From Candidatus Peribacteria bacterium (GTDB taxonomy: Bacteria > Patescibacteriota > Gracilibacteria > Peribacterales > Peribacteraceae), in contig VGKY01000010.1 of NCBI GenBank assembly GCA_016866875.1, positions 1 through 32,902 on the forward strand: DNA of 32,902 bases, given 5' to 3'. Below the pieces are notes generated by a model. The model made no database searches and was not told where the DNA came from. It was given only the letters and a program-made list of their open reading frames with translations. Shown one piece after another: positions 1-32,902 of the stretch. Both the position numbers and the translations under genes were made by a program. Numbering within the stretch: position 1 is the first letter of the stretch; every line of letters begins with the position of its first letter.

Positions 1-8
1 GCTTTTGG

Positions 9-36
9 TTGATTTCCCCTTTGCCTCACTTACACT
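9..36 (+). promoter_or_regulatory. Putative promoter of tRNA-Gln
   Basis: A -35-like TTGATT at 9-14 and a -10-like TACACT at 31-36 are separated by 16 nt. The mature tRNA 5' end follows 16 nt after the -10 box, which fits a short tRNA leader. This rests on motif reading only. Confidence 0.45.
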
Positions 37-52
37 GGTTCAGCCATCTCGT

Positions 53-127
53 TGGGGAGTCGCCAAGTGGTAAGGCAACCGCCTCTGGAGCGGTCATACG
101 GGGGTTCGAATCCCTCCTCCCCAGCCA
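53..127 (+). tRNA. tRNA-Gln (anticodon CTG)
   Basis: A full cloverleaf can be drawn. Acceptor TGGGGAG at 53-59 pairs with CTCCCCA at 117-123. The anticodon stem ACCGC/GCGGT encloses the 7-nt loop CTCTGGA, giving anticodon CTG, which reads CAG (Gln). The T loop is TTCGAAT. The discriminator is G124 and the CCA end (125-127) is encoded in the DNA. A UGGGGAG acceptor with G discriminator is usual for bacterial tRNA-Gln. Confidence 0.95.
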
Positions 128-211
128 ATAGCTGCACGCGACCGTGCTGGCTTCAGGACACAGTAATTGTTGAAGTCCAGAGTTTGTAATTCATACGCTA
201 AGATAGTGTTC

Positions 212-1198
212 ATGTTTGCTCCAAAACTCAAAAAAGGCGATGGCGTTCGGATTATTGCGCCTGCAAGAAGTCTCATGCTGCCCTGGATGAGTAATGAATT
301 GAAAGAAACTGCTCAAAAGCGATTGGAGAGTTTGGGACTTAGAGTCAGTTTTGGGAAATATGTAAATGAGCGAGATGAATTTGACTCCACAACAATCGAA
401 CATCGCATTGAGGATTTACACGACGCATTTGCCGATGACTCTATTCAAATTATTCTGACGGTTATTGGCGGATTCAATAGCAATCAGTTACTGCGATACA
501 TTGATTACGATTTAGTTCGAAACAACCCTAAAATTCTCTGCGGTTATTCGGATATTACAGCTTTGGCAACAGCCTTTTATTCAAAGACAGACGTAGTGAC
601 ATACTCTGGACCGCACTTCTTTAATTTTGGACAGAAACAAAACTTCGAGTATACGATGAATCATTTTAAAAAATGTTTTTTCGAGGAGGATCCAATCATT
701 CTTCATCCTTCTGAGAAGTATGTGGATGATTTATGGGCCACGAAGCAGGATGATGTGCAAATGCTTCCTAATAACGGTTGGCATATATTGCAGGAAGGAA
801 ATGCAAAAGGTGTCATTATCGGAGGTAATTTAGGGACATTCCATCTTTTACATGGCACGGAATATATGCCGAATCCATCAGAAGATGTGATTTTGTTTAT
901 CGAGGATGATAGGGACGATCACCCTGCGGCTTTTGATAGAAATTTGCAGTCTTTATTACATCAAGATTTTGCAAAGCGCATTAGAGGTGTAGCTATTGGT
1001 CGTAGTGAAATAAAAAGCGGAATCTCTCTTGAGCTGCTTAGCAAAATTATTGCCAGTAAGCTGGAACTTCAAAATATACCAGTAGTGGCAGGCTTGGATT
1101 TTGGACACACTACTCCCATGTTTACATTTCCAATTGGAGGAAGAGCCGCAATGTCCGTCTCCGCGCAGGAGGCATCCATTGTTATTGATCAGCACTGA
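212..1198 (+). CDS. LD-carboxypeptidase / MccF-like peptidase (family S66)
   Basis: Predicted S66 serine peptidase of 328 aa. Family members either trim tetrapeptides of recycled murein (LdcA) or cleave amide bonds of toxic peptide-nucleotides (MccF, microcin C self-immunity). The nucleophile motif GYSDITAL places Ser113. Glu231 (FIEDD) and His299 (FGHTTPM) fit the other triad positions, and GGNLGTFHLLHGTEYMP is a typical core strand. The length is nearer to MccF (about 340 aa) than to LdcA (about 305 aa), so peptide-antibiotic detoxification is possible but unproven. I start at ATG 212 because the family begins close to MFAPKLKKGDGVRIIAPA; an upstream in-frame start at 167 would add 15 unrelated residues. 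There is no Shine-Dalgarno. A TAAGAT box at 199-204 lies 7 nt before the ATG, suggesting a leaderless transcript. It is convergent with the next gene. Confidence 0.88.
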   Translation: MFAPKLKKGDGVRIIAPARSLMLPWMSNELKETAQKRLESLGLRVSFGKYVNERDEFDSTTIEHRIEDLHDAFADDSIQIILTVIGGFNSNQLLRYIDYDLVRNNPKILCGYSDITALATAFYSKTDVVTYSGPHFFNFGQKQNFEYTMNHFKKCFFEEDPIILHPSEKYVDDLWATKQDDVQMLPNNGWHILQEGNAKGVIIGGNLGTFHLLHGTEYMPNPSEDVILFIEDDRDDHPAAFDRNLQSLLHQDFAKRIRGVAIGRSEIKSGISLELLSKIIASKLELQNIPVVAGLDFGHTTPMFTFPIGGRAAMSVSAQEASIVIDQH

Positions 1199-1205
1199 CT
1201 CTAGA

Positions 1206-1427
1206 TCAATCTAGCAATTCCTCCATTATTTTAAAAGAATATGTCTGGGCAAATTTCATTAATGCTTCACGCGTGAAGCCTATGATATTGCCTGCATCGT
1301 CCTTCTGTGCCTCTAGTCCTTGAGACTCCACCCAATTAGGAATGAGCGCCACAGGCGACTGGAGAAACTTAGCGGCATCCTCCTCGGTGTAAAGCCTATG
1401 ATGATCGGACTGTGATTCAACTGACAT
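1206..1427 (-). CDS. Small protein with possible excisionase/MerR-type HTH fold
   Basis: Hypothetical protein of 73 aa. Residues about 12-60 (YTEEDAAKFLQ, then PNWVESQGL, then GFTREALMKFAQ) follow the pattern of the HTH_17/excisionase winged-helix domain: helix-turn-helix, a basic strand, then a helix. Basic residues are few, so DNA binding is not secure. It is the last gene of the minus-strand cluster, 18 nt after the cupin gene. The region upstream of its ATG is pyrimidine-rich and has no Shine-Dalgarno. No function is assigned. Confidence 0.6.
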   Translation of the reverse strand: MSVESQSDHHRLYTEEDAAKFLQSPVALIPNWVESQGLEAQKDDAGNIIGFTREALMKFAQTYSFKIMEELLD

Positions 1428-1445
1428 AATGTATGGGTGAAAAAA

Positions 1446-2210
1446 TTATTTTCCCGCTTGCCGCACGCGCAATGCGGATTTTAATTTATGCAAGAAAGCA
1501 AAGTGAGTTCTATTGAGCATGGGATGATCTTCATGAGTGGGGCCAAAATCACTATCAGGATGGAATGCCACCACTCCCAAGGTCTTACCTTTTACCGTAT
1601 GGAATGAATGCCATGTTTCAGGGGGCAAGAAGAAAGAATTGCCTTCTTGCAGTGGAATATCTCCTACAGGTGTTTTGCAGATGCCCTCACCGCTGGAAAC
1701 AATACCAGCTCTAATACTGGGGTGAGTATGCTGCGTTTGTTCTACAGCTTCAGGAAAGTAGAGTGAATTCATGCATGCGTCACCTTTCATAACGGGAGAA
1801 ATATGCAGAGTTGATGTGCATCCATCTATATAATTTTGCCTACCCCAATCGCCAATGTCTCCGGTGATATTCATCAATCCCTTTTGGCCCAGTGCTGTGA
1901 AAATTCTCATCCTGGCTTTTCCGGCAATTTTTATTGCATCTGGGAAAGAAAACATTGTATTTGGATATAGAGGATATTCCCTCCCATTGGGAGCTTTTGC
2001 CACATTCGTCGATCCATCTTTTAGAACATATCCAAAGTGAGTGCCAACATCACCCAATTCCGTTGTCTCTCCAGGAATATGCGAATATACCTGCGCAGGG
2101 AAATGGGGTGGCTTTGCCAATATATGAGTTGCATCCAGTAATTTTAAAAGCTTTTCTCGAACGCTAACCTCATTGCTAGAAAATAATTTTTCATATGCAT
2201 CTTTTATCAT
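1446..2210 (-). CDS. Cupin-domain protein
   Basis: Protein of 254 aa with a C-terminal cupin domain at about residues 150-225. Cupin motif 1 is visible as TQHTHPSIRAGIVSSGEG, with the paired His residues that bind metal. Motif 2 is LQEGNSFFLPPETWHSFHT, with its terminal His. The N-terminal 140 residues contain a second beta-rich stretch (GDVGTHFGYVLKDGSTN, PLYPNTMFSFPDA) that may be a degenerate cupin, which would make a bicupin. Substrate unknown; members include dioxygenases, isomerases and sugar-binding regulators. Its start overlaps the stop of the upstream 91-aa gene by 4 nt (ATGA), so the two are translationally coupled. Confidence 0.75.
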   Translation of the reverse strand: MIKDAYEKLFSSNEVSVREKLLKLLDATHILAKPPHFPAQVYSHIPGETTELGDVGTHFGYVLKDGSTNVAKAPNGREYPLYPNTMFSFPDAIKIAGKARMRIFTALGQKGLMNITGDIGDWGRQNYIDGCTSTLHISPVMKGDACMNSLYFPEAVEQTQHTHPSIRAGIVSSGEGICKTPVGDIPLQEGNSFFLPPETWHSFHTVKGKTLGVVAFHPDSDFGPTHEDHPMLNRTHFAFLHKLKSALRVRQAGK

Positions 2211-2482
2211 TTCTTCAATTGATGATTTTTCTGTGTAAATTCATGGAGACTCTGTTGTAGGTCTTCCTCTCGCTGTGTAATACCAACCGTCATTAAATAC
2301 GAATTTACTTCTTGCACAATGATTCCGAGATCCTGATCCTTTGTAAGAGCTGCGTGTAATATGTTTCTGGATTTATCGAGATCCGTTTCTGCTGGAGGAT
2401 CGGTAAAATCAATCATCTGTCCAGGCTCATAAGGAGCAGACATGAAGTAGTTTGGAGATTTGATCTCGGAAGTGATACGCAT
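2207..2482 (-). CDS. Hypothetical protein, 91 aa
   Basis: No family recognised. The protein is acidic in its first half (PGQMIDFTDPPAETDLDKSR) and then helical (ILHAALTKDQDLGIIVQEVNSYL), ending in a charged, Gln-rich helix. It has no signal peptide or membrane segment. It starts 15 nt after the HisRS-like gene and ends in an ATGA overlap with the cupin gene, so it is cotranscribed with both. The region upstream of its ATG is CCCCCTACTTTCT, with no Shine-Dalgarno. Confidence 0.6.
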   Translation of the reverse strand: MRITSEIKSPNYFMSAPYEPGQMIDFTDPPAETDLDKSRNILHAALTKDQDLGIIVQEVNSYLMTVGITQREEDLQQSLHEFTQKNHQLKK

Positions 2483-2497
2483 AGAAAGTAGGGGGAA

Positions 2498-3769
2498 TTA
2501 TGAAGAAGGAAAGAGAGAAGAAAGTGAATCAATTGTAATCTGTGCATCTTGATTCGTTTCCATGTTCGTTATCTTAAGAAGACCGGAATCCAGCTCGTTA
2601 TCTCCGATCACAACAAAATGGGAAAATCCCTCATCTTTAAAATAGGAAGCTGCCTTACGGATTCCTTTTGAGCTGGTATCTTCTAAGACAGGAATTCCTT
2701 TTCCACGCAGTTCAGCAATCATTTTCTCGGCTTCGCCTTGGCGTTTCGTCATAACGTAAACGCCCACAGAAGTCTTTGGCTGCCTCAGCTTATCGTCGTG
2801 CTCGAGCAGATCATCATGCCGGATGATTCCACTATAGACACTACGGATGCGTGGACTGAACTTGCTGCCATACTCGTGATAACTCCCGCCGTCTGCGGTG
2901 CGCTTGTCCTCCCCTTCGAGATACAACTGATATCCAAGAGCGCTGAAAAATTCTGAAGAATGAAAATCATTGAGATCAAATGTACACGACTCAACGCCGG
3001 GCAATTCTGCCAGCTTCGCGATTCTGTCGTAGTACGTTTCCAAATTCGCAGCTATAGCAGGTAAATGAGTTCGAATTTGGGTAAACTGATCGTTAAACTC
3101 TTTGGGACCTTCATCATGCAAAGACGAAAGAGAGTCAAAAAGCTCCGGTTTTTGACGAATACGATCCAGTACGGAAGCCAGTTTCTCATCAGTTGGTTTT
3201 TCTTTTCCATGGTGGAAGCGCCGATAGAAAAAATAATTTCGCGCATCTTCCTGCGAAAAACCGTGTTGTTCAAAAAGGGAAATCCAAAGACGGAATTCGT
3301 TCAGGACAATTTGAACTTTTTTCGATGTGACCTGCCTCAAAGTTTCAATCAGAATACTAGGTATAACCGTCTCATTCTTTTCTGAGATTGAATCATTAAC
3401 AAAACTCACTCCAAGATGATGATAGTGCCTTAACTTCACATTTCTGTAGCGAAAAACCGGTATAGAAAACATAAAACGAGCGAGCTTCTCTCTGTTGCTC
3501 GCGACGTATGATCTCATCACAACTGGTAGGCTGTCGCAGTTCAAAACGAGAGTACGATCCGATTTGTCTTTAAGTTGGTATGTTTTTTCCGGATCTAAAT
3601 TCGTATCGGCAAAATATGTCTCTTCAAATCCCGCAGGAGCAACTCGTAGTTCCTTGGCCCCGTATAACCTTGCCTGATCATACAAAATTCTCTGGGCATC
3701 CGACAGACGCTCGGCTTCGCTGCCTACGCGGTCGACGAATCCCTTTGGTGTATCGAACTTGCGGTCCAT
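2498..3769 (-). CDS. Histidyl-tRNA synthetase-like protein with degenerate catalytic motifs
   Basis: Class II aminoacyl-tRNA synthetase fold, 423 aa, about the HisRS length. Domains: catalytic-type core at about 1-325 (opening FDTPKGFVDRVGSEAERL) and a C-terminal HGTP anticodon-binding domain at about 330-420 (SVGVYVMTKRQGEAEKMIAEL). Motif 2 is recognisable (PVFRYRNVKLRHYHHLGVSF), but the usual FRxE Glu is replaced by Arg. The histidine signature LVRGLDYY is replaced by CTFDLNDFHSSEFF. The usual motif 3 (GVGxSIGxxRL) is replaced by SVYSGIIRHDDLL. It may be a divergent HisRS, a HisRS paralogue with another job, or HisZ-like, though HisZ lacks the C-terminal domain. Its ATG overlaps the stop of the upstream HisRS fragment by 1 nt (TAATG), indicating one operon. 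Confidence 0.7.
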   Translation of the reverse strand: MDRKFDTPKGFVDRVGSEAERLSDAQRILYDQARLYGAKELRVAPAGFEETYFADTNLDPEKTYQLKDKSDRTLVLNCDSLPVVMRSYVASNREKLARFMFSIPVFRYRNVKLRHYHHLGVSFVNDSISEKNETVIPSILIETLRQVTSKKVQIVLNEFRLWISLFEQHGFSQEDARNYFFYRRFHHGKEKPTDEKLASVLDRIRQKPELFDSLSSLHDEGPKEFNDQFTQIRTHLPAIAANLETYYDRIAKLAELPGVESCTFDLNDFHSSEFFSALGYQLYLEGEDKRTADGGSYHEYGSKFSPRIRSVYSGIIRHDDLLEHDDKLRQPKTSVGVYVMTKRQGEAEKMIAELRGKGIPVLEDTSSKGIRKAASYFKDEGFSHFVVIGDNELDSGLLKITNMETNQDAQITIDSLSSLFPSS

Positions 3770-4113
3770 TATGAAATAGCGGAATGAAGATCGTCCAACG
3801 AGACTTGCTTTTGATCGCGTGTTTCAAGATTTTTTAATTCAAGATTGCCGTCTTCGCCTAGAAAAAGGACGTAACGAATACCTTTGCGTGTCGCGTATTG
3901 GATCTGCTTTCCGATCTTGCTGTCAAAATTAAAATACTCTTCACATGGTACAGCTTTTTCTCGTAACGAGTTTGCGATTTCATGGCAACGGTGGCGCTGC
4001 ATCTCCGAAAAAGCGGAGATCAAAACTTTTGATGTTGTCGCGGGTCCGGTTTTAATTGCATCCGCCTGTTTCAAAAGTGCATAGAGTCTTGATATGCCGA
4101 TGGACATACCCAC
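3769..4113 (-). CDS. HisRS C-terminal fragment: motif 3 plus anticodon-binding domain
   Basis: 114 aa that match only the end of histidyl-tRNA synthetase. It opens with class II motif 3 (GVGMSIGISRLY, canonical form) and continues through a normal HGTP anticodon-binding domain (KVLISAFSEMQRHR, then SKIGKQIQYATRKGIRYVLFLGEDG, given here as two blocks of a longer motif). The similarity reaches two codons upstream of the GTG start (PGVG). A TAG at 4165-4167 then closes the frame, and I see no catalytic core further up. The simplest reading is a hisS that lost its 5' two thirds by deletion. The reading frame and tight TAATG coupling to the next gene are intact, so a free-standing motif-3/anticodon-binding subunit working with the neighbour is possible. 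Confidence 0.6.
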   Translation of the reverse strand: MGMSIGISRLYALLKQADAIKTGPATTSKVLISAFSEMQRHRCHEIANSLREKAVPCEEYFNFDSKIGKQIQYATRKGIRYVLFLGEDGNLELKNLETRDQKQVSLDDLHSAIS

Positions 4114-4217
4114 ACCCGGTCTGAATAGAAGTGCGCGCTTTTGCTTGCTACACAGCAGAGCGGTCTATGGAATCCCTTCTTCCGCAGGCCACCGTGTTGA
4201 TGGGATGATGTGAATAA

Positions 4218-4251
4218 ACAAAAACACTCTCCTGTTATTGCAGGAGAGTGT
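4218..4251 (-). terminator. Intrinsic terminator of the attenuator leader
   Basis: On the minus strand an 11-bp perfect stem (ACACTCTCCTG / CAGGAGAGTGT, plus-strand 4224-4234 and 4241-4251) with a 6-nt loop is followed by TTTTGTTTATT. It sits about 100 nt upstream of the HisRS fragment and downstream of a promoter and short ORF. It can also end transcription of the GNAT gene. Confidence 0.8.
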
Positions 4252-4316
4252 CGGATTTCTTCGTAATCTATTTACCGGACACGACGCTCCTGCGGGGCAA
4301 GAAGCCCGCGAAGGAG
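4240..4316 (-). promoter_or_regulatory. Putative transcription attenuator (three competing hairpins)
   Basis: Read on the minus strand. Hairpin 1 pairs CTCCT-GCGGG-type arms: plus-strand 4287-4296 with 4305-4316, the latter carrying a 2-nt bulge. The 3' arm of hairpin 1, GCAGGAG followed by CGTC and GTGTC (plus-strand 4278-4293), is complementary to GACACTCTCCTGC (plus-strand 4240-4252), which includes the 5' arm of the terminator. It gives 7 + 5 bp around a small internal loop. The layout is therefore anti-antiterminator, antiterminator, terminator, as in amino-acid operon attenuators. The pairings are read directly; function is inferred. Confidence 0.55.
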
Positions 4317-4346
4317 GAGGCCAGAGGGAAACAGACAGTTGGTCAT
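4272..4346 (-). CDS. Putative 24-aa Leu-rich attenuator leader peptide
   Basis: ATG at 4346, TAA at 4274-4272, 24 codons. Six residues are Leu; codons 10-12 are CTC CTC CTT and codons 15-16 are CTT CTT, inside the peptide segment SGLLLRGLLAPQERR. Codons 10-12 lie on the 5' arm of hairpin 1, so a ribosome stalled there would free the antiterminator. A ribosome reaching the stop would cover the antiterminator and permit termination. The arrangement recalls E. coli LeuL, whose leader also carries a run of Leu codons. The ATG is about 6 nt after the predicted transcription start. Confidence 0.45.
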   Translation of the reverse strand: MTNCLFPSGLLLRGLLAPQERRVR

Positions 4347-4358
4347 TACTTTATGAGT

Positions 4359-4386
4359 ATTCTAGATTGTCAGATTTTCTTGTCAA
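4359..4386 (-). promoter_or_regulatory. Sigma70-type promoter of the attenuator leader / HisRS operon
   Basis: A consensus -35 TTGACA (plus-strand 4381-4386) is followed by a 16-nt spacer and -10 TAGAAT (4359-4364) on the minus strand. The predicted start is near 4352. It is the strongest-looking promoter in the window and lies in the 40-nt gap after the GNAT gene. Confidence 0.65.
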
Positions 4387-4425
4387 TACAGCTGCCAACA
4401 TAGCAAATAGTGCAAAATCACCAAT

Positions 4426-4914
4426 TCAAAGCTTCTTCAGCATTTCAGTATAACGATCTGTGTAGCTGCACTTCTCGTAGAACACATGCGTCCCGGTATT
4501 GGGAGCGAAGCATCCAACACGGATGTATTCGCAATTCTTCTCACGGAAATACGTCTCCATCTTCTCCATAAGCGCACGTCCGGCACCTTGCCCTCGATGC
4601 TTCTGAGAAACGACTAGTTCAATGATGTTTCCTTCCTTGGCAGGATAGTGATCGAGCGCGTCATCGGGATCTTCATTCGGAATGGTTCCTGCAATGAAGC
4701 CCAAAAGTTTGTCCTGTTCTTCGGCTACAAATATTTCCCCCTTGTCATGCCTGACTTTCTCAAGAAGATGATCGATGTACTTCGCGCCATCGAAATCTTC
4801 GATGTTCCGGATTCTCTTCAATGGATCCATGGCAGAGAGATGTTCCTGCAATTCCGCCATCAGTTGCAAGAGTGCCGATTGATCAGTGGAATGGTGGGGG
4901 CGAATGTCGATCAT
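4426..4914 (-). CDS. GNAT-family N-acetyltransferase
   Basis: Protein of 162 aa from ATG 4914, with a single GNAT acetyl-CoA-dependent acyltransferase domain. The acetyl-CoA-binding motif A is clear: ELVVSQKHRGQGAGRALMEK (R/QxxGxG/A). It is followed by motif B around FYEKCSYTDRYTEML. The acceptor substrate cannot be predicted. ATG 4914 is preferred because GNAT proteins usually begin M-x-IRP. An in-frame ATG at 4947 has a GGGAG three nt before it but would overlap the HAD gene by 29 nt. It lies 4 nt after the HAD stop, so the two probably share an operon. Confidence 0.85.
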   Translation of the reverse strand: MIDIRPHHSTDQSALLQLMAELQEHLSAMDPLKRIRNIEDFDGAKYIDHLLEKVRHDKGEIFVAEEQDKLLGFIAGTIPNEDPDDALDHYPAKEGNIIELVVSQKHRGQGAGRALMEKMETYFREKNCEYIRVGCFAPNTGTHVFYEKCSYTDRYTEMLKKL

Positions 4915-4918
4915 AGAT

Positions 4919-5560
4919 TCAATGTTCCAAGGATACACCTGCGACATCTACTCCCATATGCCGGAGCGCCACACTTAGTGCAGCAACATCGTTCTTTTGA
5001 TCATCATGCCAATACGTCTTCATCCCCATCTGTGCAGGTACTTCCAGATTCTTCTCTTGATTGTCGATGAAGATCGCCTCCTCCGCTTTGTATCCAGCTC
5101 TGCTGAGAGCCGCATCGAAAATTGTTGTCGTTCCATCGCGCTTCGATGCATGCTCTGTCGCGGAAATGACAATGGGATCAAATAGCTTTTCGAGTTGCAT
5201 ATCGGCGGTCAGAAGATCCATCCGTTCGCGATTGTTATCGGTGATAATGCCGAGGCGATAGCGAGAGAAGAGGGATCGCGCTAGATCGAACATGGCATTA
5301 TTCTTGGGTACCTTGCTCATCATCTTCCTGAGAAGATCGTCGTTTGCGGGAATCTTGAAAGCAGCGCACATTCTCTTCCATACGTCGCTCATGGAAATCT
5401 GCCCCATGTTGAGTGCTTCAATATCTTCCCGGTAACTATCGAGGACTTCTTGAACGGATAACCCAGGCACCAACTCGCAAAGATTTTTACTCATGGTGAG
5501 GGAGCCTTTCGCGTCGGTTGTCAGAACGCCATCGAGGTCGAAGAAAATTGCTTTGATCAT
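4919..5560 (-). CDS. HAD-superfamily hydrolase
   Basis: 213 aa. HAD motif I is FFDLDGVLT at residues 6-14 (nucleophile Asp8, acid Asp10). Motif II is the Thr in LGIITDNNRE at about residue 106. Motif III is a Lys near ASKRDG, and motif IV is AIFIDNQEKNL. A helical cap lies between motifs I and II (subfamily I type). Likely a cytosolic phosphatase of the phosphoglycolate-phosphatase/YihX type; substrate unknown. First gene of a pair with the GNAT gene. A TACAAT -10 box lies 9 nt upstream of the ATG, so the mRNA may be leaderless or nearly so. Confidence 0.85.
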   Translation of the reverse strand: MIKAIFFDLDGVLTTDAKGSLTMSKNLCELVPGLSVQEVLDSYREDIEALNMGQISMSDVWKRMCAAFKIPANDDLLRKMMSKVPKNNAMFDLARSLFSRYRLGIITDNNRERMDLLTADMQLEKLFDPIVISATEHASKRDGTTTIFDAALSRAGYKAEEAIFIDNQEKNLEVPAQMGMKTYWHDDQKNDVAALSVALRHMGVDVAGVSLEH

Positions 5561-5569
5561 GCATTTGAA

Positions 5570-5578
5570 ATTGTATCA
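5570..5578 (-). promoter_or_regulatory. Extended -10 promoter of the HAD gene
   Basis: Minus-strand TGATACAAT (TG-n-TACAAT) ends 9 nt before the HAD start codon. The predicted start of transcription is 2-3 nt before the ATG. No convincing -35 is seen, which is usual for extended -10 promoters. Confidence 0.45.
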
Positions 5579-5787
5579 GAAAATCTCTCATTGCCATACT
5601 TCCATTATTCGTCAATTTCCGCTTCAGGAAGCCCCGTTCTACTGTCACATTTGTAACATTCAGCCCCGACCGTCTTGCCCTCCATTCCCTGAAACCCTAC
5701 CCTCAATAACGTTGTCAGGGATTCAAAGTTAAAGTTCTAGACCGAGCTGCTCAGCCAAAAGAAATCGTGTTTATAGACCCGGTTGCC

Positions 5788-6324
5788 TCACGGGATGAAC
5801 TGCTCTCTTATTTCCAAGACCGTCCCATTCGAGATTGTTACCCAGAAGGGAATATTTTTAAAATTGCGTTGCGAATTATCAAGCAGCTTACCAAAGTCCT
5901 CAAAAGATATTTTTGTGCCAGGTTGTTGTTTATATGGATCGAGCGTTTCCATAAGGATCTGCGCTTGATCTGATACGGGCAAAGTGCTGGCAGCCGTATC
6001 TTTATTGCGCAGGTACCAGCCTTGCGGTGGCTGGCATGTTGCATCCAAGGAATCCTTGGCACAGTCCGGATTGTCCTCGCGAATCGCATTGCCAGCGTCC
6101 TGATCGGTAAAAAATCCTTCCGTAAGATCGATATCGACCATATGTTTGCCATTTTGGTCGTATGCCCGATGGATGTAGCCGATCTTCTGATTCTGACTTC
6201 GACTAGAAGTCGAAGAAGAGTTAATGCCTTGAGTAGCAGTGCCACCATTGCTCGGAATATTTACACAAGCTGATAAGCTCAGCATTAGACCTATCAGTGT
6301 TGGAAAAATTAGCGTCTTCTTCAT
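5788..6324 (-). CDS. Putative lipoprotein
   Basis: Protein of 178 aa. The N-terminus MKKTLIFPTLIGLMLSLSAC is a typical type II signal peptide: basic n-region, hydrophobic core and lipobox LSAC with Cys20. The mature part begins with a Ser/Asn/Gln-rich linker (about 21-50). It continues into an unrecognised globular domain with Cys residues in the segment DCAKDSLDATCQPP that could form a disulfide outside the cell. The start at 6324 is set by the signal peptide; an in-frame start at 6351 would add nine residues. A TTGATA/TACCAT promoter puts the transcript start near the ATG. Function unknown. Confidence 0.75.
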   Translation of the reverse strand: MKKTLIFPTLIGLMLSLSACVNIPSNGGTATQGINSSSTSSRSQNQKIGYIHRAYDQNGKHMVDIDLTEGFFTDQDAGNAIREDNPDCAKDSLDATCQPPQGWYLRNKDTAASTLPVSDQAQILMETLDPYKQQPGTKISFEDFGKLLDNSQRNFKNIPFWVTISNGTVLEIREQFIP

Positions 6325-6331
6325 GAAACTA

Positions 6332-6359
6332 ATGGTACATCCAATACACAAGGTATCAA
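6332..6359 (-). promoter_or_regulatory. Putative promoter of the lipoprotein gene
   Basis: Minus-strand -35 TTGATA (6354-6359), 16-nt spacer, -10 TACCAT (6332-6337), then 7 nt to the start codon at 6324. This again implies a leaderless or very short-leader transcript. Confidence 0.4.
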
Positions 6360-6365
6360 CCGAAC

Positions 6366-6420
6366 CGCTTGCCCTACCATCCTCAAATCAAGCCCTCCCA
6401 CAACCTCGAAACACCCCCTT
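6366..6420. repeat. Intergenic repeat, copy A
   Basis: The 50 nt at 6371-6420 align without gaps to 6843-6892 with 40 matches. The conserved blocks are GCCCTACC at the left end and CACAACCTC-n-AAACACCCCCT at the right end, 28 nt apart in both copies. The plus strand is C-rich. Confidence 0.65.
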
Positions 6421-6516
6421 AAAAGTGAGTGCCTGACCCGTCCGTCCAGCCATCACGTGCATGCGTCAATAGACCCGCATGCCCCTTTTTCTGCGCTCTG
6501 CCACACTTATGACACT

Positions 6517-6825
6517 ATGCAATTTCGTATTCCGCAAATACTCGTCGGCATCTGCCAAACCGCAGGAATGGCAGCGTATTTTTTTCTGCTCACCATTCTG
6601 CTCGATACTTGGATTGATGATTGGATGCTGATGGGAAATTGGATACTGCTTCTTACGGTCTTCTCAGTCTTGTTTTGCGCTACTCTTGCGATTGCATATC
6701 CTCTGTATTTGTTTATAAAAAAACGAACAGGAGACGCCATTGCTGTCTTTGTATCGATGATGATTAGCATGGCTGTACTGATAGTGATCGGACTCGCATT
6801 TGCTCCACCCACGACTGTTTCCTGA
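6517..6825 (+). CDS. Small integral membrane protein
   Basis: Protein of 102 aa with three predicted membrane helices: about residues 6-30 (QILVGICQTAGMAAYFFLLT), 38-65 (MGNWILLLTVFSVLFCATLA) and 78-97 (AVFVSMMISMAVLIVIGLAF). A basic KKRTG turn follows helix 2. The start at 6517 is chosen because the upstream in-frame extension (from 6457) is hydrophilic and looks non-coding. It is flanked on both sides by the 6.4/6.8-kb repeat copies. Family not recognised. Confidence 0.6.
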   Translation: MQFRIPQILVGICQTAGMAAYFFLLTILLDTWIDDWMLMGNWILLLTVFSVLFCATLAIAYPLYLFIKKRTGDAIAVFVSMMISMAVLIVIGLAFAPPTTVS

Positions 6826-6837
6826 ATCATCGCTGAC

Positions 6838-6892
6838 CCGCTGCCCTACCCCCATCAAAACAAGCTCATTCACAACCTCCAAACACCCCCTC
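6838..6892. repeat. Intergenic repeat, copy B
   Basis: Second copy of the repeat at 6366-6420, lying directly after the small membrane protein gene. Weaker look-alikes occur around 5683-5715 (TTGCCCTCCAT) and 7047-7068 (CACCCTCCTACAACCCCTGA). The remainder of the 6893-7103 gap holds no ORF I would support. Confidence 0.65.
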
Positions 6893-7103
6893 AACTTTAC
6901 ATCATTTTGGTATTTAAGTCGATAGTAACTGGTCGGCTTCGGTTGGCCTGCTGTCAGACTTGATCATAAAACCATAGCCTCTTAGTACTGTTCGGTTTGT
7001 TCGGATTAGCCCCCCAGTCCCACGTGCCTTTCTTTGAGTTCCCAGCACCCTCCTACAACCCCTGAAAAATCGCTATGGTGTTGCTGAAGATGCCCAGCCA
7101 ACC

Positions 7104-8552
7104 ATGACATTGTCTGACATTCTCTCCGGCGGTGATTCCTTCTTCCTCACCCGTCTCCTCCTCCAGCGCGGTCTGGCGCTCGTGTACTTGATCGGCTTTC
7201 TCGTCGCGCTCCAGCAGTTTATCCCGCTGCTCGGTGAGAAGGGACTGACCCCCGTACCGCCCTTTCTCCAGAGGGCGCGCTTCATGGATTCGCCGAGTCT
7301 ATTTTTCTTTCATTACTCTGATGTCTTTGCGCGAATCATCTTCCTCTGCGGGACGGGACTTTCATTATTCGCCCTGACAGGTTTCTCCGAAAGATTTGGC
7401 ATCGGCGTTTCTGTCGCGACGTGGGCACTCCTGTGGCTCTTCTATCTCTCCATCGTCAACGTCGGACAGACGTGGTATTCCTTCGGTTGGGAGACGATGC
7501 TCTGCGAAGCGGGCTTTCTCGCGATATTCCTCGGTTCACGCGACGTCCCCCCGCCGGTCATCGTCATCTGGTGTTTCCGGTGGATGTTTTTCCGGACGGT
7601 GCTCGGGGCGGGACTCATCAAGATGCGTGGCGATTCCTGCTGGCGCGATCTCACGTGTCTTCACTATCACTATCAAACCCAGCCTATTCCCAGTCCCTTG
7701 AGCTGGTTCTTCCACTGGTCGCCGGAGTGGACCAAGAAGACTGGTGTTTTCCTCACGCACGTCATCCAGCTCGGGACGCCATGGGGCTATCTGGTTCCTC
7801 TTCCCATTGTCTCGGGCATCGCGGGAGGTCTTAGCATTCTCCATCAAGTCCTGATCGCCCTGAGCGGCAACCTTTCCTTCCTTAATCTGCTGACAATCGT
7901 CATCGGGCTTTCCACACTGGGAGACCGAATTCTCAATCAGCCCTTCCAGATGCCAATTCCTACGCTGCACGCCCTTCCCGCATTCACCATCGCCACGTAC
8001 CTGTTGGGAGGTCTTGTCCTCATTCTCAGTGTCTCCCCAATCCGGAATATGATCTCCTCCAATCAGGCGATGAACACGAGCTTCGAACCGCTTCATCTGG
8101 TCAATAGTTACGGTGCCTTCGGATCCATCACGCGTGAGCGCTACGAGATCATTCTCGAAGGCACCGAAGACGCAGTCCTGACGCCACGGACTGTCTGGAA
8201 GGAGTACGAGTTCAAAGCGAAGCCCGGCGATCCTGCACGCGCTCCGCCGATCCTGGCCCCATGGCATCTGCGTCTCGATTGGCTCATGTGGTTCGCCGCC
8301 ATGGGATCTCCGCGGTATTACCCCTGGATTTTCCCGTTCATCGAACATCTGCTCCAAAACGATCCGCAAACACGTTCACTGATTTCCAAGAATCCTTTTC
8401 CCGATCATGTGCCCCGGTTCATCCGGGCCGAATTGTATCCGTATCGATTTTCCTCTGCTGCTGAATGGAAGGAGACGGGCAAATGGTGGATTCGCGGGAC
8501 TCCCGTTGAATATTTGCCGCCGCTCTCGCTCACGGACCTGCAGTACAAATAA
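7104..8552 (+). CDS. Lipase maturation factor family membrane protein
   Basis: 482 aa, polytopic, like the LMF1/LMF2 family of eukaryotic ER proteins needed for folding of lipoprotein lipases; bacterial homologues have no settled function. Diagnostic stretches: VNVGQTWYSFGWETMLCEAG, then RWMFFRTVLGAGLIKMRGD with SCWRDLTCLHYHYQTQPIP, then VNSYGAFGSITRERYEIILE, and APWHLRLDWLMWFAA near the end. About eight hydrophobic segments fill residues 15-310; the last 170 residues form the soluble LMF C-terminal domain. Length matches bacterial members. No lipase gene is adjacent. ATG 7104 has no Shine-Dalgarno. Confidence 0.88.
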   Translation: MTLSDILSGGDSFFLTRLLLQRGLALVYLIGFLVALQQFIPLLGEKGLTPVPPFLQRARFMDSPSLFFFHYSDVFARIIFLCGTGLSLFALTGFSERFGIGVSVATWALLWLFYLSIVNVGQTWYSFGWETMLCEAGFLAIFLGSRDVPPPVIVIWCFRWMFFRTVLGAGLIKMRGDSCWRDLTCLHYHYQTQPIPSPLSWFFHWSPEWTKKTGVFLTHVIQLGTPWGYLVPLPIVSGIAGGLSILHQVLIALSGNLSFLNLLTIVIGLSTLGDRILNQPFQMPIPTLHALPAFTIATYLLGGLVLILSVSPIRNMISSNQAMNTSFEPLHLVNSYGAFGSITRERYEIILEGTEDAVLTPRTVWKEYEFKAKPGDPARAPPILAPWHLRLDWLMWFAAMGSPRYYPWIFPFIEHLLQNDPQTRSLISKNPFPDHVPRFIRAELYPYRFSSAAEWKETGKWWIRGTPVEYLPPLSLTDLQYK

Positions 8553-8562
8553 TCTTTCCTTG

Positions 8563-8802
8563 ATCAAGAATATAGGCGGGAGAAATATCTGGCGTGACGG
8601 TATTTAGATCGGAGACGCCAAACGCATTTCCATCAAATGATGGCGAAATGAAGCGCATTTCTTTAGGTCAGCGCATGAAGGATGCACCCACTTCTTTTCG
8701 CTCAAGAATCACAAAATCCTTACAGCCAATTTTCTGGAGAAGGACACCCATTCCTACGCCTATTGCACCCGCTCCTACGATAATGATATCGGCTTTCCGC
8801 AT
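8563..8802 (-). pseudogene. Remnant of a flavin-dependent NAD(P)-binding oxidoreductase
   Basis: From ATG 8802 the frame reads an FAD-binding Rossmann start (ADIIIVGAGAIGVGMGVLLQ, GxGxxG) and continues VILERKEVGASFMR. It then meets TGA at 8670-8668. Beyond the stop the same frame continues PKEMRFISPSFDGNAFG and DLNTVTPDISPAY. These are conserved blocks of a flavoprotein family in which a Trp normally stands where the TGA is (FRRWPKEMRF), so the lesion is a TGG-to-TGA change. Similarity stops near 8570, next to the end of the lipase-maturation-factor gene, so the C-terminal bulk is deleted. TGA is a stop elsewhere here. The gene starts 27 nt from the first Zur-like box and may once have belonged to the zinc regulon. 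Confidence 0.75.
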
Positions 8803-8828
8803 GATACGATCTTATCCACATGCATACC

Positions 8829-8849
8829 AAATGCAAATGATTTGCATTT
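8829..8849. promoter_or_regulatory. Putative Zur operator 1 (CobW-1 promoter)
   Basis: Perfect 10-1-10 palindrome centred on G8839, with core ATGCAAATGATTTGCAT (8831-8847). Its right half supplies a -35-like TTGCAT (8842-8847), followed by 17 nt and a -10-like TACCCT (8865-8870), so bound repressor would block the CobW-1 promoter. Same motif as 12864-12880, 12887-12903 and 13234-13250. Confidence 0.75.
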
Positions 8850-8949
8850 ATACTCCCTTTGCGATACCCTTTTCTGTGCGGAGGAAAGATAGTTGCTCCG
8901 GCTGAGCGTGGTCGATAGGAGTGTTCCATTCATCTCATTCTTTCACTCT

Positions 8950-10038
8950 ATGCTTCCAGTGACGATCATTTCGGGCTTTGCAGGCGCAGGGAAGACCAGA
9001 TTCCTCCTCGATTGTCTGAAGCGCACCAAAGGAAAGAGGCGAGCGGTCATCATGAATGACATTGCGGAAACTGTTTCGGCAGCTGCATCCGTGCGTAGGG
9101 CCCTCAGCAAGAAGGATGCCCTCATCGAGATTCCCAATGGTTGTATCTGCTGCAATCTTGACGAGCAATTTCTCGCGCTGGTTGAAGAAATCGCACAGCA
9201 ACAATTTGATCATTTATTCATCGAAGTGAATGCGACAGGAGAGCCGATGCTGGTGCAAAGACTTCTTGAGCGAGCATCAGTGGCTGATGCATTGACTCTG
9301 CATTCCAGCGTCACTGTTGTGGATGCCGAGCGCTTCCTGCGGGATTTTCTTTCTTGCGACAACCTTAGAGATCGCTATCTTGTCTCTGTATCCGAAGATG
9401 ATCGCTCTGTGGGAGAAGTCCTTGCGGAGCAGGTGGAGAATGTCGATACCATTGTCATCAGGAAAGAAGATCTGATTTCGGCTGAGGAATTAGCACTGTT
9501 CGTGTCGGTCATGCATTCACTGAATCCTTCTGCTCGCATCCTCCAGCGCGGAGAGATCTTGCAGGGAAATTTTGCAATGCCACTGTCATTCTCTTTTACG
9601 GCAGATCGCCCTTTCCATCCTGAGCGTCTTCACGCGCTGCTACAAACTGATGCCCTCTCCTCTGTGATTCGTGCGAGAGGAACCGCATGGTTTGCCACGA
9701 GAAATGATCGCAGGATATTTTGGTCTCAGACAGGTAGTATTTGCACTTTGGAATCGGATGGAAAGTGGTGGGCAGAGGATCATGAGCATCCTGAACAGGA
9801 GACCTCGTATGCCGAATGGTTTGAAGCATGCGGACAGCGGTTTCAATCCATCGAATTTGTCGCTATGCACGGCAAAGAGAGCCTACACAAGAAGCTGAAT
9901 GACTGTCTCCTGACAGAAACCGAAATGGAGCTGGGGCTTGACCTATGGCAGTATTTTCATGATCCGTTCGATGAATGGCTCGATCACATGGATCGCAGTA
10001 GCTTCGTGGTGCGATCATCTATTGTTTCCGCTCTATGA
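8950..10038 (+). CDS. CobW/COG0523-family GTPase 1 (putative zinc chaperone)
   Basis: 362 aa from ATG 8950. COG0523 proteins are metal-chaperone GTPases; those under Zur control are thought to deliver zinc to client enzymes during starvation. Seen: P-loop GFAGAGKT at about residues 9-16, the metal-binding CxCC motif NGCICC, and the C-terminal CobW_C domain (RPFHPERLHALL, RARGTAWFATRNDR, IFWSQTGS). The guanine-specificity NKxD is replaced by RKED, and the second glycine of the P-loop region differs from the usual GFLGSGKT, so this is a divergent paralogue. An upstream TTG at 8893 has a well-spaced GGAGG (8880-8884) and would add 19 residues before the conserved start. Preceded by Zur-like box 1; overlaps the ferredoxin gene by 4 nt. 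Confidence 0.88.
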   Translation: MLPVTIISGFAGAGKTRFLLDCLKRTKGKRRAVIMNDIAETVSAAASVRRALSKKDALIEIPNGCICCNLDEQFLALVEEIAQQQFDHLFIEVNATGEPMLVQRLLERASVADALTLHSSVTVVDAERFLRDFLSCDNLRDRYLVSVSEDDRSVGEVLAEQVENVDTIVIRKEDLISAEELALFVSVMHSLNPSARILQRGEILQGNFAMPLSFSFTADRPFHPERLHALLQTDALSSVIRARGTAWFATRNDRRIFWSQTGSICTLESDGKWWAEDHEHPEQETSYAEWFEACGQRFQSIEFVAMHGKESLHKKLNDCLLTETEMELGLDLWQYFHDPFDEWLDHMDRSSFVVRSSIVSAL

Positions 10039-10394
10039 TCGAACTTGATACTCAACGCAATCCACCACTCTGTCGTTTACTCATTTGCAATGGTGGAGTC
10101 TGCGGCAGCAATAAAGATATTCCATTGCAATTTCTCGAAGACACCTGGAAAGAGGAGGGGCTTCACTCAGCAGTCGCGATGAAAATCTGTGGTTGCCAAG
10201 ATGCCTGCGAACATGCCAGCGTCGCTCGCATTATCACCGCATATGGGACGGAATGGTTTGAAAACTTACAGAAGGAACACTATCAGGCGCTTCTCGATTG
10301 GGCGCGTGATTGCCGGAAAGCAGATGCTGTTGTTTCTCGCCCGGAAATCCTCCAAAAACTGCGCTTCAAGGGCCATATTCGCGACCGTTCCTGA
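10035..10394 (+). CDS. Thioredoxin-like [2Fe-2S] ferredoxin family protein
   Basis: 119 aa, cytosolic. The pattern LLICNGGVCGSNKDI followed by KICGCQDACEHASVARII matches the thioredoxin-fold [2Fe-2S] ferredoxins (COG3411 type), where two Cys from each half hold the cluster. Candidate ligands are Cys18 and Cys23, and Cys54 and Cys58; additional Cys13 and Cys52 give a Cys-rich surface that might instead bind zinc. The C-terminal helix YGTEWFENLQKEHYQALLDW is also typical. Its ATG overlaps the CobW-1 stop (ATGA), so it shares the Zur-like promoter and is presumably a partner of CobW-1. Convergent with the WD40 gene. Confidence 0.8.
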   Translation: MIELDTQRNPPLCRLLICNGGVCGSNKDIPLQFLEDTWKEEGLHSAVAMKICGCQDACEHASVARIITAYGTEWFENLQKEHYQALLDWARDCRKADAVVSRPEILQKLRFKGHIRDRS

Positions 10395-10395
10395 T

Positions 10396-11403
10396 TTAGG
10401 GTAGTCGAAGAAGCGACACTGCCCCTGTAGCGCCGCCAACGGCGATCAGCGCGTCATCGGGAGACCACGTCACGACACTGATACCTTGATCCAATCTCAG
10501 ACCTGATAACAAAGACTCCGCTTTTTCGTGCTGCCATACGCGCACGACTCCACCCTCATCACCCGATGCCAGCAATGCACCCTTATGTTGGTATGCAAGT
10601 GTAGAAATGAGCTCTTCATGCCCCTCAAGACGTACGGGATCTTGTCCTTCTGGCCCCTTGCCTGCGCAATCCCAGATCGTCACATGGATGCCGCCGCCTG
10701 TTGCGAGAAATTTGCTGTCACTTGTCCACGAAAGCTGCAAGGCCTTCACCATGTAACCGTGCATCTGCAAATGCTCGCGTATCTCGGGGTACCAGAGCTG
10801 CACCGTGCAATCCTGATCGCCCGTTGCGAGCATCTTTCCGTTTGGGCTCCAGACACAGACGAGTGTCGAGCCTTTCCAAAGAAGTTTCTCCGGTGGACCA
10901 TCTTTCTCTGTCGGATACAGGAGAACCCCGTTGTACCCTGCAGCAGCAAGATGCATGTGGTGGGGCCGCCACGCGATATCGGCGATCGTGCTTTGAAAAT
11001 CAGGGAATGTATGTGCCTTTGTTCCGTCCGCATTCCAGAGGATCACTTTCTTGCCGCACGATGTGGCCAGTGTCTCGCCGTCATCACTCCACGTCACGTG
11101 CTCCACCCATCCCATCCCGCACGGCATCGATGTTTTCTCCGTGCCGCTTTCTACATCCCAGAGCTTTGCGTTGCCATCTTGTCCCGCTGACGCAAGGAGT
11201 GGCAGCGTCGGATGCCAATCTATCGCTGTCGTCCCCAATCCATGCCCGGTGAGCTGATGCAAGAGATGTAAATCGCTCCCGCGAAAAATGTGAATGGGTC
11301 CGCTGATGGAAGCTGCTGCGAGGAACGCGCCGTTCGGTGACCAGCGCAGACCAATGACGTGATCACCGATATCAGCGCTATGGAGCTTTTGGAGAGGAGG
11401 CAT
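10396..11403 (-). CDS. WD40-repeat beta-propeller protein
   Basis: 335 aa with no signal peptide, so cytosolic. Eight WD40-type repeats of about 40 residues fill the whole chain, each with an LxWSP-like strand and a later hydrophobic IW/LW strand. Examples are IDWHPTLPLLASAGQDG with AKLWDVESG (repeat 2), VCVWSPNGKMLATGDQDC with VQLWYPE (repeat 5), and VTWSPDDALIAVGGATGAV (repeat 8). It should fold into one closed propeller that serves as a protein-binding platform. It starts 2 nt after the CobW-2 stop and so is cotranscribed with a Zur-controlled metallochaperone. I infer an accessory role in metal delivery; a client or partner cannot be named. Confidence 0.88.
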   Translation of the reverse strand: MPPLQKLHSADIGDHVIGLRWSPNGAFLAAASISGPIHIFRGSDLHLLHQLTGHGLGTTAIDWHPTLPLLASAGQDGNAKLWDVESGTEKTSMPCGMGWVEHVTWSDDGETLATSCGKKVILWNADGTKAHTFPDFQSTIADIAWRPHHMHLAAAGYNGVLLYPTEKDGPPEKLLWKGSTLVCVWSPNGKMLATGDQDCTVQLWYPEIREHLQMHGYMVKALQLSWTSDSKFLATGGGIHVTIWDCAGKGPEGQDPVRLEGHEELISTLAYQHKGALLASGDEGGVVRVWQHEKAESLLSGLRLDQGISVVTWSPDDALIAVGGATGAVSLLRLP

Positions 11404-11405
11404 GG

Positions 11406-12746
11406 TTACTTGGCGAGGCAGGAACGGAACTTCTGCTCCAGATCGTCCCGATCCAGATGTCGCCCAATGAAGATGAACCGGTTCTCACGGGGTTCATTGC
11501 CCCACGGACGATCTGGTCTGCCGTCCATGAGCATGTGCACTCCTTGAAAGACGTAGCGCTTCTCTTTCCCTGAAACGCTCACGACCCCCTTCATGCGGAA
11601 GATGTCCTGTCCCTTCTCTGCAAGAAGCTTCCCGAACCACTCGTTGAGCTTATCTAAATCCAGATCACCGGGGATCGCGATGCCTACGGATGTGACGGTA
11701 TCGTCATGGACATGATCGGGTTTGAATTCCCGATGGGCGACTGCCTTGTGCTCTTCCACGTTGCTTTCGATCTTCATGGCAAACTCCGATGGAAGGTGTT
11801 GAGTGAACAATGCGTAGAGTCCCGATTTCTTGATTTCCCAGGACACAGTCATGCCTCCAGGTTCCAAGAAAAATCGCTGAAGCGTTTTTCCAGCAGAAAT
11901 GCTGTCACCATTCCGGATCTCCTTTTCCGCATCGGAGAAGAGGAGCACGGCATCCTCGGTGACTTTCTTATTTTGAAGAGCATCATGAGAATCGACCGGC
12001 AGCATGACAAAATCCATTGATGGATCTGGTCCTTCCTCGAGATGGATTTGGTATACATTGTTTTTGAGGTCAAATATTCCGCCCCATTCGAACGGGTATT
12101 CGGGCTCGAGAAATTTTGCATCAACTTCCATCGCGCGACTGAGATCAAAGCCCCCCACACGCAGGAGATGATTGATGTCTGTCACGCCACGCTCTGTACG
12201 GTGAAGTTTGGCTGCGCCGTTCATGGAGCGGATGCGATGCTCTAGCTTCTCCAGATCCTTTGGTCCAACCAAATCTGTCTTGTTTATCAAAATGACATCG
12301 GCAAAGGCAATCTGCTCCTTGCACTCGCTGCTCTCATCGATGTGTTTCCGGACGTGCTTGGCATCGATGACGGTCACGATGCCGTCGAGCTTCAGATGCT
12401 TCTGTAACTCATCATCCACAAAGAAGGTCTGCGCCACGGGGCCGGGGTCTGCAAGGCCAGTCGTTTCGATGAGAATGTGATCGAATTTGTCCCGCCGTTT
12501 CATCAGGTTACTGAGAATGCGGATCAGATCACCCCGTACCGTGCAGCAGATGCAGCCATTATTCATCTCGAAGATCTCCTCCTCGGCACCGATCACAAGT
12601 TCCTGATCCACGCCGACTTCTCCGAATTCATTCTCGATCACGGCGATGCGCTTGCCGTGTTCGGCGGTCAAGATGTAGTTGAGAAGTGTGGTTTTTCCTG
12701 AGCCGAGAAATCCCGTCAGTACCGTTACAGGAACGCGGTTGTCCAT
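11406..12746 (-). CDS. CobW/COG0523-family GTPase 2 (putative zinc chaperone)
   Basis: 446 aa from ATG 12746. All canonical features are present: P-loop [20 protein letters not shown], metal-binding [12 protein letters not shown] (CxCC), Walker B-region [10 protein letters not shown], guanine-binding INKTDL, and a full CobW_C domain ending [19 protein letters not shown]. An inserted His-containing loop ([14 protein letters not shown]) may add metal ligands. The ATG at 12746 fits the family start ([15 protein letters not shown]). The longer in-frame start at 12842 would lie upstream of the predicted transcription start (-10 at 12841-12846) and is rejected. It is divergent from the cold-shock gene, with two Zur-like boxes between them, and is followed by the WD40 gene. 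Confidence 0.92.
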
Positions 12747-12863
12747 AGATGCATGGTGGAAATGAGGAGAAACAGACGGAGCAGCCCCGCGTATCGCCTG
12801 TCTAGTTAGAGAGCATACGATTCTCTTTCGTATCTTCTTCAATGTACGTCAGGCCTTTTCTGC

Positions 12864-12880
12864 GTGCAAATCATTTGCAC
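12864..12880. promoter_or_regulatory. Putative Zur operator 2 (CobW-2 promoter)
   Basis: Perfect palindrome GTGCAAATCATTTGCAC. On the minus strand its end gives -35 TTGCAC (plus-strand 12864-12869), followed by 17 nt and -10 TACATT (12841-12846). The geometry is the same as at the CobW-1 promoter. It is centred 23 bp from operator 3. Confidence 0.75.
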
Positions 12881-12886
12881 TTGTAT

Positions 12887-12903
12887 ATGCAAATTGTTTG
12901 CAT
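12887..12903. promoter_or_regulatory. Putative Zur operator 3 (cold-shock gene promoter)
   Basis: Palindrome ATGCAAATTGTTTGCAT with one central mismatch pair. It fills exactly the 17-nt spacer between -35 TTGTAT (12881-12886) and -10 TATATT (12904-12909) on the plus strand. A bound repressor would therefore occlude the cold-shock gene promoter. Confidence 0.7.
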
Positions 12904-12975
12904 TATATTTCCGTGGGTGGCGGGGCCGATCTGCCATACGCCACCTCTTTATTTATCTCATTTTCATTCATTTCT

Positions 12976-13170
12976 ATGGCTTCTGGTATTATCAAGAAAA
13001 TTCTCGAGAAGGGATTTGGTTTCATCTCGGTTGAAGGCATGGAGGACGTTTTCTTCCATATGTCCGCCTGCAATGGACAGTTTGAATCTCTCAGGGAAGG
13101 ACAGTCAGTGCAGTTTGAAGTAGAGGACGGGCCAAAGGGCAAGAAAGCAGTCAATGTCACTGCTATCTAG
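12976..13170 (+). CDS. Cold-shock-domain (CspA-like) RNA-binding protein
   Basis: 64 aa, a single cold-shock domain that binds single-stranded RNA or DNA. RNP1 is KGFGFIS and RNP2 is VFFHMS (canonical VFVHFS), with the usual ending [17 protein letters not shown]. The usual VKWFN strand is replaced by IIKKILEKG, so the conserved surface Trp/Phe pair is missing and binding may be altered. The start is ATG 12976, where CspA homology begins; the upstream in-frame extension from 12898 runs through the promoter. The leader is T-rich without Shine-Dalgarno. Its promoter contains Zur operator 3, so the trigger appears to be zinc shortage rather than cold. Confidence 0.88.
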
Positions 13171-13233
13171 CAAGCCGCACCTTCTTCTTTCATAAGCGAC
13201 ATCGAGGGCATCTGCCCTTTACTCTGCATATTT

Positions 13234-13250
13234 ATGCAAATCATTTGCAT
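13234..13250. promoter_or_regulatory. Putative Zur operator 4 (rrm-znuACB-zur promoter)
   Basis: Perfect palindrome ATGCAAATCATTTGCAT. Its right half overlaps a -35-like TTTGCA (13244-13249), followed by 17 nt and -10 TAGACT (13267-13272) on the plus strand. It lies 89 nt before the RRM gene and is the only box upstream of znuA. Confidence 0.75.
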
Positions 13251-13338
13251 TTAGGGAGTTCTTCGTTAGACTCTTGCCGATTCGATGCAAGGCTCACGCG
13301 AGGCATCGCATCTATCCTATCCTTCTTCCCAGTTTCTC

Positions 13339-13875
13339 ATGTCCAATTCTCTGTTTGTCGGCGGTATATCGTGGAACACCACCGAGCAAGCTCTCTCTGA
13401 GTATCTCTCCACCGTAGCACCAGTGCTCTCCGTTAAGATTCCCACGGACAAAATGAGTGGCAAGTCCCGCGGATTCGCTTTCGTGGAAATGCAATCTGCT
13501 GAAGACGCCCAGAAAGTCATCGCCGAACTCAATGAGAGCGAACTCGATGGCCGCTATCTTCGCATCAATATCGCCCGTGAAGAAGACACCGAGCCGTGCA
13601 AGCTCTACGTTGCGGGGCTTGCGGATTCCGTTACGGACGAAACATTAAAGCAATACCTTTCCGAGGGCGGATCCGTGACAGGAGTTTCGATTGTTTTCGA
13701 CCGTGATACAGGACGCTCGCGTGGTTTTGCATTTGTCGATACGGCATCCGAACAGGATTCCGAGGCGATCATCAATGCCTGCAATGGTAAGATGTTTGAA
13801 GGCAAGAGCATCCTTGTCCGCAAATCACGACCCAAGACCGAAAAGCCCCGTCATTCTTTTAACCGCAACCGCTAG
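13339..13875 (+). CDS. RNA-binding protein with two RRM domains
   Basis: 178 aa. RRM1 spans about residues 2-78: RNP2 LFVGGI and RNP1 KSRGFAFVEM. RRM2 spans about 83-160: RNP2 LYVAGL and RNP1 RSRGFAFVDT. A basic tail (RKSRPKTEKPRHSFNRNR) follows. The aromatic residues that stack on RNA in RNP1 are present in both domains. Bacterial RRM proteins usually carry one domain; tandem RRMs are less common. The start at 13339 is where RRM1 begins; the ORF continues upstream to 13285 but without homology. It is the first gene of the operon leading to znuA (25-nt gap) and sits behind Zur operator 4, so a post-transcriptional role under zinc limitation is inferred. Confidence 0.88.
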   Translation: MSNSLFVGGISWNTTEQALSEYLSTVAPVLSVKIPTDKMSGKSRGFAFVEMQSAEDAQKVIAELNESELDGRYLRINIAREEDTEPCKLYVAGLADSVTDETLKQYLSEGGSVTGVSIVFDRDTGRSRGFAFVDTASEQDSEAIINACNGKMFEGKSILVRKSRPKTEKPRHSFNRNR

Positions 13876-13900
13876 TCTTGCTCTCTTCCCCAATCCCCTT

Positions 13901-14848
13901 ATGAAGCACTTTCTCCCCACCCTCCTTCTCGCTGGTCTCCTCTCCGCTTGTACGGGGACCCAGACAGCGAACCAGGCAGTGCCGTCTGAGGAAAAACTCA
14001 AGGTAACGGCGAGCTTCTATCCCCTCGCGTATCTTTCCGAGAGAATCGCGGGCGATACGGCGATCGTTATGCAAGTGATTCCCAGCGGCGTGGAGCCCCA
14101 TGACTACGAACCATCCCCTCAGCAATTGATCGAAGTCTACGATTCCAAGGTGCTCGTCATGAATGGCCAGGGTCTCGACCCATGGGCGGAAAAATCACGA
14201 GAGCAGCTCATGGCACGAGGGGTCGCGATGATCTCTGCGACCGAAGGTGGTGATTTGCTCCCTGCCTTTGAAGAAGAACATGGGGAGGAAGAGGAGGAAC
14301 ACCACGAACACGAAGGTCAGTTTGACCCGCATATTTGGCTCGATCCCGTGCAGATGCGTTCCGTGGCTATGCGTGTCCGTGATGCGTTCATTGCCGCAGA
14401 CCCCTCTCACGCGGAAGCCTATCGTGCAAACGCCGATGTGCTCATCGACGATCTCCAAGCTCTTGATGCTCATTTCCGTTCAAGACTCAAAGAGTGCGCC
14501 CAGGAAAAAGCCGTCGTCTCACACGATGCCTTCCGCTACCTGGCCAAGAGATACGGATTTCAGACGGTTGCCCTTGCGGGCATCTCGCCCGGCGAGGAGC
14601 CGTCCCCGATGAAAATAGCGGAGGTTATCGATACGGTAAGGCGCGAGAATCTCAAAGTGGTGTTCTTCGAGACGCTCGTGAGTCCGAGACTTGCCGAGTC
14701 CATTGCCAACGGAGCAGGCGCACAGACGCTCGTTCTCAATCCCATCGAGGGATTAACGTCCGATGATCTTGCGGAGGGCAAGACATACCTTTCCATCATG
14801 CAAGACAATGCCGATAATCTTGCCACTGCTCTAGAATGTCAAAGATGA
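13901..14848 (+). CDS. znuA: Zinc ABC transporter substrate-binding lipoprotein
   Basis: 315 aa. The signal peptide with lipobox (MKHFLPTLLLAGLLSAC) gives a surface-anchored lipoprotein, as in Gram-positive-type AdcA/ZnuA. Cluster A-I metal-binding fold: first His ligand in SGVEPHDYEPSP, a His/Glu-rich loop (EEEHGEEEEEHHEHEG) typical of zinc rather than manganese binders, second His in FDPHIWLDP, third in VVSHDAFRYLAKRYGF, then the C-terminal FFETLVSPRLAESIANGAG block. ATG 13901 is set by the signal peptide; the frame is open further upstream inside the RRM gene but that is a shadow. It overlaps znuC by 13 nt. Captures Zn2+ for the ZnuBC pump. Confidence 0.93.
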   Translation: MKHFLPTLLLAGLLSACTGTQTANQAVPSEEKLKVTASFYPLAYLSERIAGDTAIVMQVIPSGVEPHDYEPSPQQLIEVYDSKVLVMNGQGLDPWAEKSREQLMARGVAMISATEGGDLLPAFEEEHGEEEEEHHEHEGQFDPHIWLDPVQMRSVAMRVRDAFIAADPSHAEAYRANADVLIDDLQALDAHFRSRLKECAQEKAVVSHDAFRYLAKRYGFQTVALAGISPGEEPSPMKIAEVIDTVRRENLKVVFFETLVSPRLAESIANGAGAQTLVLNPIEGLTSDDLAEGKTYLSIMQDNADNLATALECQR

Positions 14849-15603
14849 GTGCTACCAATGCCATTGAAGTACAGGATGTGTGCCTCTCGCTCGGGGGGCA
14901 CACGATTCTTGATGCCGTGAGCTTCGCCATCCCGCAGGGTAGCTACGTTGGTATCGTTGGTCCAAACGGCGGCGGGAAGACGACCCTGCTTCGAATCATC
15001 CTGGGATTGCTGCGTCCGACACACGGACGAGTCGCGGTCTTCGGTGAGTCGCCGTTTGCAGCTCGCAGACGAGGTAACATCGGCTATGTTCCACAGCGCA
15101 TCGCGCAGGCCGACATTCCATTTCCGATATCTGTAGAGGAGATAGTGTGGAGCGGCAGAACTCCGGCCATCGGTGTGGGCAACCGGCGATCCCCACACGA
15201 CCGTAAGTTCGTGGAGGAAGTGATGGATCGCGCCAAAGTCGGGCATCTGCGCCACCGTCTCGTCGGCAATCTCTCGGGGGGCGAGAGGCAGCGCGTCTTC
15301 ATCGCCCGTTCCCTCGCAGCAGATCCCTCGCTTCTCATCCTCGATGAACCGACGACGGGCGTGGATATTGCGGCGAAGGAGGAATTCTACGCGCTGCTCA
15401 AGACCCTGAACGCCGACTTGGGGCTGACCATCCTCTTCGTCTCGCATGATATCGAGGTCATGACGAGCGAAGTCGCCTTTGTACTCGCGCTGAATCAGCG
15501 GCTCATCTGCCACTGCGAGAGCCACAAGTTCCTCTCGGAAGACACTGTCGAGCGCTTGTACGGGAAAGCCATGCAATCCCATCCGCTGCATCTGCACCTA
15601 TGA
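14836..15603 (+). CDS. znuC: Zinc ABC transporter ATP-binding protein
   Basis: 255 aa ABC ATPase. Walker A GPNGGGKTTLL (about residues 37-47), Q-loop YVPQR, signature LSGGERQRV, Walker B LLILDEPTTGVD and switch His in LFVSHDIE are all intact. It overlaps both neighbours (13 nt with znuA, 4 nt with znuB), which assigns it to zinc import with them. A second in-frame ATG at 14845 would shorten it by three residues. The C-terminus (CHCESHKF, HPLHLHL) contains several His and Cys residues. Confidence 0.93.
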   Translation: MSKMSATNAIEVQDVCLSLGGHTILDAVSFAIPQGSYVGIVGPNGGGKTTLLRIILGLLRPTHGRVAVFGESPFAARRRGNIGYVPQRIAQADIPFPISVEEIVWSGRTPAIGVGNRRSPHDRKFVEEVMDRAKVGHLRHRLVGNLSGGERQRVFIARSLAADPSLLILDEPTTGVDIAAKEEFYALLKTLNADLGLTILFVSHDIEVMTSEVAFVLALNQRLICHCESHKFLSEDTVERLYGKAMQSHPLHLHL

Positions 15604-16412
15604 TTCCCTCGATCTTCCAATACGAATTCATGATTCTCGCGTTCATCGCGGGGATCGTGACAGCGATCGTCGCGCCGACGATGGGAGTGTTCCTTGTAAT
15701 CCGCCGGTATTCCTTCATGGCCGATACACTCGCCCACGTCTCGCTCGCAGGCGTGACAGTCGGCTTTTTGACGGGCACACAGCCGATCCTCTCCGCGATG
15801 GCCGTCTCGGCGATCACGGCGATCTGGGTAGAGGAGTTGCGCCGCAAGCGGCGCGTGCTTGGCGATTCCGCGCTCTCCATGTTCCTCTCGGGAGGCCTCG
15901 CGCTCGCGGCCGTACTGCTCAGCGCGTCACGGGGGTTGAACGTGAATCTCCACAGCGTGCTCTTCGGCAGCATCGCCACCGTCAACCGTTTGGATGTGTG
16001 GATCATCCTCTCGCTTGGCGTCGCGATCTTTCTCGCTATCGTGTGTTTATACAAAGAACTCTCCTGCATCGCCTTTGATGAGGAACTTGCGGAGACTGGG
16101 GGCGTGCAGACGCGTCTGATCAATCACATCTTCGTTATTCTCACGGCAATCACCGTGTCCGTCTCCATGCGGATTGTGGGCATTCTGCTCATTGGCGCCC
16201 TCATGGTGATCCCCGTGACGGCCGCCATGCAGCTCAGCAGAAGTTTCCGGGGTACGCTCTGGATCGCTATCGCGCTTTCGCTTCTCTCCGTCATCGCGGG
16301 TCTCTTCATCGCCTACTACGTAGGCTTTAGCAGCGGAGGAACCATCGTTCTGCTCTCGATGGCCCTGTTCTTTCTTGCAAACCTCTGCAAGAAATTTGTC
16401 GGCAGCCCATGA
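15600..16412 (+). CDS. znuB: Zinc ABC transporter permease
   Basis: 270 aa integral membrane protein of the ABC-3 permease family, with about eight hydrophobic helices. Typical blocks are VIRRYSFMADTLAHVSLAG near the N-terminus (the conserved D...HxSLxG motif), FLSGGLALAAVLLS, LFGSIATVNRLDVW, and RIVGILLIGALMVIPVTAAM in the second half. ATGA overlap with znuC. Together with ZnuA and ZnuC it completes the importer. Confidence 0.93.
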   Translation: MIPSIFQYEFMILAFIAGIVTAIVAPTMGVFLVIRRYSFMADTLAHVSLAGVTVGFLTGTQPILSAMAVSAITAIWVEELRRKRRVLGDSALSMFLSGGLALAAVLLSASRGLNVNLHSVLFGSIATVNRLDVWIILSLGVAIFLAIVCLYKELSCIAFDEELAETGGVQTRLINHIFVILTAITVSVSMRIVGILLIGALMVIPVTAAMQLSRSFRGTLWIAIALSLLSVIAGLFIAYYVGFSSGGTIVLLSMALFFLANLCKKFVGSP

Positions 16413-16431
16413 ATTTCCCTTCTACTCCCGA

Positions 16432-16437
16432 TATACT
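16432..16437 (+). promoter_or_regulatory. Putative internal -10 box of the Fur-family regulator gene
   Basis: TATACT lies 9 nt before the ATG at 16447, so the regulator may have its own near-leaderless transcript as well as readthrough from znuB. No Zur-like palindrome is seen here. Confidence 0.35.
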
Positions 16438-16446
16438 CATCTCCAT

Positions 16447-16875
16447 ATGAAGCGCACGGAATTCATTCTCCAATCGCTACGGCAGAACGGTCACCGCATC
16501 ACCAAGGCGCGGAGAGCTCTCATCAAGGCCTTGTTGCGGACAAAACAGCCTGTTGCCGCTCTCGAGCTGCATGCTCGAATCTCAAAATCGAAGGTCGCGA
16601 TCGACAGAGTGACGGTCTACCGCGAGCTCAAGTTCCTTGCTGACATTGGCGTTGTCCATCCCGTGAACCTCAAAGACAATATTCAGCGCTACGAGATTGC
16701 TCCGGTGAGTGGACACAAGCACCATCTCGTTTGCACGGCATGCAAGACTGTGAAGAACGTGAACGTAGCTTGCGCAGATCTTCATAATCTTGAGGCCCTT
16801 CTTGGTAAGAAGAACAACTTCATCGTGCGTGAGCACTCACTAGAATTTTACGGTCTCTGCGCACACTGCGCATAA
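16447..16875 (+). CDS. zur: Fur-family metalloregulator, probable Zur
   Basis: 142 aa. N-terminal winged helix at about 1-80, with recognition region KSKVAIDRVTVYRELKFLAD. The C-terminal dimer/metal domain has the site motif GHKHHLVCTACKTV and a second Cys pair in LCAHC, giving the CxxC...CxxC structural zinc site. Position between znuACB and the YibE/F gene, plus four identical palindromes in front of zinc genes, makes it Zur rather than Fur or PerR. ATG 16447 is chosen because homology begins there (KRTEFILQSLRQNGHRITKA). No Shine-Dalgarno; TATACT 9 nt upstream. Confidence 0.88.
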   Translation: MKRTEFILQSLRQNGHRITKARRALIKALLRTKQPVAALELHARISKSKVAIDRVTVYRELKFLADIGVVHPVNLKDNIQRYEIAPVSGHKHHLVCTACKTVKNVNVACADLHNLEALLGKKNNFIVREHSLEFYGLCAHCA

Positions 16876-16880
16876 TCTCC

Positions 16881-18038
16881 ATGCAGCCATTTCCTCTTTT
16901 GTCACGAGCGCTTCTTGTCACAGTGTTCGCTTCCTTCTCCGTGCATGCTGAGGCTGCTGCTTTGAGCATGGAGCCGCCTCGAGAGGAATTTGCCACAGCG
17001 AAGGTCATGAGCATTCTGAGTGAAGTGGAGGAGGATGCCTTCGGTTTTCAGAGGAAGGTACAGCAGGTGCACTTGCGTCTCACGAGTGGTCCAGATGCGG
17101 GAACCGAGTACTCGACCGAAAACGGTATCCTTGATGACCGCGAAGACATGCGCATGAGCGAAGGCGAAACGATTGTTGTGCGCAAACTCATCAAATCCGA
17201 CGGATCCGTCGAATATCTCACCGCGGAGAAATACCGTTTGCCATTCGTCATCTGGATCGGGATGTTTTTTCTCATTCTCACGGTTCTGTTTGGAGGATGG
17301 ATAGGCCTCACGTCCATCGGTGGTCTCCTCGTGAGCATTCTCATTCTTGCGCTGTATGTGGTGCCGGGCATTGCGTCTGGGGGTAATCCGATGGCGATCA
17401 GTCTCATCGGATCCTTTGGCATTGCTTGCACATCGCTGTACCTAGCCCATGGTTGTAGCAAAAGAACATCTGTTGCACTCCTAAGCACACTGACAACCCT
17501 TGGCATCGCCGCTACTCTTTCCATTGTCTTCGTCCATCTTGCGAAGTTGTTCGGTATGGGTTCAGAGGAGTCGATGTTTTTGCAGTCAGGGGTGCTTCAG
17601 AACGTGAATTTACGCGGACTGTTGCTTGGGGGGATTATCATCGGTTGTCTGGGTGTGCTCGATGATGTGACGACGGCCCAGACTGCGGCTATCGATGAAA
17701 TCCGCAAGGCCAATCCTTCTCTGACTCCAAAGCAACTCTGGCAGGCCGGCTTCTCAGTAGGCCGCGAGCATATCGCGTCGCTCATCAATACGCTTGCATT
17801 GGCATACGCAGGTGCATCGCTTCCGCTGCTACTCCTCTTCAAGACGAACGAGAGATATCCACTGTGGGTGACGCTCAATAGCGAGTTTCTTTCGGAAGAG
17901 ATCATCAGGACGCTCGTGGGAAGCGTCACGCTCCTCTTTGCCGTACCTATCTCGACGTGGTTTGCTGCACGGCTGCTGAAGGGCAGTAGCAGTTCTTCTT
18001 CGTGCAGAGGTCATAGTCATCTGCATGCGCATAGGTAA
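16881..18038 (+). CDS. YibE/F-like membrane protein with Cys/His-rich tail
   Basis: 385 aa. N-terminal signal-anchor (PLLSRALLVTVFASFSVHAEA), then an extracytoplasmic region of about 90 residues with a beta-rich YibE segment (ATAKVMSILSEVEED). Seven or so membrane helices follow from residue 122 to 375. The family motif GCLGVLDDVTTAQTAAIDEI is present, as is SVGREHIASLINTLALAYAG. The last 12 residues, CRGHSHLHAHR, form a Cys/His cluster that could bind zinc; I do not know this as a standard family trait. The gene starts 5 nt after the zur stop, so it belongs to the zinc operon. YibE/F proteins are uncharacterised transporters; metal export or import is an inference from context. Confidence 0.85.
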   Translation: MQPFPLLSRALLVTVFASFSVHAEAAALSMEPPREEFATAKVMSILSEVEEDAFGFQRKVQQVHLRLTSGPDAGTEYSTENGILDDREDMRMSEGETIVVRKLIKSDGSVEYLTAEKYRLPFVIWIGMFFLILTVLFGGWIGLTSIGGLLVSILILALYVVPGIASGGNPMAISLIGSFGIACTSLYLAHGCSKRTSVALLSTLTTLGIAATLSIVFVHLAKLFGMGSEESMFLQSGVLQNVNLRGLLLGGIIIGCLGVLDDVTTAQTAAIDEIRKANPSLTPKQLWQAGFSVGREHIASLINTLALAYAGASLPLLLLFKTNERYPLWVTLNSEFLSEEIIRTLVGSVTLLFAVPISTWFAARLLKGSSSSSSCRGHSHLHAHR

Positions 18039-18285
18039 CCTGCACGTTTGCTGGATTTCTGCCGTAGGGTAGCACTTCGCAGGTGCTGAAGATGAGAAAT
18101 GCAGTCTTACAATTGCATTATCTGAATAAAAAATGTGAACGAGTATTTAGGCTTATATAAGGTCTATAGTCATTTAAAATAGTAGAAATTAATAATGCTA
18201 TCGGTTCTTTGCAGTTCGACTCTCATATCTCTTGTCTGTGATTCAGCTATGAGGTCATCAGCCGCTCTACATTGCCAATCCAGCC
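18039..18285. other. AT-rich intergenic region
   Basis: The gap between the YibE/F gene and the convergent oxidoreductase gene. It is markedly AT-rich from about 18110 to 18200 and includes a weak inverted repeat (AATGCA ... TGCATT, 18097-18120). I see no ORF, T-run terminator or RNA gene. Confidence 0.5.
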
Positions 18286-19650
18286 CTAGCGATGCGTATC
18301 ACTGGGGTCAAAGATAGAGGGCTGAAGCTGTATACCCTTCAGTATTTTGCCAATTCTTTTCCCGCCGATGACCGATGGAAGAATGCCAACGCCGTTGCAG
18401 CCTAGGTTGTAGAGAAGAATCGGATTTTTGGGTTCTCTGCCAACGCGGCGGATCTTGTTGGGGGTATAGCCCATCAGCCCTTGCCAGAGGAATGACTTCG
18501 ATGCGCGCGGGGGCAGGTCCACATACGTCGTCCGGAGTTCCCGATCCAGTGTTTCCTCGATGTCTGCGGGGATGGGCGATTGTGGATCGTACGCGGAACG
18601 GTCAGGAAGGAAACGTTCAGGTCCTCCGATGCATACAAGAGATATTGCTCCCACTGTCGGATGCTCGTACGGTCGACGTGTAAGGTAGATGTACGGACCA
18701 CTTTCGAGATGCGCTTTGTAGTAGCTGATGGCTGCAGGGTCTTGGCGCGGTTCGTCGGTGTAGCCTGCCATGTAGCCGATGATGCCTTGGATGTCGCCAT
18801 GGAATGAAGTGTCGATATCGGGACCATCTCTATTTACAATGCTGAAATTCTCAAACCCATTGGTACACAGCACGACGCGGCTAGCGCGAATGAGGCGCTC
18901 GGTTGTCGAAATCTGAGCCTCGGATGCAGTAAGCGTAATCTTCGTTACCGGAAGGTGTTCGGCGATGTGCAATCGGTTGCCGTATTCACGGAGCATCCAT
19001 CCGGTTAGCTCTTCACAGAACCGGGCGCTATTCATACATCCCTTCTTCGATACTTCGGCGGCGATGAAGCTGCTGTCGAGGGTCTTGAGTGCATCGAGGA
19101 TCTTCGAGTGGGGTACCGTCAGGATGAGATCCTGTAGCTCAGGAGGAATCTGCGACTGTAATGTGGGATCGACTTTCATCAACAGAGGCTCGAATGGCAG
19201 CCCCGATACCCTGCGGATTTGCAGTTCATGCAGAGCACCGAGTATCTGTTCCGTCGTGGTGAAACCTGCGTATCCGGCGAATGCGTGCAAATGCACATTG
19301 AGTGCACATTGTTCGAGAATATCCTCCAGAATTCCCCAGCCCGATTCCACTTCCGCCTGACCGCGAACGGCCATTTCCATGCCAAAGGCACGAACAATGT
19401 CGGAGAATGGGCGCTCGAAGTAGCTCACGACCTGCCCCGCGTTTCTGCCAGTTGCTCCGTGCGCTATACGGCCGGCATCCAAAAGAAGAACTTTGCCCGT
19501 TGTGTACTTCAGGACATGGTAGGCGGTTGCAATGCCTGCGATACCGGCACCGACAATGGCGATGTCAAATACCTCTTTGTCGTTGGTAAGCTGAAAGTGA
19601 GGACGCTCATGTTTGAGTTGCAGTAACCAGGGAGATGGCGAGGAGAGCAT
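18286..19650 (-). CDS. FAD-dependent oxidoreductase (DAO family)
   Basis: 454 aa. The dinucleotide-binding motif FDIAIVGAGIAGIATAYHVL (residues about 28-47) is followed by the FAD-ribose Asp in VLLLDAGRIAHGATGRNAGQ, as in D-amino-acid oxidase/PuuB-type flavoproteins. The C-terminal FAD block LYNLGCNGVGILPSVIGGKR is also typical. Members oxidise amines or amino acids such as gamma-glutamylputrescine, sarcosine or glycine; the substrate is open. Cytosolic. An extended -10 TGCTATAAT (19676-19684) lies 25 nt upstream of the ATG, giving a leader of about 20 nt. Monocistronic. Confidence 0.85.
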   Translation of the reverse strand: MLSSPSPWLLQLKHERPHFQLTNDKEVFDIAIVGAGIAGIATAYHVLKYTTGKVLLLDAGRIAHGATGRNAGQVVSYFERPFSDIVRAFGMEMAVRGQAEVESGWGILEDILEQCALNVHLHAFAGYAGFTTTEQILGALHELQIRRVSGLPFEPLLMKVDPTLQSQIPPELQDLILTVPHSKILDALKTLDSSFIAAEVSKKGCMNSARFCEELTGWMLREYGNRLHIAEHLPVTKITLTASEAQISTTERLIRASRVVLCTNGFENFSIVNRDGPDIDTSFHGDIQGIIGYMAGYTDEPRQDPAAISYYKAHLESGPYIYLTRRPYEHPTVGAISLVCIGGPERFLPDRSAYDPQSPIPADIEETLDRELRTTYVDLPPRASKSFLWQGLMGYTPNKIRRVGREPKNPILLYNLGCNGVGILPSVIGGKRIGKILKGIQLQPSIFDPSDTHR

Positions 19651-19675
19651 TGGTGTTTATAGTAGTTTTCATGGC

Positions 19676-19684
19676 ATTATAGCA
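19676..19684 (-). promoter_or_regulatory. Extended -10 promoter of the DAO-family gene
   Basis: Minus-strand TGCTATAAT: a perfect -10 TATAAT (19676-19681) with the TGn extension. Start predicted near 19669. No good -35 at 17 nt. Confidence 0.5.
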
Positions 19685-19735
19685 ATATTTCAGAATATTT
19701 CCTATGATATTGTAAAGCTCCATACCATCTTTTCT

Positions 19736-20272
19736 TTAAAACTTCCTCGCGTCATACGCCCAGTGCAGCACGGCCTGTCGTTGGCGTTTTCTGCATGCGA
19801 CATCACCGCGTTTACAGTGACGCAGGATCTGCACGATGTGCCGGCGAATTGCGAGCCATCGCCGAATCTGCAGGTCATCCTCCTCCGGCAGGCGGCGGCC
19901 CATGAAGTAGCGGCAGTACCACTGGAACCATCCGCGTGGATCCATAGGGTGGATCCATCCTTTCTTGCGCCATACGGAGAGTGGTTGGCTTGCGTTTACC
20001 CCGAAAAAGTTCAGAGCAGGGTCATGCATAGTTGGACAAAGTTTGGCATGGGCAAACCAATCCTTCGGAAATTCTTCTTTGCAATCGGTCATGTACTTTC
20101 CCCCGAAGACTCCGAGAGCCAGCATCTCCTTCGGAGTGAGATCCGGTGTGAAGCGCGGGTCGAAGTTTTTCCCCATAGGTTCAGAAAGTACATATTGCGC
20201 AGTCTGCATTTTGTCATGCACATGGACTATGCGTTTCCTGAAAGGCCTTTCCGGTATTGATGAGGATTTCAT
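19736..20272 (-). CDS. Conserved protein of unknown function (WFQWYCRY motif)
   Basis: 178 aa, basic, without signal peptide or membrane segments. Strongly patterned blocks, [40 protein letters not shown], and [17 protein letters not shown], followed by [15 protein letters not shown], look like a well-conserved family of unknown function that I recall from bacteria and eukaryotes but cannot name. The many Trp/Arg residues and a late Cys ([15 protein letters not shown]) suggest nucleic-acid or ligand binding. ATG 20272 overlaps the msrA stop (ATGA) and is preferred over the in-frame 20293 start, so it is translated after MsrA. Confidence 0.75.
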
Positions 20273-20760
20273 TTGGTGGGTGAGATGTGGCAACTCCCCA
20301 TTCCCCGCTTCATGAGGTACTTCTGGTGATAGTCTTCCGCAGGGTAAAAGGTCAGTGCTGGTAAAACCTGTGTCACGATCGGTCTATGAAATATTTTGGC
20401 TTTATCCAGGGCTGAAATCGAATTATTGGCCTCAGCTTCTTGGGCGGCATTATGCGTAAAAATCGCCGATCGGTACTGGGTGCCGATGTCCGGACCTTGC
20501 ATATTTCGGGTGGTAGGATTGTGGTTGTTCCAAAAGATCTGGAGCAGCTTCTCATACGATACTTTTTCCGGATCGTAGGTGATTTGCACTGCCTCTGCGT
20601 GGCCGGTTTCCCCCGTGCAGACGTCTTGATATGTCGGATCCTTCGTCGTTCCTCCGGTGTATCCAACTTTCGTATCGATCACTCCTGGAGTCGTACGGAA
20701 GATTTCCTCTACTCCCCAGAAGCATCCTGCGGCGAAGGTGGCGGTCTCCATGGAGGACAT
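20269..20760 (-). CDS. msrA: Peptide methionine-(S)-S-oxide reductase
   Basis: 163 aa. Reduces methionine-S-sulfoxide in proteins. The catalytic motif [10 protein letters not shown] contains the nucleophilic Cys; [31 protein letters not shown] and FWNNHNPT are the usual MsrA blocks, and EDYHQKYL ends the core. The C-terminal [12 protein letters not shown] carries a Cys that may act as resolving residue. The ORF is open upstream to 21054 but that part is antisense to the MFS gene; homology and a TATACT box 6 nt before the ATG fix the start at 20760 (METATF at 20751 is an alternative). Leaderless transcript likely. Confidence 0.92.
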
Positions 20761-20766
20761 ACTTGC

Positions 20767-20772
20767 AGTATA
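20767..20772 (-). promoter_or_regulatory. -10 box of msrA
   Basis: Minus-strand TATACT ends 6 nt before the msrA ATG, so transcription should begin at or within a base or two of the start codon. No clear -35. Confidence 0.45.
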
Positions 20773-20815
20773 GCGCACATGGACATTGATTTCTTTCTCT
20801 CGCAGAATATCGTCC

Positions 20816-22030
20816 ATGATCTTCTTTCGTCGTAAGCGCGAGGAGTCGAGGAGAACGGTAGCGATATTCTCTGCTGCGTCCTTCCTCCACGATGTGGGTG
20901 CTGAAATGGTCTTCTCTGTTTGGCCGCTCTTCGTCACGCACGTTCTTGGCGCGAGTGCCTCGGCTCTCGGCCTCATCGATGGTCTTGGGGATGCAGTTGT
21001 GTCCTTCTCGCAGGCCGGAGCAGGCATCATTTCCGACAAAACCCGCAAGCGCAAAGTCTTCGTCTGGATGGGGTACTTCTTCGGATGTCTCTCGAGGATC
21101 GGCTACGCGATCGCGCCCACCTGGCAGTGGGCGGTGCCCAGCCGCATCATCGACCGCGGTGGCAAGATCCGCTCGGCACCAAGAGATGCCATCCTCTCCG
21201 ACATTTCCAATCGAGGAAACCGCGCGACGCACTTCGGGGTGCTTCGATCCTTGGACAATCTCGGCGCGGTCGTCGGTGTGCTTGCGGCTATCGCCCTCGT
21301 CGAACGCATCGGCTACCGGTACATGTTCCTCCTTGCCTCGCTGCCCTCGTTCCTTGCCGCGCTGCTCATCATCACACGCATCCGGGAGCCAGCGCAACGT
21401 ATCGGCATCCGCCCGACCTTCCGGTGGAAGGGACTTTCGAAGAATCTCTGGCTCTTTATCGTGCTTTCGGCGTTCTGCGATCTCGGCGCGTTCAGTTATT
21501 CCTTCCTCATTCTCTCGTCGCATGAAGCAGGAGTGTCTGAAGGCAGCGTGCCCTTTTTCTACCTTCTCTACATGATCGTTGCAGCGCTCTGGTCTCTCCC
21601 TTCCGGCGAGCTTGCCGACCGCATCGGCAGGCGCCCGGTGCTCATGATCTCCTACGCCTTTTGGATCATCACGGCGATCCTCTTTATCCTCTACCGATCG
21701 CCGTTGCCACTCGCCCTCGCGTTCATTTGCTACGGTATCTACCGCGGCGGCATCGACACCGTGCAGAAGGCCTTTACGGCGGAGCTTGCTCCAAAGGAGC
21801 ACATCACGAGCGTGCTCGGGGGATTTCAGCTGATCCTTGGCGTTACGAGCTTCTTTGCTTCGATGATCGCCGGTGTGCTCTGGGATCGCGTGGGCGTCAC
21901 GGCGCCCTTTCTCTTTTCGATCGTCATGACCGGCATCGCTTCGGTGCTCCTGACGTTTGTCTCCGAAGGCAAACGCACGCTCGTTCCCCATGCCGTAGCT
22001 GTTCCGGGAGGCGAAAGCAGAGGGGAGTAG
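20816..22030 (+). CDS. Major facilitator superfamily transporter
   Basis: 404 aa, about twelve hydrophobic helices in two halves. Motif A-like loops are seen as [19 protein letters not shown] after helix 2 and [18 protein letters not shown] in the second half. [19 protein letters not shown] in helix 4/loop 4-5 is characteristic of a bacterial MFS subgroup with RDxGK-type motifs. Substrate unknown. ATG 20816 is preferred; an in-frame TTG at 20786 would run into the msrA promoter. Divergent from msrA, with about 55 nt between the start codons. Confidence 0.85.
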
Positions 22031-22050
22031 TGAGTCAATTTCGTTACAAA

Positions 22051-22071
22051 AACCCCGCAAGGAGCGGGGTT
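22051..22071. terminator. GC-rich hairpin, possible bidirectional terminator
   Basis: An 8-bp stem AACCCCGC / GCGGGGTT with loop AAGGA, 20 nt after the MFS stop. On the minus strand it is followed by TTTGT, making a T-tract; on the plus strand no T-run follows, so it would be a poor terminator for the MFS gene. Its 3' arm is part of a tRNA-T-arm-like repeat. Confidence 0.45.
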
Positions 22072-22106
22072 CGATTGCCCAAAGGGCAACCATTGGATCG
22101 ACAACC
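22066..22106. repeat. tRNA-T-arm-like repeat pair, first copy
   Basis: GGGGTTCGATT (22066-22076), then 13 nt that include a TTGCCC/GGGCAA hairpin, then CCATTGGATCGACAACC (22090-22106). Both blocks recur at 22233-22267 in the opposite order. GGTTCGATT resembles a tRNA T loop, but no full cloverleaf can be drawn. Confidence 0.5.
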
Positions 22107-22140
22107 GTATCGATTTTATCAGTAGTTCGTGGGCTATACA

Positions 22141-22186
22141 AGAAAAAGTGGTTGTACGTTTGTACACCTGACAAGTCCCTTTTTCT
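22141..22186. repeat. Long inverted repeat (hairpin)
   Basis: AGAAAAAG at 22141-22148 pairs with CTTTTTCT at 22179-22186. Inside it GGT-t-GTAC pairs with GTAC-ACC around a GTTT loop. A -10-like TATACA lies directly before it (22135-22140). It could be a small structured RNA or a transcription-end element. Confidence 0.4.
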
Positions 22187-22212
22187 CTGAAAATCTAACC
22201 ATTGCCTTACTG

Positions 22213-22275
22213 TGGGGCGTGGCTCGGCAGCTCCATTGGATCGACAACCAATGGAAGGGGTTCGATTCCCCCACG
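22213..22275. repeat. tRNA-like element, second copy of the repeat pair
   Basis: CCATTGG/CCAATGG forms a 7-bp anticodon-like stem with an 8-nt loop (22233-22254), and GGGG-TTCGATT-CCCC (22257-22271) forms a T-arm-like hairpin. An outer pairing GCGTGG/CCACGC is possible but overlaps the T arm. The oversized loop and missing standard acceptor make a functional tRNA unlikely; a decayed or permuted tRNA is a reasonable guess. Confidence 0.4.
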
Positions 22276-22309
22276 CTTGTCCTGAGCCCTGTCGAAGGGC
22301 TCCACCAAG
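22276..22309. repeat. REP-like palindrome of the widespread CCTGAGC...TGTCGAAGG type
   Basis: Stem GAGCCC/GGGCTC (22284-22289 and 22297-22302) around TGTCGAA, flanked by CTTG/CAAG (22276-22279 and 22306-22309). The CCTGAGC-TGTCGAAGG sequence is a palindromic repeat I recognise from many environmental bacterial genomes. Only one copy is in this window. Confidence 0.6.
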
Positions 22310-22324
22310 GCATAGAATTCTTCC

Positions 22325-22975
22325 ATGCTTCCTCTCCGCGACCACGAGCGCTCCGAGCGCTTTCCGGTTATCACCATCACTCTCATTGGTATCAATGTTC
22401 TCGCATTCGTCGTGGAAGTGATGTCTCCTGATCTCGATGCATTTGTTCAGGCATGGGCACTGGTTCCATCCGTCTTGAATCCCGTTACATTCCTTACATC
22501 CATGTTTCTCCACGGAGGCCTCATGCATATCGGTTCCAACATGTGGTACCTCTGGATCTTTGGGGACAACGTCGAGGGGCGCCTCGGGCATGGCCGTTTT
22601 CTGCTCTTCTATCTCGCTGCGGGAATCGTTGCTACCGCTGCGCAGCTTCCTCAACTTCTGGGTACCGATACCCCTCTCCTGGGTGCATCTGGTGCTATCG
22701 CTGGAGTGCTCGGGATGTACCTCGCATTCTTTCCGCATCACCGCGTCGATGCCCTCGTGCCGGATTTCTTTGGATTCTGGCGCATGATGACGATCCCTGC
22801 AGGCGTAGTCCTGGGGTTTTGGTTTGTGCTCCAGGTCTTCAGTGGTGCGGGGTCCATTGGGGCAACTGGAGGCGGGGTAGCATGGTTTGCGCATATTGGT
22901 GGTTTTGTGTTTGGATGGATCCTCGGAAAAGCCCTGCATACCCGATTGCGTTCATCAAAGGCAGAGGGGATGTGA
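22325..22975 (+). CDS. Rhomboid-family intramembrane serine protease
   Basis: 216 aa, six predicted membrane helices. The catalytic dyad is visible: Ser in the GASGAIAGVLGMY motif and His in AHIGGFVFGWILG. The loop-1 motif MFLHGGLMHIGSNMWYLWIF with the oxyanion-side HGGxxHxxxN signature is intact. Length matches minimal bacterial rhomboids. Cleaves membrane-protein substrates in the bilayer; the target is unknown. It is convergent with the V-ATPase operon, ending 10 nt from the subunit D stop. It starts 15 nt after the REP-like palindrome. Confidence 0.93.
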   Translation: MLPLRDHERSERFPVITITLIGINVLAFVVEVMSPDLDAFVQAWALVPSVLNPVTFLTSMFLHGGLMHIGSNMWYLWIFGDNVEGRLGHGRFLLFYLAAGIVATAAQLPQLLGTDTPLLGASGAIAGVLGMYLAFFPHHRVDALVPDFFGFWRMMTIPAGVVLGFWFVLQVFSGAGSIGATGGGVAWFAHIGGFVFGWILGKALHTRLRSSKAEGM

Positions 22976-22985
22976 GGATGCGTGT

Positions 22986-23615
22986 TTATGCCTCTTGCTG
23001 TGCAAGTCTTCGCTTCACGATCATGGTGGCGAGGATGCCCGCGCGCTCGGTCTCGTCGAGCTTCATCTTGATGTACTTCACGGTTTCTAGCAGATCAGGG
23101 ATCATCTTGTGTTCGAGAGCGTTGACGCGCCGGCGTGTGGTTTCGAGTTCGATGGCGAGGTTCTCTGCTTGCTTCTCGATCTGTGCGAGGCGGATGAGCG
23201 TCACGAAGACATCGTCGAGCTCCGCTACAGCCTCATCGAGCAGCGCGTTGGTATCGGCATATCCATACGTTCGGATTTCTCCTTCCTTTTGGACGGTGAA
23301 GAAGGGAATCTTCACGCTCATGACGCTCTTCGTTTCGGCAGTCAGAACCACTTTCGCCTGAGGGCTTGAGAGGGCGTTATCCATCTTGGCCTCGGTGAGC
23401 CACACGGACGCATGGAGGAACATGCGGAATGCTTTGCCGAGCCGTTCCTCGACTTTGATGCGCAGCTCCTTTGCCTCACGAACGATGCTCAAGAACTGCT
23501 GCATCAATCCATCCTGCTTGTCTTTCAGCAGCTTATGCCCTCGCTCCGCAGACTTCTGTCGGCGTTTGAGGTCCATCAGTGCCATGCGGGTTGGATTTAC
23601 GCGCAGGAGAGCCAT
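22986..23615 (-). CDS. ntpD: V/A-type ATPase subunit D
   Basis: 209 aa. Central rotor shaft subunit. The conserved start VNPTRMALMDLKRRQKSAERGHKLLKDKQD and the C-terminal ALEHKMIPDLLETVKYIKMKLDETER helix are diagnostic, read here as segments of the long antiparallel coiled coil that inserts into the A3B3 head. It is the last gene of the operon, 36 nt after subunit B. A pyrimidine-rich stretch, not a Shine-Dalgarno, precedes the ATG. Confidence 0.93.
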   Translation of the reverse strand: MALLRVNPTRMALMDLKRRQKSAERGHKLLKDKQDGLMQQFLSIVREAKELRIKVEERLGKAFRMFLHASVWLTEAKMDNALSSPQAKVVLTAETKSVMSVKIPFFTVQKEGEIRTYGYADTNALLDEAVAELDDVFVTLIRLAQIEKQAENLAIELETTRRRVNALEHKMIPDLLETVKYIKMKLDETERAGILATMIVKRRLAQQEA

Positions 23616-23651
23616 GGTGCAGGAGGAGACAGTGGGGGGAAGAGTGTGAAA

Positions 23652-25073
23652 TTACTTTTTTGGCAGGAACTTTTCGATGTGGTCGCTCTTTACGCGCTTG
23701 AGTTCGGCCTTCGGCAGCTCGGTGAGCAGATCCCATCCAATGGAGAGGGACTCGTAGATCGACCGGTTGGCGGTATCGCCCTGACGGATGAATTCCTTCT
23801 CAAAGCGATCGGCGAAGCGCAGGTATGCCTTGTCAGTCTCATTGAGGGAGGATTCGCCGAGGATGACTGCAAGTTCGCGGATTTCCACGCCGCGCGCGTA
23901 GGCGGCTGTCAGCTGGGCATCCATACCGCTGTGGTCCTCGCGGGTTTTACCCTCCCCCTGTGCCTTTCCTTTGAGACGTGATAGCGACCCCATTGGGATG
24001 ACCGGCGGGTAAATGCCCTTCTGGTGAAGTCCACGGTCGAGGCGGATCTGTCCCTCAGTGATGTACCCCGTGAGATCCGGGATCGGGTGGGTCACATCGT
24101 CTTCCGGCATGGTGAGGATCGGAATCTGGGTGATCGATCCCTTCTTGCCCCGGATGCGTCCGGCGCGCTCGTAGATCGTGGCGAGGTCGGTGTAGAGGTA
24201 CCCCGGGTAACCGCGACGACCCGGCACCTCCTTGCGGGCAGCGGACACCTCGCGCAGCGCTTCGCAGTAGTTGGTCATGTCCGTGAGGATGACCGTCACG
24301 TGGTAGTCTAGTTCGAACGCGAGGTATTCCGCCGTGGTGAGTGCAAGGCGGGGCGTGGCAATGCGTTCCACGACGGGATTATCTGCCGTGTTGATGAAGA
24401 GCACGGCGCGGCTGAGAGCACCGGTCTTTTCAAATTCCTGCTGGAAGAATTGGGCTTCCTCAAAGGTCACACCCATGGCGCCGAAGACGACGGCAAACTT
24501 CTCCGTTGACTGGTGCGCATCGCCGGACTTTCCCTCGGTCTCCACTTCCTTGGGCGAGAGCACGCGAGCCTGGCGAGCGATCTGTGCCGCAAGCTTGCTG
24601 TGTGGTAGTCCTGATCCCGAGAAAATCGGGAGCTTTTGGCCTCGCACAAGGGTGTTCAATACGTCGATCGTGGAGATACCCGTCTGGATGAAGTCATCCG
24701 GAAATTCGCGTACTGCGGGGTTAATGGGCGATCCGTTGATATCCAACTTCTTCTCGGGGAGCACCGCAGGTCCTCCGTCGATGGGCGTTCCAGCGCCGGA
24801 AAAGACTCTGCCGAGCATCTCCTCCGCGACGCCGATCTCGAAAGTACGGCCGAGGAAGCGGACTTTGGTGCCCTCGGTGGCCACGCCCTGCGTGGATTCG
24901 AAGAGTTGCACTACTGCCATGCCTTCGCGGGATTCCAGGACTTTGCCTAGGCGGTGTGCTCCGGAAGGCAGCTCGATTTCGCAGAGCTCATCGAACGCGA
25001 CGCCCTCCACTTCACGGACGAAGAGGAGAGGGCCTGCGATGTCATGAACGGTCTTGTACGCAATGTTGGACAT
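23652..25073 (-). CDS. ntpB: V/A-type ATPase subunit B (non-catalytic)
   Basis: 473 aa, the regulatory head subunit alternating with A. Blocks typical of [56 protein letters not shown] (the degenerate P-loop lacking GKT, as expected for B), [40 protein letters not shown], and [20 protein letters not shown]. The leader of the gene reads CCTTCTTCCACTCTCT before the ATG. It follows subunit A by 27 nt. Confidence 0.95.
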
Positions 25074-25100
25074 AGAGAGTGGAAGAAGGAAATGTTGGGA

Positions 25101-26867
25101 TCAGGCGGGAGTAAGCGTCAGGGAATCCAGTTGCTCGGTGATCGCCCGTTCGAGTGCATCAAATGCGTGCTCGTCTCCCTCCTCGATCAAGTGGGCCTGG
25201 GCGATCTTCTCTTTTACAGCGAGGTCTCTCAGTTTTGCGAAGTCAAAGTCTTCCTGCATGATGACGCCTTGTGCCTTGTCCATGAAGTGCAGGATCGCAC
25301 GGACGATGCGGTACTGCTTCTTCAGCGAAGTATAGGCATCCTTTGCGTCGTAGGCGTTTTGAAAGAGGAAGTCCTCGCGGAGCATGCGTGCCGTCTCGAG
25401 CGTGAGCTGCTCTTTGGGCGAGAGTGCATCCGTGCCCACGAGGCGAACGATTTCCTCTAGCTTGCTCTCTTCCTGGAGGATGCTCAGAGCGCGATCACGA
25501 TTGCTCATGCAGTCTTCGGCTACCTCGCGATTGAAGAAGTGCTGGAGGGACTCCGCATAGAGCGTGTAGCTCTGGAGCCAGTTGATGGCGGGGAAGTGGC
25601 GCTTGTAGGCGAGCTTGGCGTCGAGCGCCCAGAAGACCTTGGTCACGCGTAGCGTGTTTTGCGTGACGGGTTCTGAGAAATCTCCTCCGGGAGGGGACAC
25701 GGCGCCGATGACGGAGAGAGAACCCTTACGGTCTTCCGCGCCGAGGCACCGTACGCAACCTGCCCGCTCGTAGAAGCCTGCCGTACGCGATCCCAGGTAC
25801 GCGGGATACCCTTCTTCGCCGGGCATTTCCTCGAGGCGCCCGGACATCTCACGCATGGCTTCCGCCCAGCGGGAGGTGGAGTCGGCCATCAGTGCCACAT
25901 CGTAGCCCATGTCTCGGTAGTATTCGGCGATGGTGATTCCGGTGTAGACGCTCGCCTCACGGGCGGCAACCGGCATGTTGCTGGTATTGGCGATGAGGAT
26001 GGTGCGCTTCATGAGTGGCTCCCCGGTATTGGGATCCGTGAGATGCGGGAACTCCGTGAGCACCTCCGTCATTTCATTCCCTCGCTCTCCACAACCGATG
26101 TACACAATCACCTGGGCATCGCAGTACTTTGCAAGACTCTGCTGTGTGACGGTCTTCCCTGCACCGAAGGGTCCCGGGATGCACCCTGCACCGCCTTTGG
26201 CCATGGGGAAGAGCGTGTCGAGGATGCGCATGCCCGTGACGAGCGGGCTCGAGGGGATGATTTTGTTGTGGGATGGCCGGGGGATGCGGATCGGCCAGCG
26301 CTGCAGCATGGCGATCTCGTGCTCCTTGCCATCGCTGCCCTTGATCACCGCGATGGTGTCCTCGATGCGGTGGGATCCGGCATTGATGCGTACGACTGTC
26401 CCACCTTTGTCCACGGGAACCATGACGCGATGCTCGATGAGCGACGTTTCCTGGACAGTGCCGAGGACATCGCCTGGCTCCACCACGTCCCCCGCCTTGA
26501 CCTTTGCGGCAAAATCCCACTTCTTTGCGCGGTCGAGCCCCGGCACGGAGATGCCGCGGGAGATGTACGCACTCTTCGCTTCGCGCTCGATCAGCTCGAG
26601 CGGTCGCTGAATACCATCGTAGATGGAGGTGAGAAGCCCCGGTGCAAGCTCGACGGAGAGCGTTTCACCGGTGCGCTCCACCGGTTCCCCCGGACCGATG
26701 CCGCTCGTCTCCTCGTAGACTTGAATCGAAGCGGTATCGCCATGGAGCTCGATGACTTCGCCGATCAGATTCTCCTTCGAGACGCGGACGACTTCGAACA
26801 TTTTGGCTCCCGTCATGCCCTTGGCGACGACGAGCGGTCCTGCGACTTTGATGATGGATCCAGACAT
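25101..26867 (-). CDS. ntpA: V/A-type ATPase catalytic subunit A
   Basis: 588 aa. Hydrolyses or makes ATP at the A/B interface. Walker A is [17 protein letters not shown]; the catalytic Glu lies in [13 protein letters not shown]; Walker B region [18 protein letters not shown]; and the A-specific bulge (non-homologous region) occupies about residues 110-200. The full length matches the family. CTCCCCC precedes the ATG, with no Shine-Dalgarno. The antisense strand contains a long open frame, which I take as a shadow. Confidence 0.96.
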
Positions 26868-26888
26868 GGGGGAGGAGGGAAGAGAGGT

Positions 26889-27242
26889 TTAAGCAAGGAT
26901 ATTGGAACCAATGGCTCGTTCGACTGTGCGCATCAATCGCTCGAGGCCGAAGCCCGTGGCTCCGTGATGACAGGGAATGGTGATGATGGCGGGCAGCGCT
27001 CCCTGTGCGAGCTTCTTTTCATCTTCAGGCGTCATGCCTGCGGCGTAATCCTCGGTGATGAAGATGATGCCGTAGACAGGACGAGGGATGCTATGAGCCT
27101 CGCCCGACATTTTCCTGCGCAGAACGTACAGCGTATCGATCGCTTCTTTCGCCGAGCTGACGGGGTAGGTATCTACCCCGAGCAGGGAGAATCCTGCAAT
27201 GGTTTCCCGTGAGCCGACCATGGCGATAGAGTAGTGAGACAT
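26889..27242 (-). CDS. ntpG: V/A-type ATPase subunit F
   Basis: 117 aa (called G in the Enterococcus ntp nomenclature). Small rotor subunit that binds D. SIAMVGSRETIAGFSLLGVD at the start and GIIFITEDYAAGMTPEDEK in the middle are typical, with the C-terminal helix at RLMRTVERAIGSNIL. It shares one base with the upstream subunit C gene and is followed by subunit A after 21 nt. Confidence 0.92.
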   Translation of the reverse strand: MSHYSIAMVGSRETIAGFSLLGVDTYPVSSAKEAIDTLYVLRRKMSGEAHSIPRPVYGIIFITEDYAAGMTPEDEKKLAQGALPAIITIPCHHGATGFGLERLMRTVERAIGSNILA

Positions 27243-28252
27243 CAGTGTTGGAAGAGGGAGCCGCCGAGGAAGGGCGGGAGGATCTGGCGAATTTCCTGGG
27301 GAGAAAGGCCGTTGCGCTTACCGATGACGATGGCACGCAAAACGCGCAACTGGTGAAACACGGTTGCGGCAAAGGCAAAGGGTGCTTCAACGGTGAGCAC
27401 CTTCTGCCACATATCCTCAATGTCCTCAGTGAATACTTTCTGGAGACCCGATTCGAGGACGTTGCGATCTTCTAGGTGATCGAGCGCTGGGAGTAGGTGG
27501 TAGTGCAGATCAGACTGTGCGATGGATGAGCGGATGCCCTCGAGGGAATCGAGATTTCTCGGATCGATCGTTCCTCCCTTGAAGCAGTACAGTTCAATGC
27601 TCTTCGCTTCGTCATGCGGTATCCTGAGCGCAGTGCGAATATTTTGTGCGTCGATGCTGTGACGAACCAGCCGGAGGATGTCCGCACTCCCAGATGCTTT
27701 TGCGAGCTGCAGGCGCATTTCGCAGTAGCTTTGTGCTACTGCACGATCGATTTCTTTTGGAGAGAGGCTGTCTGCTTTCAGGAGACCGCGCACACAGGTT
27801 ACGAGCGTTGGAGGAAGCGTCCCAGCCTCGTCAGTTTCGATGAGGCGCTGCAGATCTTCCGGATGGATGACGTAGACAGTGCTCTGCGGTTTTCTGCTGA
27901 CATTTGAGGTCAGGCCACGCTTTTGCTTTATAGCATAGGCCATTTGTGCCCCATCATTTTCCATCCAAACGATGTGGAAGACCTTTTCCTGCGTGCTGTC
28001 GACCATGTCCTCCACTTCTGCCTTCAGCCAGTGTTCGAGGGCCTCGAGCACGAGCCCTGCCTGTGTGATGGACTGGTCGATGACGCTCGTGAGACGCAAT
28101 TCCGTAAGGATCCGTTCCAACTCATTCATGTCGTGGCATCCGACAAGACGGTACACATCGGATTCCGCCAGAATCAACTGACGGAGTGTGGCCATGCGCC
28201 CGTAAGCAAAGGCATAGTCTTGGCCGACGGGAAGGGTAGAGGCGAGCGACAC
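27242..28252 (-). CDS. ntpC: V/A-type ATPase subunit C
   Basis: 336 aa, GTG start at 28252. Funnel-shaped, all-helical coupler joining the rotor shaft to the K ring. Recognised by YAFAYGRMATLRQLILAESD near the N-terminus and by position between E and F; the C-terminal third repeats the helical pattern (ALDHLEDRNVLESGLQKVF). It starts 2 nt after the E stop. Confidence 0.88.
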   Translation of the reverse strand: MSLASTLPVGQDYAFAYGRMATLRQLILAESDVYRLVGCHDMNELERILTELRLTSVIDQSITQAGLVLEALEHWLKAEVEDMVDSTQEKVFHIVWMENDGAQMAYAIKQKRGLTSNVSRKPQSTVYVIHPEDLQRLIETDEAGTLPPTLVTCVRGLLKADSLSPKEIDRAVAQSYCEMRLQLAKASGSADILRLVRHSIDAQNIRTALRIPHDEAKSIELYCFKGGTIDPRNLDSLEGIRSSIAQSDLHYHLLPALDHLEDRNVLESGLQKVFTEDIEDMWQKVLTVEAPFAFAATVFHQLRVLRAIVIGKRNGLSPQEIRQILPPFLGGSLFQH

Positions 28253-28254
28253 GG

Positions 28255-28806
28255 TCAGGCGGAGAAGTACTGGTGGGAAATATTGAGTTCGGTCTCTGGA
28301 CGGAGAACGGACTGCACGATGGCTTCCAGTGTGCAGTCCTTTTCATGTGTTGCAGAGACGAAATGAAATCCTCCTCTTGCATCAATGGGTTTTCCCATGG
28401 TGCAGTTCTTCGGTGCCATGCTCTTGATGAGTGCAGCGTGCTTCTTGGCCGGGTGCACGACGCCTGCAGGCAGTGTTGCAAGGCATGCCTGCAGCAGGGG
28501 CTTGATCTGATCATCCGGCAGTTGCTCTAGGCGTTCGATGACGCCCGCATAGGTTTTATCGAGCAGACGCAGGCGGGTCGTCGCGATGGCATTGCGGCGC
28601 TGACCTGCAGCCAGGCGCTCGGTTTTCTGCCGAAGCTGAACCTTTTTTTCCTGAACGTTCTTTGCCATGGCCTGTTCACGGGAGCGACGCTCCTGCTGGA
28701 GCTGATCGCGCATGTGTGACAGACGTTGTTCATGTGCAGACTTCGCCTCGGCAATGTGATGGTCTGTATCGCCGATGATCGCATTGATGATGTCTTGGAG
28801 AGCCAT
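28255..28806 (-). CDS. ntpE: V/A-type ATPase subunit E
   Basis: 183 aa peripheral-stalk subunit. The N-terminal half is a long charged coiled coil (about residues 12-75, e.g. QLQQERRSREQAMAKNVQEK). The C-terminal half is globular (DARGGFHFVSATHEKDCTLE), the typical E-subunit domain that ties the stalk to the top of A3B3. It pairs with the stalk protein encoded at the front of the operon. Confidence 0.88.
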   Translation of the reverse strand: MALQDIINAIIGDTDHHIAEAKSAHEQRLSHMRDQLQQERRSREQAMAKNVQEKKVQLRQKTERLAAGQRRNAIATTRLRLLDKTYAGVIERLEQLPDDQIKPLLQACLATLPAGVVHPAKKHAALIKSMAPKNCTMGKPIDARGGFHFVSATHEKDCTLEAIVQSVLRPETELNISHQYFSA

Positions 28807-28824
28807 ACTGCAGAGAGTGAGCGG

Positions 28825-29442
28825 TTAGCTGATTACAGATGCCTTGAAGGCGTTCAACATGAAGAAGGAGATGAGGAAGCCGAGGAGTGCGTACGTCTCG
28901 ACGAGAGCGGCGAGGGTGATGACGCGACCCGCAAGACGACCGTCCTTGGCAAGCATGTGAAGACCGGAAGCACACACCTTGCCCTGGTAAGGAGCCGAGA
29001 TGAGACAGGTGATGGTCACTGGGAGGAATGACGCGAAGAGGATGAATCCCTGTAGGGCAGAGACGGATGCTTGCTCAGAGATGAGCGGTGCGTACGAGAA
29101 GATGAACAAGAGCGAGATGACCATTCCGTAGAGACCTTGCGATCCCGGGAGAACGGCAAGCGTGATGACTTTTCCCGCAAGCTCAGGCTTCTCAGTGAGG
29201 AGTCCTGCACCGGCCTGACCGACCAAGCTGACGCCGAGAATAGAACCAAGACAGGGCAGTACGGTTGCGATTCCTGCGCCGATGAAGGCGAGAAGCAGTG
29301 CCCATTGGGTTGCCTGGGCATTGTTGCCTCCCATGTTCATAACGGCTTCTTGCGCAAGTGCGAAGAAGGGGAGTGCCAACATGGCGATGATTGCTCCGAA
29401 GATCACCTTTTGATTCGACGGGGCGGTAAGCTGTTTAAGCAT
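28825..29442 (-). CDS. ntpK: V/A-type ATPase subunit K (double-hairpin ion-binding rotor subunit)
   Basis: 205 aa. Two fused c-subunit hairpins. Hairpin 1 includes ITLAVLPGSQGLYGMVISLL and lacks the carboxylate. Hairpin 2 includes LISAPYQGKVCASG and ITLAALVETYALLGFLISF with Glu182. The E. hirae NtpK Na+ ligands (Leu61, Thr64, Gln65, Gln110, Glu139) correspond to Leu98, Ser101, Gln102, Gln153 and Glu182, with Thr replaced by Ser, so Na+ coupling is predicted. It is about 50 residues longer than NtpK because of an extra N-terminal hydrophobic helix (VIFGAIIAMLALPFFALAQ) that may be a signal sequence or fifth helix. Confidence 0.94.
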   Translation of the reverse strand: MLKQLTAPSNQKVIFGAIIAMLALPFFALAQEAVMNMGGNNAQATQWALLLAFIGAGIATVLPCLGSILGVSLVGQAGAGLLTEKPELAGKVITLAVLPGSQGLYGMVISLLFIFSYAPLISEQASVSALQGFILFASFLPVTITCLISAPYQGKVCASGLHMLAKDGRLAGRVITLAALVETYALLGFLISFFMLNAFKASVIS

Positions 29443-29475
29443 AGAAGGGAAGTAAAAGGGTAAAAGGGGAAGGAA

Positions 29476-31425
29476 TTAAGAAACGGAGTGAGCAGTAGTC
29501 TGTCTCTGGAAAGGGAGGAAGGGTCTACCCCCTCCTTCAAAGAACTGGCTGAAGAACTCGATGAATTGGAGACGTCCGGAGTGGATGAAGCTTCCCAGGG
29601 CGTTGAGGGCGATGCTGACGGTGTGGCCCATGAGCGCTATGAGAATCACCACGGGAATGCGCACAATCATCCACGGGAAGAGCCTGCCCATCTCCACGGC
29701 AACCTGATCTACCGCCATGGCTATGGCTCCCGTCACAAGCCCCAAGGCGAGGATGCGCAGATAACTGAGGCTGTTGCTGAGGAGGCCGATCATCATGTTG
29801 GCTACTCCCAAAAAACCCATCAACGGACGCACGAACCACTTGTTTCCGTATCCCTTGCCCCAGATCAGCAATCCGATTGAAACGTAGAACGCTAATTCGA
29901 TGGGTCGCTTCCATGGAACCGGTGCAGCAAGTATGCCAATGACGAGCGCGAGGACGAGGTGGGGGGTGAAGTCCTGCCAGAGCGCAGCAATCTTATTGCC
30001 GTGCACCCATTTGTGGTACCCAGAGAGGAACATCCCGAAAAAGATATGGGTGACACCCAGTCCGAGTGCAAGGTACTGCAGGAAATTGATTCCGCTCTGC
30101 TCGCTGAGGTTCCAGATCTGTCCACGGAAGAGGCGACCTCCTCCAGCAACTTCTCTAGTCAATACTTCGGGAACTTGGTTGGGGGTCAGTCCGAACCATC
30201 CACCAAACGGAATACCAACAAAGAACGAGACAATGCCGCTGTACAAGAGCAGCCAGATCAGGGGGGATCCCTCGATCGACAGTTTCTTCTTCCAGATGAT
30301 GGCTCCCATGATCAGAGCAAGTGTTGCGCCGTACCCGCCATCCGTGAGACATAGTGCGTAGTAGATGATAAAGAATGGCGCGAGGAGCGGGGTGGGGTCG
30401 AATTCATGAGGAAGCGGCAACCCGTAGAGCGTTGTGACGCTCTCGAAGGGGGTGATCAGCTTGCAATTTTTCAGGAGGACCGGTGCCTCTTCGCTTTCGT
30501 GAGGAAGAGCGGGCTCGACCGCAATTGCCGGCGAAATCTTCTGCAGTCTGGATGCAAGCTCACGCACATCTTTCTTCGGCATCCATCCGACGAGGGTACT
30601 GAGGGAGCGCGACTCAGACAGATGCTCGCGTGCGTGCTGTTTGCCGTTAAGCCAATCCATATAGATGGAAATGCGGATGAGGTCCGGCAAAAGTGTCGTC
30701 AGTGCTACGCGCCTGTCGGCGTGCTTGAGGCGTGCAGCCATTGCGGTTTCTGCGTCACCCTTCGCTTTCCTGAGCAGTGCATTCGGAGTGCCATGGAGGT
30801 GTGGCAGGGTGCATTCGAGCCATCCGTGGCTTGCGGCAATTTCCTCAAATTGTCCCAGATCCTCGCTCCATACGATTGCATCCGCGACGACTTTCTCTCC
30901 AAGAAAATCTACCTGCTCTACCGCAGTGCGCGGAAGCTTTTGTCTCAGGGATGCCTGAAAATTGAAAAATGTGTCCTTCGGAACCATGCCGAGCATCAGC
31001 ACGGTTCTAGCGGTCTTTCGCTCGAGATCTAGGCGGTAGGGGAGCTTCTTCCATGGTTCGAGAATCTGGGACAGGGAATCCGCTTCCTTGAGGACTGCGG
31101 AAGCAGCGGTGTCTTTCTCCTCGAGTGCATGGAGCTCGTCGACAATGCCCCGAACATCCACTTTACTGCGAGCAGCAAGGATTTCATCGACACCATGCTT
31201 TCCCAGGGCGCTTGCGAGAGTCTTTTTGGAGGAAACCTGTTTTAAGGTGTCGATGGCAAAGTGCAGCTCGGCAATGCGATAGTTCACTTCGCTGTGATCG
31301 ACGGATGCAGAGGGCTCTTCTTCGCTGATATGCAGCATTCCTTCGGCTTGCAAGGCGTCGAGCACCTGCTCCCGCAGGGGGCGGAATGCGAGGACGGCCA
31401 CTTTCTGCATGCGAACGATCGCCAT
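29476..31425 (-). CDS. ntpI: V/A-type ATPase subunit I (membrane stator, a-subunit)
   Basis: 649 aa. N-terminal cytosolic arm of about 340 residues with coiled coils (NYRIAELHFAIDTLKQVSSK) that contacts the stalks, then seven or eight membrane helices in the C-terminal half. The ion-channel helices include LRILALGLVTGAIAMAVDQV, with the conserved Arg facing the K ring, and TVSIALNALGSFIHSGRLQF near the end. FVGIPFGGWFGL and PTPLLAPFFIIYYALCLTDG are also family blocks. Confidence 0.93.
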   Translation of the reverse strand: MAIVRMQKVAVLAFRPLREQVLDALQAEGMLHISEEEPSASVDHSEVNYRIAELHFAIDTLKQVSSKKTLASALGKHGVDEILAARSKVDVRGIVDELHALEEKDTAASAVLKEADSLSQILEPWKKLPYRLDLERKTARTVLMLGMVPKDTFFNFQASLRQKLPRTAVEQVDFLGEKVVADAIVWSEDLGQFEEIAASHGWLECTLPHLHGTPNALLRKAKGDAETAMAARLKHADRRVALTTLLPDLIRISIYMDWLNGKQHAREHLSESRSLSTLVGWMPKKDVRELASRLQKISPAIAVEPALPHESEEAPVLLKNCKLITPFESVTTLYGLPLPHEFDPTPLLAPFFIIYYALCLTDGGYGATLALIMGAIIWKKKLSIEGSPLIWLLLYSGIVSFFVGIPFGGWFGLTPNQVPEVLTREVAGGGRLFRGQIWNLSEQSGINFLQYLALGLGVTHIFFGMFLSGYHKWVHGNKIAALWQDFTPHLVLALVIGILAAPVPWKRPIELAFYVSIGLLIWGKGYGNKWFVRPLMGFLGVANMMIGLLSNSLSYLRILALGLVTGAIAMAVDQVAVEMGRLFPWMIVRIPVVILIALMGHTVSIALNALGSFIHSGRLQFIEFFSQFFEGGGRPFLPFQRQTTAHSVS

Positions 31426-31428
31426 CTT

Positions 31429-31803
31429 CTATAGGTGTAGGAAAAAGGATGGAGAAAGGAGCTCTTTGGTGAGGCGCTCCACGGTCGCTGGCATCTTCGC
31501 GTCCACGGCGGCGTCCACCGCCGCACAATCCTTGGTAATCTTGTCGTGCTCCGCATGGAAGATTTCCGGTAATTCCTTCTCTTTATACGATCGCAGTTCC
31601 TGCAGTGCCTTCGCTCGCAGGCTTTCGTCTAGTTCCTGACGCTCCTTTCCATATGCCTCCTTCGTCTCACGCTCGACCTGATCCATCGCAGCGACGGCCT
31701 TCTGGTAGCGTTGTTCCTCAGAACGCTCGAGATTTGCAATTTTCTCAAGAGAATGTTTTTGCGTATTTTCCATGGCGGTTGCGGTGACAGGAGAAGTACT
31801 CAT
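31429..31803 (-). CDS. ntpF: V/A-type ATPase stalk subunit (G/H, NtpF-like)
   Basis: 124 aa from ATG 31803. Highly charged, almost all helical with heptads (LEKIANLERSEEQRYQKAVA, then EAYGKERQELDESLRAKAL), as expected for the peripheral-stalk partner of subunit E. Assigned mainly by position: it opens the operon in the order F-I-K-E-C-G-A-B-D, as in Enterococcus hirae. The longer ORF from 31932 has a low-complexity, unlikely N-terminus. It starts 4 nt before subunit I. Confidence 0.75.
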   Translation of the reverse strand: MSTSPVTATAMENTQKHSLEKIANLERSEEQRYQKAVAAMDQVERETKEAYGKERQELDESLRAKALQELRSYKEKELPEIFHAEHDKITKDCAAVDAAVDAKMPATVERLTKELLSPSFFLHL

Positions 31804-31948
31804 GATACCCCTGCATAACGAATTTTCCTCCGAAAAACAAGGGTCTTGAAGCTGCTTTTCTTTCGGAGAGTGTCTGATGACAGAGGGTTTCTCGGCATGG
31901 GAGAACGGACGATGACACGTCACAATCTTCAACCGAAAGGCACATAGA

Positions 31949-32071
31949 CTACATTGTGAGCATCGCCCAAATCCGGATCCCGTTTTCTTTCAGGATGACG
32001 AGGATCGCGAGGAGGGCGAAGAGTAAGACGATGCGAGGGAAGGTTCGGTGAGGATGCTGCATGAAGATCAT
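31949..32071 (-). CDS. Putative 40-aa single-span membrane peptide
   Basis: ATG 32071 overlaps the stop of the upstream 106-aa gene by 4 nt (ATGA); TAG at 31951-31949. The peptide has a basic start, one hydrophobic helix (RIVLLFALLAILVILKENG) and a short tail, so an N-in membrane peptide is predicted. Support comes from the stop/start overlap and the clean transmembrane pattern. It is encoded 145 nt upstream of the V-ATPase operon on the same strand; a link to the ATPase is speculative. Confidence 0.45.
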   Translation of the reverse strand: MIFMQHPHRTFPRIVLLFALLAILVILKENGIRIWAMLTM

Positions 32072-32388
32072 TGTACACTCTGAGGGGTCTCCAGAGCTGC
32101 ACCGCAAAGCCACAGGATGACGTTACTTCGCGTTCCTCTGAGGCCGTCCGCAATTTCTGTGTTCACCATTGTCCGTACCAAAAGGGATGACTCTTCAAAT
32201 TCTATGCTCTGAGGGTCGGGCGATCCGAGATTGTTGAGGAGGATCATCTGCATATCAGCGAGGAGTGCAGCTCCACTGCTTGCGATATGTTTCATGATGT
32301 CCGCAGCGCATCTCTGCACAGCATTTGTTCTGATGATGGGTTCTCTAGCGAAGTGGCGCATGGGATAGGGTGGGAAACTAGAAGACAT
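32068..32388 (-). CDS. Hypothetical protein, 106 aa
   Basis: No family recognised. Mixed alpha/beta composition with two moderately hydrophobic segments (ASSGAALLADMQMILLNN, SNVILWLCGAALE), no signal peptide. It overlaps the preceding 82-aa gene by 11 nt and the following 40-aa ORF by 4 nt, so the three look like one transcription unit reading towards the ATPase operon. Confidence 0.5.
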   Translation of the reverse strand: MSSSFPPYPMRHFAREPIIRTNAVQRCAADIMKHIASSGAALLADMQMILLNNLGSPDPQSIEFEESSLLVRTMVNTEIADGLRGTRSNVILWLCGAALETPQSVQ

Positions 32389-32626
32389 CGGGAAGGTGTC
32401 TGGTCAAATCAGCTCTTTCCTGAGCCATTCCAAGTACTTTCATCGGTTGTTCCATCGCATCGGTTGCGGTGATCTGCTTCGAAAGTGCGTGAACCCTCTC
32501 CATCATCCGTCCGATACTCAGAGAGTTGGGCTCTTCTCCGGGGTAGAAAGCTAGGCCGCCTTCTAAGTCTATGGGACCTGCAATGTGACTGAAGGAGTTC
32601 GCGCGGTTATCTATATGGGAGGTCAT
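32378..32626 (-). CDS. Hypothetical protein, 82 aa
   Basis: No family recognised. Start at ATG 32626 is preferred; an in-frame GTG at 32728 adds a Pro/Phe-rich, unlikely N-terminus. The C-terminal half (SIGRMMERVHALSKQITATD) is helical. The 20 nt before the ATG are C-rich (CCCCCTACCCCCTATTCCC) with no Shine-Dalgarno; the complementary strand is a G-quadruplex motif. Confidence 0.45.
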   Translation of the reverse strand: MTSHIDNRANSFSHIAGPIDLEGGLAFYPGEEPNSLSIGRMMERVHALSKQITATDAMEQPMKVLGMAQERADLTRHLPDVF

Positions 32627-32650
32627 GGGAATAGGGGGTAGGGGGTGGGG
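32627..32650 (+). other. G-quadruplex-forming motif
   Basis: Four G-runs, GGG (32627), GGGGG (32634), GGGGG (32641) and GGGG (32647), separated by loops of 4, 2 and 1 nt. This satisfies the standard G3+N1-7 pattern. It lies on the non-coding strand immediately before the 82-aa gene start. Confidence 0.55.
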
Positions 32651-32728
32651 CGTAGGAAAAGGTGGAATGCTAAAAAACCGCCTCGGCTGAGAAGGGAGGC
32701 TCATGGTGCTTATGTTTCCTTTATGCAC

Positions 32729-32902
32729 GCAGCCGCCCTTCCGCCGTAAGGAGGAGAAGAGTGAGGCCGAGAGGGAGATTCCTCTTGTGCATCTGTAGCG
32801 ACTGTAATCGTGCTGTCTTAAGGGTCAAGTACGTATCTGCCTATCGAGAAGCCACTGAAGCGGTCCGTGGAGAGGGTTGCAGTGTTGCGGATCCCATGAA
32901 CT
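32729..32902. other. Right-edge region without a supported gene
   Basis: I see no protein or RNA gene here. A minus-strand TTGACC (near 32827) could be a -35 element for the downstream small genes but lacks a good -10. A 23-codon ORF at 32721-32792 resembles a signal peptide but is too short to support. Confidence 0.4.

Follow-up and report, generated by a model that had tools for sequence, protein, structure and literature searches.

Amino-acid operons of Escherichia coli (i.e. trp, his, leu and pheST) are controlled by leader-peptide attenuators, and leader peptides on leaderless transcripts occur in Corynebacterium and other Actinobacteria. The theory of amino-acid operon leader-peptide attenuation has been set out (PMC1183508). 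In Bacillus subtilis, the bmrB-bmrCD attenuator combines alternative stem-loops with translation of a small leader ORF and responds to slowing of translation by antibiotics, not to a single amino acid (PMC4191407). A candidate attenuator was analysed in a 32,902-nt stretch of DNA (the window; contig VGKY01000010.1) from a Candidatus Peribacteria genome (G000). Its features, in the order of transcription, are as follows.

4359..4386, minus strand: promoter TTGACA-16-TAGAAT, with 11/12 consensus matches and the best sigma-70-like match within 12 kb
4272..4346, minus strand: leader ORF of 24 codons, MTNCLFPSGLLLRGLLAPQERRVR followed by the stop, without a Shine-Dalgarno; the ORF and stop position are kept in 27 homologues
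4285..4317, minus strand: hairpin 1 (protector, segments 1:2), from the minimum free energy fold; backed only in aggregate in homologues
4274..4294, minus strand: segment 2, CGCAGGAGCGTCGTGTCCGGT, i.e. the final leader codons and the antiterminator 5' half
4240..4252, minus strand: segment 3, GACACTCTCCTGC, i.e. the antiterminator 3' half and the terminator 5' arm
4223..4252, minus strand: intrinsic terminator hairpin of 12 pairs, then TTTTTGTTT
4205..4227, minus strand: U-tract and single-stranded motif, consensus TTTTTTTTGTTCnTTCACATCA, conserved in the alignment
4151..4199, minus strand: hairpin 3 (post-terminator), CAnCAnGGYGGnCTGnGGA...TCCnnAGnCCGCCCTGnTG, identified by covariation and a covariance-model (R2) match
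4138..4150, minus strand: TAGCAAGCAAAAG, putative rearrangement junction and last exact match to homologue G070, with HisRS coding sequence directly after
3769..4113, minus strand: ORF1, a 5'-truncated HisRS C-terminal piece (motif 3 and anticodon-binding domain; PF03129; TIGR00442 positions 299-405/406)
2498..3769, minus strand: ORF2, a full-length HisRS/HisZ-like paralogue whose start codon overlaps the ORF1 stop

Like the E. coli amino-acid attenuators, this locus has a short ORF, a putative 1:2 protector, a 2:3 antiterminator and a 3:4 terminator, with the stop codon so placed that a terminating ribosome would block the antiterminator. The Peribacteria family to which it belongs differs from them in having no common control amino acid, a probably near-leaderless start, a small-protein target, an extra post-terminator hairpin and no Rfam match. 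With bmrB-bmrCD it shares a leader ORF (putatively translated here), alternative stem-loops and an output other than amino-acid biosynthesis, whereas the sequence and lineage differ and the bmrB-bmrCD target is an ABC transporter; we know of no post-terminator hairpin in that system. The actinobacterial leaderless leaders are similar in starting at or near the leader start codon, as predicted here, and in lacking a Shine-Dalgarno, but are unrelated in sequence, and a 5' end of roughly 3–7 nt is predicted for the Peribacteria transcript.

From promoter to terminator, the switch spans window positions 4386–4223 of the minus strand. The TTGACA-16-TAGAAT promoter and 24-codon ORF reported in a preliminary description were found at 4386–4359 and 4346–4272, respectively, placing the predicted transcription start only ~6 nt 5' of the leader ATG. 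The 143-nt leader folded at −50.2 kcal/mol as compared to −31.7 ± 3.7 for shuffled sequences (z = −5.0). All three competing RNA elements described earlier were present, i.e. hairpin 1, the alternative pairing of GCAGGAG..GTGTC with GACACTCTCCTGC, and the terminator at 4252–4223. As claimed, Leu codons 10–12 (4319–4311) extend onto the hairpin 1 5' arm. Once this arm is covered, the antiterminator (GCAGGAG....GTGTC.CGG with CCGACACTCTCCTGC) forms at −18.3 kcal/mol; compared with shuffled upstream sequence, the window antiterminator gave −20.4 vs −10.6 ± 2.4 (p = 0.007).

Homologues were found by a DNA search with the leader alone and then with two covariance models, R1 (from five homologues) and R2 (built on the 3' part of 20 copies). 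Of the 74 genomes in this family (Ca. Peribacteria/Peregrinibacteria), ~25 contain homologous leaders, indicating that the fold is not due to chance. R2 matched 25 of the 74, including the window at 4151–4227, and, among 380 genomes from across the phylum, matched nothing outside the family. Only some copies are strong, and R1 matches below ~26 bits include unrelated attenuators; weak R1 matches (20–38 bits) without hairpin 3 were classed as other attenuators and not as family members. Rfam gave no leader-region match at the gathering threshold or at E values up to 1, the only match in the window being a tRNA, and the literature searched contained no paper joining Patescibacteria/CPR with leader-peptide attenuation. 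Judged by Rfam and by the literature that could be searched, this attenuator family has not been described before.

The leader ORF was in frame in 27–28 homologues, with a length of 21–34 codons. With leader starts picked by hand and promoter position taken into account, 18 of 28 leaders had TTGAC or GTGAC 36–40 nt 5' of their start codon (1.7% expected by chance for each), and only 2/28 had a Shine-Dalgarno-like core. Promoter boxes were less clear in six genomes (G072, G073, G074, G075, G016 and G043). The fixed spacing and the rarity of the Shine-Dalgarno core suggest that translation of the leader probably begins at a nearly leaderless 5' end.

The terminator was located automatically in 27 leaders and the pairing of its 5' arm with the upstream leader was compared to dinucleotide shuffles. 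The antiterminator surpassed the shuffles at p < 0.05 in 20/27 leaders and at p < 0.01 in 12/27 (mean z −3.1), while four to five leaders (G048, G050, G051, G054 and possibly G075) had weak antiterminators by this automatic method. In a cross test, 10 of the 27 terminator arms had their own leader as best partner, and 17 ranked it among the top three. Compensatory changes were observed in five antiterminator pairs among the closest five leaders, vs 0–1 after sliding the partner. The protector pairing (1:2) reached p < 0.05 singly in 8/27 leaders, with a combined p of 2.7e-6. Thus, comparison across relatives bore out the antiterminator, including the compensatory changes among its nearest relatives, but backed the protector hairpin only in aggregate. 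In 27/27 leaders, the 3' end of segment 2 lay 0–12 nt 5' of the last nucleotide of the leader stop, extending the stop placement of the preliminary description to every leader compared, and a ribosome terminating at this position would cover segment 2. The recurrence of the ORF, stop position, antiterminator and terminator in 27 divergent leaders supports the leader-peptide attenuator logic proposed earlier.

The switch proved longer than first noted, with homology running past the terminator to 4138 and including a second conserved hairpin. No part of the switch is more strongly conserved than this hairpin 3; across 20 loci it comprises 15 pairs with 93.6% of cells paired and compensatory changes in eight pairs, and its covariation was 0.370 as compared to 0.180 for shuffled alignments and ≤0.128 when slid. 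An insertion of ~130–200 nt was observed in its loop at L047 (G074) and L112 (G073), partly duplicated in G073.

All but the window among the 20 aligned loci with leader and hairpin 3 precede a gene for a small protein of ~80–150 aa, unannotated and fast-evolving with a near-invariant Trp, and this gene nearly always has a Shine-Dalgarno. A profile of the small protein gave convincing matches in 24 family genomes, every one with the leader upstream; loci of G001, G002, G067 and G073 were absent from the training set, yet also had the leader upstream. Comparisons with Pfam, PDB sequences and PDB folds yielded nothing credible for the small protein, for which an AlphaFold2 model had a mean pLDDT of 82. 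An AbrB/MazE-like fold, the first idea from its sequence, obtained no support. The family alignment was too divergent to serve as a query against viral contigs, and one subfamily used as query gave no match there. The profile search found no small protein in G000.

The window is an exception in which the leader, U-tract motif and hairpin 3 are all intact, while the gene downstream is ORF1. This ORF lacks HisRS profile positions 1–298 (i.e. the first three quarters), and its first start codons have no Shine-Dalgarno. The genome's stronger HisRS match sits elsewhere (G000:C4:40816). The HisRS-like protein as query found no confirmed relative in 84,980 GTDB genomes; in 40 relatives it gave four matches, either weak or to itself, and two phage records matched at 19–22% identity. 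Two further genes, a 91-aa ORF without a Pfam match and a cupin gene, are located 3' of ORF2. A GNAT acetyltransferase gene beside the leader (4426–4947) resembles one beside the G066 small-protein gene (L008:4650–5138), and its differing orientation in the two genomes indicates that the locus has been rearranged. As the switch elsewhere precedes the small-protein gene, the link to HisRS is probably a local rearrangement and not the usual target; truncation or fusion would account for it, an assembly error being less likely. The HisRS fragment operon named as target in the preliminary description thus appears to be a local accident, which also explains the oddity noted there of a HisRS-like instead of a Leu gene downstream.

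A junction created by assembly of a chimera, hiding the true downstream gene, is improbable: the host genome is available as a fragmented 36-contig draft and the junction coincides exactly with the end of leader homology, but the overlap of ORF1 with ORF2 marks them as one operon, and the GNAT gene adjacent to the leader is likewise adjacent to the G066 locus. This GNAT gene, which ends at 4426 on the same strand, could itself own the terminator, with the remaining complementarity due to chance. Such an explanation is barely credible, as it is contradicted by the covariation, and homologues keep the promoter, ORF and antiterminator behind other upstream genes (G066, for instance, has a HIT-family-like gene there). 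A stand-alone small RNA, transcribed from its own promoter to its own terminator and to which the downstream gene would be irrelevant, would match the ~130 nt enclosed by these elements and the few loci at which the downstream gene differs (G048b, G054, G005 and the window). The tight tie to one protein family and the conserved sequence and hairpin past the terminator make it very improbable.

The nature of the input was assessed from the leader peptides. These have 21–34 residues and vary widely (e.g. MKSLFVIIAAHKIAVRIPVGRVRC and MILSYVTRRSVVIIRQKMIGRLRA), with a core pN/pS of 0.80 among the closest five leaders and of ~1 in other pairs. A peptide-conserved arrest peptide was considered as the role of the leader, and the pN/pS argues against it. 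Such low conservation could mean that the ORF is tolerated instead of used. Frame 0 contains 30% Leu/Ile/Val vs 14–17% in the other two frames, and 1.7% Pro vs 9–11%, so the leader ORF looks coding. Control of the terminator by a protein or ligand bound to the leader RNA (or to hairpin 3), with the ORF incidental, would suit the high conservation of hairpin 3 and the free leader residues; this is also improbable, marginally less so than the chimera, given the stop position over segment 2 in 27/27 leaders, the conserved start-promoter spacing and the coding-like composition of frame 0.

The signal claimed earlier was Leu-tRNA, a shortage of which would stall the ribosome at Leu 10–12 and 15–16 as in leu operons. 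Six of the 24 window leader residues are Leu, LLL..LL is present at nearly the same codons in G011 and G070, and the cores of G000 and G011 differ by six synonymous and two nonsynonymous changes, the only synonymous excess observed. In a relative, a genuine Leu7 leader also precedes the gene for 2-isopropylmalate synthase. Against this, the run is broken in two other close leaders (LHLRGLS and FLRRKLR), Leu accounts for 12.4% of leader residues overall (1–7 per leader) and is not enriched family-wide, the core pN/pS is as given above, and neither downstream gene type, i.e. the uncharacterised small protein or the HisRS fragment, is a Leu gene. Furthermore, the Leu codons may be a by-product of pairing, as CTCCTC is also the RNA strand opposite GGAG. 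A Leu-specific attenuator is therefore unlikely, and a Leu signal would at most be local to the G000/G011/G070 group. A His attenuator finds no His codons in the leader ORF and no intact HisRS target. Amino acids that differ between genomes, or general ribosome progress, fit better than Leu. In the sequences compared, the ORF is retained together with its length and stop, but no amino acid has a conserved run of control codons. Because the leader residues are not conserved, the input is most likely general ribosome progress (i.e. translation stress or the charging of several tRNAs) and not one amino acid; the general ribosome slowing mentioned as an alternative in the preliminary description thus fits the family better.

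Other attenuators of the same class carry codon runs matching their genes, unlike this family. At L030:890–1050 in G021, a leader with Leu7 (MQRMSTQLGLLLLLLLMAEERLRA, then stop) and a terminator lie directly 5' of a 2-isopropylmalate synthase gene, ~130 nt 3' of a small-protein gene with its own leader; this is a classical Leu attenuator. At L038:1480–1616 in G162, a leader with a Phe6 run (MQTIQKQFFFSFFFRKFEGLFLV, then stop) and a terminator precede a PheS-like/SrmL gene. On the minus strand of L043 (~1503–1640) in G184, a proline--tRNA ligase gene, which reads TGA as Gly, comes after a short leader containing two Pro codons and after a terminator. Also noted, at L051:2700–2840 in G089, was a leader containing Ser/Cys (MNGAYVLHCSPVSSCFWSREGLGC, then stop) with a terminator, 5' of a phosphoglycerate-dehydrogenase-like gene.

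We consider the locus, with a probability of about 0.72, to represent a Peribacterales-specific family of ribosome-gated transcription attenuators, with ribosome progress as input, a small protein as output and a HisRS fusion in this genome. The sequences themselves show the anatomy, the homology, the pairing statistics and the co-occurrence with the small protein, whereas the transcription start, ribosome control (deduced from the anatomy), its signal and any control of the HisRS genes are inferred. Transcription would begin ~6 nt 5' of the leader ATG and the leader would be read without a Shine-Dalgarno. A ribosome reaching the stop codon would mask segment 2, allowing the terminator (3:4) to form and transcription to end, whereas a ribosome delayed in the first half of the leader would block segment 1 and free segment 2 for the antiterminator (2:3). 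RNA polymerase would then read on, producing a downstream transcript that carries hairpin 3. If the leader is untranslated, hairpin 1:2 should favour termination. The usual output would be the small lineage-specific protein; in the window genome, the small gene would have been lost and the switch fused to the 5'-truncated HisRS and its HisRS-like paralogue.

More tentatively, and at somewhat less than even odds, these elements may form a lineage-specific Peribacteria module in which a near-leaderless leader ORF of free sequence and fixed length and stop gauges general ribosome progress and switches on the fast-evolving small protein, and the conserved hairpin on the small-protein mRNA adds a second layer of control. 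For ultra-small uncultured bacteria (Patescibacteria/CPR), in which gene regulation is almost unknown, an attenuator family supported by covariation and coupled to a target protein family provides a testable RNA switch, and would mark an unannotated small protein as one made by these cells when translation falters.
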